A program made the translations under genes and the position numbers. Under the pieces are notes generated by a model that saw nothing but the letters and a program-made list of their open reading frames with translations, made no database searches and was not told where the DNA came from. From Aequorivita todarodis (GTDB taxonomy: Bacteria > Bacteroidota > Bacteroidia > Flavobacteriales > Flavobacteriaceae): DNA of 64,000 bases. Every line of letters begins with the position of its first letter. Positions within the stretch are counted from its first letter, which is position 1. Where the stretch lies: positions 22,659 through 86,658 of the forward strand of contig NZ_JAQQTG010000003.1 of NCBI RefSeq assembly GCF_028561335.1. The letters are read 5' to 3'. This document shows positions 1 to 64,000 of this stretch, piece after piece.

Positions 1-1
1 C

Positions 2-2314
2 TATTACAGCTTTTATGGATTGACACCACATTACGATGGAGACGAAACGGCTCCTGCCACCGAATTTTCCGTGGATAGGGCGCTTCAACCTTTAAGTGAA
101 ATTTCTAAAAAACCACATTATTTAGGTTCCGAGGGCCATGGGGAAGTTAGAAAGTTTTTGATTTCAGAAATGGGAAAATTGGGTCTCGATCCCCATATCC
201 AAGAAGGATTTAGCCTAAATCCCGAATCGAAAACGCTAAACAAGCCCATAAACATTATTGGCCGAATTAAAGGTACCGAAGAGGGAAAGGCGCTTTTGCT
301 GCTTTCACATTACGATAGTGCGCTTGTGCCTTCTTTTGGCGCCAGCGATGCCGGAAGTGGCCTGGTTACTATTTTGGAAAGTGTCCGTGCTTATCTGGCT
401 TCGAGGGAACAGCCCCAAAACGATATTATAATCCTTTTTTCCGATGCCGAGGAAATTGGCCTGGACGGCGCCAAACTTTTTGTAAACGAGCATCCGTGGG
501 CAAAAAATGTAGGCTTGGTGCTCAATTTTGAAGCGCGTGGCACCAGCGGCCCGAGCAATATGATTTTGGAGACCAACGGCGGAAATTCAAAATTGGTAAA
601 GGAATTTATAGCGGCCAACCCAGATTTTCCGGTTGCCTCTTCGTTGATGTACAGCGTTTACAAAATGCTGCCCAACGATACCGATTCCACTGTTTTTAGG
701 GAAGATGGAGATATACCCAGTTTTTTCTTCGCCTTTATTGACAGTCATTTCAACTACCACACGGCCAATGACAATATGTATCATTTAAACTGGAACAGTT
801 TGATGCACCAAGGCAGTTATCTGCTTCCGTTGATCCATTATTTTGCCAATGCCGATCTCTCAAGCCTAAAGTCAAAAACAGATGATGTTTATGTAAACCT
901 ACCCTTGGTAAAAATGATAAGCTACCCGTTTTCGTGGATTTTGCCGATGCTCATTTTGGCAACGCTATTTTTTCTTTTTTTGATTTTTTATGGACTAAAC
1001 AAAAGAAAATTGAATGGAAAAGCAATCGGCTTGGGCTTCGCTCCGTTTTTGCTTTCGCTGATTATCTGCGGGGGTGTTGGTCTTTTTGGTTGGAAATTGA
1101 TTTTAATGATATACCCGCAATACGCCGAAATCCAACAAGGCTTTACCTATAACGGGCATTGGTACATTGCGTTTTTCGTCTTCCTTTCGTTGGCCATTAC
1201 CTTTGCGGTTTATAAAAAATTCACTAAAAATTTCAGCGAGCCTTCCTTTTACGTTGCTCCTTTGTTTTTTTGGCTTTTGATAAACGCAGCTGTATTTATT
1301 ATTCTGAAAGGAGCCGCTTTCTTCATTATTCCTGTGTTTTTTGGATTGTTGTCGTTTTTTGTGATGCTTCGGCAGGAACGCCCCAATCTTTTGGCGATGG
1401 CCCTTTTGGCGGTTCCGGCAATCTTTATTTTTGCGCCGCTCATTCAGTTTTTTCCAGTTGGGCTGGGCTTGAAAATGCTCGTAATAAGCTGCGTTTTCAC
1501 CGTTTTGCTTTTTGCGTTGCTCTGGCCCGTTTTTGGATATTATAAAATGAAAGGGTTGCTTTCGGCTGTATGTTTGCTGCTCGCGGTACTTTTCTTCGGA
1601 ATAGCCCATTCAAAAAGCGATTTTTCCGAAGAGCGAAGAAAGCCAAACAGCCTAATTTACTACAAAGATGCCGATACGGACAAAACCTATTGGCTTACTT
1701 ACGACAAGGAAATTGACGAATGGACGCAGCAATATTTGGGCGAAAAGCCCGAAACGGCAACTGACAGTTTAGCTGAAGCACCTTATAATAAATATGGCTT
1801 TACCTATAGCTATATGGCTAAAGCGCCGGAAAAAAATATCCCGGATTTTAAGATAATTTTGGAAGAAGATACCTTGATCGAAAACCTTCGGAATGTCAAG
1901 TTCAGCATCGTGCCGCAACGGAGAGTGAACAAAATAGATTTGTACGGCGTAGGGAATCCAGCTTTTAAAACCCTGGAATTTAACGGTAAAACCATGCCGA
2001 TCCCAAAAATTTCGAATGACTATCGGGGCACCAAAAATAGCGCCCTCATCAATTATTACGTTTCTGAAAACGATTCCTTAAAAGTGAAATTTTCCGTAGC
2101 GGAACATACACCAATTGTATTTAAAGTGATGGAATATTCCTTCGATTTAATGACAAACCCACAATTTGAAATAGCGAAAAGGCCAGACTATACAATGCCG
2201 AAACCTTTTGTAATTACCGATGCCGTGGCGGTAAAACGGACTTTTTCGGTAGATTCGCTTCCGATGAAAGCTCGCGATACGTTGCCGACTAATGCTGTAA
2301 ATACTTTTAAATGA
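2..2314 (+). CDS. M28 family zinc aminopeptidase with C-terminal membrane domain (5' partial)
   Basis: The reading frame is open from base 2, and the residues before the first possible start (YYSFYG, leading into LTPHYD) look like the continuation of a membrane-anchored M28 peptidase, so the true start lies left of the window. Counting from the TTG at 20, zinc-peptidase motifs are visible: HYD near residue 97, GASDAGSG near 108-115 and DAEE near 142-145, as in M28 peptidases with two zinc ions. Residues about 305-540 hold a series of hydrophobic membrane segments, followed by a soluble C-terminal domain of about 200 residues. This layout resembles ER-aminopeptidase-like M28 proteins. The stop codon overlaps the start of the next gene (ATGA), indicating translational coupling. 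Substrate is unknown. Confidence 0.88.
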   Translation, partial: YYSFYGLTPHYDGDETAPATEFSVDRALQPLSEISKKPHYLGSEGHGEVRKFLISEMGKLGLDPHIQEGFSLNPESKTLNKPINIIGRIKGTEEGKALLLLSHYDSALVPSFGASDAGSGLVTILESVRAYLASREQPQNDIIILFSDAEEIGLDGAKLFVNEHPWAKNVGLVLNFEARGTSGPSNMILETNGGNSKLVKEFIAANPDFPVASSLMYSVYKMLPNDTDSTVFREDGDIPSFFFAFIDSHFNYHTANDNMYHLNWNSLMHQGSYLLPLIHYFANADLSSLKSKTDDVYVNLPLVKMISYPFSWILPMLILATLFFLFLIFYGLNKRKLNGKAIGLGFAPFLLSLIICGGVGLFGWKLILMIYPQYAEIQQGFTYNGHWYIAFFVFLSLAITFAVYKKFTKNFSEPSFYVAPLFFWLLINAAVFIILKGAAFFIIPVFFGLLSFFVMLRQERPNLLAMALLAVPAIFIFAPLIQFFPVGLGLKMLVISCVFTVLLFALLWPVFGYYKMKGLLSAVCLLLAVLFFGIAHSKSDFSEERRKPNSLIYYKDADTDKTYWLTYDKEIDEWTQQYLGEKPETATDSLAEAPYNKYGFTYSYMAKAPEKNIPDFKIILEEDTLIENLRNVKFSIVPQRRVNKIDLYGVGNPAFKTLEFNGKTMPIPKISNDYRGTKNSALINYYVSENDSLKVKFSVAEHTPIVFKVMEYSFDLMTNPQFEIAKRPDYTMPKPFVITDAVAVKRTFSVDSLPMKARDTLPTNAVNTFK

Positions 2315-3120
2315 CAAATAAAACAATCGCCATTGCGGGCCTGGGATGGCTCGGACAACCCTTGGGGTATCGTTTGGCTTCACTGGGGTACACCGTAAAA
2401 GGTTCAGTGACCACTGTTGAAAAAGCTACGTTATTGCAACAAAACGGCTTTGACGCTTTTCCCGTTGAAATTTCGGAAAACGGAATTGCCGGGGAAATTC
2501 AGGCGCTTTTAAACAATTCGGATCTTTTAATTATAATGATTCCGCCCGGACTTCGGAAAAACACGGGCGCAGATTATGTTTTAAAAATGGCCCATTTGCT
2601 TTCCGCGATAAATGAAGCTGCCGTCAGGAAAATTATTTTGGTGAGCAGTACTTCTGTTTACGCCGATTCACAGGGAAACGTTACCGAAATTGACGATCCA
2701 AGACCCGAAACCATCGCGGGAAAACAACTGCGACAAGTGGAAGAATTATTCATTAATTCGGAAGAATTGCAAACTACCGTTGTGCGTTTCGGCGGGTTGA
2801 TAGGCGGCGGCAGGCAACCTGCAAAATATTTGGCGGGGCGAAAGGATTTGGCAGATGGCAATGCGCCGGTTAATTTAATTCACCGTGAGGATTGTATAAA
2901 TATTTTGGTTGAAATATTAAAGCAGGATGCCTTCGGAAAAGTGTTTAATGCCGTAAACCCAAACCATCCCAAAAAAGCGGACTATTACATTCAAAAGTCG
3001 AATGAACTTGGTTTGGAACCGCCAACTTTTGCGGAAGCTGATTCAAATGAAATTTTTAAACAGGTTGATTCAGAGAATTTGAAAGCTATTTTGGATTATT
3101 CCTTTAAAACTTCAATATAA
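2311..3120 (+). CDS. NAD(P)-dependent SDR epimerase/dehydratase-like protein
   Basis: A 269-residue protein starting with a Rossmann-type nucleotide-binding motif (GLGWLGQPLG, residues about 10-19). It has an SST-x-VY segment near residue 112-117, as in extended short-chain dehydrogenases of the YeeZ-like group. The classical YxxxK pair is not obvious, so catalysis could be atypical. The start ATG overlaps the stop of the upstream M28 peptidase by 4 bases, so the two are co-transcribed. A bidirectional hairpin terminator lies directly downstream. Substrate cannot be read from the sequence. Confidence 0.75.
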   Translation: MTNKTIAIAGLGWLGQPLGYRLASLGYTVKGSVTTVEKATLLQQNGFDAFPVEISENGIAGEIQALLNNSDLLIIMIPPGLRKNTGADYVLKMAHLLSAINEAAVRKIILVSSTSVYADSQGNVTEIDDPRPETIAGKQLRQVEELFINSEELQTTVVRFGGLIGGGRQPAKYLAGRKDLADGNAPVNLIHREDCINILVEILKQDAFGKVFNAVNPNHPKKADYYIQKSNELGLEPPTFAEADSNEIFKQVDSENLKAILDYSFKTSI

Positions 3121-3122
3121 AA

Positions 3123-3146
3123 AAAGGAGCCTGTTACAGCTCCTTT
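3123..3146. terminator. Bidirectional hairpin terminator between convergent genes
   Basis: Perfect 8-bp stem (AAAGGAGC / GCTCCTTT) with an 8-base loop, preceded by an A run and followed by a T-containing stretch. It sits between the SDR gene and the convergent M13 peptidase gene, so it can serve both strands. Confidence 0.8.
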
Positions 3147-3172
3147 CCATTTCAATAAAATACTTTAAAAAA

Positions 3173-5239
3173 CTACCAAATACGAACCCTGTCTTCAGGG
3201 GCAAGGTACATGGGGTCGCCTTCCTTAATATCAAAAGCCTCGTAAAAAGCGTCAACATTCAGCAAGGGTTGCGTTGCCCGAACCATGCCCGGGGAATGTG
3301 GGTCTGTTTTCACTTGGTTGCGAAGTGCTTCATCACGAGATTTGGTGCGCCAAACCGTTGCCCAGCTCATAAAGAACCGTTGCTCTGGCGTGAAACCGTC
3401 AATGTTGTCGGGACGTCCGTTTTCCTTGTAAAAACGCTGCAAACCGTCATAGGCCCCAAGCACGCCACCAAGATCGCCAATGTTTTCGCCCAAGGTAAAT
3501 TTTCCGTTGATATACACGCTGTCCAAAACTTCTACGTTGCTGTATTGCTCGGCAAGTTTATCGCCACGCTCGGTGAAGTTTTTAAGATCGGTATCCGTCC
3601 ACCAGTTTACCAGGTTGCCGTTGGCGTCAAAACGGGAGCCGCTGTCATCAAAAGCATGTGAAATCTCGTGGCCGATTACCGCGCCGATGCCCCCGTAGTT
3701 TACAGCTTCATCTGCCTTGTAATCGTAGAAAGGCGGTTGCAGGATTGCCGCCGGGAATACGATCTCGTTGTTGAACGGGTTGAAATATGCATTGACCGTC
3801 TGTGGGCTCATTCCCCATTCGGTACGATCTACAGGCTCATCAATTTTATCAAGATTGTCCTTAAAATTCCAAGTTTTTACGGCAATCATGTTGTCATAAA
3901 AGGTATTGGCAGGTTTCACTTCCATGGAGGAATAATCTTTCCACTTGTCAGGATAGCCAACTTTTACGGTGAACTTGTCAAGTTTTTCAATAGCTTTCAC
4001 TTTGGTGCTGTCGCTCATCCAGGTTAAAGCGTTAATTCGGTCTTTGTAGGCTGCAATCACGTTTGCAATCATTGCTTCTGCTTTTTGCTTTGCCTCTGGC
4101 GGGAACATTTCATCCACATACAGTTTGCCCAAGGCTTCGCCTACACTTCCGTTAACGGTTGCAAGGGCGCGTTCGTCAGCAGGTTTTTGTTTTTTGGTGC
4201 CTTTCAGCGTGGTTTCATAAAAATCGAAATTGGCTTTATCTATTTCAGTAGTCAACATTCCAGCGGAATTGTTCAAGGTGGACCAGCGTATTACGGTTCT
4301 CCAAGTATCAAAATCTGGCTTTGCGAATATTTGCTTCAAGGTTTCCATGTATTTTGGCTGCATCACGATAACGGTGTCCAGTTTTTTATCGATGCCCATT
4401 TGCTCAAATGCCTTTTCCCATTGAATCTGTGGAAGCATATTCTGCAATTCGGCAATGCTTCGTGGGTTGTTGAAGTTTCTGAAATCGCGGCTCGCAACCT
4501 TGTCCAATCTTGGCGTGGCAAGTTTGGTTTCAAAGGCAAGGATGGTTTCGGCCTGCTGGCGGGCAGATTCTTCAGTATCTCCAAGAAATTGAAGCATACG
4601 TGTAATGTGATCTACATATTGTTGACGGATTTTTACCGAAGCGGGATCAGTATTGGTATAAAAATCACGGTCTGGAAGGCCTAAACCGCCAGGTGTAATA
4701 TAAGCCGAGTTCATCGCGCTATTGCTTGGGTTTGAAAAAGCCGCAAGCCCCAAAAATGGTTGTGAAACGGCAACGGCATCTTCGCTCATCAATTTTTGAA
4801 AATCTTCCATGCTGTTCATGGCTGCAATTTTTTCAAGCGTTGGCTTTATGGGGTCAATACCGGCCTTGTCCCTTGCAACGGTATCCAGCTTAGATTCATA
4901 GATCATCAAGGCTTTGGCTTGGTCCGTATCGGGAGCGTATTTTCCGCTTTTCTTGGCTTTTTCCAAGATGTTCAGCATGTCCTTGCTTGTTTTTTTACGC
5001 AGAATCGTGAACCCGGCCCAACTGGTTTCATCATCCGGAATCTCGTTGTTTTTCATCCAGTTTCCGTTCACGTAGTTGTAAAAATCTGCTTTCGGACTCA
5101 CAGTGGTGTCCATGTTTGCAAGGATAATTCCGTGTGGTTCGGTGTCTGCTACGGCCACATCGGTTTTTTCCTTACAAGCGGTTGTGGCTACTGCAACTAC
5201 TGCAAAAGCCAACACAGGTTTTAAAAAATTAGTCTTCAT
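3173..5239 (-). CDS. M13 family (neprilysin/PepO-like) zinc metallopeptidase, lipoprotein
   Basis: 688 residues, the usual length for bacterial M13 endopeptidases. The N-terminus is a lipoprotein signal (hydrophobic stretch ending ATTAC, Cys near residue 22), so the protein is probably anchored in an envelope membrane. The zinc site HEISH is near residue 523 and the downstream ENIGD motif supplies the third ligand; both are hallmarks of M13. The C-terminus ends in RVRIW, similar to the invariant C-terminal tryptophan of neprilysin relatives. It likely degrades peptides in the periplasm or at the cell surface. Convergent with the SDR gene across a shared terminator. Confidence 0.93.
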   Translation of the reverse strand: MKTNFLKPVLAFAVVAVATTACKEKTDVAVADTEPHGIILANMDTTVSPKADFYNYVNGNWMKNNEIPDDETSWAGFTILRKKTSKDMLNILEKAKKSGKYAPDTDQAKALMIYESKLDTVARDKAGIDPIKPTLEKIAAMNSMEDFQKLMSEDAVAVSQPFLGLAAFSNPSNSAMNSAYITPGGLGLPDRDFYTNTDPASVKIRQQYVDHITRMLQFLGDTEESARQQAETILAFETKLATPRLDKVASRDFRNFNNPRSIAELQNMLPQIQWEKAFEQMGIDKKLDTVIVMQPKYMETLKQIFAKPDFDTWRTVIRWSTLNNSAGMLTTEIDKANFDFYETTLKGTKKQKPADERALATVNGSVGEALGKLYVDEMFPPEAKQKAEAMIANVIAAYKDRINALTWMSDSTKVKAIEKLDKFTVKVGYPDKWKDYSSMEVKPANTFYDNMIAVKTWNFKDNLDKIDEPVDRTEWGMSPQTVNAYFNPFNNEIVFPAAILQPPFYDYKADEAVNYGGIGAVIGHEISHAFDDSGSRFDANGNLVNWWTDTDLKNFTERGDKLAEQYSNVEVLDSVYINGKFTLGENIGDLGGVLGAYDGLQRFYKENGRPDNIDGFTPEQRFFMSWATVWRTKSRDEALRNQVKTDPHSPGMVRATQPLLNVDAFYEAFDIKEGDPMYLAPEDRVRIW

Positions 5240-5314
5240 TATAGGGTTTTTGTTTAAGGTATTTATTGTTTTAAAATTATACTGAAAGTATAAGTTGCTC
5301 TTTCTCTTTGATTG

Positions 5315-5905
5315 TTACACTTTCTTGTTTTTTTTGTCCTGGAGCTCCAAGTCCATAATGGAATCTTTGTAGCGCTGTTGTTTTTTCAGTTCGGTTTCTT
5401 CATCTTCCCTTCTTTGGGAATCTATATTGTCCTTTTGAAATTTCTCGTTCAATTGCACGATCAGGTTTTTTACGGCAACGTTCAATTCTTCCATTGAATT
5501 TTGAACTTTTGAAGAGTCGATGGTGGCTTGGTGGGCAGCTTGGAACAATAATGCCGATCGGGTTTTAAGCACCAACAGCCTGCTGTTGATGGGTTTGGTG
5601 TTTAGGGTGTCGGGGATTTTTTTTAAAAGCGAATCGGAGTACTGTTTTAAAAGCTCGGAACGGTTGCGAAGGTCTTGGTAATTGCTGCCGTTGACATTTT
5701 TTGCTTCCAAAAGGAAATCTTCCAGAACGCCCCAATGTATAGCCTGCTCCTTTGCTGGCGCGGAAAGCGGCGGAAAGTCAAAACCTTTAGTGCCAAAAAT
5801 TATGGAAACGTCGTTTGAGGAAGATTGGTTTTGGTTTTCTTCGGAAGAATTTCCGCAGGAAAAAATAAAACCGATACTCAATAAAAGAGGAATTATAAAC
5901 TTCAT
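5315..5905 (-). CDS. Small lipoprotein of unknown function
   Basis: About 196 residues. I chose the ATG at 5905 because it gives a clean lipoprotein signal (MKFIIPLLL...FSCGN, lipobox Cys near residue 17); a GTG start at 5923 would add six residues before it. The mature part is mostly helical and charged, with a Lys-rich, probably coiled-coil C-terminus ending KKNKKV. No family is recognised. It lies 75 bases upstream of the M13 peptidase on the same strand and could be co-transcribed with it. Confidence 0.7.
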   Translation of the reverse strand: MKFIIPLLLSIGFIFSCGNSSEENQNQSSSNDVSIIFGTKGFDFPPLSAPAKEQAIHWGVLEDFLLEAKNVNGSNYQDLRNRSELLKQYSDSLLKKIPDTLNTKPINSRLLVLKTRSALLFQAAHQATIDSSKVQNSMEELNVAVKNLIVQLNEKFQKDNIDSQRREDEETELKKQQRYKDSIMDLELQDKKNKKV

Positions 5906-6024
5906 AAAAAATAAAAGAGGCACAAAGATACTGGTTATTAAATAAATGGCACATATAATTTTTAAGTACCGAAAGAACTGATAATATGTATCTTTACACT
6001 TTATTTTTTGAAAACAGTAAACAA

Positions 6025-6972
6025 ATGAAGAAGCGGATTCTTATTATAGGTGCTTGCGGGCAGATAGGTACTGAATTAACAATTTATCTACGCAATAAAT
6101 TTGGAAAGAACAAAGTGATAGCAAGCGACATCCGCGAGGGCGACGAAGAGTTGATGAAAAGTGGCCCTTTTGAAATTTTGGACGCCATGGATTACAATGC
6201 GATTGAAGAAGTGGTAATTCGGCACGAGATCACGGATGTGTATTTGATGGCGGCAATGCTTTCAGCTACGGCGGAAAAATTTCCGATGAAAGGCTGGAAC
6301 CTGAATATGAATTCGCTCTTTCATGTGTTGAATTTGGCAAAGGACAAAAAAATTGAAAAGGTATTCTGGCCTTCCAGCATTGCGGTTTTTGGCCCTTCGA
6401 CCCCTAAAACCGATACGCCGCAGCACACCATTATGGAGCCCAGCACTGTTTACGGCATCAGCAAGCAAACGGGGGAGCGGTGGTGCGAATATTACTTCAA
6501 TCGCTATGGCGTAGATGTGCGCAGCATTCGTTACCCCGGGCTTATAAGTTACAAAACCCTTCCCGGCGGTGGAACCACAGATTATGCCGTGGATATTTAT
6601 CACAAAGCCCTAAAACATAAAAAATACATCTGCTTTTTAAATGCGGAAACAACGCTGCCCATGATGTTTATGGACGATGCCATAAATGCTACGGTAAGCA
6701 TAATGGAAGCTGAAAGTGAAAAGATTAAAATTCGCAGTTCCTATAATCTTTCGGCCATGAGTTTTGATCCTGAGGAAATTACCCGAAGCATTCAAAAATA
6801 CATTCCAGAATTTAAAATCAGCTACGAACCCGACTTCAGGCAAGCCATTGCGGATAGCTGGCCACAAAGTATTGACGATAGCGAAGCTAGAAAAGACTGG
6901 GGCTGGAAAAGTAAAATTTCTTTGGATGAAATGACTGAAATAATGCTTGAAAATTTGAAGGGGAAGTATTAA
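6025..6972 (+). CDS. NAD-dependent epimerase/dehydratase, L-threonine 3-dehydrogenase-like
   Basis: 315 residues from the ATG at 6025, which places the Rossmann glycine motif (GACGQIG) at residues 8-14; an upstream ATG at 5986 would add 13 unlikely residues. The catalytic YGISK (YxxxK) is present, with an SS-x-AVFGP segment before it. The sequence resembles the SDR-type L-threonine 3-dehydrogenase known from Flavobacterium, which oxidises threonine to 2-amino-3-ketobutyrate. A generic sugar-nucleotide epimerase is the alternative. Stands alone on the plus strand. Confidence 0.8.
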   Translation: MKKRILIIGACGQIGTELTIYLRNKFGKNKVIASDIREGDEELMKSGPFEILDAMDYNAIEEVVIRHEITDVYLMAAMLSATAEKFPMKGWNLNMNSLFHVLNLAKDKKIEKVFWPSSIAVFGPSTPKTDTPQHTIMEPSTVYGISKQTGERWCEYYFNRYGVDVRSIRYPGLISYKTLPGGGTTDYAVDIYHKALKHKKYICFLNAETTLPMMFMDDAINATVSIMEAESEKIKIRSSYNLSAMSFDPEEITRSIQKYIPEFKISYEPDFRQAIADSWPQSIDDSEARKDWGWKSKISLDEMTEIMLENLKGKY

Positions 6973-7103
6973 GGGGCTAATGGCCGGTAGCGATTGGAGG
7001 GTAGCATAGGAAGACTTAAGAAAGGCACGACCGAAATGAACCCTGGCTAAACTTAAATATTTAGCTCACTACTTTCCAAAGACGACCATTTACCGACTAT
7101 TTG

Positions 7104-7175
7104 TAGCCTCACCAAGAATCGAACTTGGATCTAAAGTTTAGGAAACTTCTATTCTATCCATTGAACTATGAGGCC
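7104..7175 (-). tRNA. tRNA-Arg (anticodon CCT)
   Basis: Folds as a complete cloverleaf on the minus strand: 7-bp acceptor stem (first pair a G-T wobble), D arm, anticodon stem GAAGT/ACTTT around loop TTCCTAA (anticodon CCT, reading AGG), and a CCAAG/CTTGG T-arm with TTCGATT loop. Discriminator base A. The 3' CCA is not encoded. Confidence 0.93.
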
Positions 7176-7260
7176 GTTGTTACTGGATGCAAAGTTATAT
7201 ATTTTTCATCTGTCTGAAGTTTTTCTGAAATAGTATCTCGTTAAAACCAATCTTAAATAA

Positions 7261-7294
7261 AAAAACAGGTTCAGCTATATTTGAACCTGTTTTT
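7261..7294 (-). terminator. nrdA terminator: Rho-independent terminator of the nrdB-nrdA operon
   Basis: A perfect 13-bp stem (AAAAACAGGTTCA / TGAACCTGTTTTT) with an 8-base loop, flanked by T-rich sequence when read on the minus strand. It lies 46 bases past the nrdA stop codon, between nrdA and tRNA-Arg. Confidence 0.85.
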
Positions 7295-7339
7295 TATTTT
7301 TTTTGACGCTCTTTGAAGCATTATTATTAAAACTGAAAA

Positions 7340-9130
7340 TTATGCCTCGCAACTTGCACAATCCTTTTTCTGGGCGAACTTTTGGGCGGCATTCATACTG
7401 TGTTGATAGTAAAGCGATTTCAATCCTAATTTCCACGCGGTCACGTGAATTTTATTGATCTCCTTCACGGGCATTTCAGGATGCACAATTATATTTACGG
7501 ACTGGCCTTGGTCTATATGGTTTTGACGGTTGGCAGCTTGGTAAATTAAATCCATTTGATCTATTTCTGAATAGGTTTTAAAAACGTCCTTTTCCTCGTC
7601 GGTCAAAAAGTCAAGATGCTGAACGGAGCCGTCGTAATCGCGAATATTTCGCCATACCTCCAAAGTGTTCATCCCTTTTTCTTCAAGCAATTGCTCCAAA
7701 AATGGATTTTTGATAGTGGTTTTTATCTTGGCGATATCCTTCACATACACATTGGACCATATCGGCTCTATTCCCTGTGAAACTTGCCCCAAAATGAAAG
7801 CCGATGAAGTTGTGGGCGCAATGGCGTTGAGCGTAGCATTGCGCCGTCCGTAGCCTTTCAGCACTTCAGGCTCGCCAAATTGTTCAGCCAATTCTTCCGA
7901 GGCCTTATAGGATTTCTCCTTGATACGCCTAAAAATCTCGCTGTTCAAGTCATAGGCTTTCTGACTGTCCAGCGGAAGCATTTTCGATTGTAGGAGCGAA
8001 TGCCAGCCCAAAACGCCAAGCCCCAAGGCGCGGTTGTCTTTTGCAAAGTTGTACGCCCTTTCCATAAACAGAAAAGTTTGGCGGTCCTCCCTACTTTCAG
8101 AGTCGCGATATGCTTCCAATTTTTCAATAAATTCGGTAATTACGGCGTCCAAGAAATAGACCATGGTTTCCACAGCATCGGTATCCTTCCACTTGTCATA
8201 ATGCAACAGGTTTACTGAGGAAAGCACGCAGACAAACGACCAATTGTCATTTGATGGCAGCATTATTTCAGTACAAAGATTACTGGCATATATAGGAAGG
8301 TTTTTGTCCTTATAAACATCTGCGGCAAAATTATTGGCATTGTCCTTAAAGAAGATATACGGATAGCCCATTTCACCTCTTCGCTGGAGCACTTTTGCCC
8401 AGATGGCACGCTTTTCCTCATCGCCATCTACCATTTGCTGCATCCATTGGTTGGTTACGGTAACCCCGTGGGTTAACTCCTGGATTGGGTTTCCTTCGGT
8501 ACCGATTTCCAAAAACTCCATAATATCTGGATGCTCCACTGGCAAATAGGGCGAGAAACGGCCCCGCCTAACCGAACCTTGGCTCACGACATCGACCATG
8601 GATTCAAATAATTGCATGATGTGGACAGCACCGGAAGCTTGCCCATTGTTTTTTACCTCAGCCCCGCGATGACGGATTTTTCCAAAATAGCCCGAAGTAC
8701 CACCCCCAAGTTTGGACATCATGCCAACTTCAGATTGGGTGTATAGAATGTTCCCCATATCATCGTCTATATGCGATCCAAAACAACTTATGGGAAGCCC
8801 TCTTTTCTTTCCGAAATTAGACCAAACGGGTGATGCCAAAGAGAAAAAACCTTCAGACATATAGTTGTAGAACTTGTTTGAATATCCGGGAATCCCTAAT
8901 ATTTGTTCGGCTCTGTCTGCTATTTCGCGAATGCGTTCTTCCGCGCTAACGCCGGGGGCAATATACCCTGAGGCCAAAAAGTTGCGACTGTGTTCGGTAA
9001 GCCATTCAAAGCCAAGCTTTTCTTTTTCTCCAGTTTGATGTAGCGCTTCTTTTCGAGCGTTTACGAGGTTGTTGGTCTCTGAATTTGTTTTTGAAGTCTG
9101 GGTGTCGAGGTTTAGATTTTGTTCGTTCAT
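7340..9130 (-). CDS. nrdA: Class I ribonucleoside-diphosphate reductase, large subunit
   Basis: 596 residues, short for an NrdA because the N-terminal ATP-cone is absent: the core begins around residue 35. It reduces ribonucleotides to deoxyribonucleotides in the cytoplasm with the partner encoded just upstream. Visible landmarks are the redox cysteine in PISCFG, the NLCTEI motif (active-site Cys and Glu), the second redox cysteine in FVCVLSSVNL, and a C-terminal CxxC tail (DCASCEA) that relays electrons from thioredoxin or glutaredoxin. The start ATG immediately follows the nrdB stop codon with no gap, so the two are one operon. Followed by a strong terminator. Confidence 0.95.
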   Translation of the reverse strand: MNEQNLNLDTQTSKTNSETNNLVNARKEALHQTGEKEKLGFEWLTEHSRNFLASGYIAPGVSAEERIREIADRAEQILGIPGYSNKFYNYMSEGFFSLASPVWSNFGKKRGLPISCFGSHIDDDMGNILYTQSEVGMMSKLGGGTSGYFGKIRHRGAEVKNNGQASGAVHIMQLFESMVDVVSQGSVRRGRFSPYLPVEHPDIMEFLEIGTEGNPIQELTHGVTVTNQWMQQMVDGDEEKRAIWAKVLQRRGEMGYPYIFFKDNANNFAADVYKDKNLPIYASNLCTEIMLPSNDNWSFVCVLSSVNLLHYDKWKDTDAVETMVYFLDAVITEFIEKLEAYRDSESREDRQTFLFMERAYNFAKDNRALGLGVLGWHSLLQSKMLPLDSQKAYDLNSEIFRRIKEKSYKASEELAEQFGEPEVLKGYGRRNATLNAIAPTTSSAFILGQVSQGIEPIWSNVYVKDIAKIKTTIKNPFLEQLLEEKGMNTLEVWRNIRDYDGSVQHLDFLTDEEKDVFKTYSEIDQMDLIYQAANRQNHIDQGQSVNIIVHPEMPVKEINKIHVTAWKLGLKSLYYQHSMNAAQKFAQKKDCASCEA

Positions 9131-10405
9131 TTAAAAAAGGTCATCACTGGTTATACTTTGGGTTCTTTTGCTGTAATTGATAGAGCGTTTTACGAAGAAA
9201 TCGCCGTGCTTGGTGCCAATAATTTCATCGTCAAACCATTCGGTCTGTGCCAAAAGGCTTTCGTCTATCTCAAATATTTTTTCAATCCCTATGCTTTCAA
9301 GGGAATTGTTGAAGCGGTTTTTTATAAATTCATTTACGACGGCCTTGGGCAGGAAGTCAAGTTCGCCATCCTCAAAAATCCAATCCACGATTCTACTTTC
9401 AGCCGTAAAGGCTTCCCTGCAGATTTCCTGAATCATGCTGTTGTAGCCTTCGTCAAACCAATCTGGATTTTCTTCCTTGATTATTTTGATGACGTCAATT
9501 CCAAAATCGCCATGGATCTGCTCCTCTTTCGAAGTGGCCTCTACAACGTTCGAAATGCCTTTGAGCATATTTTTATACTTGTTAAAGGCCATAATGATCA
9601 AAAATTGGGAGAATAGGGAAACGTGCTCTATAAAGAGCGAGAACAGCAAGATAGATTCGGCATATTCCTTATTATCGTCGCTTTTGGCATTTTTAAGGGC
9701 GGTTTCCAAATAGTGGACCCGCATCATGATCACCGGTTTTTTCTTCAGATTCCGAAACTCCTCATTTAGGCCCAATATTTCGAGTAGGTGGGAATAGGCA
9801 TCGTGATGGCGCACCTCGCTTTCCGCGAAGGTTGCGCCCACGGAGCCAATTTCTGGTTTTGGCATTCTGTGATAAATATCGCCCCAAAAACTCTTTACGG
9901 CCACTTCAATCTGGGAAATGGCGAGCATGGTGTTTTTAATGGCGCTTTGTTCCACATCCGAAAGGCGGGTTTTGAAATCCTGAATATCGCTTGTAAAGTT
10001 GAATTCGGTATGTATCCAATACGAATGACGGATGGCCGGCACATATTCGTAAAGCGCGGGATACTCATACGGTTTTAAATTTATCCGTTTTTCGAATATG
10101 TTTAACTTACGCTTTTGGGTCTGCTGATTTCGATAGAGGATGTATCGCTTTGCCACATCAAAAAACCCGCTTTCCATCAATTTGGTTTCCACAAAATCCT
10201 GGACCTCTTCAACCGTGGGAATATATTTTCCATCCAATCTTTTTCTTTCCAAAAGTGCTTTGTAAACATTCTCGGAAATGCGTTGCGCCTCTTCGGTCCC
10301 ACCCTGTTTTGCAGCGGTCATCGCTTTTAAAATCGCGTCCGTAATCTTCTGTAAATGAAAGGGTTTTGTGGTTGAATCTCTTTTTATAACGTGGGTAATT
10401 TCCAT
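9131..10405 (-). CDS. nrdB: Class I ribonucleotide reductase small subunit with N-terminal ATP-cone
   Basis: 424 residues: an ATP-cone (about residues 3-90, beginning HVIKRDSTTKPF) precedes the ferritin-like radical-generating domain. Metal ligands are visible in the E-V-R-H pair near residue 195, the E of SLFIEH, and the EEQIH motif; a Tyr (HHDAYSH) occupies the position of the E. coli radical tyrosine. ATP-cones normally sit on NrdA; placement on NrdB with a cone-less NrdA is the arrangement described for Leeuwenhoekiella blandensis, where dATP shuts the enzyme by driving beta-subunit tetramers, and whose cofactor is dimanganese (class Id). That this protein behaves the same way is inference from architecture and taxon. 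Confidence 0.95.
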   Translation of the reverse strand: MEITHVIKRDSTTKPFHLQKITDAILKAMTAAKQGGTEEAQRISENVYKALLERKRLDGKYIPTVEEVQDFVETKLMESGFFDVAKRYILYRNQQTQKRKLNIFEKRINLKPYEYPALYEYVPAIRHSYWIHTEFNFTSDIQDFKTRLSDVEQSAIKNTMLAISQIEVAVKSFWGDIYHRMPKPEIGSVGATFAESEVRHHDAYSHLLEILGLNEEFRNLKKKPVIMMRVHYLETALKNAKSDDNKEYAESILLFSLFIEHVSLFSQFLIIMAFNKYKNMLKGISNVVEATSKEEQIHGDFGIDVIKIIKEENPDWFDEGYNSMIQEICREAFTAESRIVDWIFEDGELDFLPKAVVNEFIKNRFNNSLESIGIEKIFEIDESLLAQTEWFDDEIIGTKHGDFFVKRSINYSKRTQSITSDDLF

Positions 10406-10483
10406 GGCAATGCGAACTAAAAATTAGAATTAAATTTGAAGTATAAATATTAAAATATAATCGGCACAATTAAATGGGAGCCT

Positions 10484-10515
10484 AAAATTGTTGTCCAATG
10501 TTTATCAACAATTTT
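10484..10515. promoter_or_regulatory. Inverted repeat upstream of nrdB containing a DnaA-box-like sequence
   Basis: Perfect 10-bp arms AAAATTGTTG / CAACAATTTT separated by 12 bases, 79 bases before the nrdB start. The right arm region includes TTATCAACA (10503-10511), one base from the DnaA box TTATCCACA. It could be a regulatory site for nrdBA or a terminator for hsdR, which reads toward it; T-tracts are weak, so the terminator role is not clear. Confidence 0.4.
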
Positions 10516-10615
10516 GAAAAAATCTGGAAAGAATGGGATCCGGTGGGTTTGTAAAGGAATTGTAAGGGATTTTTGGCAGAAGAGCGCAAGAGGCCCCAAC
10601 GGATATCTTTAATAA

Positions 10616-12994
10616 TTAAATAGCAGACGAATATAAATGCGACTGAAACCCGATAAATGCATTTCTGATTTCAGGAATACTGCCCAATTCATTTTTTGCA
10701 TCTGTAATAGCGTGGTATTTTAAAACCAATAAGTTGCTCAATTTGCTTTCATCCAATTCTTCAACGCCTGTTTTTACGTATTGATCCAGTACAAAGTTGA
10801 GAAATTCCTGTTGGGCTGGGTTGTAATCATTAAAATGGATTTTTGCCTTTTCAGCTCTGTGCATTCGCAGCATTAATGATTTGTTGTAAGCTATATAGGC
10901 GAGCACGTCAAATAGATCGCTGTCTTCACCTTGTACCAATTTTCGTAAATCTTCCAACTGCGCCGTGGTATATCCCTTTTCTGACAGTTCTTCAAGTAGT
11001 TTTCTGCGCGTGCTTGGAAGGCTCCATATTTTCCGTAGCTCATCCTCACTTTTAAATAGTTGGGGGATGTCTCCAAATAAACTTCTGATAAATTCCTCGG
11101 CAGAAATAGGTTTTCCGTCAGAATTCCAGAAAGAGGTTTTTACCATTGAATCAATTTCCACTGCTTTTTTATCTGAGAGCCTAATTTTAATAAGGGCTCT
11201 TGGCGGTTTTTCGCAAACGCACGGGTCATTTTCGCAAGCATAGCAAATTGGGTCAGGTTCTTTGGCACAAATACAGGGTTTCTCTCCGCAATCCTTACAA
11301 TGCTTGGATTTTCCGCCTTCCGTGGGTTCTGCGGGATCTAAAGGTTCGCCGTCCCATTCTGGATCTTGGAAATGTTTATGGGCTTTTACAAAATCATAAA
11401 TGGTGAAATAATCCTTATTGTCAAACAATCGCGTGCCGCGACCCACAATTTGTTTGAATTCTATCATTGAATTAATAGGTCGCATCAAAACGATATTGCG
11501 TAGCTCTGGGGCATCTACACCTGTGCTCAACTTTTGTGAAGTAGTAAGTATGGTAGGGATGCTCTTTTCGTTGTCTTGAAAGTCCCGAAGGTGCATTTCG
11601 CCAATCTTGCCGTCGTCCGCCGTTACTCTGTGGCAATAATTTGGGTTTTTGCTAACAGCATACTGATTGATTAAATCTCTAATAGCAGCAGCGTGAATTT
11701 GGGTAGCACAGAAAACCAGAGTCTTTTGGGTTTGGTTGATACTCTCCATAAAAAGCTTTACACGATAGGCTTCACGCTCTTTAATCTCAATAATTCTATT
11801 AAAATCCGCTTCTGTATATACACGTCCTTCTTCAACTTCTCCAAATTCTATGTCATCATCATTGGTATATGTATATTCATCTAATGTTGTACTGATTTCC
11901 TTTACTTTAAAAGGGGTTAGGAAACCATCATTAATGCCTTCTTTTAAGGAATAGATATATACTGGTTCACCAAAATATTTATAGGTATCGCCATTAATAT
12001 CACGTTTTGGTGTAGCCGTTAATCCCAACTGGACCGCTGGGCTGAAATATTCCATAATGGCACGCCAAGAGCTTTCATCTTTGTTGCCTCCACGGTGACA
12101 CTCATCTATAATGATGAAATCAAAAAAGTCTGGCGGATATTCCCCAAAGTAGGGCGAATCGTCAGGGCCACTCATAAAGGTTTGAAATATGGTAAAAAAG
12201 ATATTGCCATTTTTTGGCACCCGTTTCTTCTTGCTTATTTCAGAAGGAGCAATGCGTACCAAGGCATCTTCTTCAAAAGCGTTAAAACTATTGAAGGCCT
12301 GGTCTGCCAGAATGTTTCTATCTGCCAAAAAAAGTATGCGTGGGCTTCTGCTGCCATCCCGTTTTAAATTCCATTTGGCGTGAAATAATTTCCAGGCAAT
12401 TTGAAAGGCAATTGCGGTCTTGCCTGTTCCTGTTGCCAGCGTTAATAAAACCCGGTTCTTTTTTTCGGCAATCGCCTCTACTACTTTTGTAATTGCGTTT
12501 TCTTGGTAATAGCGCGGTTGCCACGTACCGCTTCTATCTTCAAAAGGGATGGCGAAGAGACGTTCTTTCCAGTCGGCAATTTCAACTTTGTATTCTTCTT
12601 TTGGGGCGGGGAAGGTCATTTCCCATAACTCCTCTGGGGTGGGAAATCTTGAAACGTCGCCTTCCGTGGCCTCGTCCATATCTACGCCATATATTTGCAG
12701 GCCATTGGTGGCGTAGGCGTAACGGATGTTTAGGCGTTCTGCATAATCCTTGGCTTGCCCCAACCCGTCTGTATAGTATAGCTCTCTTTTTTTGGCTTCT
12801 ACCACGCCAATACGCAGGTTTTTATACTCTAAAATATAATCTGCAAAAATGGGTTTGGCGCGCTTGCCGTGGCCTATTAAACGTCCTTTGGTTATGGGAA
12901 ACTCCAAACGCAAGCGCGAGCCCTCAACAATGCCCCATCCGGCGGCTTGCAACGCGGGTGTAATTAGGTCGTGTTTGGTTTGGGCTTCGTTCAT
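10616..12994 (-). CDS. hsdR: Type I restriction enzyme R subunit (EcoEI/EcoR124-like helicase-nuclease)
   Basis: 792 residues. The N-terminal nuclease region shows a D...E-x-K type motif (ADYILEYK then VVEAKK, about residues 51-69). An SF2 translocase follows: Walker A GTGKT near 189-193, DECH box at 297-300, TATPKR near 325, and motif VI QIVGRGTR near 513. Residues 566-594 hold two copies of C-x2-C-x4-C-x-C, probably zinc binding. The C-terminal helical part matches the EcoEI R C-terminal type. Together with HsdM and HsdS it should cleave DNA lacking the host methylation. It is last in the locus, 162 bases after the AlbA_2 gene, a gap rich in short repeats. Confidence 0.92.
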   Translation of the reverse strand: MNEAQTKHDLITPALQAAGWGIVEGSRLRLEFPITKGRLIGHGKRAKPIFADYILEYKNLRIGVVEAKKRELYYTDGLGQAKDYAERLNIRYAYATNGLQIYGVDMDEATEGDVSRFPTPEELWEMTFPAPKEEYKVEIADWKERLFAIPFEDRSGTWQPRYYQENAITKVVEAIAEKKNRVLLTLATGTGKTAIAFQIAWKLFHAKWNLKRDGSRSPRILFLADRNILADQAFNSFNAFEEDALVRIAPSEISKKKRVPKNGNIFFTIFQTFMSGPDDSPYFGEYPPDFFDFIIIDECHRGGNKDESSWRAIMEYFSPAVQLGLTATPKRDINGDTYKYFGEPVYIYSLKEGINDGFLTPFKVKEISTTLDEYTYTNDDDIEFGEVEEGRVYTEADFNRIIEIKEREAYRVKLFMESINQTQKTLVFCATQIHAAAIRDLINQYAVSKNPNYCHRVTADDGKIGEMHLRDFQDNEKSIPTILTTSQKLSTGVDAPELRNIVLMRPINSMIEFKQIVGRGTRLFDNKDYFTIYDFVKAHKHFQDPEWDGEPLDPAEPTEGGKSKHCKDCGEKPCICAKEPDPICYACENDPCVCEKPPRALIKIRLSDKKAVEIDSMVKTSFWNSDGKPISAEEFIRSLFGDIPQLFKSEDELRKIWSLPSTRRKLLEELSEKGYTTAQLEDLRKLVQGEDSDLFDVLAYIAYNKSLMLRMHRAEKAKIHFNDYNPAQQEFLNFVLDQYVKTGVEELDESKLSNLLVLKYHAITDAKNELGSIPEIRNAFIGFQSHLYSSAI

Positions 12995-13036
12995 TTGTTT
13001 ATGAAAATAATTTTCAAGATTTATCCATATTATAGG

Positions 13037-13153
13037 TGTTGATAACTGTAGTTAAATGTTGATAACTATCACATAACCGTCACATAAGAATACCCTTGTA
13101 TATCAAGGCGTTTGAAGCCTTTCGACTTTTTAATACGTAAACGTATCACATAA
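13037..13153. promoter_or_regulatory. Short-repeat cluster upstream of hsdR
   Basis: Two copies of TGTTGATAACT start 20 bases apart (13037 and 13057), three copies of TCACATAA lie at 13069, 13080 and 13146, and a perfect palindrome ATACGT-AA-ACGTAT occupies 13133-13146. This lies in the only sizeable gap of the restriction locus, just before hsdR, so it is a candidate promoter/operator controlling the nuclease subunit. No binding protein can be named. Confidence 0.4.
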
Positions 13154-13156
13154 AGA

Positions 13157-14602
13157 TTATGCCCAAAAAGGAATGTAACTTGCATATTTTCTTGATTTAT
13201 TTGTGGGATCTACTTCTTTAATTACGTTTTCTTCAAGGGCATCGCGGATTATTCTAGATGCAATGGAGTAATTTCTCGCTTCAATCTTAAAGCGTTCCCG
13301 AAGACTTTGGTTTGTCATTTTTTCATTGGAAACGTGTTTTAAACAAGCGTGTTGATAACAGGCTCTAATTTTTTCCTTTTTATCTAAATCATTTAACTTT
13401 TTGTAGCTGTACATTGCTACTGTAGTTCTATTTTCACTTGCTTCCACATTAATTGGTGGAAGCTGAAACAATTCATTATAATAAATTACTTTATCTAAGC
13501 CACTTCCTTTTTCCTCGCAAAAACCCAAACGACGCATCAAATCAGCTAATTTTTCATTTCTTGAACGATAGGCATCAATAAATCTATCGGGTGTTATTAA
13601 TGGAATACCTGGATTAGAGATTTCAATCCTATCTGAGTAAACTTCTATCATCGGAAAACCTTTGACTGTGAAATCTTGATGTATAAGCGCATTTGCAATT
13701 AATTCTCTTATAGCGATTTCGGGATACATTCTACTTTCTGTACGTAAGACTTTCCCTATTTCTTCATTGGCGGGCAAATGGCTGTTTACCCAATTTACCA
13801 AACCTTCAAACCCTAATGCATAGCCCCGCCCTCCAATTTGTTCACGTTCTGTTTCAACTTTGTTCTTTCCTTTGTATAAAATTACTCGAACAGTTTTTCT
13901 ATAAACCGAATCGAAATCCTGTAAATTTTTTGCAAACAAGACAGCTCCAAGCTGTGTGATGGCATATCCTTTATTTTTTATAACTAGACCTTCTTCAACA
14001 AACTTTTCAATTACTCCTTCTTGATTCGTTGGATACGGCAATTTCAATAAATCAAAATAGGTCTCTGTACTTAAAAGCCTTACTATATCTGCTATGGTTA
14101 AACCATCACTTGCTATTTCTTCTTCAAAAGGCTTGCTTTTTTTACGCCATATTTTAGCTTCTTTTTCTGGAAATTCTGATAGCTTTCTGGTTATGCTACC
14201 TATTCTTATATAGGCATTCTTCATAAAATCAACAGGCCTGTTGTGTGCTGCAGGAATTACAAAAACAGCAATACGCCTGTTCTCATCATAATTGAATTCG
14301 AAAATATTAAAGTCTATACGTGGATCGATACGCTGTGATAACCAATGCTCAATTTCTTCATTCCCTTTTTTATGGGTCTTGGGCTTAAATGTGGTGCCTA
14401 AAATAGTGTGTGTTTTATCTTCAACGCCAAAAACCAAATAACCAAAATCTTGATTGTGAATACAAGCACCGTTGGCCAAAGCGGAGATACGCTCGCCGAT
14501 TTCCTCAACAGCGTGATAGTTGTGCTTAAACTCTACCCATTCACTCTCGTGGGGCTGTTTAACCAGCTCATTAATAAGTTCTATCAACTGTTTTTCATTC
14601 AT
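13157..14602 (-). CDS. AlbA_2 (Schlafen-type) DNA-binding / GHKL-like ATPase protein in the type I locus
   Basis: 481 residues. The N-terminal part (about 10-150) matches the AlbA_2 putative DNA-binding domain: ESEWVEFK, then LVFGVEDKTH. The middle carries a GHKL-type region with RELIANALIHQDF (about 290) and the EEKGSGLDK loop (about 365). The C-terminus looks like a winged-helix DNA-binding segment. Such proteins are usually annotated as ATP-binding transcriptional regulators and recur inside type I restriction loci. The start overlaps the hsdS stop by 4 bases, so it is translated with the specificity subunit. Its role (regulator, immunity partner, or separate defence effector) is unknown. 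Confidence 0.8.
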   Translation of the reverse strand: MNEKQLIELINELVKQPHESEWVEFKHNYHAVEEIGERISALANGACIHNQDFGYLVFGVEDKTHTILGTTFKPKTHKKGNEEIEHWLSQRIDPRIDFNIFEFNYDENRRIAVFVIPAAHNRPVDFMKNAYIRIGSITRKLSEFPEKEAKIWRKKSKPFEEEIASDGLTIADIVRLLSTETYFDLLKLPYPTNQEGVIEKFVEEGLVIKNKGYAITQLGAVLFAKNLQDFDSVYRKTVRVILYKGKNKVETEREQIGGRGYALGFEGLVNWVNSHLPANEEIGKVLRTESRMYPEIAIRELIANALIHQDFTVKGFPMIEVYSDRIEISNPGIPLITPDRFIDAYRSRNEKLADLMRRLGFCEEKGSGLDKVIYYNELFQLPPINVEASENRTTVAMYSYKKLNDLDKKEKIRACYQHACLKHVSNEKMTNQSLRERFKIEARNYSIASRIIRDALEENVIKEVDPTNKSRKYASYIPFWA

Positions 14603-15699
14603 ACTTCAACTGCTTTATTTGTCAACTCTCCCGCAAAGGCTTTTTGGAGAATGGATTTTTTGAGTTCTTCTAATGCGGCTAACTTATTATTATAAGGAAT
14701 TATAATTTTCTCTACTTCATTCTCTAAAAGACTTATTCTTTCTCTGATTTTTATTTGTGCTGTTATATTTTTTGGAAAATTTAATATTAAATCTTTTAGT
14801 GAAGAATTTGAAATCACGGGTTGGGCGGCTTGTCGGGCTAAACTACGAAGATTTTTATGATTGAGTAAGTATGTCAAAAACTGAAAATCAAAATCGTATT
14901 TCATATTTGTAATTTGAAAAGCGTTATCTGTAAGCCAAATGGGCTGTTCGAGGTATCGTACGTTTCCACAGAGAGCACCCACTCTACCAATAATAATTTG
15001 TTTGCCAGACAAGTTGTATTTATTGTGATATCCTGCAATACCATTACCGCCAAATACAGGATAATCGCCCTCGACCATATTTTTTGAGGTCAAGTTTTGC
15101 CCACTTTTCAATTTTATGACGTTTGCAAATTCTTGCTCCTCCCAACCTTCGCCACGCTGGCTAAAAACGGCATTTAGTTTAGACTGAAACAGCTCCTTGG
15201 CGTTTTCTATGTTTTTTTCAATATTGGCCTTGGCCTGGTCTATTGCCGCAAAGGCCTGGTCTAAAATGGCTACTATTTGGTGTTGTTCTTGGAGAGGTGG
15301 GATTGGGATTTGGATTTTTCGCATATTCCCTTGGTTCAATTTGGGAACAGTCATCCCGGATACAAAAGGTAATAAGTTCTGAAAATTTAAATTATAAATT
15401 AACCAATGATCATTTAAGATTTCTCTTTTTGGTCTCAAAACGTGGGCGTGATTATTAACCCAAGTTTTCCCATTAATAATGAATGCGCTCTTATCTCCAG
15501 ATTCCCATTTAGCTCCATCTTCACCAAGCAATACGAGTTGCTCATCAAACAGATAATTTTTTACATAACTTAAAATGCCTGTTGCTCCATAATATGGATA
15601 GTCACCCTCAATCCTATCTTTTTTTGTTATAGGCTTTCTTTTATTATCGAGTATATCACACACATTTCCTAAATCTTGAATTTTCCAACTCTCTCTCAT
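14599..15699 (-). CDS. hsdS: Type I restriction-modification specificity subunit
   Basis: 366 residues with the classical two-half layout: target recognition domain 1 (about 1-130), a conserved helix after IPIPPLQEQHQIVAILD (about 132-170), target recognition domain 2 (about 180-300) and a final helix ending in SILQKAFAGEL. The HsdS reads the bipartite DNA target for both methylation and cleavage. Both halves look intact, so a functional system is expected. Overlaps the ORF6N gene upstream and the AlbA_2 gene downstream by 4 bases each. The recognition sequence cannot be predicted by eye. Confidence 0.93.
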   Translation of the reverse strand: MRESWKIQDLGNVCDILDNKRKPITKKDRIEGDYPYYGATGILSYVKNYLFDEQLVLLGEDGAKWESGDKSAFIINGKTWVNNHAHVLRPKREILNDHWLIYNLNFQNLLPFVSGMTVPKLNQGNMRKIQIPIPPLQEQHQIVAILDQAFAAIDQAKANIEKNIENAKELFQSKLNAVFSQRGEGWEEQEFANVIKLKSGQNLTSKNMVEGDYPVFGGNGIAGYHNKYNLSGKQIIIGRVGALCGNVRYLEQPIWLTDNAFQITNMKYDFDFQFLTYLLNHKNLRSLARQAAQPVISNSSLKDLILNFPKNITAQIKIRERISLLENEVEKIIIPYNNKLAALEELKKSILQKAFAGELTNKAVEV

Positions 15700-16103
15700 A
15701 TTATTGTAAAGTCTTTGGATAATTGCAGCAATTGCTGATGGTTGCCTATTGTTTTTCGCATCTGTACAAAGGCGTTCATAATTTGGATGCTTACGGCAAT
15801 GGCTATATCACTTTTTAATACTGCTGATAACATACTAACATCTTGTTCGGTGAAGACATAAGGTAACGTTCTTCTTTTTGCGGTCGCCATTTGCGACTGC
15901 AAATTATCCCACTCTGTTGTAGCAAGTTGAAACATAAATGAAGAAGGGAAACGCTTATTGTTTCTCTTTACCTGTTCATTTAGCCTTTTGGTTTTCACAT
16001 TATATAGTTCGGCCAGATGATAATCCGTCATTATCTGTTCGCCCCGGCAAGTAAAGATTCTATTTTCAATTAAAACAGGCGTTATTTCATCTTTCCCGCT
16101 CAT
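15696..16103 (-). CDS. ORF6N-domain protein embedded between hsdM and hsdS
   Basis: 135 residues. The N-terminal two-thirds match the ORF6N domain (VLIENRIFTCRGEQ, LAELYNVKTKRLNEQVKRN, VFTEQDVSMLS), a KilA-N-related DNA-binding fold first described in phage proteins and also frequent in Bacteroidota chromosomes. The protein is on the short side; many relatives carry an additional C-terminal segment. It overlaps hsdM and hsdS by 4 bases each, so it is translationally coupled in the middle of the operon. A regulatory or DNA-binding accessory role is inferred. Confidence 0.8.
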   Translation of the reverse strand: MSGKDEITPVLIENRIFTCRGEQIMTDYHLAELYNVKTKRLNEQVKRNNKRFPSSFMFQLATTEWDNLQSQMATAKRRTLPYVFTEQDVSMLSAVLKSDIAIAVSIQIMNAFVQMRKTIGNHQQLLQLSKDFTII

Positions 16104-17554
16104 ATCAACTCCTTAACAGATTCTAACAGGGTACTGGTTTCCCTATCCAAGCGTTGCATTTCGGCCAAAATAGTTTCTGGGCTTCGCAAGGGTGCTTCTT
16201 CGGGGGTGTTTGGGTTTTTTACGCTTAAATCAAAAGTGGTTTCAGCTATTTCCGCCACTTTAATATTCCACGATTTTTCCGTTTCCGGCTTTGTGGCTTG
16301 TAGGCTTACAAATTCCTTTAAATCATCATCATTTAACGGGTTGGTCTTGCCCATATTTCTGCCCGGGTCCAATTGGTAGTACCATATATTTTTAGTGGGC
16401 TCTCCCTTTTGGAAAAACAGCACGACCGTTTTTACGCCCGCGCCCAAGAACGTGCCGCTTGGCATGTCCAAGATTGTATGTAGGTTGCAGCTTTCCAGCA
16501 ATTGCTTGCGCAGGGCAATGGAGGCATTATCGGTATTGCTCAAAAAAGTGTTTTTAATTACGATTGCAGCGCGACCGCCTGTTTTTAGGCTTTTTAGAAA
16601 ATGTTGTAAAAACAAAAAGGCTGTTTCGCCGGTTTTAATGTCAAAATTCTGTTGTACTTCCTTGCGTTCCTTTCCGCCAAAAGGTGGATTTGCAAGGATT
16701 ACGTTGTATCGGTTCTTTTCCTGTATGTCGCGAATGTTTTCGCCCAGCGTATTGGTGTGGATGATGTTTGGGGCTTCAATGCCATGGAGGATCATATTCA
16801 TAATGCCTATTACGTAGGCGAGGTTCTTTTTTTCCTTGCCGTAAAAGGTGTCTTCCTGCAGGGTCTTTAGGTTGCTCGTGGTCTTGTCCATACGTTTGTA
16901 CATATAGTCGTAAGCCTCGCACAGGAAACCACAGGAGCCCGCGGCGGCATCGTATATCTTTTCCCCCATTTGTGGGTTTACTACTTCAATCATCGCCCTA
17001 ATAAGTGGCCTTGGGGTGTAGTATTGCCCGCCATTGCGGCCGGCATTGCCCATATTTTTAATCTTGGTTTCGTACAGATGGCTAAGTTGGTGCTTGTCCT
17101 TTGTACTTCGGAACGGCAACTCGTCCACATAGCCCAAAATCTCGCGTAGAATGTACCCGCTTTGGATTTTATTTTTAAGCTCAGAGAAAATTTCGCCTAT
17201 TTTGTATTCTATGGTCTGCGGGTTATCAGCTTTCTGTTTAAAGCTTGCCATATACGGGTATAGTTCGCCGTCCACAAACTGTATTAGGTCAGTACCGGTT
17301 AGAGCGATATGGTGGTCCAAATTGCCCTGGGCATCCTTGGGCATTGCCCAGTTGTTCCACCGAAATTTTTCATCCAATATAAAACTGTATTCATTGCCCT
17401 GAAGTGCGGCTTCATCGGCTTTGTCTTTTTCTAAATCGTCCAAGTAGCGCAAGAACATGATCCACGAGGTTTGCCCTATGTAATCCAGTTCACTATCTGC
17501 CCCTGCATCCTTGAAGAGGAGGTCATCAATATTTTTGAATGTTTGCTCGAACAT
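16100..17554 (-). CDS. hsdM: Type I restriction-modification DNA methyltransferase subunit
   Basis: 484 residues. The N-terminal helical domain of HsdM (about 1-140) is followed by an N6-adenine methyltransferase domain: GQYYTPRPLIRAM region (about 175), the S-adenosylmethionine motif AAAGSCGFL (about 201-209) and catalytic motif IV NPPFGG (about 287-292). It methylates adenines in the target selected by HsdS, protecting host DNA. First gene of the restriction operon, overlapping the ORF6N gene by 4 bases. The start ATG gives a standard HsdM N-terminus (FKNIDDLLFKDAG). Confidence 0.95.
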   Translation of the reverse strand: MFEQTFKNIDDLLFKDAGADSELDYIGQTSWIMFLRYLDDLEKDKADEAALQGNEYSFILDEKFRWNNWAMPKDAQGNLDHHIALTGTDLIQFVDGELYPYMASFKQKADNPQTIEYKIGEIFSELKNKIQSGYILREILGYVDELPFRSTKDKHQLSHLYETKIKNMGNAGRNGGQYYTPRPLIRAMIEVVNPQMGEKIYDAAAGSCGFLCEAYDYMYKRMDKTTSNLKTLQEDTFYGKEKKNLAYVIGIMNMILHGIEAPNIIHTNTLGENIRDIQEKNRYNVILANPPFGGKERKEVQQNFDIKTGETAFLFLQHFLKSLKTGGRAAIVIKNTFLSNTDNASIALRKQLLESCNLHTILDMPSGTFLGAGVKTVVLFFQKGEPTKNIWYYQLDPGRNMGKTNPLNDDDLKEFVSLQATKPETEKSWNIKVAEIAETTFDLSVKNPNTPEEAPLRSPETILAEMQRLDRETSTLLESVKELI

Positions 17555-17638
17555 TGAGTTTGTTTTAAGGTTTTAAAGATATAGAAATTTTGAGGTTTTG
17601 AATAAGGAAAGATGGCTTGAAAAAGAACCAAAAACACA

Positions 17639-17666
17639 AAAGCCTCTACATTGCTGTAAAGGCTTT
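17639..17666 (-). terminator. Terminator after tRNA-Asn
   Basis: 12-bp stem with one internal mismatch (AAAGCCTcTACA / TGTAaAGGCTTT) around a 4-base loop, followed on the minus strand by a T-rich run. It is placed between tRNA-Asn and hsdM. Confidence 0.7.
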
Positions 17667-17677
17667 CTCTAACTAAG

Positions 17678-17751
17678 CTCCTCCTCTTGGGCTCGAACCA
17701 AGGACCCTCTGATTAACAGTCAGATGCTCTAACCAACTGAGCTAAGGAGGA
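17678..17751 (-). tRNA. tRNA-Asn (anticodon GTT)
   Basis: Complete minus-strand cloverleaf: perfect 7-bp acceptor stem TCCTCCT/AGGAGGA, D loop with AGTTGGTTAGAGC, anticodon stem TCTGA/TCAGA around CTGTTAA (anticodon GTT), T-arm CTTGG/CCAAG with TTCGAGC loop, discriminator G. CCA is not encoded. Confidence 0.95.
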
Positions 17752-17863
17752 ATTTTGCGTTAGCGGTTGCAAATATACCTATTTTTTGATTCCTTCAAAA
17801 TAAAAAATAAAACTTTATTGAATTTGTTTTTTATGCTTGGGAAATAAGAAAATTCAGGAAAGA

Positions 17864-18598
17864 CTATAATGATTTTATTTCTTTAAGCAGTACTATACTG
17901 GCCGGGGAAGTACTTTTGGATAGCACTTGTTCGGCTTCCTTTATTTTGTTTTCCTTTAAAAGGGCCAAAGCTAAATAGTATAGCGCGTCTTCATAAAAAG
18001 CACCTTCGGGTTTTTCCTTTGCGGATTGCAGATATTTTTTTGCTTGGCGGGCGTTGCCATTTGCCAAATTTGCGACCCCCAAAAAATAAACCACGGTATC
18101 GTTCTCTGGATTGGCAGCATAAAGAGTCTCCCAGCTCGAAATGGCTTCGTTGTATTCCTTGCGTTTGTAGTTTACCATTCCGTAGTAAAAGTCATAATTT
18201 GAGGAAGTGCTCATGGTGGTCGGGAGACCAGGGTCTGGTTTAAAATTTGCCGCGAAGACTTTTTGGGGTGAATTGCCACTGCTTAAAATAGCCCAAGTAC
18301 TTACGGAGATGAGTATTAAAAAGGAGGCAGCCAGTGCCAACCAACCGGGCGATAACCATTTTTTTTCGGGGATCTCCACGATTTCTGCATGAAAATTGTC
18401 CAGGGAATTTTTTAGGGTGTGTTCTTCCACACCTCTAATCAAGGTTTTCTGCTCCTCAACCATGGCACGAAACTCTGGGTATAGTTTCATTCGTTCCTTA
18501 AAATCTGCTTGGGCCTCCGGATCTAGAGTATCCAGCAAGTAAGCATCTATAAGCTCTTGGGTTTCCCGATTGTCTTGTATGTTGTTATTTGGGTCCAT
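17864..18598 (-). CDS. Anti-sigma-factor-like membrane protein with TPR-type C-terminus
   Basis: 244 residues. A short N-terminal helical part (about 1-65; IDAYLLDTLDPEAQADF) resembles zinc-less anti-sigma domains. One transmembrane helix is at about 84-106, then a periplasmic region with TPR-like repeats (FYYGMVNYKRKEYNEAI, VYFLGVANLANGN, DALYYLALALLKE). It starts inside the 3' end of the ECF sigma gene (14-base overlap), the usual arrangement for a sigma/anti-sigma pair. Inferred role: membrane-held inhibitor of that sigma factor, with the TPR part as sensor or protein-interaction surface. Confidence 0.75.
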   Translation of the reverse strand: MDPNNNIQDNRETQELIDAYLLDTLDPEAQADFKERMKLYPEFRAMVEEQKTLIRGVEEHTLKNSLDNFHAEIVEIPEKKWLSPGWLALAASFLILISVSTWAILSSGNSPQKVFAANFKPDPGLPTTMSTSSNYDFYYGMVNYKRKEYNEAISSWETLYAANPENDTVVYFLGVANLANGNARQAKKYLQSAKEKPEGAFYEDALYYLALALLKENKIKEAEQVLSKSTSPASIVLLKEIKSL

Positions 18599-19172
18599 GG
18601 GGGATAATTTGGGTCATTTTTTTTAATTGTTCCTGGCATCGATATTTTGCGTTGCGGGCCGAGGCTTCGTCCATAACCAAGATCTCTGCGATTTCTTTAA
18701 AGGATTTCCGTTCAAAATAAAAGAGTTTCAGCAACAACTGGCAACGCTCGCCAAGTTGGTTTATGGATTCCATAATTAGCTTGATCTTTCTGTTTTGCGC
18801 TTCGGTTTCATCTGTGTCGGGTTCGTCATATTCTATTTCACGATTTATGAAGGTTGTGTTTTTATATTTCACCGAGCGCACGTGATCCAGCCATTTATAT
18901 TTTGCAATCTTAAAAAGATAGCCGTTGATGGCGGTCTCGCTCTCAGCAGAAAATTTATCGTCTTTAACATTTCGCCACATTGCCACAAATGCTTCTTGAT
19001 ACACATCCTTTGCCTGTTGTTCATCGCCGCTGTTTTTAAGAACGTAGCGCTTCACTTTCGCAAAGTTTGTTTTATATAATTCTTTTAATGTGGCGGCGTC
19101 ATTTTGCTTAATGAGCACTGCCGTCCTGTTTAATGGCAAATCCTTTAATTTTTGGTTATTGGTTTCTTGCAT
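18585..19172 (-). CDS. ECF-type RNA polymerase sigma factor
   Basis: 195 residues with sigma-70 region 2 (VKRYVLKNSGDEQQAKDVYQEAFVAMW, about 40-66; core given here in parts as DVYQEAF) and region 4 (LLLKLFYFERKSFKEIAEIL ending MDEASARN). No C-terminal extension, as expected for an extracytoplasmic-function sigma factor. Overlaps the membrane anti-sigma-like gene. Target promoters are unknown. Confidence 0.9.
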   Translation of the reverse strand: MQETNNQKLKDLPLNRTAVLIKQNDAATLKELYKTNFAKVKRYVLKNSGDEQQAKDVYQEAFVAMWRNVKDDKFSAESETAINGYLFKIAKYKWLDHVRSVKYKNTTFINREIEYDEPDTDETEAQNRKIKLIMESINQLGERCQLLLKLFYFERKSFKEIAEILVMDEASARNAKYRCQEQLKKMTQIIPHGPK

Positions 19173-19474
19173 TTGTTTTAAAACAATACAGAAAGATACA
19201 ATTTATCTGCAATCGTTTTAAAATTTTTGGCCAACTTAAGCTAAGTGGATATTTTTTTTCGTTTAAAGGAACCGATCCACTGCCTATTTTATTGTCCAAA
19301 AGCCGAAAAATTCAACTTTGCCATTTTAAATACATCGCGAACGGAATGGAAATGTCATCAAAGATTTCAAAAAAAATACCCCGGCTGTTGTTCCGAAGTA
19401 TTTTTTGATAATGGTAATCTTTACGGGTTTTTCCCACCTTTTGGAGAGGGAAAAAGAAAAACAAGGCGCAAGCT
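19173..19474. other. Intergenic stretch with no recognisable gene
   Basis: About 300 bases between the sigma-factor start and the rseP stop, both on the minus strand. It is AT-rich and includes a TATCTTTC sequence (minus strand, 19191-19198), one base from the TAnnTTTG promoter box, just upstream of the sigma gene. I see no tRNA, strong hairpin or conserved coding frame. Confidence 0.5.
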
Positions 19475-20806
19475 TTATTCGAACAGCCAACGATAGATAT
19501 CGTTTACGTTGGCAAAGAGCACCAAGGCTATCAAAATAAAGAAGCCGACCATCTGGGCGTACTCCATAAATTTATCGCCGGGCTTTCGGCCCGTAACGAT
19601 TTCATATAAAAGAAACATTACGTGGCCGCCGTCCAAAGCGGGAATGGGCAGAATGTTCATAAATGCCAAAATGATGGAAATCAAGGCCGTGGTGGCCCAA
19701 AAGCTCTGCCAGTCCCAAGCATCGGGGAATAGGTTGCCGATGGCGCCAAACCCGCCCACTTGTGTTGCGCCCTTGGAGGTAAATACATACTTAAACTGTT
19801 TTACGTAATCTTTCAACGTATTATAGCCATAGCCAAAACCACCCACGATGCTCTCGCCCAGAGAATATTTTATTTTGGTTTTGCCCAATTGTGAAATAAT
19901 GTCCTTCCCAAATGTATTCACCCCAATTTTTCCATCCTCGTTAGTGGTAACTCTTAGGGTGTCTTGCTGGTTTCCGCGCGCTACAACTATTGTGTATTCC
20001 GTGTTTGCTTCGGAACTTACTAGATTTTGAAAATCGTTGTAGTACTGTACCGGTTGCCCATTAACGGCAATAATTTTATCGCCTTTTTGAAAGCCGGCTT
20101 CAATGGCAGGATAATCGGGGATTAAGGTGTCAATAGTTGCCGATTGCCGAGGGATGAAAGGAAAATGTGTGTCGTTCTGGAACATTTTGGTGCCAGCATC
20201 TTCGGGTACTGAAATGGTTTCAACGGTACCGTCGTCGTGCTTTACCTCAACTTTTGAAACATCGCGCAGAAACATATACCGGTTAATTTCCATCACATCT
20301 TCTAACGGTTCGCCATTTACGGACAAGATGTGGTCGCCATCGCGAAAACCGTAATCCTTAAATTGTTGGGTTACCGCAAAACCTTGTGGAATGTCTTCAT
20401 TGGTAGTTATATTTCTTCCGTAGAAGTAGAGAATCCCCATATAAATTACAAACCCCACAATAATATTTACCGTAACCCCACCAAGCATAATTATCAATCG
20501 TTGCCAAGCCGGTTTGCTTCGGAATTCCCACGGTTGCGGCGGCTGCGCCATTTGTTCCTTGTCCATGCTCTCGTCTATCATTCCCGAAATTTTCACGTAA
20601 CCGCCCAAAGGCAACCAACCTATTCCGTAAACGGTTTCGCCTATTTTCTTTTTGAAAAGCGAAAATTTCACATCAAAGAAAAGATAGAATTTCTCGACAC
20701 GGGTCTTAAAAAGTTTGGCGGGAATAAAATGTCCCAGCTCGTGCAGCACGATAAGTAATGAAAGACTTAAAAGAAGTTGTATAGCTTTAACAGCGAATGG
20801 ACTCAT
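19475..20806 (-). CDS. rseP: RIP metalloprotease, site-2 protease family
   Basis: 443 residues. The zinc motif HELGH is at residues 22-26 in the first transmembrane helix, and the LDGGH motif in a later helix supplies the Asp ligand. Two PDZ-like segments lie between (GFRDGDHILSVNGEPL and GFQKGDKIIAVNGQPV). This is the intramembrane protease that trims anti-sigma factors in regulated proteolysis; an ECF sigma/anti-sigma pair sits just downstream, a suggestive but unproven link. A TACTTTTG promoter box lies upstream (minus strand, 20921-20928). Confidence 0.93.
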   Translation of the reverse strand: MSPFAVKAIQLLLSLSLLIVLHELGHFIPAKLFKTRVEKFYLFFDVKFSLFKKKIGETVYGIGWLPLGGYVKISGMIDESMDKEQMAQPPQPWEFRSKPAWQRLIIMLGGVTVNIIVGFVIYMGILYFYGRNITTNEDIPQGFAVTQQFKDYGFRDGDHILSVNGEPLEDVMEINRYMFLRDVSKVEVKHDDGTVETISVPEDAGTKMFQNDTHFPFIPRQSATIDTLIPDYPAIEAGFQKGDKIIAVNGQPVQYYNDFQNLVSSEANTEYTIVVARGNQQDTLRVTTNEDGKIGVNTFGKDIISQLGKTKIKYSLGESIVGGFGYGYNTLKDYVKQFKYVFTSKGATQVGGFGAIGNLFPDAWDWQSFWATTALISIILAFMNILPIPALDGGHVMFLLYEIVTGRKPGDKFMEYAQMVGFFILIALVLFANVNDIYRWLFE

Positions 20807-20949
20807 AGTTTTTTATATAGATGTTTTAATAAATAGTCTCAATTTTTAATCACCCGTTACCAAAATCGAGCCTAAAATGACCTTGCTTGCCAATATGGCG
20901 GTTTTCAGCAAAAAATCGCACAAAAGTAACCTTTTAGAGCTTGCAAAAA

Positions 20950-20977
20950 AAATAAGCGGCTGTGTTCCCGCTTATTT
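20950..20977 (-). terminator. Terminator of the secreted M1 aminopeptidase gene
   Basis: Perfect 10-bp stem AAATAAGCGG / CCGCTTATTT with an 8-base loop, followed on the minus strand by a run of eight T. It lies about 165 bases past the stop of the M1 peptidase gene. Confidence 0.8.
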
Positions 20978-21007
20978 GTGATTTATAGTGAAGATTATTT
21001 GCCACAT

Positions 21008-21127
21008 TCACCCCAAACCCCTAAAGGGGAGCAACCTTCGAAAGCCCTTTAGAGCTGGGGATTGTTTCAGTTTTACCCCCGGCCCCTAAAGTGTATTGCT
21101 CTGATGGCTCCCTTTAGGACCGGGAAA
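21008..21127. repeat. GC-rich palindromic intergenic element
   Basis: About 120 bases made of alternating CCCCTAAAGGGG-type blocks: CACCCCAAACCCCTAAAGGGG at the left and GGCTCCCTTTAGGACCGGG at the right form imperfect terminal inverted repeats, with a second inner pair (CCCTTTAGAGCTGGGG and CCCCGGCCCCTAAAG). This looks like a small non-coding repeat of the kind scattered through flavobacterial genomes. No transposase is present. Confidence 0.6.
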
Positions 21128-21142
21128 GCATTTGTATAAAAA

Positions 21143-23074
21143 TTATTCCTTCACAATCGTTTTATTGATGACTCCCTGTGCAGTTTCCATTTGAAAGAAC
21201 AGAATACCCTTTGAAAACTTTGAGACATCAATGGTTTCTGAATAGGCTTCGGAATAAAGCATTTGCCCCAAAGCGTTGTATATGCGAACTTGGTTCACCT
21301 GCAATGCAGCTGGTTTGTGAAGATTGATAAGGCCCGAAGCTGGATTTGGATATAAAACCAACTGCTGGTCATATGCCAAATCGTCTGTGCCCAGAATAAC
21401 TTGATTGTTTTTTGAGATAATATCGTGCTCTGGATCAAACTGAACGCCGTTTACGGTAAAGGGAACCGCAGGTTGAAAAGTCTGGCCATCAAAGGTGTTG
21501 TCCAAAACAATATCCAGTGTTTCACCCTGTGTTCCGTGAAGTCTCAAGGGAACGGGCACTTCAAAAAACGATACGGAAGGATTGCTCTGGGCCTGCGATA
21601 TTCTCACATTCAGGCTTCCGGCAGTCGCTTGGTTCCAGGTAATGGTAAAACGCGGGTAGCCTTCCCCATAAATCCAATCGTCAAAAAATTCCGAAAGGTC
21701 CTCGCCGCTGGCATTTTCCATATTTCTGATGAGGTCCGGGGTTTTTGCATAGCCATAGGCGAGCGCCGGATCGGCCAAATAATCTTTTAAGCCCTGAAAG
21801 AAAACGGCATCGCCCAGTTTTTTCCGAAGCATATGCACCACCATGGAGCCTTTGTTATAGGTAAGCCTGCTGCTGAAAATTCTATTTACGGAGGTTGTGT
21901 CCTGTGCGGGAATATATACAGAGCCGCCAGTCTCTTGGGTAACGGAAGAAATCTGGTCCTGTTTCCAACTTCTAAAAGCTGCCTCGCCATCCAAATTCTC
22001 TATTACCATTCCGGCCAAATAGGTGGCAAAGCCTTCATTGAGCCATATATCCTGCCAACTTCCGCAGGTAACCTTGTCGCCAAACCATTGGTGGCCGAGC
22101 TCATGGGCAATAAGTCCACGGCTCAGCCCGCCCATAAACGAAACGGTAGTGTGCTCCATACCGCCGCCCCAGCCAAACTGGGCATGGCCGTATTTTTCAT
22201 CGGCATACGGATAGGGCTCAAAAAGACCTGCGTATAAATTCATAATATCCACCGTAATCGGAGTGCGTTGTTGCGCATAGGCCAGATCTTCGGGATATAT
22301 GTAGTTTATAATATCAAAAGGGTTTCCGTTGTTTGCGACCGTATGCGAATACACGGTATAGTTGGTTACCGCAATCGCCACCAAATAGGCGGGAATGGGG
22401 TGTTGGTGCATATAATGGGTCGTTTTGTTATTGCCATTTATTGTTTGGCCCAATTCCAAACCATTGGAAACCGCAACATACTCTTCATTGCTAGGATTGA
22501 AACGCGGCGTGGTAATATATACATCCAGCAAATCAATTTTATCTATCAAATCTTGTTTGCAAGGCCACCAGGCTTTTGCGCCAAAAGGCTCCGAAAGCGT
22601 CCACATAACGGGGTCTCCGTTGTGGGTATCTATTTCAAAAGAACCAAAACCTGAACTTATCGGGTTTCCGGAATAGCTCACCGAAAGCGAATCTAAAACA
22701 CCCTGATTTTGCATCTGTGGCAGCGTGATTACAACTTCGTCATTGCTGTTTTGTGTGAAGGAAAGCGGAGTGCCGCGTTGGAGGACCTGGGATACGGTCA
22801 TATTGTCCACAAGTTCAAAAGTAATCGTGCTCATATTTTCCTTCGCTTCAAAATGGGAAGTAATTGTTCCGCTGATGAAGGGTTGCGTGGGATCTACGGT
22901 CAATTCCAAGCGCGCGTATTGTATGTCGTAATTGCCGGTATTCATATTGCGCTGGGTAGTAAACAAACCCGTTGCGGCTTTGGCTTCTGCTTCGCTGATG
23001 TCGTCAGTTCTAAAATTTTGGGAAAAGGAAAAAAGGGAGATTAAAAATAAAAAGGGGAGTAGTAATGTTTTCAT
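21143..23074 (-). CDS. Secreted M1 family aminopeptidase with type IX secretion tail
   Basis: 643 residues from the ATG at 23074, chosen because it starts directly with a signal peptide (MKTLLLPFLFLISLFSFSQ); an upstream ATG would add 30 non-signal residues. The zinc motif HELGHQWFGD is near residue 323 with NEGFATY about 19 residues later, as in M1 gluzincins. The C-terminal 75 residues form a type IX sorting domain (LYPNPASGLINL, IYNALGQ, FSKGILFFQM, KTIVKE), so the enzyme should be exported by the type IX system and attached to or released from the cell surface. Role: extracellular peptide digestion. Confidence 0.93.
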   Translation of the reverse strand: MKTLLLPFLFLISLFSFSQNFRTDDISEAEAKAATGLFTTQRNMNTGNYDIQYARLELTVDPTQPFISGTITSHFEAKENMSTITFELVDNMTVSQVLQRGTPLSFTQNSNDEVVITLPQMQNQGVLDSLSVSYSGNPISSGFGSFEIDTHNGDPVMWTLSEPFGAKAWWPCKQDLIDKIDLLDVYITTPRFNPSNEEYVAVSNGLELGQTINGNNKTTHYMHQHPIPAYLVAIAVTNYTVYSHTVANNGNPFDIINYIYPEDLAYAQQRTPITVDIMNLYAGLFEPYPYADEKYGHAQFGWGGGMEHTTVSFMGGLSRGLIAHELGHQWFGDKVTCGSWQDIWLNEGFATYLAGMVIENLDGEAAFRSWKQDQISSVTQETGGSVYIPAQDTTSVNRIFSSRLTYNKGSMVVHMLRKKLGDAVFFQGLKDYLADPALAYGYAKTPDLIRNMENASGEDLSEFFDDWIYGEGYPRFTITWNQATAGSLNVRISQAQSNPSVSFFEVPVPLRLHGTQGETLDIVLDNTFDGQTFQPAVPFTVNGVQFDPEHDIISKNNQVILGTDDLAYDQQLVLYPNPASGLINLHKPAALQVNQVRIYNALGQMLYSEAYSETIDVSKFSKGILFFQMETAQGVINKTIVKE

Positions 23075-23211
23075 TGTAAAATGCTTGTTTTGATTATACG
23101 TTGCTGAAATTAACGGGTCGATTTCGGAAGATTTTTTAAGAGGAAATCGAAGAGTCCATTTCAACGTGAAATAAGGATGTTAAAAGTATTCATTTTGATA
23201 GAATTAGCACT

Positions 23212-23219
23212 TATTTTTG
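23212..23219 (+). promoter_or_regulatory. Candidate -7 promoter box of the Sco gene
   Basis: TATTTTTG matches the TAnnTTTG box used by the Bacteroidota primary sigma factor, 37 bases before the ATG. A TTTG lies upstream, but the spacing is shorter than ideal. Confidence 0.4.
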
Positions 23220-23256
23220 CGCCCTAATATGTGCCTTCAGTCTAAAATTTAACACG

Positions 23257-23922
23257 ATGCTTACTTTTTTCAAGAAATATAAATTCTTTGCGGTTTTCTT
23301 TCTTATCCTTTCAACTATCATTATTACAATCATTTACCAAATAATGATACCCAAAAAAGTGTTGAAGGTCTATCAACCTGCCGATGTTTCAACGGAATTG
23401 GTAGATACCACCCTTCAATATGTGAAAAAGTACCACACTATTGCAGATTTTAGCTTGACCAACCAAAACGGAAAAACAATTACCCAAGACGATTATAAAG
23501 ACAAAATCTATGTTGCGGATTTTTTCTTCACCACCTGCCAGACCATTTGCCCGATTATGACCGACCATATGGTGGAAATACAGGAAAAACTGAAAAATGA
23601 TGATGAAGTTATGCTGCTTTCGCATACCGTTACCCCAGAAATAGATAGCGTTGCCCAGCTTAAAAAGTACGCCTTGGAAAAAGGCGTAAACGATGCAAAA
23701 TGGAACTTGGTTACGGGCGATAAAAAGGAAATTTACGATCTGGCGCGAAAATCCTATCTCGCCGCGAAGGATATTCCGTATTCCGACAATGATCTGGTAC
23801 ACACCGAAAACTTTGTGCTCGTTGATAAAAAGAAGCGCATTCGCGGGTTTTATGATGGCACCGACTCTGAAGCTATTGAAAAGCTATTGGAAGACATCAA
23901 AATTCTGAAAAAGGAAAATTAA
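23257..23922 (+). CDS. SCO1/SenC-family copper chaperone/thiol protein
   Basis: 221 residues with an N-terminal membrane anchor (about 10-30) and a thioredoxin-fold domain. The CxxxC copper/redox motif (TTCQTICP) is near residues 93-97, and a conserved His is present in the LVHTENF segment. Sco proteins deliver copper to, or reduce cysteines of, the CuA centre of cytochrome c oxidase. The gene precedes the feo cluster on the same strand but after a 108-base gap, so it is probably separately transcribed. Confidence 0.9.
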   Translation: MLTFFKKYKFFAVFFLILSTIIITIIYQIMIPKKVLKVYQPADVSTELVDTTLQYVKKYHTIADFSLTNQNGKTITQDDYKDKIYVADFFFTTCQTICPIMTDHMVEIQEKLKNDDEVMLLSHTVTPEIDSVAQLKKYALEKGVNDAKWNLVTGDKKEIYDLARKSYLAAKDIPYSDNDLVHTENFVLVDKKKRIRGFYDGTDSEAIEKLLEDIKILKKEN

Positions 23923-23994
23923 CTGCCGTAAACATAATTCTTCACCACAGGCGAAAAATCCTATAAGGTCTTTTCCCACGTCCTTTTTTTCCTT

Positions 23995-24002
23995 TACTTT
24001 TG
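23995..24002 (+). promoter_or_regulatory. Candidate -7 promoter box of the feo cluster
   Basis: TACTTTTG fits TAnnTTTG and lies 29 bases before the feoA start. No convincing -33 TTTG is visible at the right distance. An AT-rich partly symmetrical stretch (TTTAAAATCAATCTAAAT) follows and might hold a metal-regulator site. Confidence 0.4.
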
Positions 24003-24030
24003 CCTTGTTTAAAATCAATCTAAATAAAAG

Positions 24031-24258
24031 ATGATTACAATCGCTTCATTAAAAAAAGGGCAGCGCGGCATTATCAAGGAATTTTCAGTAGATGTTGTCC
24101 CCCTAAAGCTTTTGGAGATGGGCTGTCTTCCGGGCAACGAGGTTTCGTTGGTGCAAATAGCGCCATTCAACGATCCGTTGTACCTAAACATCAATGGCAG
24201 CCACCTTGCCATCAGAAAGGAAACGGCCAGTATGATTGAAATTGAATTGATATACTAA
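24031..24258 (+). CDS. feoA: Ferrous iron transport protein A
   Basis: 75 residues forming the SH3-like FeoA domain: SLKKGQRGIIKEF, then LLEMGCLPGNEV and LAIRKETASMIEIEL. FeoA is a small cytoplasmic partner of FeoB that supports Fe(II) uptake. It precedes feoB by 38 bases, the usual operon order. Confidence 0.93.
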   Translation: MITIASLKKGQRGIIKEFSVDVVPLKLLEMGCLPGNEVSLVQIAPFNDPLYLNINGSHLAIRKETASMIEIELIY

Positions 24259-24296
24259 AATAATACAATCTGCTATTTATAGAGCGGAGCCAAAAT

Positions 24297-26396
24297 ATGG
24301 CAAAACACATAAATGTTGCACTTATTGGAAACCCAAACACTGGAAAAACCTCAGTTTTTAATAGACTTACGGGGCTGAACCAAAAAGTGGGAAACTATCC
24401 CGGAATCACGGTTGAAAAAAAACAGGGCACCTGCAAATTTGGCCGGGCCTGCAAAGTTCACGTCCTCGATTTGCCGGGAACCTACAGTTTGAACGCTTCT
24501 TCGGTCGATGAAAATGTGGTTATAGAACTGCTTCTGAATAAAAACGACAAAGATTTTCCCGACGTTGCCGTGGTGGTTGCCGATGTGGAAAATCTAAAGC
24601 GAAACCTGCTGCTCTTCACACAGATAAAGGATTTGGGGATACCCACGATTCTCGCGATAAATATGTCCGACAGGATGAAGCGGAAAGCCATTTCGCTGAA
24701 CGTGCCTTTGCTTGAAGAAAAATTAAAGACAAAAATTGCCCTCATCAGTTCACGGAAAAACTTGGGTTTTGATTATTTAAAGGAATTGATTGAAGATTAC
24801 AAGCACCTTTCCACAAAACCCAGTTTAAACGCTTCCAGCATTTCCCCGGAATATTTTGACCGCTTGCGGAAAGCCTTCCCAAACCAAGATCTTTACAAAC
24901 TTTGGCTGGTAATTACGCAAGACGTGAATTTTGGGAAACTGGACCGAAATGAGCTGAAAGGCGTGGCCTCTTTTCAAACGGAATCCGTGAGCAATCTGAA
25001 ACGGCTCCAGCAAAAGGAAACCGTGGCGCGCTATCAGTTTATCAATGAAACTTTAAAGGAAACACTTCACATAGATACGGCAAACGCAAAGGATTTAAGA
25101 AGCCGTTTGGATAGGGTTTTGACGCACAAAGTGTGGGGGTACGTAATTTTCTTTGCCATTCTACTTTTGATCTTTCAGGCAATTTTTGACTGGAGCAGTT
25201 ACCCCATGGATTTTATTGACCGCACTTTCGCTTCTCTGAGCGAATGGGCCAAAACCACATTGCCGGCAGGCGATTTTACCAATTTGATTGCCGAAGGAAT
25301 TATTCCGGGACTGGGCGGCATCGTCATTTTTATTCCCCAGATTGCCTTTCTTTTTCTTTTCATTTCAATTCTCGAAGAAACGGGTTATATGAGCCGGGTA
25401 GTGTTTTTGATGGACCGTATTATGCGCCGTTTTGGGCTCAGCGGGAAAAGTGTGGTGCCGCTGGTGGCAGGAACTGCCTGCGCCATTCCCGCAATTATGG
25501 CAACCCGTAATATTGAAAACTGGAAAGAGCGTTTAATCACAATTTTGGTTACGCCTTTTACCACCTGTTCGGCGCGTTTGCCGGTTTATTTGATAATTAT
25601 TTCGTTGGTAATTCCCGACACCCGCGTGCTCGGTATTTTTAGTTTGCAGGGGCTTACGCTCATGTTTATGTACATATTGGGCTTTGGCGCGGCTATTTTT
25701 TCGGCCTATCTGCTGGATAAAATACTTAAAATACGTTCCAAAAGTTTTTTTGTGGTCGAAATGCCCAATTACAAACTTCCACTTCCAAAAAACGTATTGA
25801 TTACCGTTGTTGAAAAAACAAAAGCTTTCGTCTTTGGGGCGGGAAAAATAATACTTGCAATTTCAATTATTCTCTGGGTCTTGGCCTCGTATGGCCCGGG
25901 CGATTTCAACAATGCGGAAGAAATTATTAAAAAGGAATACGCCTCGCAGAATCTTTCTGAGGAAGAAATTGCGATGCATGTGGATTCCTATAAATTGGAA
26001 CACTCCTATATTGGCCATGTGGGGCACGCCATTGAACCTGCCGTAAGGCCCTTGGGCTACGATTGGAAAATTGGGATTGCCATTGTGAGCTCTTTTGCCG
26101 CGCGCGAAGTATTTGTGGGAACCCTCGCTACCATTTATAGCGTAGGCAGCGAGGATGAACAGACCATAAAAAGCCGAATGGCCGCTGAGGTAAATCCGGT
26201 TTTGGGCGGGCCGCTCTTCAACTTTGCGAGCGGGGTTTCGCTATTGCTGTTTTACGCGTTTGCGATGCAGTGTATGAGTACCTTGGCCGTGGTAAAAAAG
26301 GAAACCAATAGTTGGAAATGGCCCATGTGGCAACTTGTCGTGATGAGTGCAATTGCCTATGTGGTTGCTTTGGTGGCCTATCAACTTTTGAAATAA
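24297..26396 (+). CDS. feoB: Ferrous iron transporter B
   Basis: 699 residues. The N-terminal G domain has the P-loop GNPNTGKT (residues 11-18) and DLPGTYSL, followed by a helical GDI-like region. The C-terminal half holds two inverted Gate-type membrane modules (FIPGLGGIVIF-type segment near 335 and a CAIPAIMATR motif with Cys near 395-405). It imports Fe(II) across the cytoplasmic membrane. Operon with feoA upstream and two tiny Cys-tailed membrane proteins downstream. Confidence 0.95.
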   Translation: MAKHINVALIGNPNTGKTSVFNRLTGLNQKVGNYPGITVEKKQGTCKFGRACKVHVLDLPGTYSLNASSVDENVVIELLLNKNDKDFPDVAVVVADVENLKRNLLLFTQIKDLGIPTILAINMSDRMKRKAISLNVPLLEEKLKTKIALISSRKNLGFDYLKELIEDYKHLSTKPSLNASSISPEYFDRLRKAFPNQDLYKLWLVITQDVNFGKLDRNELKGVASFQTESVSNLKRLQQKETVARYQFINETLKETLHIDTANAKDLRSRLDRVLTHKVWGYVIFFAILLLIFQAIFDWSSYPMDFIDRTFASLSEWAKTTLPAGDFTNLIAEGIIPGLGGIVIFIPQIAFLFLFISILEETGYMSRVVFLMDRIMRRFGLSGKSVVPLVAGTACAIPAIMATRNIENWKERLITILVTPFTTCSARLPVYLIIISLVIPDTRVLGIFSLQGLTLMFMYILGFGAAIFSAYLLDKILKIRSKSFFVVEMPNYKLPLPKNVLITVVEKTKAFVFGAGKIILAISIILWVLASYGPGDFNNAEEIIKKEYASQNLSEEEIAMHVDSYKLEHSYIGHVGHAIEPAVRPLGYDWKIGIAIVSSFAAREVFVGTLATIYSVGSEDEQTIKSRMAAEVNPVLGGPLFNFASGVSLLLFYAFAMQCMSTLAVVKKETNSWKWPMWQLVVMSAIAYVVALVAYQLLK

Positions 26397-26421
26397 TTTT
26401 AAAGGATTTGCCCCTTCCGTC

Positions 26422-26477
26422 TTTCAAATCGCGAAAATTGCGATTTGAAATCCACCTTCCCCTGAAAAAGGGGAAGG
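26422..26477. repeat. Double hairpin after feoB
   Basis: Two perfect stem-loops in tandem: TTTCAAATCGC / GCGATTTGAAA (26422-26450, 7-base loop) and CCTTCCCC / GGGGAAGG (26455-26477, 7-base loop). The second is of the CCTTCCCC...GGGGAAGG repeat type seen elsewhere in this window. They could attenuate or stop transcription after feoB or stabilise its 3' end. Confidence 0.6.
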
Positions 26478-26555
26478 AACATTTACAAAATTTCACATCG
26501 AGAATCGAGGACGGAAGAAGTGGAGAATAAAAAGTATTTTTAAAATTTTTGTAGT

Positions 26556-26699
26556 ATGCAAACTTTTCTTGTCATAATAACATTCGTACTTGCCGTGTAT
26601 TTTCTTATTACGAGGTTTATTTGGAATCCTTTTCAAACCGAGAAAAAAAGAAATAAACCCGGCGACCATTCTGATTGCAGTAAGTGTAGCTTCCATTAA
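26556..26699 (+). CDS. FeoB-associated Cys-rich membrane protein, copy 1
   Basis: 47 residues: one N-terminal transmembrane helix (about 2-22; MQTFLVIITFVLAVYFL), a conserved WNPF, then a charged tail ending in DCSKCSFH. This is the FeoB-associated Cys-rich membrane protein layout; relatives are thought to assist Fe(II) uptake, though the mechanism is unproven. It lies downstream of feoB on the same strand and shares both N-terminal sequence and upstream bases with a second copy at 26938. Confidence 0.82.
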   Translation: MQTFLVIITFVLAVYFLITRFIWNPFQTEKKRNKPGDHSDCSKCSFH

Positions 26700-26925
26700 T
26701 TGAAAGGAAAGTGTTCTTTAGAATGTGGAATTCAGATTTCTTGCTTGCTGGCTGGCAGACTTTAGTCGCGATAACTATCGGGAGAGCCGAAGAAATGTAG
26801 GCCCTCAATTCTGTTTTAAAAGTTTGGTAATTTCCACATCGTCCTAAAAATATCTCGGATTTCAGTTTTCGTTCCCCACTTCGACAAGCTCAGCACATCG
26901 CTTTGGGGGTTAGGGGGCTTTTCCA

Positions 26926-26933
26926 TATCTTTG
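26926..26933 (+). promoter_or_regulatory. -7-like promoter box immediately before the second FeoB-associated gene
   Basis: TATCTTTG fits TAnnTTTG perfectly and ends only 4 bases before the ATG at 26938, so a transcript starting here would be nearly or fully leaderless. The equivalent position before copy 1 reads ATTTTTGTAGT, a degenerate form of the same sequence. Confidence 0.45.
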
Positions 26934-26937
26934 CAGT

Positions 26938-27096
26938 ATGCAAACAATATTGGTTTTAATAACGTTTTCGCTTGCCACGGGCTTTTTGCTTAAAAAGTTT
27001 GTTTGGAACCCCATTTTTGAGTCACGCCAAAACTCTGGCGGTACTTTGGACGGCGGAAAAACCAAATGCGGCAAGAAAGATTGTGGTTGCCACTAA
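26938..27096 (+). CDS. FeoB-associated Cys-rich membrane protein, copy 2
   Basis: 52 residues: MQTILVLITFSLATGFLL membrane helix, WNP motif, Gly/Lys-rich tail and terminal Cys cluster (KCGKKDCGCH). It is a paralogue of the 47-residue protein at 26556 with a longer, more Cys-rich tail. Ends one base before the stop of the convergent gene at 27098. Inferred to assist the neighbouring FeoB. Confidence 0.8.
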   Translation: MQTILVLITFSLATGFLLKKFVWNPIFESRQNSGGTLDGGKTKCGKKDCGCH

Positions 27097-27097
27097 A

Positions 27098-27514
27098 CTA
27101 ATTGTTCTTCTCTTCACAAATCAATAACACATAGCCTTTATCTTTCCCAGTGCTTTCTGAGGTTGGGTATGGATTGAGCGTTAGCCCGTTAATGGAAAAC
27201 GCGCTGGAGCTATAAAGATTTGTATTTTTTTCCTCTCCGGGCCTTACCTCGCCAAAAGTCAAAAGTTTTTCTTCAGATTTTCCGTTTGCGGTAACCTTTG
27301 CCTTTACAATGGCACGCCCCGCCCAGATGCAGTTAACGCCTTCGGGACAGCGGGAATCTTCAACCACTTCCATAAACTTGACGGCAACACCTTTCAAAAC
27401 TACAGTTTCCCCTTTGGGAATTTTCACGCCAATTTTTGGGGTTTCTGCGGAATCTTCCTGCCCAAAGGCAAAGGTTGAAAAAAGAATTATAATGGCTAAA
27501 AGTGAATTTTTCAT
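27098..27514 (-). CDS. Exported protein of unknown function with CPxxVxCxWAG motif
   Basis: 138 residues with a clear signal peptide (MKNSLLAIIILFSTFAFGQ). The mature part is beta-rich and carries two cysteines in the SRCPEGVNCIWAG segment (near 57-69), a motif I have seen in other small exported Bacteroidota proteins of unknown role. The pair may form a disulfide or bind metal. It is convergent with the feo cluster, with a single base between the stops, so transcripts overlap. Confidence 0.7.
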   Translation of the reverse strand: MKNSLLAIIILFSTFAFGQEDSAETPKIGVKIPKGETVVLKGVAVKFMEVVEDSRCPEGVNCIWAGRAIVKAKVTANGKSEEKLLTFGEVRPGEEKNTNLYSSSAFSINGLTLNPYPTSESTGKDKGYVLLICEEKNN

Positions 27515-27615
27515 CGTTGTAAGTTTTTCAATTTTAAAGATACATTAAAAAATAATGCCAGAAATTTCAGAAATCTTAAAATGACTGTTTGGATTTTTCA
27601 GAATAGGTGCTTTCG

Positions 27616-27984
27616 TTATTTCACCTCTGTTTGATAAAACACTTCAAGATTCTCGGCCGTGCGGTTAAATTCGGCCTTTACGGCTTTCATCCCAATAAGC
27701 CCGCCGGACATTCCGGAAGAGCCGTTCAAAAGTTTTACGGTTAGTTTATTTTCTGAAACGAGGTATAAAAGTTCGTGCTTATGATAGCTCACAAAAGCAC
27801 CAAAAAGAATCCGCTGGATTCGGCTGCCCTTTTCGTAACTTGTCTTGTTGCCAAAGTGCCCCAAATTCTTAAAACCTTTTCGGAAGAAAAATTCATCCGA
27901 AACTTCCTTTATTTTGTCCGGTTCGTTCCCTTCAAAATGATATTCGAAGGCAATTCCATTGTTTACCGCTTTTAAAAACTGCAT
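27616..27984 (-). CDS. Hypothetical protein
   Basis: About 122 residues from the ATG at 27984 (MQFLKAVNNG); an earlier ATG at 28038, directly after the Nramp stop, would add 18 residues and cannot be excluded. No signal peptide or membrane helix. The sequence contains a Gly-rich SSGMSGGLIGMKA stretch near residue 90. No family recognised. It is co-directional with and immediately downstream of the Nramp gene, so co-transcription is likely. Confidence 0.6.
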   Translation of the reverse strand: MQFLKAVNNGIAFEYHFEGNEPDKIKEVSDEFFFRKGFKNLGHFGNKTSYEKGSRIQRILFGAFVSYHKHELLYLVSENKLTVKLLNGSSGMSGGLIGMKAVKAEFNRTAENLEVFYQTEVK

Positions 27985-28040
27985 CTTTTTTTTGAGGAAA
28001 ATTACTTTCTTATTTTTAATTATGCAACCCCCGAACAATT

Positions 28041-29921
28041 CTAAACTATAAAAACAGGAATATTCACTTTATGCCGAACGCTATCAACTGTGGTTCCAAG
28101 CAATAGGTCTTTTAGCCCGGTATGCCCGTGCCCGCCCAGAATCAGCAAATCAAAATTGGCTGCGTTCACGATTTTTGGAATACTCTTTTTAGGGGAGCCA
28201 AAGCCAAGTTTCACCGAAACCTTGAAGCCTTTTGCTTCGAGTTTTTGTTTATAGGTATTCAAAAATGCCTCATCGCTTTCGGTTTCGTAATCGTCTATTT
28301 CGTCTCCGTAAATCATTGCTCCGGGCGTTTCTACAATATGAATTAGGGTGTATTCGGCATCCTTTCCGCCAAGTTGCAGTGCCGCGGAAATACTCTTTTC
28401 ATCCGAGGTGGAAAAATCCACGGGAACCGCAATTTTTTTATAGGCAAGCGGTTGCGCCAGTTCATCAACCTTGGCATCGAGAATGTGCGGGACCATTTTT
28501 CGTTTTTCAGATTTTATATCCCTCACGGTAGTTTTGAAAGTTATATAAATCAGTAAAACCGCCGCTCCAATTGCCGCAGGAACTACCAAAGTCCAAATGT
28601 AGATTGGGTTGTTGGCAGTTGTGAGCCAACCGGTAATTTCATCATACACCAACTTTGCGTTCAAACCAACGATTATTAGGGTTATTACCCAAGAAGCAAT
28701 CCGCAAGGGCCATTTAATTTCAAAACCGTTCATTAGTTTTTTACTGCTTACGAAATGGATCAAAGGGATTATTGCAAACCCAAGTTGCAGGCTGAGCACT
28801 ACCTGGCTCAAGACCAGTAACTTTCCGGTACCGGTTTCTCCGAAATATATCACCGTGAACAATGCAGGAATAATGGCGAGCATGCGCGTAATCAATCGGC
28901 GTACCCAAGGCTGGATTCGCAAATTCAAATGCCCTTCCATTACAATCTGTCCTGCCAAAGTTCCCGTGAGTGTACTGCTCTGTCCCGCCGCAATTAAGGC
29001 AATGGCGAAAAAGGCAGGTGCTATTTTTGTTCCTAACAACCCTTCCAACAATTTATGTGCATCCTGAATTTCAGCCACTTCATACAGCCCGTTTTTATGA
29101 AAAACTGCCGCCGCGAGTATTAAAATAGCGGCATTTACAAAAAAGGCAAGATTGAGCGCTATGGCGGAATCTATAAAATTGAATCTTAAGGCCTGTTTGA
29201 TGCCCTTTTTAGTGCGTTCAATCTTTCGGGATTGTACGAGGGAAGAATGTAAATAGAGGTTGTGCGGCATTACCGTGGCACCAATGATACCAATTGCAAT
29301 ATACAACGCGGCGCTGTTGGGAAGGGAGGGAATAAAACCGGCCATCAGATCGCCCATATCGGGCTTCGCAAAAAACATTTCAATAATGAAAGAACATCCG
29401 ATGATAAAAATAAGGCCGATGATAAAAACTTCCATTTTGCGCATGCCCATATTCAAAAGAAAAAGCAATAGAAAAGTATCCAAAGCGGTTATGGAAACCC
29501 CCCAGATCATCGGGAGTCCGAAAAGGAGATTTAACCCGATTGCCATCCCGATTACCTCGGCCAGATCGCAGGCCACGATTGCAATTTCTGCCAAAATGTA
29601 TAGAATGAAATTTACAAAGGGATTGTAAGCCTCGCGCGAGGCCTGGGCCAAGTCGCGCCCGCGTACCACGCCCAAACGCGCGCAAAGGCTTTGCAGCAGC
29701 AGCGCCATAATGTTGCTCATCAGCAAGACCCAAAGCAGCTTATAGCCAAATTGGCTTCCTCCCGCAATGTCTGTGGCCCAGTTGCCGGGATCCATATAGC
29801 CCACACTCACTAAATAGGCGGGGCCCAGAAAAGCGAGCAGGCGTTTCCAAGCAGATTTTTTGCCTGAGGTTTCTATTGTGCCGTGAACCTCTTCAAGGGA
29901 TTCATGTCTTCCTCGTTTCAT
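28041..29921 (-). CDS. Nramp-family divalent metal transporter fused to a UspA domain
   Basis: 626 residues. The N-terminal ~450 residues are an Nramp transporter: DPGNWATD (about 44-51) and MPHNLYLHSS (about 222-231) supply the metal-binding motifs, with about eleven membrane helices. The C-terminal ~150 residues form a universal stress protein domain (KKIAVPVDFS; LLILGGHGHTGLKDLLLGTT; VNIPVFIV) that likely binds a nucleotide through the G-x2-G-x9-G(S/T) loop. Nramp proteins import Mn(II) or Fe(II) with protons. The neighbouring DtxR-type regulator and TroA-type ABC genes favour manganese. Fusion to UspA suggests nucleotide control of transport (inference). Confidence 0.9.
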   Translation of the reverse strand: MKRGRHESLEEVHGTIETSGKKSAWKRLLAFLGPAYLVSVGYMDPGNWATDIAGGSQFGYKLLWVLLMSNIMALLLQSLCARLGVVRGRDLAQASREAYNPFVNFILYILAEIAIVACDLAEVIGMAIGLNLLFGLPMIWGVSITALDTFLLLFLLNMGMRKMEVFIIGLIFIIGCSFIIEMFFAKPDMGDLMAGFIPSLPNSAALYIAIGIIGATVMPHNLYLHSSLVQSRKIERTKKGIKQALRFNFIDSAIALNLAFFVNAAILILAAAVFHKNGLYEVAEIQDAHKLLEGLLGTKIAPAFFAIALIAAGQSSTLTGTLAGQIVMEGHLNLRIQPWVRRLITRMLAIIPALFTVIYFGETGTGKLLVLSQVVLSLQLGFAIIPLIHFVSSKKLMNGFEIKWPLRIASWVITLIIVGLNAKLVYDEITGWLTTANNPIYIWTLVVPAAIGAAVLLIYITFKTTVRDIKSEKRKMVPHILDAKVDELAQPLAYKKIAVPVDFSTSDEKSISAALQLGGKDAEYTLIHIVETPGAMIYGDEIDDYETESDEAFLNTYKQKLEAKGFKVSVKLGFGSPKKSIPKIVNAANFDLLILGGHGHTGLKDLLLGTTVDSVRHKVNIPVFIV

Positions 29922-30040
29922 TTTTTTTAATAATAGATGCGTAGTCCGTGATAGTTTTCAAAATTTTTAGCTTCGATCTTATCTTCCCATTTCACTATTT
30001 TAAATAGAATAATTTGAGGTAGGTAGAAGTGTTTATAGTT

Positions 30041-31201
30041 TCAACCCCGAAAAAGGAAAAAATCCTCTTTCATGGGTTCAATTTTTTCGTCTTTGTTATT
30101 GATAATGTACTCCAGCGATTTTTCAGTAAAAGCCAAGCCTTTTTCAGTAAGGAAAACTATATCGTTTTCTATTTCCACAAGATTGTTTTTTACGGCCAAA
30201 TCCAATACGGTTCTTGCACGAACGGCCTGCCAGTTTATATGCTCCTGCAAATGATTTATGTGCCTTTCACTTTCTTCCTCATGCCGATTTAAGTGAAGAA
30301 GAAATGTTATGAGTGAAACCTCGATGCGTTGTTGTTTTTGGCGGTAGAGTACCGAAATAAGTCCTTTTTTTGGAGCGAAAAGATAAACAGCCAAAAAGAT
30401 AACGCCCAAGGTAGTGGCGATGGAGCCGGAGATGGAAGCATCGAGAATATTAGCTACCCAATATCCCGAAATGGCCGAAAAGACGCCAAATAATAGGGAA
30501 AGCCAAATCATTTTTTTTAAGTCCTCGGTTAGCAAATAGGCCGTGGCGGCAGGTGCTATCATTAAAGCTACCACTAATATTGCGCCCACGGCATCAAAGG
30601 CACCAACGACGGTAATGGATGAAACCGACATTAACCCATAATGCATAACCACTGGTGAAATTCCCAGCACTGAAGATAGCCCGGCATCAAAGGTGGTTAC
30701 CTTTAATTCCTTGAAAAATAGTAGGAGAAGGCTTATGGTTATCATTAAAATGCTTCCCATAACCCACAGGGATTTCGGGCCCCAATCCGAGCCACCCAAC
30801 ATAAGTCTGTCAAAGGGCGCGAAGGCGAGTTCGCCCAATAAAACGGCGTCAACATCCAGATGCACATCGTTCGCATTTTTCGCAATAAGGATAACCCCGA
30901 TGCTAAACAAAACCGGAAAAACAAGGCCTATGGCGGTATCTTCCTTTACCAATCCAGTTTTCTGGATAAATTCCACTAAAACCACGGTAATCACTCCAGT
31001 GAATGCCGCCAAAAGAATAAGTAAGGGGGAATTCAAATCCTGCGTTATAAAAAACCCGATGACGATGCCCGGAAGAATGGCGTGGCTAATGGCATCGCTT
31101 ATCAGTGCCATTTTCCGAAGCACCAAAAACACGCCAGGAATGGCGCAGGCCATAGCCACAATGGCCGCAATAAGCTGTATTTCAATCTGCGGGTTACTCA
31201 T
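30041..31201 (-). CDS. Metal ABC transporter permease with C-terminal winged-helix-like tail (second permease)
   Basis: 386 residues. The first ~285 residues are a TroC/ZnuB-type permease with about eight or nine membrane helices (ISDAISHAILPGIVIGF near the start, as in the family). The last ~100 residues are soluble, with a pattern typical of a winged-helix fold (LLHLNRHEEE...ARTVLDLAVKNNLVEIENDIVFLTEKG, broken here). Its start overlaps the end of the other permease by 8 bases, so the pair forms a heterodimeric channel. Substrate inferred as Mn(II) or Zn(II). Confidence 0.88.
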   Translation of the reverse strand: MSNPQIEIQLIAAIVAMACAIPGVFLVLRKMALISDAISHAILPGIVIGFFITQDLNSPLLILLAAFTGVITVVLVEFIQKTGLVKEDTAIGLVFPVLFSIGVILIAKNANDVHLDVDAVLLGELAFAPFDRLMLGGSDWGPKSLWVMGSILMITISLLLLFFKELKVTTFDAGLSSVLGISPVVMHYGLMSVSSITVVGAFDAVGAILVVALMIAPAATAYLLTEDLKKMIWLSLLFGVFSAISGYWVANILDASISGSIATTLGVIFLAVYLFAPKKGLISVLYRQKQQRIEVSLITFLLHLNRHEEESERHINHLQEHINWQAVRARTVLDLAVKNNLVEIENDIVFLTEKGLAFTEKSLEYIINNKDEKIEPMKEDFFLFRG

Positions 31202-32309
31202 TTTTTTGCTGATTATACATTTCCTGTGCCTGTTTATAGCCCTTGGGGGTCATTGCCCATTGCTGTCCCTCAATGGATATCCAGCCTTCGTGCTCTAACT
31301 TTTTAAGCGAATCTCTTGTGTAACCTTGAAAGTTGTTGAGAATACGAATGGCGTGCGGATGCGAAATATTCTCGTGGTCCTGTGCAATTCCGTACATAAA
31401 TTGAAGGGTTTTCATCAGTTTTAGATCGGTACGGTTTTTACGAAAACGTATTTCGCGGAACAATAGTCCCCGCTTCGGAGAAAATATAAAGGAGAATAAA
31501 ACGAATGCGCCGGCAACCAAAACGATTACAGGACCAGTGGAAAGATTGTTCTGGCTGGCGCTAATGGCCGTGCCGAATACCCCTGAAAAGGCTCCAATCA
31601 AGGCCGAGAGCAAAACCATAGTGCCCAGATTGTTGGTCCATTGGCGTGACGCGGCCGCTGGAGCAAGCAGGATGGCGCTCATCAAGACCACGCCCACGGT
31701 CTGCAGGCCTAAAACTATGGCCAATACTATTAAGAAGGTAATCAGCACGTCTATAAATTTTGTGTTGAAACCCAGGGTTTTGGTATAGTCTGCATCAAAA
31801 AGTAGTATTTTGAATTCCTTCCAAAAGAGAAGCATTACGAAAAGTGAAATTCCGGTAACGGTAATCATCAATTTCACATCACTTTCCACAAGTGTTGCAG
31901 CTTGTCCAAAGAGGTATTTGTCCAGTCCTGCCTGATTGGCGTTGGGTTGTTTTTGAATGAAAGTAAGCAACAACATCCCAAAACCGAAAAAAATGGAAAG
32001 TATCAGCCCCAGGGCCGTGTCGCTTTTTAAATGTGTTTTTGAAGTAATGCCCCGAATCCAAAAAGTTCCTATCAAACCACTCACCAACGCCCCCAACAAT
32101 AGCGTTCCAGAATCTTTGGCGCCAGTAATCAAAAAGGCCAAAGCGATGCCCGGAAGAGCCGCGTGTGAAATTGCATCTCCCAATAAACTCTCCTTTCGAA
32201 GTACCGCAAAACTGCCCAACATCCCGCAAATAGCGCCCAATACCGCCGTCCCCAGCGTTATGGTGCGCAGGGTGTAATCGGTCCAGAGTAAGTTGAAATA
32301 TTCTTGCAT
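31194..32309 (-). CDS. Metal ABC transporter permease with C-terminal winged-helix-like tail (first permease)
   Basis: 371 residues; membrane part about 1-275 with the family motif GDAISHAALPGIALAF near residue 43. The C-terminal ~80 residues form a soluble helical segment followed by a wing-like strand pair (YTRDSLKKLEHEGWISIEG, then MTPKGYKQA), reminiscent of MarR/DtxR winged helices. It pairs with the second permease downstream. It is separated from its ATPase gene by a four-helix-bundle gene and repeat arrays. Confidence 0.88.
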   Translation of the reverse strand: MQEYFNLLWTDYTLRTITLGTAVLGAICGMLGSFAVLRKESLLGDAISHAALPGIALAFLITGAKDSGTLLLGALVSGLIGTFWIRGITSKTHLKSDTALGLILSIFFGFGMLLLTFIQKQPNANQAGLDKYLFGQAATLVESDVKLMITVTGISLFVMLLFWKEFKILLFDADYTKTLGFNTKFIDVLITFLIVLAIVLGLQTVGVVLMSAILLAPAAASRQWTNNLGTMVLLSALIGAFSGVFGTAISASQNNLSTGPVIVLVAGAFVLFSFIFSPKRGLLFREIRFRKNRTDLKLMKTLQFMYGIAQDHENISHPHAIRILNNFQGYTRDSLKKLEHEGWISIEGQQWAMTPKGYKQAQEMYNQQKNE

Positions 32310-32332
32310 TTTTGTTGACAGTTTTTTTTAGT

Positions 32333-32359
32333 CGGTGGTCTTTAGTCGGTAGTCGGTAG
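32333..32359 (+). repeat. TAGTCGG heptamer array, plus orientation
   Basis: Imperfect run of GTCGGTGGTCTTTAGTCGGTAGTCGGTAG-type units just upstream of the first permease. It faces the TAGACGG array at 32417 in opposite orientation, about 58 bases away. Confidence 0.6.
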
Positions 32360-32416
32360 TGGGTTTGGTCTTGGGTTTGTTATTTGGTACTTTATTATTT
32401 CAAATTTTTCTATCAT

Positions 32417-32454
32417 CTACCGTCTACCGTCTACCGTCTACCGACTACCGTCTA
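32417..32454 (-). repeat. TAGACGG/TAGTCGG heptamer array at the four-helix gene stop
   Basis: Five to six tandem 7-base units on the minus strand (TAGACGG, TAGTCGG, then three TAGACGG). The first TAG of the array is the stop codon of the four-helix-bundle gene. Confidence 0.75.
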
Positions 32455-32460
32455 TTTATT
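32441..32460. repeat. 20-bp direct repeat, copy A
   Basis: CCGACTACCGTCTATTTATT; matches 32881-32900 at 18 of 20 positions, exactly 440 bases apart. Each copy spans the stop codon and last codon of the gene that ends there plus the adjoining heptamer array. Confidence 0.8.
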
Positions 32461-32820
32461 TTTTTTAAGATATTTTTGGAGTGAAATCGTCATTTTCGCT
32501 AATTCTGATAGTTTTATTCTTGCGGCCTTATCATCATCTTCCGTGATAAAACCTTGCCTTTTAGCAATGGTAGAGCACACAACGCATTCTTTTGATGAAT
32601 CCCAAGCCATTTGTAAATATCTGTTGAATTGCGTATCGGTATCACCAGCTCCTTCCGCTATATTTAATGGAATGGAAACCGATGCTCTTTTGTATTGCGA
32701 CGTTAAACCGTACAATTCATCTTTAGGAAATTTTTTCGTAATTGAATACACATCATCCACAAAATCCAGTGATTTTTGATAAACCGTCAATTCTTCAAAT
32801 TTAAATTTAGGATTTTCCAT
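32452..32820 (-). CDS. Four-helix-bundle (23S rRNA intervening-sequence type) protein
   Basis: 122 residues, all helical, with family hallmarks: KFEELTVYQKSLDFV at the N-terminus, YGLTSQYKRASVSIPLNIAEG in the middle (SIPLNIAEG is diagnostic) and FNRYLQMAWDSSKE after it. These proteins were first found in insertions within 23S rRNA genes and are widespread as stand-alone genes in Bacteroidota; function is unknown, and relatives assemble as homo-pentamers. It interrupts the metal ABC transporter operon and is framed by heptamer arrays and 20-bp direct repeats. Its TAG stop is part of the downstream array. Confidence 0.88.
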   Translation of the reverse strand: MENPKFKFEELTVYQKSLDFVDDVYSITKKFPKDELYGLTSQYKRASVSIPLNIAEGAGDTDTQFNRYLQMAWDSSKECVVCSTIAKRQGFITEDDDKAARIKLSELAKMTISLQKYLKKNK

Positions 32821-32852
32821 AACTGTATCTTTTTACAAATCATTAAATTCTA

Positions 32853-32894
32853 CCGTCCACCCTCTACCGTCTATCGACTACCGACTACCAACTA
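32853..32894 (-). repeat. Heptamer array at the ABC ATPase gene stop
   Basis: Minus-strand units related to TAGTCGG/TAGACGG (TAGTTGG, TAGTCGG, TAGTCGA, TAGACGG, TAGAGGG and variants). The leading TAG is the stop codon of the ATPase gene, mirroring the arrangement at the four-helix gene. Confidence 0.7.
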
Positions 32895-32900
32895 TTTATT
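32881..32900. repeat. 20-bp direct repeat, copy B
   Basis: CCGACTACCAACTATTTATT; 18 of 20 identical to 32441-32460. It spans the last codons of the ABC ATPase gene and the start of its array. Confidence 0.8.
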
Positions 32901-33632
32901 AACCGCCACCTTATAATTAATCCCATACGTCTTGGTAAGGTTATCATCATTAAAAATATCCTTCACCGGTCCCGTGGCTATTTTCTTCACATTTAAAAAT
33001 GTTACCCAATCAAAGTATTCGGGAACGGTCTGCAAATCGTGATGCACCACGACTACCGTTTTTCCCGCCTTGCGCAATTCCTTTAAAATATTGATGATGG
33101 CAATTTCGGTAGTAGCATCAACACCTTGGAAGGGTTCGTCCATAAAATAAATGGAAGCATCCTGTGCCAAGGCCCTTGCCAGAAAAACCCGTTGCTGCTG
33201 TCCGCCGCTCAATTGGCTTATTTGTCTGTTTTTATAGGGAAGCATTCCCACCTTTTCCATGGATTCCAAGGCAATCTTTTTCTCTTTCTGCCCCGGGCGC
33301 TTTATCCATCCCAAACTGCCGTAGGTGCCCATCATCACCACATCAAGGGCCGTGGTGGGGAAATCCCAGTCCACGCTTCCCTTTTGGGGAACGTACGCTA
33401 CCAATTTTCGTTGCTTGGCATACGGTTTTCCGAATATGGAAATGGTACCCGCAATAGGTTTAATAATGCCTAAAATAGCTTTTATAAGCGTAGATTTTCC
33501 AGCGCCGTTGGGGCCCACGATTGCCATTAGCACCCCTTCGGGAACCGATAGGTCTATGTCCCACAAGACGGGTTTATAGTTGTAGGCTACGGTAAGGTCG
33601 TCTATCTGTACTGCCAGGCTTTGATTTTCCAT
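32892..33632 (-). CDS. Metal ABC transporter ATP-binding protein
   Basis: 246 residues. Walker [10 protein letters not shown] (about 39-47), signature LSGGQQQR (about 141-148) and Walker B IYFMDEPF (about 161-168) are intact. It belongs to the Mn/Zn-type ATPases that power TroA/ZnuA-dependent import. It lies 20 bases after the binding-protein gene; its permeases follow after the inserted four-helix gene. Confidence 0.93.
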
Positions 33633-33652
33633 GTTTGGTGCTGTTTATCTAT

Positions 33653-34558
33653 TTATTTCAGCGCGTTTACGATAGTGTTTACGTTGTATTTAAACATCCC
33701 GATATACGTGCCTTCCTCGGTCCCAGGGTCGCCGAGCGCATCACTATAGAGCGAGCCGCCGATTTCTACCTCGTGGTTCTTTGAAAGTACTGCCTGTTGC
33801 AGTGCCTCGATGGTTCTTCGGGGTACGGAACTTTCCACGAAAATGGCTTTTATGTTGTTCTGAATGATAAATTCCGAAAGGTTCTGAACGTCTTTTACGC
33901 CCGCTTCGGTAGCGGTGGAAATTCCCTGCAATCCCACCACTTGAAAATCGTACGCCTTTCCAAAATAATTGAAGGCATCGTGGGCGGTAACCAAAATTCG
34001 CTTTTCCGGAGGAAGCGTCGCGATAATGGCCTTGACTTCACTTTCAAGAGCGTCCAATTTTTTCTGATAATCTTTGTTGTTTTCGAAATAGCTTTCGGCA
34101 TTTTCGGGATCTGCTTTTGAAAGCTCGTCGGTTACAATTTGTGCAAACTGCTTAAAGAATTGAATATTGAACCAAACGTGCGGATCGTAATTTGAGGCGA
34201 AATATTCCGAAGAAATCAATTCCTGATTCGGCAACTTATCTCCCAGGGAAACGGTATTTTTTTGCCCTTCCATTTTTTCGAAAATATCCACCAGTTTTCC
34301 TTCCAGATGCAGGCCGCTGTAAAAAATAATGTCGGCCTCGTAAAGTTTTGACACATCGCCCTCACTCGCCTTGTAAAGATGCGGATCTACGCCAGCGCCC
34401 ATCAAACCTTGCAATGAAACGTGCTCGCCGCCAATTTCAGAAACCAGGTCGGTAAGCATGGTCGTGGTGGTGACAACCTTTAGTTTGCCATTGTCTTCGG
34501 GCGCATTGTTGCAGCCAAAGGCGGAAGCAAAAAGGATTAGGACTATAAATTTTTTCAT
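33653..34558 (-). CDS. TroA-like metal-binding lipoprotein of the ABC transporter
   Basis: 301 residues with a lipoprotein signal (ILFASAFGCNN, Cys at 16). Metal ligands of the cluster A-I family are visible: His in DPHLYK, His in DPHVWFN, His in TAHDAFNYF and Asp in DALGDPGT. The His-rich loop typical of zinc-specific ZnuA is absent, which fits Mn(II) as well as or better than Zn(II). It captures metal at the outer face of the inner membrane. Directly after the DtxR-type regulator gene (46 bases) and before the ATPase. Confidence 0.9.
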   Translation of the reverse strand: MKKFIVLILFASAFGCNNAPEDNGKLKVVTTTTMLTDLVSEIGGEHVSLQGLMGAGVDPHLYKASEGDVSKLYEADIIFYSGLHLEGKLVDIFEKMEGQKNTVSLGDKLPNQELISSEYFASNYDPHVWFNIQFFKQFAQIVTDELSKADPENAESYFENNKDYQKKLDALESEVKAIIATLPPEKRILVTAHDAFNYFGKAYDFQVVGLQGISTATEAGVKDVQNLSEFIIQNNIKAIFVESSVPRRTIEALQQAVLSKNHEVEIGGSLYSDALGDPGTEEGTYIGMFKYNVNTIVNALK

Positions 34559-34604
34559 TTTTAGTTTCTTTTAATTTGAAAAAGACATTTCCGAAGAAAA
34601 CCTG

Positions 34605-35261
34605 TTAAAGCGTTTGTACGTAAAGATTTTCCGCTATTTTATGTGAAATGAAAAACTGATCGTTCCCCACTTGGATTACCATGGAACCGTCAAAAAATTC
34701 CTTGCCCAAAACCTTGATTTTGGTGCCGATGCTTATTTTCTTTTTATCGAGATATTGCAGAAACTCGGGGCTGGATTCTTTCACGCCCACGCAAACGCCC
34801 TGTTCGTTTTTTTCGATTTCAGAGAGCAATTTCTTTTCCGTGCGTTTCAGTACGCCGTGCTTGTCTGGGATGGGGTCGCCGTGGGGATCAAAATCGGGGC
34901 TGCCCAAGTATTTGTCGAGGCGGGTAATGAGTTCGTCCGACTGTATGTGCTCCAGTTGCTCGGCTATATCGTGGACCTCGTCCCAATGAAAATGTAGCTT
35001 TTCAACCAAAAACACTTCCCACAGCCTATGCTTTCTTATCACGTTTGCGGCTATCTTTTTCCCTTTCTCGGTTAGTTGTGTCCCTTTATACCGCTTATAG
35101 ATGACCAACTTTTTTTCTGCCAATTTTTGAATCATATCCGTCACGGAAGAGGGTTTGGTATCCATACTTTCGGCAATGGCATTGGTGCTTACTTCCCCAG
35201 TGCTTTCGTGCTCCAAATGAAAGATGGCTTTCAAATAATTTTCTTCGGCTAATGTAAACAT
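34605..35261 (-). CDS. DtxR/MntR-family metal-dependent transcriptional regulator
   Basis: 218 residues: winged-helix DNA-binding domain (about 1-70; TNAIAESMDTKPSSVTDMIQKL split here), metal-binding/dimerisation domain with His/Glu-rich RKHRLWEVFL and HDIAEQLEHI (about 75-140), and a C-terminal FeoA/SH3-like domain (about 145-218). Members repress metal uptake when Mn(II) or Fe(II) is bound. It is the first gene of the ABC metal-import operon, so autoregulation is expected; a perfect TACCTTTG box and an inverted repeat lie just upstream. Confidence 0.9.
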   Translation of the reverse strand: MFTLAEENYLKAIFHLEHESTGEVSTNAIAESMDTKPSSVTDMIQKLAEKKLVIYKRYKGTQLTEKGKKIAANVIRKHRLWEVFLVEKLHFHWDEVHDIAEQLEHIQSDELITRLDKYLGSPDFDPHGDPIPDKHGVLKRTEKKLLSEIEKNEQGVCVGVKESSPEFLQYLDKKKISIGTKIKVLGKEFFDGSMVIQVGNDQFFISHKIAENLYVQTL

Positions 35262-35266
35262 AGGTA

Positions 35267-35274
35267 CAAAGGTA
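35267..35274 (-). promoter_or_regulatory. -7 promoter box of the metal-uptake operon
   Basis: TACCTTTG on the minus strand, an exact TAnnTTTG, 6 bases before the regulator start codon; the leader would be extremely short. No TTTG at -33 is evident. Confidence 0.5.
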
Positions 35275-35303
35275 AAAACATTTTTCTATATGTGTCTATT
35301 TTA

Positions 35304-35323
35304 TTTTTAGTTATGTCTAAAAA
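35304..35323. promoter_or_regulatory. Candidate operator for the DtxR-type regulator
   Basis: Inverted repeat TTTTTAG-TTATGT-CTAAAAA (7-bp arms, 6-base spacer) about 30 bases upstream of the TACCTTTG box, where a repressor or activator could act. A related half (TAGACA...TAGAAA on the minus strand) lies between it and the promoter. Confidence 0.4.
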
Positions 35324-35405
35324 AGTAGATTTGAAAGCTATTTTCAATTTAAGCTGAAGGCTATTTTAAGAAAAATTAGATGGAAATGAATTTGGAAAAA
35401 ACCGC

Positions 35406-36137
35406 TTAGAACCCGCGTTCCTTTTGAAGCTGTTCATAAGCTTCCTGGACTTTTTTGAATTTTTCCTCACCACCTTTTTGGTGCGCCTCGTCCATATGCT
35501 GCAGTTTGTCCGGATGGTATTTTTTTACCATCGTTCGATATGCGGCCTTAATTTCGGGGATGGTGGCGGTTCTGTCAATCTCTAAAATTTTATAGGCACT
35601 GTCCGGATTTTTGAAGAACATCGCCTTAATACTTTCAAAATCGCGACCGTAAACGCCCAAATATCCGGCAATTCGGTTTATTTCATTTACTTCGGCCGTA
35701 GAAACGCTGCCATCGGCATTGGCAATGCTGAAAAGGAAATGGAGAATCTGCAGGCGAGCTTCGTATCGGGTTCTTTGTTGTAAAAGGCTGCAAATGTTCT
35801 GGGCCGAAATTTCACGCTTTTTTATTACTTCGTTAAAAATTCGAAAGGTAGCATTTGCCCGCTCCCGTCCGTAGGCCTGCACGAAATATTGACGTACGTA
35901 ATCAAGCTCTGTTTGGCTCACATTTCCATCGGCTTTGATTACCAAGGAGGCAAGGGAAAGAAGGTTCAATTCAAAATCGGCGGGTGTTACCTGTTGCTGC
36001 GAAGTGCCGAACGAAGTTTGAAACCTACCGCCCTTTACGCTTAGGTTGTCCAGTAAGCTTCCCAAGACAAACCCGACGATAGCGCCAGGAAAACGGTACA
36101 CAAAATAACCCAGAACGGCCAATAACCAACGAAGCAT
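35406..36137 (-). CDS. DjlA-like membrane protein with TerB and J domains
   Basis: 243 residues from the ATG at 36137, chosen because it begins with a hydrophobic Gly-rich N-terminal helix (MLRWLLAVLGYFVYRFPGAI) as in DjlA; an upstream ATG would add 18 residues. A TerB-like helical domain spans about 60-165, and a C-terminal J domain (about 185-243) contains the HPD motif (YHPDKL) that stimulates DnaK. DjlA-type proteins are inner-membrane co-chaperones. It stands alone upstream of the metal-uptake operon. Confidence 0.88.
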   Translation of the reverse strand: MLRWLLAVLGYFVYRFPGAIVGFVLGSLLDNLSVKGGRFQTSFGTSQQQVTPADFELNLLSLASLVIKADGNVSQTELDYVRQYFVQAYGRERANATFRIFNEVIKKREISAQNICSLLQQRTRYEARLQILHFLFSIANADGSVSTAEVNEINRIAGYLGVYGRDFESIKAMFFKNPDSAYKILEIDRTATIPEIKAAYRTMVKKYHPDKLQHMDEAHQKGGEEKFKKVQEAYEQLQKERGF

Positions 36138-36202
36138 AGAATTGTAATTTTCTTTTTTTAAGCCGACAAAGGTAATGTTTTTAAGTGCCAAATCTCAAAT
36201 TC

Positions 36203-36330
36203 CATCCCGATAGCTTTCGGGACCAAAAGGGACTGTTTGATTCGTTTTTGAATTTTTTGAATTTGTGGTTTGAGATTTATTTGGCCCCGATAGCCCTGTC
36301 TGCCGACAGGCAGGTATCGGGATTGTTATT
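36203..36330. repeat. Palindrome-rich intergenic repeats upstream of the bacilliredoxin gene
   Basis: Includes CCCGATAGCTTTCGGG (36208-36223) and a longer compound palindrome around CCTGTCTGCCGACAGGCAGG, framed by CCCGATA and TATCGGG (about 36285-36321). Both are short dispersed-repeat types; another CCTGCC...GGCAGG element is at 50644. Non-coding. Confidence 0.55.
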
Positions 36331-36342
36331 TGGAATTTGTGA

Positions 36343-36376
36343 TTTGGATTTTTCCCTTTCAAAATTAGTATCTTTG
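36343..36376 (+). promoter_or_regulatory. Promoter of the bacilliredoxin gene
   Basis: TTTG at 36343-36346 and TATCTTTG at 36369-36376, separated by 22 bases, fit the Bacteroidota -33/-7 promoter pattern. The ATG follows 35 bases after the -7 box. Confidence 0.6.
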
Positions 36377-36411
36377 CAGACACATTTTAATAGTAATCAA
36401 AATACAAAAAT

Positions 36412-36822
36412 ATGTACCCACCTGAATTAGTAAAACCCATGCGCGAAGACCTTACAAGAGTAGGTTTTTCCGAATTACATACGGCAAATGATGTGGAAGA
36501 AGCACTGAAGAAAGAAGGGACCACCCTTGTAGTTGTAAATTCCGTTTGTGGCTGTGCTGCCGCCAATGCACGTCCCGGTGCTGCAATGTCGCTTCAAAAT
36601 GATAAAAAACCCGATCATTTGGTAACCGTATTCGCGGGCGTTGACCGCGAAGCCGTGGATGCCGCAAGAGCCAATATGGTTCCATTTCCTCCCAGTTCGC
36701 CTTCTATGGCACTTTTCAAAAATGGCGAATTGGTGCATATGTTGGAGCGCCACCACATTGAAGGCCGCCCCGCACAAATGATTGCCGAAAACCTAAAAGG
36801 CGCCTATAACGAATATTGTTAA
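36412..36822 (+). CDS. BrxA/BrxB-family bacilliredoxin (YphP/YqiW type)
   Basis: 136 residues with a thioredoxin-like fold and the family CGC active site (SVCGCAAANARPG, near residues 45-57). In Bacillus these proteins remove bacillithiol from oxidised proteins; many Bacteroidota encode them too, so the thiol partner here may be bacillithiol or something else. A clean promoter precedes it. The following gene lies 18 bases downstream and may be co-transcribed. Confidence 0.9.
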   Translation: MYPPELVKPMREDLTRVGFSELHTANDVEEALKKEGTTLVVVNSVCGCAAANARPGAAMSLQNDKKPDHLVTVFAGVDREAVDAARANMVPFPPSSPSMALFKNGELVHMLERHHIEGRPAQMIAENLKGAYNEYC

Positions 36823-36840
36823 AATTTTAAATCAATCTCT

Positions 36841-37080
36841 ATGAAATTGAGCAAGCCTTTAGTCATAATCGCGGGCATTATAGCATTGGGAGCAATAGTA
36901 TATAATTTTTATGATAACCCAAAAGTGTCCCACCTCTTCGGAAAAGAAATAAACGATTGGTATTACAGAGCTTTTTGGTTGTTGATCGTGGGCCTTTGCG
37001 TATATAATTATATTGAAATAGACAGAAATACGTTAAAGGACAAATCGAAATCTAAAAGGAAACAGAAATCGAAACATTGA
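36841..37080 (+). CDS. Small two-helix membrane protein of unknown function
   Basis: 79 residues: two predicted transmembrane helices (about 7-24 and 43-60) with a strongly basic C-terminal tail (KDKSKSKRKQKSKH). No family recognised. It follows the bacilliredoxin gene closely and ends before a good terminator, so it is probably the last gene of that transcript. Confidence 0.65.
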   Translation: MKLSKPLVIIAGIIALGAIVYNFYDNPKVSHLFGKEINDWYYRAFWLLIVGLCVYNYIEIDRNTLKDKSKSKRKQKSKH

Positions 37081-37117
37081 AGTTTTTGAAAATACGAAAC
37101 TGAAAATTGCAAAAAGA

Positions 37118-37142
37118 AAAACCGTCTCATAAGGGCGGTTTT
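37118..37142 (+). terminator. Terminator after the bacilliredoxin transcript
   Basis: 9-bp stem AAAACCGTC / GGCGGTTTT (one T-G wobble) with a 7-base loop, followed by CTTATTTTTG. It sits just before the acyltransferase start codon. Confidence 0.7.
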
Positions 37143-37158
37143 CTTATTTTTGAACGGA

Positions 37159-37902
37159 ATGAAAGCACTATCAAAAATTATAAGTTATCCTTTTTCGGTT
37201 TTGTTTTACCTGCTTTTTGGTATTACGATTGTTGTTTTCCATCCCATTCAATGGATTTGCTTTAACTGGTTTGGCTACCAAGCGCACAAAAAAAGTGTGG
37301 ACTATCTCAACTGGACGTTGTTGCGCTGTCTGAATGTTTTGGGAACCACATTTCATATTGACATCAATACGAGCATCCCGAACAACGTTGCGATTATAAT
37401 CGTTTCAAACCACCAAAGTATGTGGGATATTTCGCCTATTACGTGGTATTTGCGAAAATACCATCCCAAATTTATTTCCAAAGTAGAATTGGGGAAAGGA
37501 ATACCTTCAGTCTCCTACAATCTACGGCATGGCGGCTCCATATTGATCGACCGAAAAAATCCGCGGCAGGCTATTGTTGAAATGGTGAAGTTTTCAAAAT
37601 ACCTACAGAAATTCAACCGAAGTGGTGTAATCTTTCCCGAAGGAACACGCAGCAAAACCGGTATTCCAAAACCCTTTAAAAGAACCGGTTTGCAAACGCT
37701 CTTTAAGAAAATACCTGAGGGATACGTTATTCCCGTAACATTCAATAACTCCTGGAAATTGCAGCGCTGGGGGATGTTTCCGATACAAATGGGCGTCCGG
37801 CTGGAAATGACGGCGCATCCTGCAATAAAAATTGGGGATTATGAGGTGGAAACGCTGATTGACAAAGTGGAGGCAACCATCATTTCAAAAATCCATAAAT
37901 AA
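37159..37902 (+). CDS. 1-acyl-sn-glycerol-3-phosphate acyltransferase-like protein
   Basis: 247 residues from the ATG at 37159 (a TTG nine bases earlier is less likely). The catalytic HX4D motif is present as NHQSMWD (about residues 87-93) and the glycerol-phosphate-binding motif as FPEGTRSK (about 157-164). An N-terminal membrane helix (about 8-30) anchors it. PlsC-type enzymes make phosphatidic acid; an acyltransferase for another lipid is possible. Confidence 0.88.
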   Translation: MKALSKIISYPFSVLFYLLFGITIVVFHPIQWICFNWFGYQAHKKSVDYLNWTLLRCLNVLGTTFHIDINTSIPNNVAIIIVSNHQSMWDISPITWYLRKYHPKFISKVELGKGIPSVSYNLRHGGSILIDRKNPRQAIVEMVKFSKYLQKFNRSGVIFPEGTRSKTGIPKPFKRTGLQTLFKKIPEGYVIPVTFNNSWKLQRWGMFPIQMGVRLEMTAHPAIKIGDYEVETLIDKVEATIISKIHK

Positions 37903-37916
37903 TAACTAACAAAGAC

Positions 37917-37970
37917 CTCCTTCATTTCCCTTTGGGGTTAGGGTAAAACCCTTTAGGGTTAGGGTAAAAA
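37917..37970. repeat. Short GGGTTAGGG-type repeat remnant
   Basis: CCTTTGGGGTTAGGGTAAAACCCTTTAGGGTTAGGGT carries two copies of a GGGTTAGGGTAAAA unit about 21 bases apart. It resembles the CCCTTTAG repeats at 21008 and is non-coding. Confidence 0.45.
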
Positions 37971-38016
37971 ATGAAGTAAATATTTGTTGTTCTTTGCTTT
38001 TTAAAAATTTTAAACT

Positions 38017-38679
38017 ATGGCCTTATTTTCTTCGGATGAAATAATCCAGCATACAATCCAATTCGTTAAAAATGAATTGAAAAATGCCGAAGGTGGCCAC
38101 GATTGGTTTCATATTGAACGGGTCTATAAAAACGCACTGCTCATTTCCGAAAATGAAAAAGTTGATAGAACCATCGTTTCGCTCGGCGCATTGCTTCACG
38201 ATATTGCAGACTCAAAATTCCACAAGGGCGATGAAACCGTCGGCCCGAAAAAAGCGCGACAGTTTTTAGAATCGCAAAATATTTCAGGGAAAGTTGTAGA
38301 ACACGTTATAAAAATCATTGAAAACATTTCTTTCAAAGGTGGAAATAAACCTCAAAATTTCACTTCAAAAGAATTGGAGGTCGTGCAGGATGCCGATAGG
38401 CTCGACGCGCTGGGAGCTATTGGAATTGCCAGAACTTTCAACTACGGCGGTTTCAAAAATAGAAAATTGTACGACCCTAAAATAAAGCCGAATTTAAAGA
38501 TGACACCTGCAGAATACAAAGCTTCCGATGCGCCGACCATCAATCATTTTTACGAAAAACTATTGCTTTTAAAAGATAGAATGAATACTGAAACCGGGCG
38601 AAAAATCGCGGAGGAAAGACATGCCTTTATGGAAAAATTTCTGCAACAGTTTTATGCCGAATGGGAAGGGAAGAAATAA
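38017..38679 (+). CDS. HD-domain phosphohydrolase
   Basis: 220 residues. Metal-binding HD motifs are visible: HDWFHIERV (about 28-36), LLHDIAD (about 66-72) and a later DADRLDALGA (about 128-137), as in YedJ-like HD phosphohydrolases. The substrate is probably a nucleotide or other phosphate compound. Stands alone; the next gene starts 256 bases downstream. Confidence 0.85.
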   Translation: MALFSSDEIIQHTIQFVKNELKNAEGGHDWFHIERVYKNALLISENEKVDRTIVSLGALLHDIADSKFHKGDETVGPKKARQFLESQNISGKVVEHVIKIIENISFKGGNKPQNFTSKELEVVQDADRLDALGAIGIARTFNYGGFKNRKLYDPKIKPNLKMTPAEYKASDAPTINHFYEKLLLLKDRMNTETGRKIAEERHAFMEKFLQQFYAEWEGKK

Positions 38680-38935
38680 AACTTTACTTCTGCTGCACCT
38701 TTTCGGTGGAATATTTACCGCAAAGACACAGCGATATTTTCAAAATATTTTAAGCTCAAAAAAACGCAACTTATTCGTATTAATTGACTTAAAAAAATAT
38801 TTTTTAACACTATTCGGGATAAATTACCTAAATTTAGTCTTTTAATAACATATTTTAAAAAAGTAATATCCTCACATTACAATTTTAATCCTCCATTTTT
38901 TTTGGAGGCTAACCCTAAAATTAATTTTGGATATT
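38680..38935. other. AT-rich gap before the TIR cassette
   Basis: 256 non-coding bases, clearly AT-rich, with a small hairpin CCTCC-N9-GGAGG (38890-38908) 27 bases before the TIR start codon. No other gene or RNA is recognised. Confidence 0.4.
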
Positions 38936-39403
38936 ATGGCAGATTCTTCACAAAGAAAAGTTCAGATCTTCACATCCTACGCTCACGAAGATGAGGACCT
39001 TAAAAACGAAATGGACAAATACCTTAAGGTATTAAAACGCTCCGGAAAAATCGACGCTTGGAACGATAGGGCTCTTATTGCGGGCCAGGAATGGAATGAT
39101 TCCATCATGAACGAATTGCGGAAGGCAGATGTAATTTTGCTCCTAATCAGTGTGGACTTTAATGCTTCAGACTTTATTTGGGACAAAGAGTTGGCAGAAG
39201 CCATGCGCCGCCACGAAGCGGGCGAGGCTTATGTAGTGCCCATTATTCTTAGAAACTGCAAATGGACCTCTTTGCCTTATGCAAAATTGCAGGCTTTGCC
39301 CCGCAATGCCCGTCCAATCTTGGACTACCCAGATCGGGATGCTGCGTTTACGGAAGTGGCAGACGGGATCGAGCGGCTCGTTGACCATATTTTGGCAAAA
39401 TAA
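38936..39403 (+). CDS. TIR-domain protein with intact catalytic glutamate
   Basis: 155 residues, essentially a single TIR domain. Visible elements: beta-A FTSYAHEDE (12-20), a BB-loop-like region DRALIAGQEW (44-53), ADVILLLIS (64-72), then F-I-W-D-K-E-L with Glu85 in the place of the NADase catalytic Glu of other TIR proteins, and VVPIILRNCKW. Bacterial TIR domains consume or modify NAD+ in several anti-phage systems; activity here is inferred from the conserved Glu. The gene lies 52 bases upstream of a paralogous TIR-like-RDD membrane protein on the same strand. The ATG at 38936 is preferred to one at 38927. Confidence 0.88.
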   Translation: MADSSQRKVQIFTSYAHEDEDLKNEMDKYLKVLKRSGKIDAWNDRALIAGQEWNDSIMNELRKADVILLLISVDFNASDFIWDKELAEAMRRHEAGEAYVVPIILRNCKWTSLPYAKLQALPRNARPILDYPDRDAAFTEVADGIERLVDHILAK

Positions 39404-39455
39404 TTTGCTGTATGAGTATAGTAGTTATTTAAACTAACCAATAAAATTTTTTAAA

Positions 39456-40622
39456 ATGGCAACCAATCAGTCAGAAGTATCCACAGATACAATAAACATC
39501 TATTTTTTAGCGGCACCGGAGGATGAACAACAGTGTATTGCCGTAAAAAAATATCTTGGCCCTGTAATAAGAAATTCAAAACGGCCCATTGAAATTGAAA
39601 GCGATTTTGAAATTCCGCCAGGGCAGGATGTAAAGCAATACAAAGAGAAATTGTATCAGGCAGATATTGTACTCGCTTTTATAAGTGCCGATTTTATCAA
39701 CGATGATGAAACGTATCTGCGCACGCAAAAAGTGATAGAACGGTACAACAGAAACGAAACCGTAATGCTCCCTATTTTGGTTCGCAACTGTATGTGGAAA
39801 TCTACTCCGTTTGTAAACCTGCCATTCTTGCCAAAAAACATCCAACCCCTTAACAACAAGCAATTTTGGAACAGTGAAGACGATGCCTTAACGGCGGTAG
39901 TAACCGATATTTATGAGGCCATACAGAATTTCAGCTATGAGGATAAAGAGGAATCTGATTTAGCTGAAGAAAAAGTTTCTGAATTGTTGACCGAGACCCA
40001 TATTGAAAGAACACCACCAGAACCTGAAACGAATGGGACGGCAAGCGATAATGAGGCACCCCATGTTGAAAAAACAAAGGAAAAAGTAGAAACCAAAAAT
40101 GTTGCGCAACACCCGCCTAAAGCGAAACCCAAAAACATCCAGAACGTCGCCATGGACGTGGATTGGCGAAAAAGCTACTTCAAGGATGTGCTGTGGAAAC
40201 GTGCCGTGGCCTTTATTCTGGACAATATAATCACCGCAATTCCTTCCATATTAATAGCCGTTGTATTATGGTCGCTGGTGTCGGTACTTATTACTGATGC
40301 GGAAGATGTTTCTGATACCGAGTTTACTTTTATTACCCTTTTCAGCTTTTTCTTCTACTTTATTATTTGTGCCATTTTCGAATCTTCCAAATATCGGGGC
40401 ACTTTTGGCAAACAGATTATGAAACTGGAAATTACAGATAGAAATGGGCATCGGGTTTCTTTTCTTAAAGCCTTTGTGCGAAATATTTTCCGAATGCTTA
40501 CAGCCATTTCCTATCTTTTGGTAATTCCTTTTATCCTTCAAATTTTCACATTTCTTAAAACCAAAAAATTCTTTCACGATCAAATCTCATATACGGTAGT
40601 GGGTGAAAAGATGAAGCGGTAA
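39456..40622 (+). CDS. TIR-like domain fused to an RDD membrane domain
   Basis: 388 residues. The N-terminal ~150 residues align with the upstream TIR protein (YQADIVLAFISADF; MLPILVRNCMW), but the catalytic Glu position is Thr90 and the FTSY motif is degenerate, suggesting a non-enzymatic TIR. Residues about 155-235 are an acidic, Pro/Lys-rich linker. The C-terminus is an RDD family membrane domain: Arg249 and Asp256 in WKRAVAFILDN, helices at about 250-275, 290-310 and 350-375, and the TFGKQIMKLEITDRNG segment. The fusion would place a TIR scaffold at the membrane next to an active TIR partner; this role is inferred. Confidence 0.85.
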   Translation: MATNQSEVSTDTINIYFLAAPEDEQQCIAVKKYLGPVIRNSKRPIEIESDFEIPPGQDVKQYKEKLYQADIVLAFISADFINDDETYLRTQKVIERYNRNETVMLPILVRNCMWKSTPFVNLPFLPKNIQPLNNKQFWNSEDDALTAVVTDIYEAIQNFSYEDKEESDLAEEKVSELLTETHIERTPPEPETNGTASDNEAPHVEKTKEKVETKNVAQHPPKAKPKNIQNVAMDVDWRKSYFKDVLWKRAVAFILDNIITAIPSILIAVVLWSLVSVLITDAEDVSDTEFTFITLFSFFFYFIICAIFESSKYRGTFGKQIMKLEITDRNGHRVSFLKAFVRNIFRMLTAISYLLVIPFILQIFTFLKTKKFFHDQISYTVVGEKMKR

Positions 40623-40750
40623 AAGATTTCTGAAATAAGCTTTTTTTCAACAGTATTTATTCGAAAAACAGAATAATTTTTAGAGGAATGGGAGCGAAAG
40701 AAATCTCTGCGGTGGAATATTTACCGCAAGCAGCGGATGCCAAGAAAATT

Positions 40751-41851
40751 CTAAAACAATTTTAGCTGTGGATTTTTAAGTTGCAAAAAATGTGAATTGT
40801 CCAAAGGTTCAATTTCCCTATTTTTCAAATATTTCTTTTTTGCGATTGCCATCGTGTCCTTCACTTGTTCGCTGATGGTTCCCTCGCCTTTTATGCGTCT
40901 TCCCCAATGGCTGTCGTTGAGGTTTCCGCCGTGGCATTCCGCTATTTGGTTTAAGATCCGTTCCGCTTTGTCGGGAATGGTTTTGTGTGCCCAATCCTTA
41001 AAGATCTCCGCAATTTGCCCATTCAAACGGACAATGGTATAACCAACATCCTGCGCCCCGAGTTCCGCAACTTTTTTTACCAAAGGAAGAATTTCGTGGC
41101 TATTGAGTGATGGAATTATAGGCGCCATCATTACCCGAACGGGAATGCCGTTTTCTGAAAGCGTTTCCACGGTTTTGAGCCGTTGTTTGATGCTTGTCGT
41201 GCGAGGCTCCAGCAACCGCCGCGTATCTTCGGAAAGGGAAGTGATGGAAATATTTGCCGAAATAAGGTTCAGCTCTGCCATTTCCTTCAAAATATCGAGA
41301 TCGCGAAGAATCAGCGAATTTTTGGTAATGATGCCCGTGGGGTGTTTCCATTTCAGCATTACTTTTAGGCATTTTCGGGTGATTTCAAGTTTGCGTTCCA
41401 GCGGCTGATAACAATCCGTATTTCCTGAAAAAACGATAGTGTTTCCCTGCCAGTTCTTTGAAGTGATCTTTTCTTCCAAAAGTTGCGGCGCATTTCTTTT
41501 AAAAAGAATATTTCTTTCAAAATCCAATCCTGCTCCATAGCCCCAATATTCGTGGCTATTTCGGGCGTAGCAATACACACAGCCGTGTTCGCAACCTTGG
41601 TACGGATTTGCAGAAAAACCCATCCCAACATCGGGGCTTTCCACTTTGTTTACAAATGTTTTTGGAAAAACTTCAATATAGTTTGTTTTGTTTTTATCTG
41701 CTTGTTCGCCTTCCGCTTCGCAGAAATTCAAATATTCATTTAGCACTTCGTGGCTGTTTTCGAAGAAACGGTTGTGTACATTTTTTTGGGCGCCGCGGCC
41801 TTTTAGGAATTCAGCAGACATAAAAAAACTTTGAAGTTTGGATTTCTTCAA
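40751..41851 (-). CDS. PA0069-family radical SAM protein
   Basis: 366 residues. The 4Fe-4S cluster motif CxxxCxxC is present as CEHGCVYCYAR (near residues 88-98). The N-terminal GRGAQKNVHNRFF segment and the following SPDVGMGFSANPYQGCEHG region are typical of the PA0069 subgroup, which is distantly related to SplB. Reaction unknown. Monocistronic by appearance. Confidence 0.88.
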   Translation of the reverse strand: MKKSKLQSFFMSAEFLKGRGAQKNVHNRFFENSHEVLNEYLNFCEAEGEQADKNKTNYIEVFPKTFVNKVESPDVGMGFSANPYQGCEHGCVYCYARNSHEYWGYGAGLDFERNILFKRNAPQLLEEKITSKNWQGNTIVFSGNTDCYQPLERKLEITRKCLKVMLKWKHPTGIITKNSLILRDLDILKEMAELNLISANISITSLSEDTRRLLEPRTTSIKQRLKTVETLSENGIPVRVMMAPIIPSLNSHEILPLVKKVAELGAQDVGYTIVRLNGQIAEIFKDWAHKTIPDKAERILNQIAECHGGNLNDSHWGRRIKGEGTISEQVKDTMAIAKKKYLKNREIEPLDNSHFLQLKNPQLKLF

Positions 41852-41910
41852 AGTTACTTATTGTTTGGAAATATTCCTATTTTGGAAGGATTATTTCCAA
41901 AAACTTAAAA

Positions 41911-42144
41911 TCAGGCTTTGTAAATACCACCCGTTTTGAGCATTTTTACCAACCTGTTTTGATGGATTGTCTGTGTGAAACGTTCGCCGTTTTTATAATA
42001 GACACACTCCACGATGCTGTCGTTGTTAACCACCCCGGTCAGCGGGTCTTCTTTTGAAACATATTTGAGTATTTCCATTTTTGGTATATCGTCGTTGCCC
42101 TTTATTTTTACCCAATCGCCGGGCTTGAATTTTCGTGTGTTCAT
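41911..42144 (-). CDS. Small YodC-like (DUF2158-type) protein
   Basis: 77 residues with a KPGDWVKIKG start, a metabolic-looking beta-rich middle and VECVYYKNGERF near residue 45, ending in HQNRLVKM. This arrangement resembles the YodC/DUF2158 small SH3-like fold. No catalytic residues are evident; function unknown. Separated from its neighbours by more than 50 bases on each side. Confidence 0.6.
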   Translation of the reverse strand: MNTRKFKPGDWVKIKGNDDIPKMEILKYVSKEDPLTGVVNNDSIVECVYYKNGERFTQTIHQNRLVKMLKTGGIYKA

Positions 42145-42233
42145 ACCTTTTCGATTTATTGGTTAAACTTTAAAAATGGCTATTTGTTCTTTTAAGTTTT
42201 ATACGTTAGGAATGAAGGGAATATAAAAGAAAA

Positions 42234-42250
42234 GGGGCAGCGTTTGCCCC
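42234..42250 (-). terminator. Terminator of the Hsp20 gene
   Basis: Stem GGGGCA / TGCCCC with a 5-base loop, followed on the minus strand by TTTTCTTTT, 29 bases past the hsp20 stop codon. Confidence 0.8.
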
Positions 42251-42278
42251 AGATTTCTTTTGTTGAAACAGATGCTGT

Positions 42279-42761
42279 TTAGGAAATTTTGATGTTTCGT
42301 GGGGGCTTTTGTTTGGCCTCTTCTTTTTTTGGAAGATGGATGCTCAAAATACCCTCGTTATAAGTAGCTTTTATATTGCCATCGTCCACGGTTTCGGGAA
42401 GTGTAAAACTTCGTTTGAAGGAAGAATACCCAAATTCCCTGCGGGTGTAGTTTTCCTCTTTTACTTCGTTTTGCTCTTCCACCTCGGTGGATATGGAAAG
42501 TACTTGATTGTCAAGATCTATCTGGAAATCGGATTTTTTAAGCCCGGGAACGGCCATTTCCACGGCATATGCATCTGCGGTTTCCTTAATGTTTACTTTG
42601 GGAAGGCTCATTCCGGTATTGAAATTTTGCGAGAACACGGAAGGCAAATCCCTGTTTAAAAGATCGTCAATCCAAGAAGACCAAGTTGGAAGGTAGTCAG
42701 AACCATTGTTGCGTGTTCGTGTCAAACCTCCATTTTTAGGAACATTTACTAAAGTGCTCAT
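42279..42761 (-). CDS. Hsp20/alpha-crystallin small heat-shock protein
   Basis: 160 residues with a central alpha-crystallin domain (about 50-145): VNIKETADAYAVEMAVPG opening, YTRREFGYSSFKRSFTLP, and the terminal GILSIHLPK. Small heat-shock proteins hold unfolded proteins in a refoldable state. Monocistronic with its own terminator. No heat-shock regulatory inverted repeat is evident upstream. Confidence 0.93.
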   Translation of the reverse strand: MSTLVNVPKNGGLTRTRNNGSDYLPTWSSWIDDLLNRDLPSVFSQNFNTGMSLPKVNIKETADAYAVEMAVPGLKKSDFQIDLDNQVLSISTEVEEQNEVKEENYTRREFGYSSFKRSFTLPETVDDGNIKATYNEGILSIHLPKKEEAKQKPPRNIKIS

Positions 42762-42989
42762 AATAATTAAGATTTAGGTTAAACAATTAATTTTACCTAA
42801 ATCGGACAAAAGAAATGCCAAACCCAATACACGAATAGAACCCTTGGGAATTTAAAAATTTTTTAACAAAAGAAGCGCAGTATTGTAATTTTAAGTGACA
42901 AAATAACCGTCATTTTGACATTTATAAATGACGTTTTTTCAGAAGTGATTATTTTTCAGAATATGATTTTTTGAAATTGAAAAAAACAG

Positions 42990-44810
42990 TTACCGGTTCA
43001 CTGCTTTATCAAAAGCTTTTTTCCCGCCCACAACCGGAATTTCAACAGTAGTCTTGTCCAAATCAACGGTAAGTTCCGTTCCCGGATTGGGCAGAATTGT
43101 GAATTCACTATCGCTTGAAAAAATCATCAACCCTATTTGTTGCCCTGCCGGAATTACCTGATCGTCGGGAATAAGATTGAAGGAAAGTTCATAAAACTTG
43201 CCCGGTTTCAACGGTTCGCTTTCAGAAATGGATTTGGAATTTTGGGGGTCCGCCCAGCCTCGGGTTATTATATTATCGGTAATTTTTGCGTTCTTATCTG
43301 TATTCCAAGGCAAGGAAACCATATATACCGATAGGTTTGTCGCAGGTTTGCTACTGGCCAGTTTGATGTGCATTTTTGACAGCCCGGAAAGATGCAAATC
43401 TTCCTTTAAAATTGGGGTTACAAACAGCAATCTGTTTTTGGAGGTTGAAAGTTGCGCAAGTTTTTCCGCGGAAAAATTATAATCATCAATCAAGGTTTGG
43501 GTGCCTTGTTTTTTGGTTTTTTCAACAGTCAGCATTCCTTCGTTTTTTGAAGTTGCCTTTAAGTGAAGCGTAACGTTTTCAGCGTCCGGATTTGGATAAT
43601 CTGCGTAGGGCGTAGGGTTGTCGTTTTTATCGTTTTCGCGGACAATCCACGCTTTTGGTCCTTTATCGATATCATTCTCAATTCCGAATAGATATTTCGT
43701 AAACCATTTATTCATCATAGAAAATGGCGGTGGCCCACCGTGGCCGTATTGATGGTAATAGATTTTTACGGGTAGTCCCATCGCTTCCGCAGCTTTGTAA
43801 ATTCGGTAACTGTGCTCAGGCATTACGTTCCAATCGTTAAACCCGTGCGACATAAACAGGGCGGCTTTCATTGGTTTCATATCGTTCAGATAATCGCGGC
43901 CTGCCCAAAATTCGTTGTAATCGCCGGTCTTTCTATCAATGCCATTTTTTATTTCAGTATCGCGGTAAATGGAATCTCCGTAAGCGCGTTTGGTTTCGTC
44001 GCCGCTGTTTATGAAATCGTAAAGCACATCAACGTCTTCACCCAAATATCCGCCGGGCGAGCGAACCAATCCGTTTGAACGGTAATAGTGGTAATAGGAA
44101 GTATTTGGCGCGATGGGAATAATTGCTTCAAGCCCTTCAACGCCCGTGGTTGCAGCAGCCAGCGGAATGGTTCCGTTATAGGAAGTTCCCGTCATCCCAA
44201 CTTTTCCGGTGGTCCAATAGGCTTTCACCTCTTCGTTCCCGTCAGGGGTTGTGTAGCCTTTTGCGCGGCCGTTCAGCCAATCGATCACCGCTTTTGGCGC
44301 GAGGGATTCATTATCGCCGCCTACGGTTGGGGAGCCTTGCGAAAGTCCCGTTCCGGGAGAGGAGGAATGCACCACAATATAACCGCGCGGCACCCAAGTT
44401 TTAATTTGGGAATTTGAAATGATGGGGCGTTCCCCAAGCCTTTTTACCGAAGGATGCACAATTTCCTTTTCTTCCGCTCCCAGTTCGTGGTGCACATCGT
44501 GAAAGGCACCTTCCACTTCGGGAGCAACGCCCGCAAAATAAGGGCTGGATTCATAAACCACGGGAAGTTTCAAGCCATCCTCTGTTTGTTTGGGTCTTGT
44601 AACGTCCACGTGCATGCGGTCTGGTTTGCCATCGCCGTCCGTGTCAAAAGTGGTTTCAACCCACAGATCTGTTCTAATCCAATCGTTTTGATTTTCAAAA
44701 GCGGATACAATTTGGGCCTCGCCGTCCTTAAACCACGGTTCGGCTTTTTCTTGGGCCAGTAAGGAAAAGTTTAATAGAATTAAAGCAATTAATAGGAAGT
44801 ACTTTTTCAT
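42990..44810 (-). CDS. Exported CocE/NonD (S15) family hydrolase, Xaa-Pro dipeptidyl-peptidase-like
   Basis: 606 residues with a signal peptide (MKKYFLLIALILLNFSLLAQ). The nucleophile Ser lies in GTSYNGT (about residue 203-209), with candidate Asp in SHGFNDWNV (about 325) and His in YGHGGPP (about 358), giving the alpha/beta-hydrolase triad of peptidase family S15. The C-terminal ~200 residues form the beta jelly-roll domain of the family. Likely a periplasmic or secreted dipeptidyl-peptidase. No type IX tail seen. Confidence 0.88.
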   Translation of the reverse strand: MKKYFLLIALILLNFSLLAQEKAEPWFKDGEAQIVSAFENQNDWIRTDLWVETTFDTDGDGKPDRMHVDVTRPKQTEDGLKLPVVYESSPYFAGVAPEVEGAFHDVHHELGAEEKEIVHPSVKRLGERPIISNSQIKTWVPRGYIVVHSSSPGTGLSQGSPTVGGDNESLAPKAVIDWLNGRAKGYTTPDGNEEVKAYWTTGKVGMTGTSYNGTIPLAAATTGVEGLEAIIPIAPNTSYYHYYRSNGLVRSPGGYLGEDVDVLYDFINSGDETKRAYGDSIYRDTEIKNGIDRKTGDYNEFWAGRDYLNDMKPMKAALFMSHGFNDWNVMPEHSYRIYKAAEAMGLPVKIYYHQYGHGGPPPFSMMNKWFTKYLFGIENDIDKGPKAWIVRENDKNDNPTPYADYPNPDAENVTLHLKATSKNEGMLTVEKTKKQGTQTLIDDYNFSAEKLAQLSTSKNRLLFVTPILKEDLHLSGLSKMHIKLASSKPATNLSVYMVSLPWNTDKNAKITDNIITRGWADPQNSKSISESEPLKPGKFYELSFNLIPDDQVIPAGQQIGLMIFSSDSEFTILPNPGTELTVDLDKTTVEIPVVGGKKAFDKAVNR

Positions 44811-44898
44811 AATCGTTACAATATAGTTTCTGAAAGGAAGCCTATAAAGTTAAGAAACTTACTGAGCGCTTTTGATTTTTACGCGGAACAATTTAAAA

Positions 44899-46479
44899 TT
44901 AGAAATACAATTTTACCATCATTGGTTTGTCATTGCTTTCCGCTTGCACCAAAATATCCGATCCATTCAAGAGAATTCCGAATCGCACTGCGAGTTGGGC
45001 ATTAAAAATGTCTGGGTATAAAACCTTGTCATATCTAAAAGCACCGGTTTTATAAACTTTTAAGGCATAGAGCCGCGGCCCTTCCGTGAGTTCTATTTGA
45101 TTGTTTTTTAAAAGCTTCAAATCTGAAGCTGCATTTACGAAATAATAGGAAACATCGTTTTTAACCGTTGCCGAATATGAAAAAAACGGAATGTTGTCCA
45201 ACGACCAAGCTTTCTGTTTCTTGTTGATGTTTTTTGCCCAATTTAATCCGCCATCGTTGCTTATGTTGAAGCTAATGATGTCTTCATAAACTCGTTTTGC
45301 GTTCACATTATCGTCTGAAATATACATTTCAAACTCTTCTGCATTCACTGTAATATCGCCATTTTCCAACATAAAGATGCTACGGTATGAAAGGAAAGAA
45401 TTTATTTTTTCCTTCACCTTTCCATATTTTTCCAACATAAATTCTTCCGAAAAGGGTTGGAATGATTCCGAAAGTTTTGATGAAGATTTCTTATCTAAAT
45501 TTATCCGTACGGTGCCGTCATATCGAGTTGCCGTGCCGGATAGTTCAAAAAATCTTTCGGTTCCGTTTTCGGTATAAAGCCCCACTGCGGCCAATTTGTC
45601 GCCCTTTGTTGCCAATTGGAGCGAACGGATAATGTTGTAGCTTTCAATAGGAACAACAGCTTGGTTTTTTGAAACGGCGTCCGCTTTAAAAAGGACAAAA
45701 TAATAGTTGGGCGTGTCTCTTTTTTCCAAGTCCCTATCGTCTGTATTGAAAACCCTTCCCAAAAAATAGACCGTGCCGGCATTGTCCAAAACCATGTTTT
45801 GGTATTCCAAAGGCAACTTTTTATTCCCTGTTTCATTGAGGGAAATTATATTCTCAAATTCGTATTCGTAAACTTTTTCGAAATCTTTGTTGAAGGTAAT
45901 AACAAGCAATGCATCGCCATCTTTTGATTTTGTGAAAAGATTGAGCGTTATAAAATCTCCATTCTCAGAGGCCAAAATATCGCCCAGGTTGTTATGGTGG
46001 TGCAGATTGTATTCGGGTTCGCTGCGAATCCCGAAATGGTCATATTTGTCAAGCCTATTGCGGTCAAGCGAGTAGATCTTCTTTTCGCTAAAATTGAAAT
46101 CGTCTTTTGAAGAGGTCAACGTAGCAAAGGCATATTCCTTTTCTTTATAATTATATTGAAACTGTAATAAAACCACCGAATCCTCGGTTAAAAACAGCCC
46201 TTTAATTTCGTTTCGGTTTACTTCAACTGTGGTTCTTTTCAGCAGCTTCAGGTCCTTGCTGTAATGCTCAATATAATATCCTTTCGGGTTTGAAATGCTG
46301 GAATAGTAATTTCTTACCGTAAAGATATCGCCATTAGCGTCTTCCTTAGCAAACAGCAGTGAAGTCTTGTATTTTTCATCTTTAAAAATTTCACTTGCAG
46401 CAACCTTTAGCGTGTCCTTCTGTGCATAGGTTAGGGTGCTGAAAAAAATAAAAAATAAAAGAAAGCCATTTTTCATCAT
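44899..46479 (-). CDS. Exported protein of unknown function, tandem paralogue A
   Basis: 526 residues with a signal peptide (KNGFLLFFIFFSTLTYAQ). Beta-rich throughout, with recurring segments such as GYYIEHYSKDLKLLKR near 67-82 and NINKKQKAWS near 410, which suggest a beta-propeller-like fold. It shares extended similarity with the neighbour at 46586 (same opening SEIFKDEKYKT, same PKGYYIEHY, same SEEFMLEKYGKVK), so the pair arose by duplication. No catalytic residues or sorting tail seen. Confidence 0.75.
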   Translation of the reverse strand: MMKNGFLLFFIFFSTLTYAQKDTLKVAASEIFKDEKYKTSLLFAKEDANGDIFTVRNYYSSISNPKGYYIEHYSKDLKLLKRTTVEVNRNEIKGLFLTEDSVVLLQFQYNYKEKEYAFATLTSSKDDFNFSEKKIYSLDRNRLDKYDHFGIRSEPEYNLHHHNNLGDILASENGDFITLNLFTKSKDGDALLVITFNKDFEKVYEYEFENIISLNETGNKKLPLEYQNMVLDNAGTVYFLGRVFNTDDRDLEKRDTPNYYFVLFKADAVSKNQAVVPIESYNIIRSLQLATKGDKLAAVGLYTENGTERFFELSGTATRYDGTVRINLDKKSSSKLSESFQPFSEEFMLEKYGKVKEKINSFLSYRSIFMLENGDITVNAEEFEMYISDDNVNAKRVYEDIISFNISNDGGLNWAKNINKKQKAWSLDNIPFFSYSATVKNDVSYYFVNAASDLKLLKNNQIELTEGPRLYALKVYKTGAFRYDKVLYPDIFNAQLAVRFGILLNGSDILVQAESNDKPMMVKLYF

Positions 46480-46496
46480 CTTGGGTTATTTTAATA

Positions 46497-46527
46497 ATTA
46501 GCCTTTCCCATAAAAAGAAAGGCTAAT
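46497..46527 (-). terminator. Hairpin between the two exported paralogues
   Basis: Perfect 11-bp stem ATTAGCCTTTC / GAAAGGCTAAT with a 9-base loop, just past the stop of the upstream paralogue gene. The T-tract is weak, so some read-through into the second paralogue is possible. Confidence 0.6.
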
Positions 46528-46585
46528 TACATGCGTTTTCAACTTTATAAAAATTTAAGATTCCTAAAACCGGGAAAAGGGCTTA

Positions 46586-48148
46586 TTAAATATTAATTTT
46601 AAGAAACTGTTTTTTCGATTTTTTTCTTCCCACAAAAACCATTTCCCTGCCATCCAAGGTGGTATTGGTTCCTTGGCTTACAAAAAATGGCACTTCGGAG
46701 TCTTTATCGCCTAAAATACTCGTATAGGAATATTTGCCATCGGCATCTATTTTTATGGCAAACAATGATTTTCCTTCCTTAAATTCCAACCGATCATTAC
46801 TGAGGGTTCTTATTTTATCGGAACAGTTTATAAATAAATAAGTATCGTCATTCACAATGGTTGAGGCAAAGGAAAGATATTCCGTTTGTGCGCCTGAAGT
46901 TGCCTGCCTTTTGTTGATATTTCGGGCCCAGACCAATTTGCCTTCCTCACTGATCTTAACAGTAACAATATCGTCAAAATGATAGGTAATTTTAGTGTTC
47001 ATTCCCCCGTTGGGAGACATCATGGTGTGCTGGGTAATATAAAATTCTTCCGCATTTAGCACAATATCGCCATTTGGGGTAAGGTGTTTGCTCCTTAAGG
47101 TTAGGTTTCTAAGCTCTTTGTCTTTTACCTTTCCATACTTATCATTTATAAATTCTTCTGAAAAGGGTATAAACGATTTTTGCGTAATATTTAAGGAAGT
47201 AGGATCCAGATTGAAACGACAGACCCCTTTATACCGGTAATCATTTTTTTCGGAATAAAAGCCCGCACAGCTTATGGAATTCTCGCTACGCAAAGTGAAG
47301 AGTGATCCCACAAAATTAGCATCAGTCTTGAAACTGGCTTGGGTTTCCCCACTTTCGTTTATTTTATGAAGTTCATAGTGATAGTTTGCCTTTCCGTCCT
47401 TTTTGGTCTTTCGGGATTCGTTCTCGAAAACCTTTCCCAATAGGAAAATGTCTCCAGTAGTATCGTCCACGTCCACATTTTCATAAATGAAGAATTTGTC
47501 CTTAATATCTCTTTTGAATTCCTTTTGGAAAACTTGGTCCAGGTTTTTATCAAACACATAGAGCAGTTGGGTTTGCGACTCTTTATCCTTTATATCGAAA
47601 TTGACGGCAAAGAAGTTTTTGTTTTTTGAAAATGTAACTTCCCCAAAGGCTCCTCGATCCATTTGGCTCCAGCCATTGTCAATAAAGAAGATACCGATGC
47701 CGACGCCAAAATAGCGTTTCACATCGGCTTCGGGCAGGGAAAAGAGGGTTTTTGGGGAAAATTGAAGGTCGGACAGCGTTGATTCCAAGACATTGAATTT
47801 TAAAATTTCGGCATCTTTGTCATAGGCCGTTTCCATAATATAGACCATGTCCCGGTCTATCATCAAACCTTGGAAGTCATTATCCTTTCTTTCAATTTCG
47901 GTTTCCTTTAAAAGTTTTAGATTTTTATCGTAATGCTCAATATAATATCCCTTGGGCATTTTCATAAAACCGCCAAAATATACGCGTACGGTTACAAAAC
48001 CGCCTTGGCCGTCACCTTCGGAATACAAAAGCTCGGTATGTTTTTTATCATCCTTGAAAACCTCGCTTTGGTTTGATTCTATTGAAATTTTCTGGGAATG
48101 TGCCGTGAAGGCGCATGCTAAAAAAAGAAGGGCAAAAATTTTTCTCAT
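46586..48148 (-). CDS. Exported protein of unknown function, tandem paralogue B
   Basis: 520 residues with a signal peptide (MRKIFALLFLACAFTAHSQ). Clear paralogue of the 526-residue protein downstream: SEVFKDDKKHT, MPKGYYIEHYDKNLKLLKE, FIPFSEEFINDKYGKVKD and ARNINKRQ match in order. Predicted beta-rich, probably propeller-like. No enzymatic motif recognised. The two genes share orientation and are separated by about 107 bases with a hairpin. Confidence 0.75.
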   Translation of the reverse strand: MRKIFALLFLACAFTAHSQKISIESNQSEVFKDDKKHTELLYSEGDGQGGFVTVRVYFGGFMKMPKGYYIEHYDKNLKLLKETEIERKDNDFQGLMIDRDMVYIMETAYDKDAEILKFNVLESTLSDLQFSPKTLFSLPEADVKRYFGVGIGIFFIDNGWSQMDRGAFGEVTFSKNKNFFAVNFDIKDKESQTQLLYVFDKNLDQVFQKEFKRDIKDKFFIYENVDVDDTTGDIFLLGKVFENESRKTKKDGKANYHYELHKINESGETQASFKTDANFVGSLFTLRSENSISCAGFYSEKNDYRYKGVCRFNLDPTSLNITQKSFIPFSEEFINDKYGKVKDKELRNLTLRSKHLTPNGDIVLNAEEFYITQHTMMSPNGGMNTKITYHFDDIVTVKISEEGKLVWARNINKRQATSGAQTEYLSFASTIVNDDTYLFINCSDKIRTLSNDRLEFKEGKSLFAIKIDADGKYSYTSILGDKDSEVPFFVSQGTNTTLDGREMVFVGRKKSKKQFLKINI

Positions 48149-48214
48149 TATTTAAATTGTTTAGGTTTTTACGGGCTGTAAAATACAAAAGCAAATTAAA
48201 TATTTAAGAAAAAA

Positions 48215-48997
48215 TTACCTGCCGGGAAATTCCGCTTTTCGCTTTTCAAGAAACGCCTGCGTGCCTTCCTTAAAATCCTCAGTACCAAAGCAGTTGCCGA
48301 ATTCCTCAATTTCCACTTCAAATCCGTTTTCGCCATCTTCAAAGTTTGCATTGATGGCCCTAATGGCCGAAGCGATAGCGACGGAAGAATTTTTCATGAT
48401 TTTTCCCGCAATTTTTCCCGCAAATTCCAGCAATTCTTCGGGAGTTGTTACGTGGTTTACCAAACCGTATTGCAGCGCTTGGTTGGCATCAATCATTCCG
48501 GCGGTCATGATCATTTCCATCGCGCGGCCTTTTCCCACCAATTGCGGCAAACGCTGTGTGCCGCCGTAGCCGGGAATTACGCCCAGTGAAACTTCGGGCA
48601 GCCCCATTTTTGCGTTGTCTGAAGCAATGCGGAAGTGTGCCGCCATGGCCAGTTCCAGTCCGCCGCCGAGGGCAAAACCGTTTACGGCGGCAATTACGGG
48701 CTTTGAAAAATTCGCCACAAAATCGAACAGTAATTCCTGTCCCTTTGCGGCAAGTTTTCCCCCTTCTTCTACTGAAAAATCTGCAAATTCGCTAATATCT
48801 GCACCAGCAACAAAGGCTTTTTCGCCGCTTCCGGTGATAATCACAACTTTTGTTTTTGACGAATCTTCGGCTTCTTCGAATGCATCGTGCAATTCCTGTA
48901 TGGTTTCACGGTTCAAAGCGTTCAATTTTGAAGGGCGATTTATGGTTATGGTGGTTATACCATTTTCGGTTTCGGAAAGTATGTTTTGAAATTTCAT
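48215..48997 (-). CDS. Enoyl-CoA hydratase/isomerase (crotonase family)
   Basis: 260 residues with full crotonase features: oxyanion-hole segment AFVAGADISEF (about 60-70), GFALGGGLELAMAAHFRIA (about 104-122) with the first catalytic Glu, and LPEVSLGVIPGYGGTQRLP (about 131-149) with the second. Glu at both positions favours a 2-enoyl-CoA hydratase in fatty acid oxidation. No neighbouring beta-oxidation genes are in the window. Confidence 0.92.
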   Translation of the reverse strand: MKFQNILSETENGITTITINRPSKLNALNRETIQELHDAFEEAEDSSKTKVVIITGSGEKAFVAGADISEFADFSVEEGGKLAAKGQELLFDFVANFSKPVIAAVNGFALGGGLELAMAAHFRIASDNAKMGLPEVSLGVIPGYGGTQRLPQLVGKGRAMEMIMTAGMIDANQALQYGLVNHVTTPEELLEFAGKIAGKIMKNSSVAIASAIRAINANFEDGENGFEVEIEEFGNCFGTEDFKEGTQAFLEKRKAEFPGR

Positions 48998-49049
48998 AGA
49001 TTAATTTTTTATTCAAAGTTTTTTTGCTACGAATGAACTAAATTTTAAT

Positions 49050-49075
49050 AGGTCTCGACTGCGCTCGACCTGACA
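49050..49075. repeat. CTCGACTGCGCTCGA-type dispersed repeat
   Basis: GGTCTCGACTGCGCTCGACCTGAC contains the palindrome TCGA-CTGCGC-TCGA, a short repeat type frequent between flavobacterial genes. A related TTCGACAAGCTCAGC motif lies at 26880. Located in the gap between the crotonase and sensor kinase genes. Confidence 0.5.
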
Positions 49076-49119
49076 TTTATTTGTGAATTCGTGGCTTATC
49101 TACAAAGCTACTAAAAACC

Positions 49120-50577
49120 TTAAAGCATTGCGGGAAACGAAACTTTAAAAGTGGTTTTTTCTTCGGAAGAATGTAGCGTTATTGTTCCGCCGTAGGTTTC
49201 AACTATGTTTTTTACCATTCCCAGACCAAGCCCCATGCCGCTATTTTTGGTGGTAAACTGTGGTTCAAAAATACAGGATTTGTTTTCCTCGGGAACACCA
49301 ATGCCATTGTCGGTGACCAAAATATGCACAAAGGCCCCTTCGGTTTTTAACAAGACATCAATTCGTGGTTCGGCGGGATTTTTTTGTTCAATGGATTGGA
49401 TACTGTTTTTAACCAAATTGGTAATTACGCGGATCAGTTGGGTGCGGTCAAAACGCGCACGTACTTCCTCTTCTTCTGAAAAGAAATAGATATAGTCCTC
49501 GTTAAAAATATCGAGTGCCAGCTTGCTTATTTTTACTACATTCAACGTTTCGTCCTGCTGTGCGGGCATTTTTGCGTAGGTTGAAAAGGCCGATGAAATA
49601 GAGCTCAGGGTATCAATCTGCTGAAGTAATGTATTGGTGAATTCGGCCATTTTGCTGTCTATTTCGGGATCTTCACGATCAAATTTTCGCTGAAAGCTTT
49701 GCACTGTTAGACGCATGGGCGTAAGTGGGTTTTTAATTTCGTGCGCCACTTGTTTTGCCATTTCGCGCCAGGCCGTTTCGCGCTCACTGGCGGCGAGTTG
49801 GGCGGCGCTGTTCTCCAGCTCATCGATCATGCCGTTGTATGAATTTACAAGCAGGGAAATTTCCTGTGGCGTGTCGCTGATATGTATTTTCTTGTTTCGG
49901 GTATCAAATCGGGTTTCGGAAAGTTTCTCGCTAATTTCCTTTAGCGAACGTGTGATATATTTTGAAAGAAAATAGGAAATCGCAATGGCGGCCATCAACA
50001 TAAGGAAGTATGCAATGCCCAATCTATAAAGGTATTCGGTAAGTTCCTTGGTAATGAAACCGTCATCTTCAATGTAGGGCAGATTGAGGATCGCCAATGG
50101 CTTGAAATAGCTGTCGGTAATGTAAGTGTAGGAGGATTGGTACTTCTGTCCGCCTTCCTCAAACTCCTTTATATAACTTTTTGTAGGGGAATTTTGGAGC
50201 ATTTTCAACGCAAAATCAGGCATTTTCGGAGACACGGTATCCTTAAAGAAAGAAGGCTTTGATGATTTCAGAAGATTTCCGTCAAGGTCATACAGGAAAA
50301 TCTCAAGGCTATGGATGTCTTTTATTTCGTAGATTTTATCTTTAAATATCAACGGAATCTGGGCCGTTTCAACAGGATAGGTTGTGGTCTTTAAAATGTA
50401 ATTGATGTTTTCGCGAATGGCGGCTTCCTTGCGCAACAAACGGTCGCGGTGGTAGTCCTGTGCCTCTTCTTTGTACTGATATACGGTAACAATAGCAATG
50501 AGGACCGAAGCTCCCAAAACCAAAAGGAACATAGAAAGAAAAATACGGGTACGAAGTGATTTTTTGTAAAAGTACAT
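49120..50577 (-). CDS. Membrane sensor histidine kinase
   Basis: 485 residues: transmembrane helix at about 12-32, periplasmic sensor region about 33-185, second helix about 188-210, HAMP-like linker about 210-265, HisKA with the phospho-accepting His in AKQVAHEIKNPLTPMR (about 275-290), and an ATPase domain with N box (NLVKNSIQS), G1 (TDNGIGVP) and G2 (NSGMGLGLG). NtrY-like in the H box. No response regulator gene is adjacent, so its partner is elsewhere. Confidence 0.9.
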   Translation of the reverse strand: MYFYKKSLRTRIFLSMFLLVLGASVLIAIVTVYQYKEEAQDYHRDRLLRKEAAIRENINYILKTTTYPVETAQIPLIFKDKIYEIKDIHSLEIFLYDLDGNLLKSSKPSFFKDTVSPKMPDFALKMLQNSPTKSYIKEFEEGGQKYQSSYTYITDSYFKPLAILNLPYIEDDGFITKELTEYLYRLGIAYFLMLMAAIAISYFLSKYITRSLKEISEKLSETRFDTRNKKIHISDTPQEISLLVNSYNGMIDELENSAAQLAASERETAWREMAKQVAHEIKNPLTPMRLTVQSFQRKFDREDPEIDSKMAEFTNTLLQQIDTLSSISSAFSTYAKMPAQQDETLNVVKISKLALDIFNEDYIYFFSEEEEVRARFDRTQLIRVITNLVKNSIQSIEQKNPAEPRIDVLLKTEGAFVHILVTDNGIGVPEENKSCIFEPQFTTKNSGMGLGLGMVKNIVETYGGTITLHSSEEKTTFKVSFPAML

Positions 50578-50643
50578 TTACATGCTTTTGAAGAAAGAAA
50601 GATAGCAATAATCGAACCTAAAAAGAAAAATTCCAAATAAAAA

Positions 50644-50673
50644 ACCTGCCTGTCGTGCTTTTGGCAGGCAGGT
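50644..50673. repeat. CCTGCC...GGCAGG palindromic element
   Basis: ACCTGCCTG and GGCAGGCAGGT face each other around a 10-base centre between the sensor kinase and hemJ genes. Same family as the palindrome near 36300. Confidence 0.5.
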
Positions 50674-50695
50674 CCCAAATTCCAAAAAAGTGAAG

Positions 50696-51235
50696 TTATT
50701 TCTCCCGTATCCGCTTATAAATTTTATAGCCCATCATAAGCAATATGGCAAAGAGGATTATGCCCACGGTGCCGTAAATCCAGTTGGTGCCATTTTTAAG
50801 AATCACCAAAAACACCACGACGAAAAGGATGATGGTGGGCACCTCGTTAAAAAGCCGCATATAGTTGGAGGTATATTTTACAGCGCCCCGTTGCAACTGC
50901 TTAAATATTTGGTGGCATTTTAAGTGATATATGATCAGTACGAACACGAACGCCAATTTTACCTGCATCCAAGCGTCGGCCAAAAAGAAGGTGCGCATAA
51001 AGAGCAACCAAAAGCCGAAAATCAGGGCGAAAATCATACTCGGCCACGTAATGATGTTCCAAAGGCGGGAGGCCATGATCTTTAGCTGTTCGCCCAAAAT
51101 TTCCCTGTCTGGCGAGGGTTTTTGCGAAGCTTCAATCTGATACACAAAAAGCCGGACAATGTAAAAAAGCCCCGCAAACCAAGTGATGATAAAGATGAGG
51201 TGTAGGGATTTTATGTAGGGGTAGTATTGTTCCAT
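50696..51235 (-). CDS. hemJ: Protoporphyrinogen IX oxidase HemJ (CopD/UPF0093 family)
   Basis: 179 residues, four membrane helices. The N-terminal YIKSLHLIFIITWFAGLFYI and the RLFNEVP segment are diagnostic for HemJ rather than copper-resistance CopD; the family's conserved His (SLH) and a Lys in the third helix (QVKLAFV) are present. HemJ oxidises protoporphyrinogen IX to protoporphyrin IX, the step before ferrochelatase, and no hemG/hemY is seen among the heme genes here. Its position 2.6 kb from hemH supports the call. Confidence 0.88.
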   Translation of the reverse strand: MEQYYPYIKSLHLIFIITWFAGLFYIVRLFVYQIEASQKPSPDREILGEQLKIMASRLWNIITWPSMIFALIFGFWLLFMRTFFLADAWMQVKLAFVFVLIIYHLKCHQIFKQLQRGAVKYTSNYMRLFNEVPTIILFVVVFLVILKNGTNWIYGTVGIILFAILLMMGYKIYKRIREK

Positions 51236-51318
51236 GAACAGCTCTGTTTTGTAAAAACTTGGCCGTAAAGATACCTAATAATTCAAAATATGGACTGACA
51301 GTATATTGAAGCTGAAAA

Positions 51319-52398
51319 CTAATTTTTGATGAATTTCTTCGTAATGTTCCCTTCGGAAGAAGTAATGGTTATAAAATACATCCCCGGTTTTAAGGTTGAA
51401 ACATCTATTTCGTTTGAGGTCAATTTTTTTGTTGCATTTACGATTCTCCCATTAATATCTGAAATGGAAACAGAATCGAAATTGTTGGTAGTGGATTGAA
51501 GGATCAATTTGTTTTGGGCTGGATTTGGATAAATCCTTAAATCGGCCAAGCTGTTTTCGGGAGTTGCGAGCAGCACGTTGGTGAAGTGGGAGAGAAAGCC
51601 GGGGGCGTATTCCCACTGAAGATAATCATTTCCGTCATTTCCCTCATAAACACTGGTATCCAGAAGCATGCCGCCTTGAAGTTCATACAAGGCGTATTCC
51701 GCTTGGCCCGGCGCGCAATTGCTTTCGTCATTCATAAAATTATGGGGCTGCAAGGGAAACGCATAAATATCGCCATTTCCCAAAATAAATTCGCCGCTGA
51801 TGGTTGCACAACTTTCAATGCCGGTAAACGTAAAATCTGGGTTTATGGTTATTTGGGGTGGATTGGGGCCGCTATAAAAAATAGGATCGCCCATATCTAC
51901 TTCCTGCATAAAGAGATACCAGGTTTGAAACAGCATTGGGTTGGCTATAGGCGCAGGTTCGGTGCTATAATAGGCTGTATTGTAATTTGCGTCCCGTAGC
52001 CTTAAAAACTTAAACCCATTGTTTTCCGAATAATAATAAGTGAGCGTTTTGGGATCGAGATTTGAATTTGTCAAGACATCATAAAAGTATAAATCTTCGT
52101 AATAGCAATTAGGGTCTGTGCAATCATTTAGTGTAACGCCCAGATTGGAAAAGGCAATGGAATTTCCACTGAAAATTGCTTCAGCAGAAAATATATTTGA
52201 AATTCCATTGGCTACAACAGCATAGTTTCCGGAGTTATCAGTAATGGTAATGTTTGGATTTTCCCCATTGGGGGTCAGATATTCATTTCCGTTATATAAG
52301 GATTTCAAGCGGAAGGTTTCGTTCAATAATCCAGCGGGTTGGGAAATTGCAGTGTGAAAGCAAATGAAAGCTACGAGAAGGAGTACTATTTTTTTCAT
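51319..52398 (-). CDS. Secreted protein with type IX sorting domain
   Basis: 359 residues: signal peptide (MKKIVLLLVAFICFHTAIS), a body with two related segments of about 110 residues (both with a ...TYYYS/FTF-type strand and paired Cys), and a C-terminal type IX sorting domain (LRIYPNPAQNKLIL, ISDINGR, LKPGMYFITI). The cargo function is unknown. Probably monocistronic. Confidence 0.8.
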   Translation of the reverse strand: MKKIVLLLVAFICFHTAISQPAGLLNETFRLKSLYNGNEYLTPNGENPNITITDNSGNYAVVANGISNIFSAEAIFSGNSIAFSNLGVTLNDCTDPNCYYEDLYFYDVLTNSNLDPKTLTYYYSENNGFKFLRLRDANYNTAYYSTEPAPIANPMLFQTWYLFMQEVDMGDPIFYSGPNPPQITINPDFTFTGIESCATISGEFILGNGDIYAFPLQPHNFMNDESNCAPGQAEYALYELQGGMLLDTSVYEGNDGNDYLQWEYAPGFLSHFTNVLLATPENSLADLRIYPNPAQNKLILQSTTNNFDSVSISDINGRIVNATKKLTSNEIDVSTLKPGMYFITITSSEGNITKKFIKN

Positions 52399-52527
52399 CT
52401 GTATATAATATTTGATAAAGCGGAAGATGGAATGCCCACATTATTCATCTTCGGGGGTTTGAAATATTTTAATGGGCATTTCATAATTAAAAAGATTTGG
52501 TATTTGAAAGATACCAAAAAATCCTTT

Positions 52528-53871
52528 TCAATCGCGAAGTGTCTTCCGAATTTCCCGATTCAAAAAATAACCTGTTACAAGGGTTGAAAGCACATCGGCT
52601 GCCGGAAAGGAAATCCAAACGCCAAGTTCGCCAAAGTAATGTGGCAGTATAAAAATAAGTGGAATAAAGAAAAATCCCTGTCGTGTTAATGTGAGCAATA
52701 AAGCAGGAACGGCTTTCCCGATGGCCTGAAAATAGGCGGAGCCGATCAACTGGATTGCTATAATTGGCGTTGCCGCAAACACCCAGCGCATATAGTGCGG
52801 CGTTTCTGAAAGAATATCGGCATCTGTCGTGAAAACCGAAACAATTTCCTCAGGGAAAATCATAATCACTGCAAAAATTAGTAACCCCAAACCGCCAGCA
52901 TATAAAATGGCTTTGTTGATGCTTTCGCGAACTCGAGCAAATTTATGTGCGCCATAATTATAGCCTGCAATTGGTAAAAAGCCTTGGGTAACACCTAAAA
53001 CCGGGAAAAGCGCAAACATCAACATCCTGCCAATAATTCCATAGGCGGCAACAGAGGCTTCGCCTCCCAAATTGAAAAGAATATTGTTCATTAAAAGATA
53101 GGTAACGCTCACTACAGCCTGTCGCGCAAGAGTTACGAAACCCAACGCTGACATTTCTTTAATAATGGAAGTGTTAAGTCCAAAATGTGGTAGACTTATT
53201 TGTAATTCCGACTTATTGCTTAAGAAAAACCAAAGTACATACGCAAAACACAAGCCATATGAAATGGTCGTAGCCCAAGCCGCCCCTTCCATGCCCATAT
53301 CCAAAAGATTTATGAGAATATAGTCTAAAACAAGATTACCTACGGAAGGGATAATCATCGCAATCATTGCGAACTTAGGCTTTCCTTCGGCACGGATTAC
53401 GTTGTTTCCCATCATACACAACGCCAAAAGGGGTACGCCGTAAAGAACGATGCGATAATAGATTTTTGCAGGTTCAAAAATGTCGCCTTTCCCTCCAAAA
53501 GCCGGAATGAGTTCATTTATGAAAATCAACCCAAAAACCACCATTGCAGTAGTAAGCAAAAGCGTTAAAGTAATTTGATTTCCGAAGGTTTTAAGGGCGC
53601 GCTCCTTGTTGCCAGCTCCTAAAGCACGAGAGATTATTGAAGAACCACCAATACCAATAGCCATTCCCAATGCAGCTATAAAAAACGAAACAGGTAAAAC
53701 TACATTTATGGCGGCAATGGCAATGGAACCAATCCAGTTGCCCACAAAAATGGTATCCACCAGAATATTCAGCGACATTACCAAAATTCCAATAGATGCG
53801 GGAACGGCCTGTTTTATCAATAAGCTTCCAATGGAATCTGTGCCCAATGTGGCGCTTTGGTTGGGCTTCAT
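52528..53871 (-). CDS. MATE-family multidrug/metabolite exporter
   Basis: 447 residues from the ATG at 53871. About twelve transmembrane helices arranged as two repeats; the N-terminal helix carries IKQAVPASIGILVMSLN followed by DTIFVGNWIG, typical of MATE. MATE proteins export organic cations with Na+ or H+. The start codon overlaps the hemH stop by one base (TAATG), so it is translated from the ferrochelatase transcript; export of a tetrapyrrole intermediate is a speculative possibility. Confidence 0.9.
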   Translation of the reverse strand: MKPNQSATLGTDSIGSLLIKQAVPASIGILVMSLNILVDTIFVGNWIGSIAIAAINVVLPVSFFIAALGMAIGIGGSSIISRALGAGNKERALKTFGNQITLTLLLTTAMVVFGLIFINELIPAFGGKGDIFEPAKIYYRIVLYGVPLLALCMMGNNVIRAEGKPKFAMIAMIIPSVGNLVLDYILINLLDMGMEGAAWATTISYGLCFAYVLWFFLSNKSELQISLPHFGLNTSIIKEMSALGFVTLARQAVVSVTYLLMNNILFNLGGEASVAAYGIIGRMLMFALFPVLGVTQGFLPIAGYNYGAHKFARVRESINKAILYAGGLGLLIFAVIMIFPEEIVSVFTTDADILSETPHYMRWVFAATPIIAIQLIGSAYFQAIGKAVPALLLTLTRQGFFFIPLIFILPHYFGELGVWISFPAADVLSTLVTGYFLNREIRKTLRD

Positions 53872-54908
53872 TAGGCAATTGCGGTTTTTACATCTGCAAT
53901 GCGCCATTGGTCAATCCAGCTGGTCAAGACTTCGGACCAATCATCACGGTCGTTTAAACAGGGAACAACAGTAAAATCCTTTCCGCCCGCTTCGTGAAAA
54001 ATTTCTTGACCCTCCATTGCTATTTCCTCTAAGGTTTCAAGGCAATCACTTACAAAAGCTGGAGTTACAATCGCCATTTTTTTGGTTCCTTCAAGTGCCA
54101 AACGCTCTATGGTTCTATCGGTCGGCGGTTTCAGCCATGGATCAAAACCCAATCGAGATTGGAAGGCGTTGGAATATGTGCCTGGCTTTAAGTTCAATTT
54201 TTCGGCAACCAAAGCAGTGGTCTTTAAACACTGGTGGCGGTAGCAAAATTCATGGGCGGGCGATGGGGTTATGCAGCAACTGCCATCAATCTTGCAATGG
54301 TTTTTGGTAATGTCGCGCTTATAAATATGTCTTTCCGGCACACCGTGATAGCTAAAAATTAGATGTTCGTAATCTACATTTTCAAGTTTCTCTGAAATAC
54401 TTTTTGAAAGCACTTCAATATATTCTGGCTTGTTGTAAAATGCGGGGAGTGATGTAATTTCCAAATGCGGAAAAAATTCATTTTTAAGCTCTTCCACTTT
54501 CACGTCAATGGTTTCTGTGGTTGCCATTGCAAATTGTGGATAAAGGGGAATGGTTAAAATTTCATCCACGCCTTGATCTACCAATTCCTGTAGTCCTTTT
54601 TTTAAAGTCATACTTCCGTAGCGCATTGCCAAAGCAACGGGAACGGTTGTTTTTTCCTGAATTTTTTTCTGAAGTCTTTCTGAAATAACAATCAAGGGTG
54701 AACCCTCGTCCCACCATATTTTTTGATAAGCTTCGGCAGATTTCTTTGGGCGGGTATTCAAAATAATTCCTCTTACTATAAAGGAACGCAGCCAAAATGG
54801 AACGTCGATGACCCGAGGATCCATCAAAAACTCATCGAGATATTTTTTAACGTCTTTTGGATTGGTACTGTCCGGCGAACCGAGATTTACGAGGAGGACT
54901 CCTTTCAT
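53871..54908 (-). CDS. hemH: Ferrochelatase
   Basis: 345 residues. Starts MKGVLLVNLGSPDST, as in the family; the catalytic His is in YHGVPERH (about 185-192) and the Glu in CLETLEEI (about 289). It inserts Fe(II) into protoporphyrin IX to give protoheme in the cytoplasm. Operon with the MATE exporter downstream; about 1 kb from the AraC-type regulator and 1.2 kb from hemA. A TAATTTTG box upstream (minus strand, 54928-54935) is the likely promoter. Confidence 0.95.
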   Translation of the reverse strand: MKGVLLVNLGSPDSTNPKDVKKYLDEFLMDPRVIDVPFWLRSFIVRGIILNTRPKKSAEAYQKIWWDEGSPLIVISERLQKKIQEKTTVPVALAMRYGSMTLKKGLQELVDQGVDEILTIPLYPQFAMATTETIDVKVEELKNEFFPHLEITSLPAFYNKPEYIEVLSKSISEKLENVDYEHLIFSYHGVPERHIYKRDITKNHCKIDGSCCITPSPAHEFCYRHQCLKTTALVAEKLNLKPGTYSNAFQSRLGFDPWLKPPTDRTIERLALEGTKKMAIVTPAFVSDCLETLEEIAMEGQEIFHEAGGKDFTVVPCLNDRDDWSEVLTSWIDQWRIADVKTAIA

Positions 54909-54998
54909 AACTTTGGAAAATTTTAGGCAAAATTACTCTTTTATAATACAATCCTCAATACAGACTATATTTAAAAACAATGACACAATTTTTATTGC

Positions 54999-55910
54999 TT
55001 AAGCATTTAGCCCCATCAAAAACTTTTTTGGCGTTGTGCCAAATCTTTTCTTAAAAGCGGCAATAAAATGGCTGGAGGTGCTGTAACCCACTTTTAATCC
55101 TACCTCGTTCACGTTGTGAGAACCCGTGGCTAAAAGTTGGCGTGCAACTTCCATTTTATAATCAAATAGAAAACTAAAAACAGAATCGCCATAAACTTGT
55201 TTAAACCCCTCTTTCAATTTATTTAGTGGTAGGTTTATCTCGTCTGCCAATTGTTGCAGGGTTGGGGGTTCGGCCATTCGGGCGACCATAATCTGCTTGG
55301 CTTTTTTTATTTTGGAAACATTGTCTTCATCTGCCAAAAATGGGCATTGCTCTACATCGGCATCTGCTGGGCGGTTGAAGTATAAGCTTAGCAATTCGTA
55401 AGCCTTGGCCTTAAAATACAATGGTTTTATGGTTGGGTGTAGGTTGTAATTCATCAATTGGTTCAGCACTACGGCCATAGATGGCGAAATATGGCCATCC
55501 TTATAATACTTTCGGTCTTTGTTTTCTTCACTCAAAAAAGTGATGTAATTGGCTTCCGTAGAAAAAAGACTGTGGAATTTATTGATGGGAAGCAATACCG
55601 AGAGCACCCACGAATGCGGGTTAAGCGACAGATCCAGCGGCAAATCGCGTTGCGGATTATAGAGCAACAACGAATTCCCTTCCTGTATGGACAGTTTGTA
55701 ATTTCCTTTGTTAAAAACAAAGGAAGCCGAGCCCTTTATACAGAAATGAAACTGGATGAAATTGGAACTCACTTCCCGCTTAAAATTTTGGTTCTCATCG
55801 GTTTCACTGTTGAATTTTAAGATGAAAAACCCGGGTGAAATCGTTGTTTCTTCATAAAAACCTATCTCCTTGGCGGGTAAACTTTGAGCGACATTTTTTG
55901 ATGCTTCCAT
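54999..55910 (-). CDS. AraC-family transcriptional regulator next to the heme operon
   Basis: 303 residues. An N-terminal sensor domain (about 1-180; FIQFHFCIKGSASF) resembles PchR/YbtA-type AraC regulators of iron acquisition. A linker holds Cys189-Pro190 in EQCPFL, a possible heme-regulatory motif. The C-terminal AraC DNA-binding domain has two helix-turn-helix units (LQQLADEINLPLNKLKEGFKQ split here, and VNEVGLKVGYSTSSHFIAAFKKRFG split here). It is divergent from hemA, with a perfect palindrome between them, so it likely controls heme biosynthesis (inference). Confidence 0.85.
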   Translation of the reverse strand: MEASKNVAQSLPAKEIGFYEETTISPGFFILKFNSETDENQNFKREVSSNFIQFHFCIKGSASFVFNKGNYKLSIQEGNSLLLYNPQRDLPLDLSLNPHSWVLSVLLPINKFHSLFSTEANYITFLSEENKDRKYYKDGHISPSMAVVLNQLMNYNLHPTIKPLYFKAKAYELLSLYFNRPADADVEQCPFLADEDNVSKIKKAKQIMVARMAEPPTLQQLADEINLPLNKLKEGFKQVYGDSVFSFLFDYKMEVARQLLATGSHNVNEVGLKVGYSTSSHFIAAFKKRFGTTPKKFLMGLNA

Positions 55911-55930
55911 ATCAATTCTGAATGCTTTCT

Positions 55931-55949
55931 ATTTAGAATAGTTCTAAAT
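55931..55949. promoter_or_regulatory. Palindromic operator candidate between the AraC gene and hemA
   Basis: ATTTAGAA-TAG-TTCTAAAT, 8-bp arms with a 3-base spacer. It lies 21 bases from the AraC gene start and just upstream of the hemA -7 box, where the -33 element would be, so a bound protein could repress or activate hemA. The binding protein could be the AraC regulator or a Fur/DtxR-type regulator. Confidence 0.55.
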
Positions 55950-55959
55950 TAAATAGTGT

Positions 55960-55967
55960 TAACTTTG
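55960..55967 (+). promoter_or_regulatory. -7 promoter box of the hem operon
   Basis: TAACTTTG, an exact TAnnTTTG, 135 bases before the chosen hemA start. No good TTTG at -33, which suggests activator dependence. Confidence 0.5.
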
Positions 55968-56102
55968 TCCTGAAACCGCGAATTTAGGGGTTAAAATATG
56001 ATAATTGTCATATTTTGCCCTTTTTTAACAGCCAACGACATAAAAGATACCGCTGGCGTTATTTTTTAAAAAACAATGCGCTTACATTTGCTCCTGTTTT
56101 AT

Positions 56103-57362
56103 ATGGAAAACTTGAAAACATATTCTGGCCAATCCCTCGAAGGCAATTTTTACGCCATCGGCCTAAACTACAAAAAAGCAGATGCCGAAATCCGTGGCCA
56201 CTTCAGCATTAGTGATATTGCGAAGGAAAAAATACTCCTTCAGGCCAAAGCAGACGGCATTCCTTCCCTTACCGTAATTTCCACTTGCAACCGCACCGAG
56301 CTCTACGGCTTTGCACAGCATCCATACCAAATTATAAAATTGCTCTGCGAGCACACCAACGGCACGGTGGAGGAGTTTGAAAAAGTAGCCTATATCTATA
56401 AAAACCGCGATGCCGTATCGCATCTATTTACGGTTGGTACGGGGCTGGATAGCCAGATTTTAGGCGATTTTGAAATTATAAGCCAACTGCGAAATGCTTT
56501 CCGCGAGTCCAAAAAACACGACATCATCAATCCGTTTATGGAGCGTCTTGCCAATGCGGTCATCCAGGCCAGCAAGCGTATAAAGAACGAAACGGAGATT
56601 TCCTCCGGCGCTACCTCGGTGAGCTTTGCGGCCGTGCAATACATAATGTCGCGCGTGCCCCATATTTCCGAAAAGAACATATTGCTCTTCGGTACCGGGA
56701 AAATAGGTAGAAATACCTGTGAAAACCTGATCAAGCATACCAAAAATGACCATATCACCCTTATAAACCGCACCAAGGAAAAGGCCGAAAAGGTGGCCGG
56801 CAAATTCAATTTGGTGGTGAAGGACTATGCCGATATACAAAGCGAAATAGCCCAGGCCGATGTGCTTATCGTCGCTACCGGCGCGCAACAGCCTACTATT
56901 TCCAAAGAGCTTCTGTACTTGAAAAGACCGTTGCTTATCCTGGACCTCTCGATTCCGAAAAACGTTTCCGAGGATGTCCTGGAGAACGAATTGGTTACCC
57001 TGGTGCATATGGACCATCTATCTGCGGTAACGGACAATACACTTGAAAAACGGGCGGCCCAACTTCCGCAGGCGAAGAAAATAATAGCCGAAATAGAAAA
57101 GGAATTCAACCAGTGGGCCGACAACCGAAAGTTTGCGCCTACCATTAAGGCCCTTAAAAGTAAGCTGTTGGAAATCAAGGAAGGGGAAATTGACTATCAG
57201 CGCAAAAAGATTGATGGATTCAACGAGGCCCAGGCCGAAATAATCAGCGACCGTCTTATCCAAAAAATAACTACACATTTCGCCAATCACCTGAAAGGCG
57301 AGGAAGGCGCTGCCGAAAGTATAGAACTCATCCGAAGGGTTTTCCAACTTGAAACTGCCTAA
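56103..57362 (+). CDS. hemA: Glutamyl-tRNA reductase
   Basis: 419 residues from the ATG at 56103 (MENLKTYSG), preferred over one at 56076 that adds nine residues. The catalytic Cys is in STCNRTELYG (about 59-68); the NADPH domain has a Rossmann motif FGTGKIGRN near 197, and the dimerisation helix is at the C-terminus. It makes glutamate-1-semialdehyde from glutamyl-tRNA, the first committed heme step. First gene of the hem operon, with a regulated promoter region upstream. Confidence 0.95.
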   Translation: MENLKTYSGQSLEGNFYAIGLNYKKADAEIRGHFSISDIAKEKILLQAKADGIPSLTVISTCNRTELYGFAQHPYQIIKLLCEHTNGTVEEFEKVAYIYKNRDAVSHLFTVGTGLDSQILGDFEIISQLRNAFRESKKHDIINPFMERLANAVIQASKRIKNETEISSGATSVSFAAVQYIMSRVPHISEKNILLFGTGKIGRNTCENLIKHTKNDHITLINRTKEKAEKVAGKFNLVVKDYADIQSEIAQADVLIVATGAQQPTISKELLYLKRPLLILDLSIPKNVSEDVLENELVTLVHMDHLSAVTDNTLEKRAAQLPQAKKIIAEIEKEFNQWADNRKFAPTIKALKSKLLEIKEGEIDYQRKKIDGFNEAQAEIISDRLIQKITTHFANHLKGEEGAAESIELIRRVFQLETA

Positions 57363-57364
57363 TC

Positions 57365-58339
57365 TTGAAAAAAACAATCCGAATTGGCACCCGCGACAGT
57401 GAACTTGCACTTTGGCAAGCCAACACCGTAAAATCCAAACTTGAGGCTTTGGGCTATACCACCCAGTTGGTTCCCGTAAAGTCTGAAGGCGACTTGGTGC
57501 TGGACAAGCCCCTTTACGAAATGGGCATTACCGGCATTTTTACCAAAACGCTGGACGTCGCAATGATAAAAGGCACGGTGGACATTGCCGTGCACAGTAT
57601 GAAGGACGTGCCCACGCAATTGCCCAATGGTATCGTGCAGACCGCTGTTTTGGCGCGTGCCTCTTCCGAAGATATTTTGGTACAGCCCCCCTTAATCCCC
57701 CCGAGGGGGGAAATTGACCCAGAGCAACCCTGTACCATCGCAACGGGAAGTTTGCGTCGGCAGGCACAATGGCTTCACCGTTACCCACATCATAAAGTTG
57801 TGGATCTGCGCGGAAATGTAAACACCCGTCTTCAGAAATTAAAGGACAACAACTGGCAGGGCGCAATTTTCGCGAAAGCTGGTTTACAGAGATTAGGATA
57901 TGTGAGTGAAGCGAACATAAAAAGCCCCTCCTTTGGAGGGGTTGGGGAGGCTTTTTGGGAGGTTTTAGACTGGATGCTCCCCGCCCCGGCACAGGGCGCA
58001 ATGGTTATTGTAGCTTTGGAAAATGATGATTTTTGCAAGGAAGCCACTTCAAAATTGAACGATCCCGCTTCCGAAATCTGCACCCATATAGAACGCGAAT
58101 TCTTAAGAACCCTCGAAGGTGGCTGTACCGCGCCAATCGGTGCGTTTGCTGAAATAATTGAGGACAAGGTCCTCCTTAAGGGCTGCCTGTTTTCTTTGGA
58201 CGGAAAGGAAAAATTGGAGATTGAAAAGACTGTGGACAAAACCGATTACCTACATTTTGGAAAGGAATGCGCCTTGCAGATATTGAAAAATGGCGGCAGC
58301 GAATTGATGGCGCAAATCAAGAGCCAGATCAATAAGTAA
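57365..58339 (+). CDS. hemC: Hydroxymethylbilane synthase with two in-frame palindromic inserts
   Basis: 324 residues. Assembles four porphobilinogens into hydroxymethylbilane. Hallmarks: IGTRDSELALWQA (7-19), ATGSLRRQAQW, and the dipyrromethane-attaching Cys in LEGGCTAPIG (about 257). Two stretches do not fit the family: residues 107-120 (QPPLIPPRGEIDPE) and about 184-200 (containing SPSFGGVGEAFW). Both are encoded by GC-rich palindromes of the kind found between genes elsewhere in the window. The frame is kept, so the protein should still be functional. Starts 2 bases after hemA. Confidence 0.93.
   Translation: MKKTIRIGTRDSELALWQANTVKSKLEALGYTTQLVPVKSEGDLVLDKPLYEMGITGIFTKTLDVAMIKGTVDIAVHSMKDVPTQLPNGIVQTAVLARASSEDILVQPPLIPPRGEIDPEQPCTIATGSLRRQAQWLHRYPHHKVVDLRGNVNTRLQKLKDNNWQGAIFAKAGLQRLGYVSEANIKSPSFGGVGEAFWEVLDWMLPAPAQGAMVIVALENDDFCKEATSKLNDPASEICTHIEREFLRTLEGGCTAPIGAFAEIIEDKVLLKGCLFSLDGKEKLEIEKTVDKTDYLHFGKECALQILKNGGSELMAQIKSQINK
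57683..57724. repeat. GC-rich palindromic insert 1 within hemC
   Basis: CCCCCC-GA-GGGGGG hairpin at 57697-57710, preceded by CAGCCCCCCTTAA. Multiple of three, encodes 14 residues absent from the usual family sequence. Confidence 0.65.
57917..57957. repeat. GC-rich palindromic insert 2 within hemC
   Basis: CCCCTCC-TTT-GGAGGGG hairpin (57925-57941) inside a larger AAAAAGCC...GGGGAGGCTTTTT near-palindrome. Read in frame as SPSFGGVGEAF. Confidence 0.7.
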
Positions 58340-58359
58340 GTATTTTAAATTTCATTGAA

Positions 58360-59046
58360 ATGAAAAGCGTTCTCTCAACAAAAAAATTGAGTCCTTCTCA
58401 AAGGGAACTGCTCGTAAACGCCGGAATTTCCCTCGTAGATTACAATGCCATAAACATTGAATTTGTTCCTTTTAAAGCCCCGAATACTGTGGAAAATGCT
58501 ATTTTCACAAGTCAAAATGCTGTAAAGGCCTATTTAAATGAAAAAGACCAACTCCCCTCTCCTTTGGAAGGAGAGGGGTGGGGGGTGAGGATGTTTTGCG
58601 TGGGTGAAAAGACGAAATCGCTTCTGGAGGAAAACGGGTTCAAAGTGGTCAAAATGACCGAATATGCTTCCGAATTGGCTTCGTATTTAGTTGAAAACCA
58701 TAAAAATGATTCCTTTCACTTTTTCTGCGGAAACATCCGAAGCGATGAAATTCCCTCAAAATTGAAGGAAAACCATATCGCTTTTGAAGAAATTGAAGTA
58801 TATAAAACAACGTTGAATCCGAAGAAATTTGAAAGGCAGTTTGATGCAATCTTGTTTTTCAGTCCAAGCGGCGTGCGAAGTTATTGCGAGGAACGAAGCA
58901 ATCTTACTAATGATGAACCAACATTCGTTTGTATTGGCACAACAACTGCTTCCGAAGCAAAAAAATATACCGAAAACGTAGTAATTGCAAATGCCACAAC
59001 CGTGGAAAGCGTAATTGCCAAAACGGTCAAAAAATTAAAAACATAG
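58360..59046 (+). CDS. hemD: Uroporphyrinogen-III synthase with a palindromic in-frame insert
   Basis: 228 residues, poorly conserved as usual for HemD, but with FTSQNAV (about 49-55), FCVGEKT (about 79-85), a central FFCGN (about 124) and FFSPSGVRSY (about 167-176). It cyclises hydroxymethylbilane to uroporphyrinogen III. Residues 64-77 (QLPSPLEGEGWGVR) interrupt the expected link between the first strand-helix unit and FCVGEK; they are encoded by a palindromic element. Follows hemC by 20 bases. Confidence 0.88.
   Translation: MKSVLSTKKLSPSQRELLVNAGISLVDYNAINIEFVPFKAPNTVENAIFTSQNAVKAYLNEKDQLPSPLEGEGWGVRMFCVGEKTKSLLEENGFKVVKMTEYASELASYLVENHKNDSFHFFCGNIRSDEIPSKLKENHIAFEEIEVYKTTLNPKKFERQFDAILFFSPSGVRSYCEERSNLTNDEPTFVCIGTTTASEAKKYTENVVIANATTVESVIAKTVKKLKT
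58549..58590. repeat. GC-rich palindromic insert within hemD
   Basis: CCCCTCTCC-TTTGGAA-GGAGAGGGG perfect 9-bp hairpin (58554-58578) followed by TGGGGGGTGAGG; 14 codons, frame kept. The peptide SPLEGEGWG is a recurrent translation of this repeat type. Confidence 0.7.
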
Positions 59047-59053
59047 AAATTAT

Positions 59054-59087
59054 AAACCTAACAGGTTTTTAAAAACCTGTTAGGTTT
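59054..59087. repeat. Perfect 34-bp palindrome between hemD and hemE
   Basis: 17-bp arms without a loop, AAACCTAACAGGTTTTT and its complement. A diverged copy lies at 60616-60647. It could attenuate the operon or be a dispersed repeat. Confidence 0.75.
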
Positions 59088-59099
59088 GAACTAAAGCTT

Positions 59100-60128
59100 A
59101 TGATAAAGAACGATTTATTCTTAAAAGCCCTCCGCGGCGAAAACGTGGAGCGACCGCCTGTTTGGATGATGCGCCAGGCCGGAAGATACTTGCCCGAATT
59201 TCAGGAGATAAAAGCGAAATACGACTTTTTCACCCGTTGCCAAACCCCCGAACTTGCAAGTGAGATTACCGTGCAGCCCATCCGCAGATACGGCATGGAC
59301 GCTGCTATATTGTTCAGCGATATTTTGGTAATTCCGCAGGCAATGAACATTCACGTAGAGATGAAACCCGGCGTTGGCCCCTGGTTGCCGGATCCAATCC
59401 GCTCCGCAAAAGATTTGCAACGAGTAATTGTGCCGGACATCAACGAAACCCTCGGCTATGTAATGGAAGCCATAAAGATGACGAAAGAAAAACTGAACAA
59501 CGAAATTCCGTTGATTGGTTTTGCGGGTAGTCCGTGGACCATTCTTTGTTATTGCGTGCAGGGGCAAGGCTCCAAAAACTTTGATAAGGCGAAGGAGTTC
59601 TGCTTTACCCAACCCGTATTGGCCCACGAACTGCTTCAAAAAATAACCGATACCACCATTCTATATCTAAAGGAAAAGGTAAAAGCTGGCGTAAATGCCG
59701 TGCAGGTTTTTGACAGTTGGGGCGGCATGCTTTCGCCCACCGATTATCAGGAATTCAGCTGGCAATATATGCAGCAAATAATTGATGCCCTAAAAAATGA
59801 AACGCCCGTTATCGCTTTTGGGAAAGGTTGCTGGTTCGCATTGGACACCATGGCAAAAAGCGGTGCATCGGCTTTGGGGGTAGATTGGACTTGTTCCCCA
59901 AGAAACGCTCGCTATTTGACTGGCGGAAAGATTACTTTACAGGGAAATTTCGACCCCACGCGCCTTTTCAGTCCGCCATCCGAAATAAAAAAGATGGTAA
60001 AACAGATGATTGATGAATTCGGGAAAGACCGCTATATCGTGAATTTGGGCCACGGAATCCTGCCCAATATTCCGCTGGAAAATGCAGGCGCCTTTATTGA
60101 AGCGGTGAAGGAATACAAGCAGGAATAG
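59100..60128 (+). CDS. hemE: Uroporphyrinogen decarboxylase
   Basis: 342 residues. Begins with the substrate-binding motif [16 protein letters not shown] (about 18-33), followed by the catalytic Asp in [10 protein letters not shown] (about 64-73) and conserved Tyr and His residues (NLGHGILPN near 320). It converts uroporphyrinogen III to coproporphyrinogen III. The stop codon directly abuts the next start. Confidence 0.95.
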
Positions 60129-60611
60129 ATGCTTTGGCGGATTGTAAGAAATCTGGATTTCGGGCAGCTCTTTGGGTTGCTTGGTCTTTTTCTTAGGAAT
60201 CCGTTGTACATCTTTCCGACCATTTTCGCCACAAAGAAATGTATGACAATTGCCGAACGGGAGTACGGCAGCAAGCATCATTTGGGAAATCCCGCGAATG
60301 CATTCCGGCATGCGCTTTGGGTAATTTTGATAACCAAAAAATGCCTGAAATGGCAGAACAACGAACAAAAGGTAAAAGCCTGGGCAAAGCAGTTTACCGA
60401 TTGGCACGAGGATTTTTCGCCCAACAAAGCGTTGGAACGCGCCATGGATTTGCACAATAATGCAATGGGACTTCGTTATTTTGAGCAGATAAAAGACAGA
60501 AACGAAGCAGAAACGGTTTCATTTTTAAAACAAAGAGCTTCGGAAGCGGTAAAAGTTTTAACGGTTGAAGAGGTTAAAAGTATTGAGGATAAATTAGTTT
60601 ATATCGATTGA
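60129..60611 (+). CDS. Conserved protein of unknown function in the hem operon (DUF6973-like)
   Basis: 160 residues with a hydrophobic N-terminus (about 10-30) and a conserved core ANAFRHALW (about 55-63) and DLHNNAMG (about 112-119); the paired His and HNN pattern could bind metal or be catalytic. I think it resembles DUF6973, but this is from memory. It starts right after the hemE stop with no gap, so it is translated with hemE. Link to heme synthesis unproven. Confidence 0.6.
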   Translation: MLWRIVRNLDFGQLFGLLGLFLRNPLYIFPTIFATKKCMTIAEREYGSKHHLGNPANAFRHALWVILITKKCLKWQNNEQKVKAWAKQFTDWHEDFSPNKALERAMDLHNNAMGLRYFEQIKDRNEAETVSFLKQRASEAVKVLTVEEVKSIEDKLVYID

Positions 60612-60614
60612 AAA

Positions 60615-60647
60615 GAACCTAACGGGTTTTCGGAACCTGTTAGGTTT
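60615..60647. repeat. Diverged copy of the AACCTAACAGGTTTT palindrome
   Basis: GAACCTAACGGGTTTTCGGAACCTGTTAGGTTT; arms AACCTAAC / GTTAGGTT with a few mismatches in the centre. Same type as the palindrome at 59054-59087. Confidence 0.7.
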
Positions 60648-60659
60648 GGATTTAGGAAA

Positions 60660-61430
60660 ATGGTCAAAAACATTCTAAAAGGTATAAAAGCATACGGAGG
60701 CACTTTCAAGCTAATAGGCAGACTTGGACTTTGGAAGTACTTCGGCATCCCGATGGCCATTAGTTTTTTGACCGCTGTTTTGATAGGCTTTTCCGCTTGG
60801 GGCTTGAGCGATAATCTGGGAGCCTTTATTTCAAAAATCTGGTTTTGGGAATGGGGCGCCGAAACATTCCGGACCATCAGCGATTTTATTGGCGCATTAA
60901 TTATCATCGCTTTGGGACTAATTCTTTACCGTCATATCGTGATGGCATTGAGCGCACCCTTTATGAGTCCGGTTTCAGAAAAAATTGAAAAGCATTTTTA
61001 TGGCGAAAACCATTCCCATAGAAATACTTCAAACGCGGAACAGCTTTGGCGTGGCATCCGAATAAACGTTCGAAATTTACTGATGGAGCTATTGCTCACA
61101 CTCCCGATAATCTTGATAGGGTTTATACCCGTTGTGGGAATAATTTCTTCGGTACTTTTGTTTTTGGTGCAGAGCTATTACGCGGGGTTCGGGAATATGG
61201 ATTATACGTTGGAAAGGCATTATAAATATGCCGAAAGTATCGAGTTTGTTAAAAGAAACCGCGGCTTGGCAATCGGCAACGGCATGGTTTTTATGCTGAT
61301 GCTGTTGATTCCGGTAATTGGAATTATTTTGGTATTGCCCCTTTCGGTGACTGCGGCGAGTACGGAGACTTTAAAGGTTTTGGAAACGACCAAGCAAATT
61401 GGTTTTAATAGAAATTTGGATAAAAATTAA
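60660..61430 (+). CDS. EI24-domain (CysZ-like) membrane protein
   Basis: 256 residues with four or more membrane helices and conserved ALSAPFMSPVSEKIE (about 98-112) and SYYAGFGNMDYTLER (about 170-184), typical of the EI24/CysZ family. CysZ imports sulfate in enterobacteria; relatives in Bacteroidota are uncharacterised. Sits within the hem operon. Confidence 0.82.
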   Translation: MVKNILKGIKAYGGTFKLIGRLGLWKYFGIPMAISFLTAVLIGFSAWGLSDNLGAFISKIWFWEWGAETFRTISDFIGALIIIALGLILYRHIVMALSAPFMSPVSEKIEKHFYGENHSHRNTSNAEQLWRGIRINVRNLLMELLLTLPIILIGFIPVVGIISSVLLFLVQSYYAGFGNMDYTLERHYKYAESIEFVKRNRGLAIGNGMVFMLMLLIPVIGIILVLPLSVTAASTETLKVLETTKQIGFNRNLDKN

Positions 61431-61457
61431 AAGATACCCGCCTGCGCGGGCATGGTA

Positions 61458-62363
61458 ATGAAAGAAAAGTTTGTAGCATATATAAAGAATTTACAGAACG
61501 GAATCACTTCCGCTTTGGAGGAAATTGACGGTAAAGCAAAATTCAAGGAAGACAAATGGACACGTGCGGAAGGCGGCGGCGGCCAAACACGAGTGATTGA
61601 AAATGGCGCCGTTTTTGAAAAAGGCGGGGTAAACATAAGCGAAGTCCACGGAAAACTTCCGGAGAGTATGCAGCAATATTTCGGCGTAAAAGATGCCGAT
61701 TTCTTTGCATGTGGCCTCAGTTTGGTGCTTCACCCAAAAAGTCCGATGGTGCCAACGGTACACGCAAACTGGCGTTATTTTGAAATGTACGATTCCGAAG
61801 GTAAAATCGTGGACAGCTGGTTTGGCGGCGGACAGGATTTAACGCCTTATTATCTTTTTGGGGAAGATGCGAAGCATTTTCACAAAGTCTGCAAAACCGC
61901 TTGCGACAAGCATAATCCCAAATTTTATAAAACCTATAAAAAGCGCTGCGACGAATATTTTTGGAACGCGCATCGCGAAGAAGCGAGAGGGGTTGGCGGT
62001 CTTTTCTTTGATTATTTAAAGGAAACGGATACGATGAAAATGCAGGATTGGTACAATTTCGTAACCGAAGTTGGCAATAGTTTTTTGGAATGCTATCTCC
62101 CCATTGTTGAAAAAAGAAAAAACCTTCCCTATTCCGAAGAAAACAGAACTTGGCAAGAAATACGCCGTGGCCGTTATGTTGAGTTTAATTTAGTTCACGA
62201 TAAAGGAACGCTTTTCGGCCTAAAAACCAATGGCCGTATCGAAAGTATTTTGATGAGTTTGCCGCCCCACGTTCAGTGGCGCTATGATTTTCATCCCGAG
62301 AAGGGAAGCGAGGAAGAAAAATTATTAGAGGCATTAAAAAAACCACAAAATTGGATTTATTAA
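61458..62363 (+). CDS. hemF: Oxygen-dependent coproporphyrinogen-III oxidase
   Basis: 301 residues from the second ATG at 61458 (the ATG at 61452 adds two residues). HemF motifs are clear: RAEGGGGQTRV (about 35-45), HANWRYFE (about 97-104), WFGGGQDLTPYY (about 115-126) and EEARGVGGLFFDYL (about 176-189). It oxidatively decarboxylates coproporphyrinogen III with O2, consistent with an aerobic host. A CCCGC-CTGC-GCGGG hairpin (61438-61451) lies directly before the start. Confidence 0.95.
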   Translation: MKEKFVAYIKNLQNGITSALEEIDGKAKFKEDKWTRAEGGGGQTRVIENGAVFEKGGVNISEVHGKLPESMQQYFGVKDADFFACGLSLVLHPKSPMVPTVHANWRYFEMYDSEGKIVDSWFGGGQDLTPYYLFGEDAKHFHKVCKTACDKHNPKFYKTYKKRCDEYFWNAHREEARGVGGLFFDYLKETDTMKMQDWYNFVTEVGNSFLECYLPIVEKRKNLPYSEENRTWQEIRRGRYVEFNLVHDKGTLFGLKTNGRIESILMSLPPHVQWRYDFHPEKGSEEEKLLEALKKPQNWIY

Positions 62364-62385
62364 TAATTATAACGTATATTTAGCT

Positions 62386-62949
62386 ATGCTTAAGTATAAT
62401 GAAAAGATTTTAGTTTTTGAATATATCATTCATAAACTTAAAGATTGGTTTGTAGAAGTTAACGCATTAAATTCTATTGGTGAATTTAATAATGTTAATG
62501 ATTTCAGTATTTTGAAAGTTGTAAAACTACATTTCCTAGTAATTGCTGTAAATAGTAATGAAAATGACTTGCTTTTAGTTAATCATAAATTTTATGCAAT
62601 GCCCTATGGACCTGTAGAAACAGATATTTATAATAGATTAAAAAGCGGTCAACCTTTTACTGAATTTTCTATAAATAATTTTAAAACTGCATTTAATGAA
62701 AATTCTCAACTTCCAAATATAGCCCCAAATTATTCCACTCAAATTAAAAATTCAATTGAAAAATTGAGAACTATTAGCCCTATGCTCATTAATAGTGATG
62801 CTGGTTATCTTGTCGATTTAACTCATAATTGGACCTCTTGGAAAATAACTTATAGTAAAGCCCGACACATGGGAACCTTTTCAATGCCTATTGAAAGTGA
62901 ACTAATTCGCAATGACAATAAAATATTAAATACTAGACTGGTGTTTTAA
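62386..62949 (+). CDS. Panacea/SocA-like (DUF4065-type) protein
   Basis: 187 residues encoded by DNA clearly more AT-rich than the genes to its left. The middle shows the Panacea signature: KVVKLHFLVIAV (about 44-55), then HKFYAMPYGPVETDIYNRL (about 67-85) with the MPYGPV core, and a C-terminal VDLTHNWTSWK (about 143-153). Panacea domains act as antitoxins in toxin-antitoxin systems (including SocA and PanAT). It is followed by a longer AT-rich gene 3 bases downstream, the expected place for a toxin partner. Family call by eye. Confidence 0.65.
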   Translation: MLKYNEKILVFEYIIHKLKDWFVEVNALNSIGEFNNVNDFSILKVVKLHFLVIAVNSNENDLLLVNHKFYAMPYGPVETDIYNRLKSGQPFTEFSINNFKTAFNENSQLPNIAPNYSTQIKNSIEKLRTISPMLINSDAGYLVDLTHNWTSWKITYSKARHMGTFSMPIESELIRNDNKILNTRLVF

Positions 62950-62952
62950 TAA

Positions 62953-64000
62953 ATGAAATGGCTTCAAAAACTTCATGACGAGATATTATCATCTTTTAGT
63001 AACCCAGAGTGGGTGAATGATTTACTATCTGAGTCCGAAAAAAATCCAGAGAAATTTGCCGAAGATTTAAAACTTAAAGAGAGGCTTTTATTAATTGATT
63101 TTTCGCAATATCTAAATTATTCTGTTTTAGAGGGAGAATACGTTTATGACCAAGATAAGTTTAATAAATTAATAGAAGAACTTTTAAGACTTTTAGGGGC
63201 AATTCAAGTTCAACAAATTGCGGATGATGAAGATTTTAAATTCACGTCCATCTATGAAAATGAAAGGTTTCTTTTTACATTAAAAAAAGCGATACAGTTC
63301 TATAAAAGGATTTCAAATTATTTTCATAGAATCATAAATAATCCTCATAAAAATATTGTCTTTGACTTTCACAATGTCCTTAATGAAGACGAGACAACTA
63401 AATATCTTAAAGAACCTGGCAAAGATTTAGAAATTAGTTTATTAGAGCTATTTAAGGAATGTCTCTACACCTCATTAGATGGTTTTAAATTAAGAAATAA
63501 TATCGCGTATTTTCAAGCAATAATTCTTAGAAAAGATTCTTTAGAATCTATTAAGGATAATTTACAATTTGAAGGTTCGGATATTTATCATAAAACTATT
63601 GATTTATTAAAGGAAATAAATACTTTCTTTTTGCGAAAAATAATTATCCGAAGCAATCAAATAGACGATACTTATAATGAAAAATATGTATTTAAAGGTG
63701 AAGAATATCATTTTGCACTCAGTGAACATCCACTAGCAACTCCGCTATTTAATCATTGGGATAATTATTCGCAATTACATTTTCTAAGCGAAGATAATAA
63801 TGATAAAAAAATTTTTCTAAAAAGGAATGCTGAAGAATTATTAAAGCAAAATAATCAACATATAAGTAGCTATGAAGAAGTTCATAAATTAATAAAGTAT
63901 TATAAAGATATTTCTACGAATCTTGAAAGTTTAAAACAATTGAAGTTTTTTTTTAAGCCACAAGATGAAAATATAGTATTTAATAAATATGCATTTAATA
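62953..64000 (+). CDS. Unknown protein downstream of the Panacea gene (3' partial)
   Basis: Starts MKWLQKLHDEILSSF and stays open for at least 349 codons to the right edge. Mostly helical and charged, strongly AT-rich codon use (Asn, Lys, Ile). Recognisable only as a soluble helical protein; no catalytic motif in the visible part. It begins 3 bases after the Panacea-like gene, so the two are one transcript. It could be the toxin of a Panacea pair, or an unrelated defence protein; the missing C-terminus may hold the decisive domain. Confidence 0.7.
   Translation, partial: MKWLQKLHDEILSSFSNPEWVNDLLSESEKNPEKFAEDLKLKERLLLIDFSQYLNYSVLEGEYVYDQDKFNKLIEELLRLLGAIQVQQIADDEDFKFTSIYENERFLFTLKKAIQFYKRISNYFHRIINNPHKNIVFDFHNVLNEDETTKYLKEPGKDLEISLLELFKECLYTSLDGFKLRNNIAYFQAIILRKDSLESIKDNLQFEGSDIYHKTIDLLKEINTFFLRKIIIRSNQIDDTYNEKYVFKGEEYHFALSEHPLATPLFNHWDNYSQLHFLSEDNNDKKIFLKRNAEELLKQNNQHISSYEEVHKLIKYYKDISTNLESLKQLKFFFKPQDENIVFNKYAFN

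Follow-up and report, generated by a model that had tools for sequence, protein, structure and literature searches.

The described systems that come closest to the locus considered here are the Thoeris systems with a TM-macro ThsA, the CRISPR-associated TIR protein Cat1 and the conflict systems coupled by EAD adaptors. In the first of these, an NAD-derived nucleotide has been proposed, in the part of the source that was available (PMC11204291), to cluster the TM-macro ThsA membrane protein. Cat1 is a TIR protein that cleaves NAD+, and the accessible text of its description gives D33, S68 and E74 as active-site residues (PMC12162218). EAD7 belongs to a group of adaptors that would bring effectors to the core components of conflict systems, as proposed in the available portion of the paper (PMC7159879). 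In the two papers on conflict systems that were checked, the RDD domain does not occur in the main text; PMC10910872 names it a single time, in a legend that deals with CRISPR-linked proteins. RDD as an established effector was not found in the literature searched, and no description of a TIR and RDD pairing was found in the open-licence literature (for the broader searches, among the papers listed). The statement of an earlier, sequence-only reading of this DNA that no TIR-RDD defence system had been described therefore holds within that scope.

The locus lies in a stretch of 64,000 nucleotides from Aequorivita todarodis (the window) and consists of two genes in a cassette of 1.7 kb. That two adjacent TIR-type genes lie on one strand, with the second fused to an RDD domain, was confirmed; 52 bp separate the gene for the TIR protein (TIR) from that for the membrane protein (TIRL-RDD, where TIRL is its TIR-like domain). 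The features are as follows.

38705..38723, + strand: left copy of a 19-bp direct repeat with two copies only in the genome.
38818..38935, + strand: likely promoter or regulatory region upstream of TIR, conserved with the L037 cassette.
38936..39403, + strand: TIR, soluble, 155 aa, predicted NAD+-cleaving enzyme (Pfam TIR_2, PADLOC ThsB model, AF2 model, invariant D44/S78/E85).
39188..39190, + strand: codon of the predicted catalytic Glu85, aligned to the Cat1 active-site E74 and invariant in 121 sequences.
39456..40622, + strand: TIRL-RDD membrane protein, 388 aa (Pfam RDD 68.4 bits, weak TIR_2; AF2 model).
39456..39935, + strand: TIR-like domain, TIRL residues 1-160, without the catalytic Glu and with a conserved WNSxDDA.
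39720..39725, + strand: Arg89-Thr90, in the place of the catalytic Glu in TIRL (R89 in 129/129, T90 in 103/129).
39936..40151, + strand: variable Glu/Lys/Pro-rich linker of TIRL-RDD (pLDDT <50 for residues 162-223 in AF2; dN/dS 0.31-0.32).
40191..40589, + strand: RDD membrane domain, residues 246-378 (Pfam RDD; invariant R249, D256, E309, K319, D375).
40711..40729, + strand: right copy of the 19-bp direct repeat, two copies only in the genome.

The TIR protein matched Pfam TIR_2 (PF13676) at 48.5 bits, above the curated cut-off. Structure prediction with AF2, which the sequence-only reading had put forward as a check, gave it a TIR fold, and the top match of this model in a fold search was one chain from the entry for the RPS4/RRS1 TIR heterodimer. 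By profile the nearest solved relative is Cat1 (E 4.9e-7), and the active-site residues D33/S68/E74 named in the accessible Cat1 text align, counted along the profile alignment, on D44/S78/E85. These three residues were identical in 121/121 TIR sequences; the 121 TIR and 129 TIRL sequences compared here are the top-ranked relatives, and the counts hold for the TIR/TIRL-RDD family, not for TIR domains generally. The PADLOC ThsB model matched TIR at 173 bits and TIRL at 64.7 bits, although the Pfam ThsB_TIR score of TIR was 15.1 bits, below the cut-off of 21.2, and PADLOC SAVED_TIR matched TIR at 32.8 bits through the TIR part of the model only. With its catalytic residues intact, TIR is likely to cleave NAD+. 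Two more TIR_2 proteins are present in the genome of the window (G000:C48:82166-82510 and 193286-193636, in frames of 461 and 507 aa).

The TIRL domain matched Pfam TIR_2 weakly, below the curated cut-off, and none of the 129 sequences had a Glu at positions 89-91. The sequence-only reading had aligned Thr90 to the catalytic Glu; the absence of the Glu was upheld, and the residue in its place is Arg89 (129/129) or Thr90 (103/129), depending on a one-residue gap. The Asp is kept (D50 in 128/129) and the Ser position is Asp or Asn. Within the WNSxDDA motif W138 and D143 were found in 129/129 sequences and S140 and D142 in 128/129, and many further positions are invariant across the 129. As TIRL has lost the catalytic Glu yet is strongly conserved, it would be expected to bind something fixed, and the split into an active and an inactive TIR that had been read from this one locus is borne out across the 121 TIR and 129 TIRL sequences. 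In the AF2 model of TIRL-RDD, for which the fold search covered the TIRL part, linker residues 162-223 had a pLDDT below 50.

At its C-terminal end the protein belongs to the RDD family (Pfam PF06271; 68.4 bits against a cut-off of 24.1), and the C-terminal part of the PADLOC PD-T4-6 model also matched the domain (36.9 bits). Some RDD proteins transport ions. All five of R249, D256, E309, K319 and D375 were invariant in 129/129 sequences; R249, D256 and D375 are presumably the conserved Arg and Asp residues that give the family its name. A search that admitted TIRL relatives of about 346-1102 aa returned 202 matches, and RDD was present in 120/120 of the best 120, with no other effector swapped for it. 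The invariant charged residues, together with an RDD in all of these listed relatives, suggest that the domain has a specific membrane activity and is more than a plain membrane anchor.

A genome scan with 20 TIRL-RDD proteins gave nine loci, from three Aequorivita, Mariniflexile, a Flavobacteriaceae MAG, a Chitinophagaceae MAG, Terrimonas and two Chloroflexota MAGs, and with L008/L063 (genome G209) and the window's locus 11 were read as DNA. At all 11, in both Bacteroidota and Chloroflexota, a TIR gene was directly upstream of TIRL-RDD on the same strand, and no TIRL-RDD without a TIR was found among them. The sequence-only reading had allowed that TIR-RDD homologues might never neighbour TIR genes in other genomes; the opposite was found, and its view of the two genes as a real unit stands. 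Among 28 Aequorivita genomes both genes were present in 4, neither in 24 and one alone in 0, but the four carriers hold the pair at one shared site, so the 28 genomes are not 28 independent tests. Together, the 11 paired loci and the both-or-none distribution in Aequorivita rule out chance co-location. Distances between TIR sequences and between TIRL sequences were correlated over the 11 pairs (r 0.81, 0/2000 permutations), which fits co-evolution and shared descent alike and does not separate them. In protein lists holding the best 120 of 510 matches (TIR) and the best 120 of 236 (TIRL-RDD), 20/119 TIR contigs matched the TIRL-RDD list by size, compared with 0.8 when sizes were shifted; because both lists end at these best matches, the 9/16 contigs of at least 30 kb that were unmatched prove nothing. 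A larger operon was rejected, as all-against-all BLASTP of the ORFs of the 11 loci found, outside Aequorivita-only pairs, only TIR, TIRL-RDD and one transporter in common, the transporter being shared by L040 with L037 and the window at about 30% identity.

The distribution of the genes is patchy and some TIRs stand alone. TIR was found at E 1e-30 or better in 6/397 Flavobacteriaceae genomes, full-length TIRL-RDD in 2/299 genomes, and TIRL-RDD in 1/301 Chloroflexota genomes, this one being the query genome itself. Four of the six Flavobacteriaceae TIR genes have a TIRL-RDD, and the five other than the window's are 77-81% identical. L066 (G129) carries a TIR orthologue without TIRL-RDD, and L067 (G037) an intact TIR with TIRL reduced to a stump of about 53 residues; the TIRs of these two loci are close orthologues, at 77-79% identity. 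In 395 Bacteroidota genomes there were 11 TIR matches besides the window's own, all at 50% identity or less, and TIRL-RDD was absent, within the stretch read, beside the five of these that were read (L068-L072, 40-50% identity). TIR can therefore persist without TIRL-RDD. Since orthologues persist without it (L066) or with a stump (L067), the possibility that TIRL-RDD is the antitoxin to a toxic TIR is disfavoured. In the L067 arrangement of TIR and stump (L067:6102-8258), a convergent gene beyond the stump encodes a patatin-like phospholipase (PADLOC effector phospholipase model, 195 bits). At L066:8518-10440 the TIR orthologue is convergent with a protein of 472 residues that has both a TIR domain and a hydrophobic segment, which may be another soluble and membrane TIR pairing.

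Four Aequorivita species carry the pair at one common position in the chromosome, next to HD and radical SAM genes. We fetched the HD locus from 20 of the 24 Aequorivita genomes without the pair (L125-L144). In 11/20 the site was empty, with HD and radical SAM genes adjoining and 8-100 bp between match ends; in 8/20 one or two further genes, designated S41 and x587, were between or after HD, and 1/20 had no radical SAM match. Proteins flanking the site in L125-L129 are 83-99% identical to those of the window. The S41 and/or x587 genes were also observed beside the cassette in L037-L039, and the HD/radical SAM site may be a small hotspot. In the window, the cassette is bracketed by the perfect 19-bp direct repeat at 38705-38723 and 40711-40729, of which no third copy within two mismatches exists in the 3.33 Mb genome. 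Homology to the empty site of L125 stops at 38685 and restarts at 40752, the window is homologous to the L037 cassette over 38818-40637, and both repeat copies fall between these limits. The repeat is a possible trace of insertion; none was found at L037 or L038, and L039 had a 21-nt pair at 76% only.

At fourfold sites, window and L037 agree at 98/164 in the cassette and at 256/563 in five neighbours, and the higher identity of the cassette is a hint, suggestive only, that it could have been exchanged as a unit. Identity to L037 was 92.6% over 121 bp at 38818-38938, compared with 58-61% at the fourfold sites of the two genes. Within the upstream region (38818-38935) are an inverted repeat, CTCC/GGAG, and a TAATTTTG box that ends six bases ahead of the ATG and that we take to be the Bacteroidota -7 consensus. 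Over all nine loci aligned no upstream block was conserved, the conservation being among Aequorivita only, and scans for sigma-70-type promoters and terminators were uninformative.

The anti-phage function proposed in the sequence-only reading was not supported, as there is no defence island, evolution is slow, phage and viral matches are lacking and two close TIRs do without TIRL-RDD; the interpretation overall was thus sustained for a real unit with an active/inactive split and not for the anti-phage function, which is unproven. No defence island was found among the 10 neighbours of the window's pair, of which one, regulator-like, weakly matches CARF and winged-helix models. Three of the 13 proteins flanking seven non-Aequorivita loci had PADLOC matches, and those of the neighbours in L043 (mad2, 49.5 bits) and L008 (RTasPolA, 121.6 bits) were judged to be cross-hits of housekeeping genes. 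No match was found in phages, nor in viral contigs, and the 15 plasmid records matched by tblastn each covered 40% of the query or less, chiefly the TIR-like part. Pairwise dN/dS (NG86), in which many dS values exceed 1 so that the figures are rough, was 0.045-0.065 for TIR in six comparisons among four Aequorivita and 0.02-0.07 for the neighbours; between the window and the other three Aequorivita it was 0.031-0.056 for TIRL, 0.11-0.19 for RDD and 0.31-0.32 for the linker. TIR and TIRL evolve like housekeeping genes and bear little resemblance to a phage sensor that evolves fast.

The third of these PADLOC matches concerns L044. Directly downstream of TIRL-RDD there, on the same strand, is a TPR protein that matches a Pycsar cyclase model (PycC/TPR) at 55.9 bits and is cut by the contig end (L044:6439-8418). 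The window itself holds, about 21 kb from the cassette, a type I restriction-modification locus (10616-17554) with HsdR-, HsdS- and HsdM-like proteins and a Schlafen/AlbA_2 protein between them.

Relatives of the pair carry additional domains, whereas no EAD or FHA was found by Pfam in either protein of the window. In L041, a Chloroflexi MAG, TIR has a C-terminal EAD7 (40.6 bits against a cut-off of 32). The same genome (G773) has 17 EAD7 places, 16 of them above the cut-off and one being the L041 TIR, a set with the appearance of a large adaptor-coupled network; the other Chloroflexota genome searched (G774, of L045) gave no EAD7 match. One or two N-terminal FHA domains are present on the TIRL-RDD of L042, L043 and P0116. 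These fusions point to phosphorylation and adaptor-coupled conflict systems as possible sources of input.

The reading that we prefer, at somewhat less than an even chance, is that TIR cleaves NAD+ and that TIRL-RDD reads the product or the assembled TIR and acts on the membrane. TIR would make an NAD-derived, ADP-ribose-type signal, or would make TIR-TIR contacts with TIRL; the signal or the contact could cluster or gate TIRL-RDD, and RDD would then alter membrane permeability, comparable to the nucleotide-driven clustering put forward for Thoeris with a TM-macro ThsA. Phage or some other stress might be what triggers it. A more specific form, which we regard as doubtful, is a new kind of bacterial immune relay in which the dead TIR, as a receptor, recognizes its active sister's product or filament and opens an RDD pore, and which, by analogy and taken jointly with that claim, could be a one-operon bacterial counterpart of the active/decoy TIR pairs of plants and the membrane TIR receptors of animals. 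The direction could also be reversed, with TIRL-RDD as a Toll-like membrane sensor or scaffold that nucleates TIR, and with NAD+ depletion as the output. This is rather unlikely in our estimate; the FHA input domains on TIRL-RDD in L042, L043 and P0116 agree with it, as do the best match of the TIR model to the RPS4/RRS1 heterodimer chain and the stacking of TIR domains to form the Cat1 active site, described in the available text (PMC12162218), while the invariant charged residues of RDD and the lack of any RDD swap in the 120 listed relatives point to more than an anchor. EAD7 on the L041 TIR can be read both ways, since it is a proposed effector recruiter in the accessible part of that source (PMC7159879), but would also give TIR an input of its own.

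Another, distinctly unlikely, explanation is an endogenous pair for envelope or ion-stress signalling that uses TIR chemistry and is unrelated to phages. Slow evolution and housekeeping surroundings fit such a pathway as well as they fit defence: the dN/dS of TIR, at about 0.05, is like that of its neighbours, defence domains are lacking in the window's neighbours and mostly elsewhere, phages and viral contigs have no matches, and four Aequorivita species share one chromosomal site. However, the patchy occurrence (4/28 Aequorivita for the pair, besides the Flavobacteriaceae and Chloroflexota counts above), the direct repeats round the window's copy with empty sites in relatives, and the tie of EAD7 to conflict systems speak against it. 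That the pair is a true Thoeris, in which a distant ThsA lies at another place in the genome and TIRL-RDD is an accessory, would account for the PADLOC ThsB scores of both proteins but is highly improbable, as SIR2, SLOG, macro and protease domains are all absent from the pair and the constant partner at the 11 loci is TIRL-RDD. No ThsA model, whether for a SIR2-SLOG or a TM-macro effector, matched among the ten neighbours and, the partner not being a ThsA, the pair is not Thoeris by composition. For a CBASS with a TIR effector, no CD-NTase or nucleotide-sensor domain was found in the pair by Pfam and no CD-NTase model matched the ten neighbours.

As judged from sequence, the pair is real, conserved and, as far as searched, undescribed, and its function is hypothetical. 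If the preferred reading of a TIR signal read at the membrane is true, the pair would be a membrane-effector branch of TIR signalling in which the signal reader is a former TIR enzyme, and would provide a role that can be tested for RDD, a widespread membrane domain. As the cassette is compact (1.7 kb), both-or-none in Aequorivita so far and present in named species of that genus, it can be readily tested.

Compared with the known systems, the pair is like Cat1 in that this is its nearest solved relative by profile, with aligned active-site residues, and unlike it in that Cat1 brings a CARF sensor of its own, with no mention of an RDD partner in the available part of the source. The EAD-coupled, NTP-dependent conflict systems (Kaur et al. 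2020) are linked to it by the EAD7 on the TIR relative in L041, but the window's proteins are without EAD and RDD is absent from the main text of that paper. With Thoeris of the TM-macro ThsA kind (E. coli CFT073 type), it shares one or more TIR proteins adjoining a membrane protein; the partner here joins RDD to a TIR domain from which the catalytic Glu is missing, with no macro domain and no ThsA homology, and the signal is a predicted one. With the RDD family membrane proteins (PF06271) and PADLOC PD-T4-6 it has the RDD domain in common, and differs from them in that its N-terminal domain is TIR-like.
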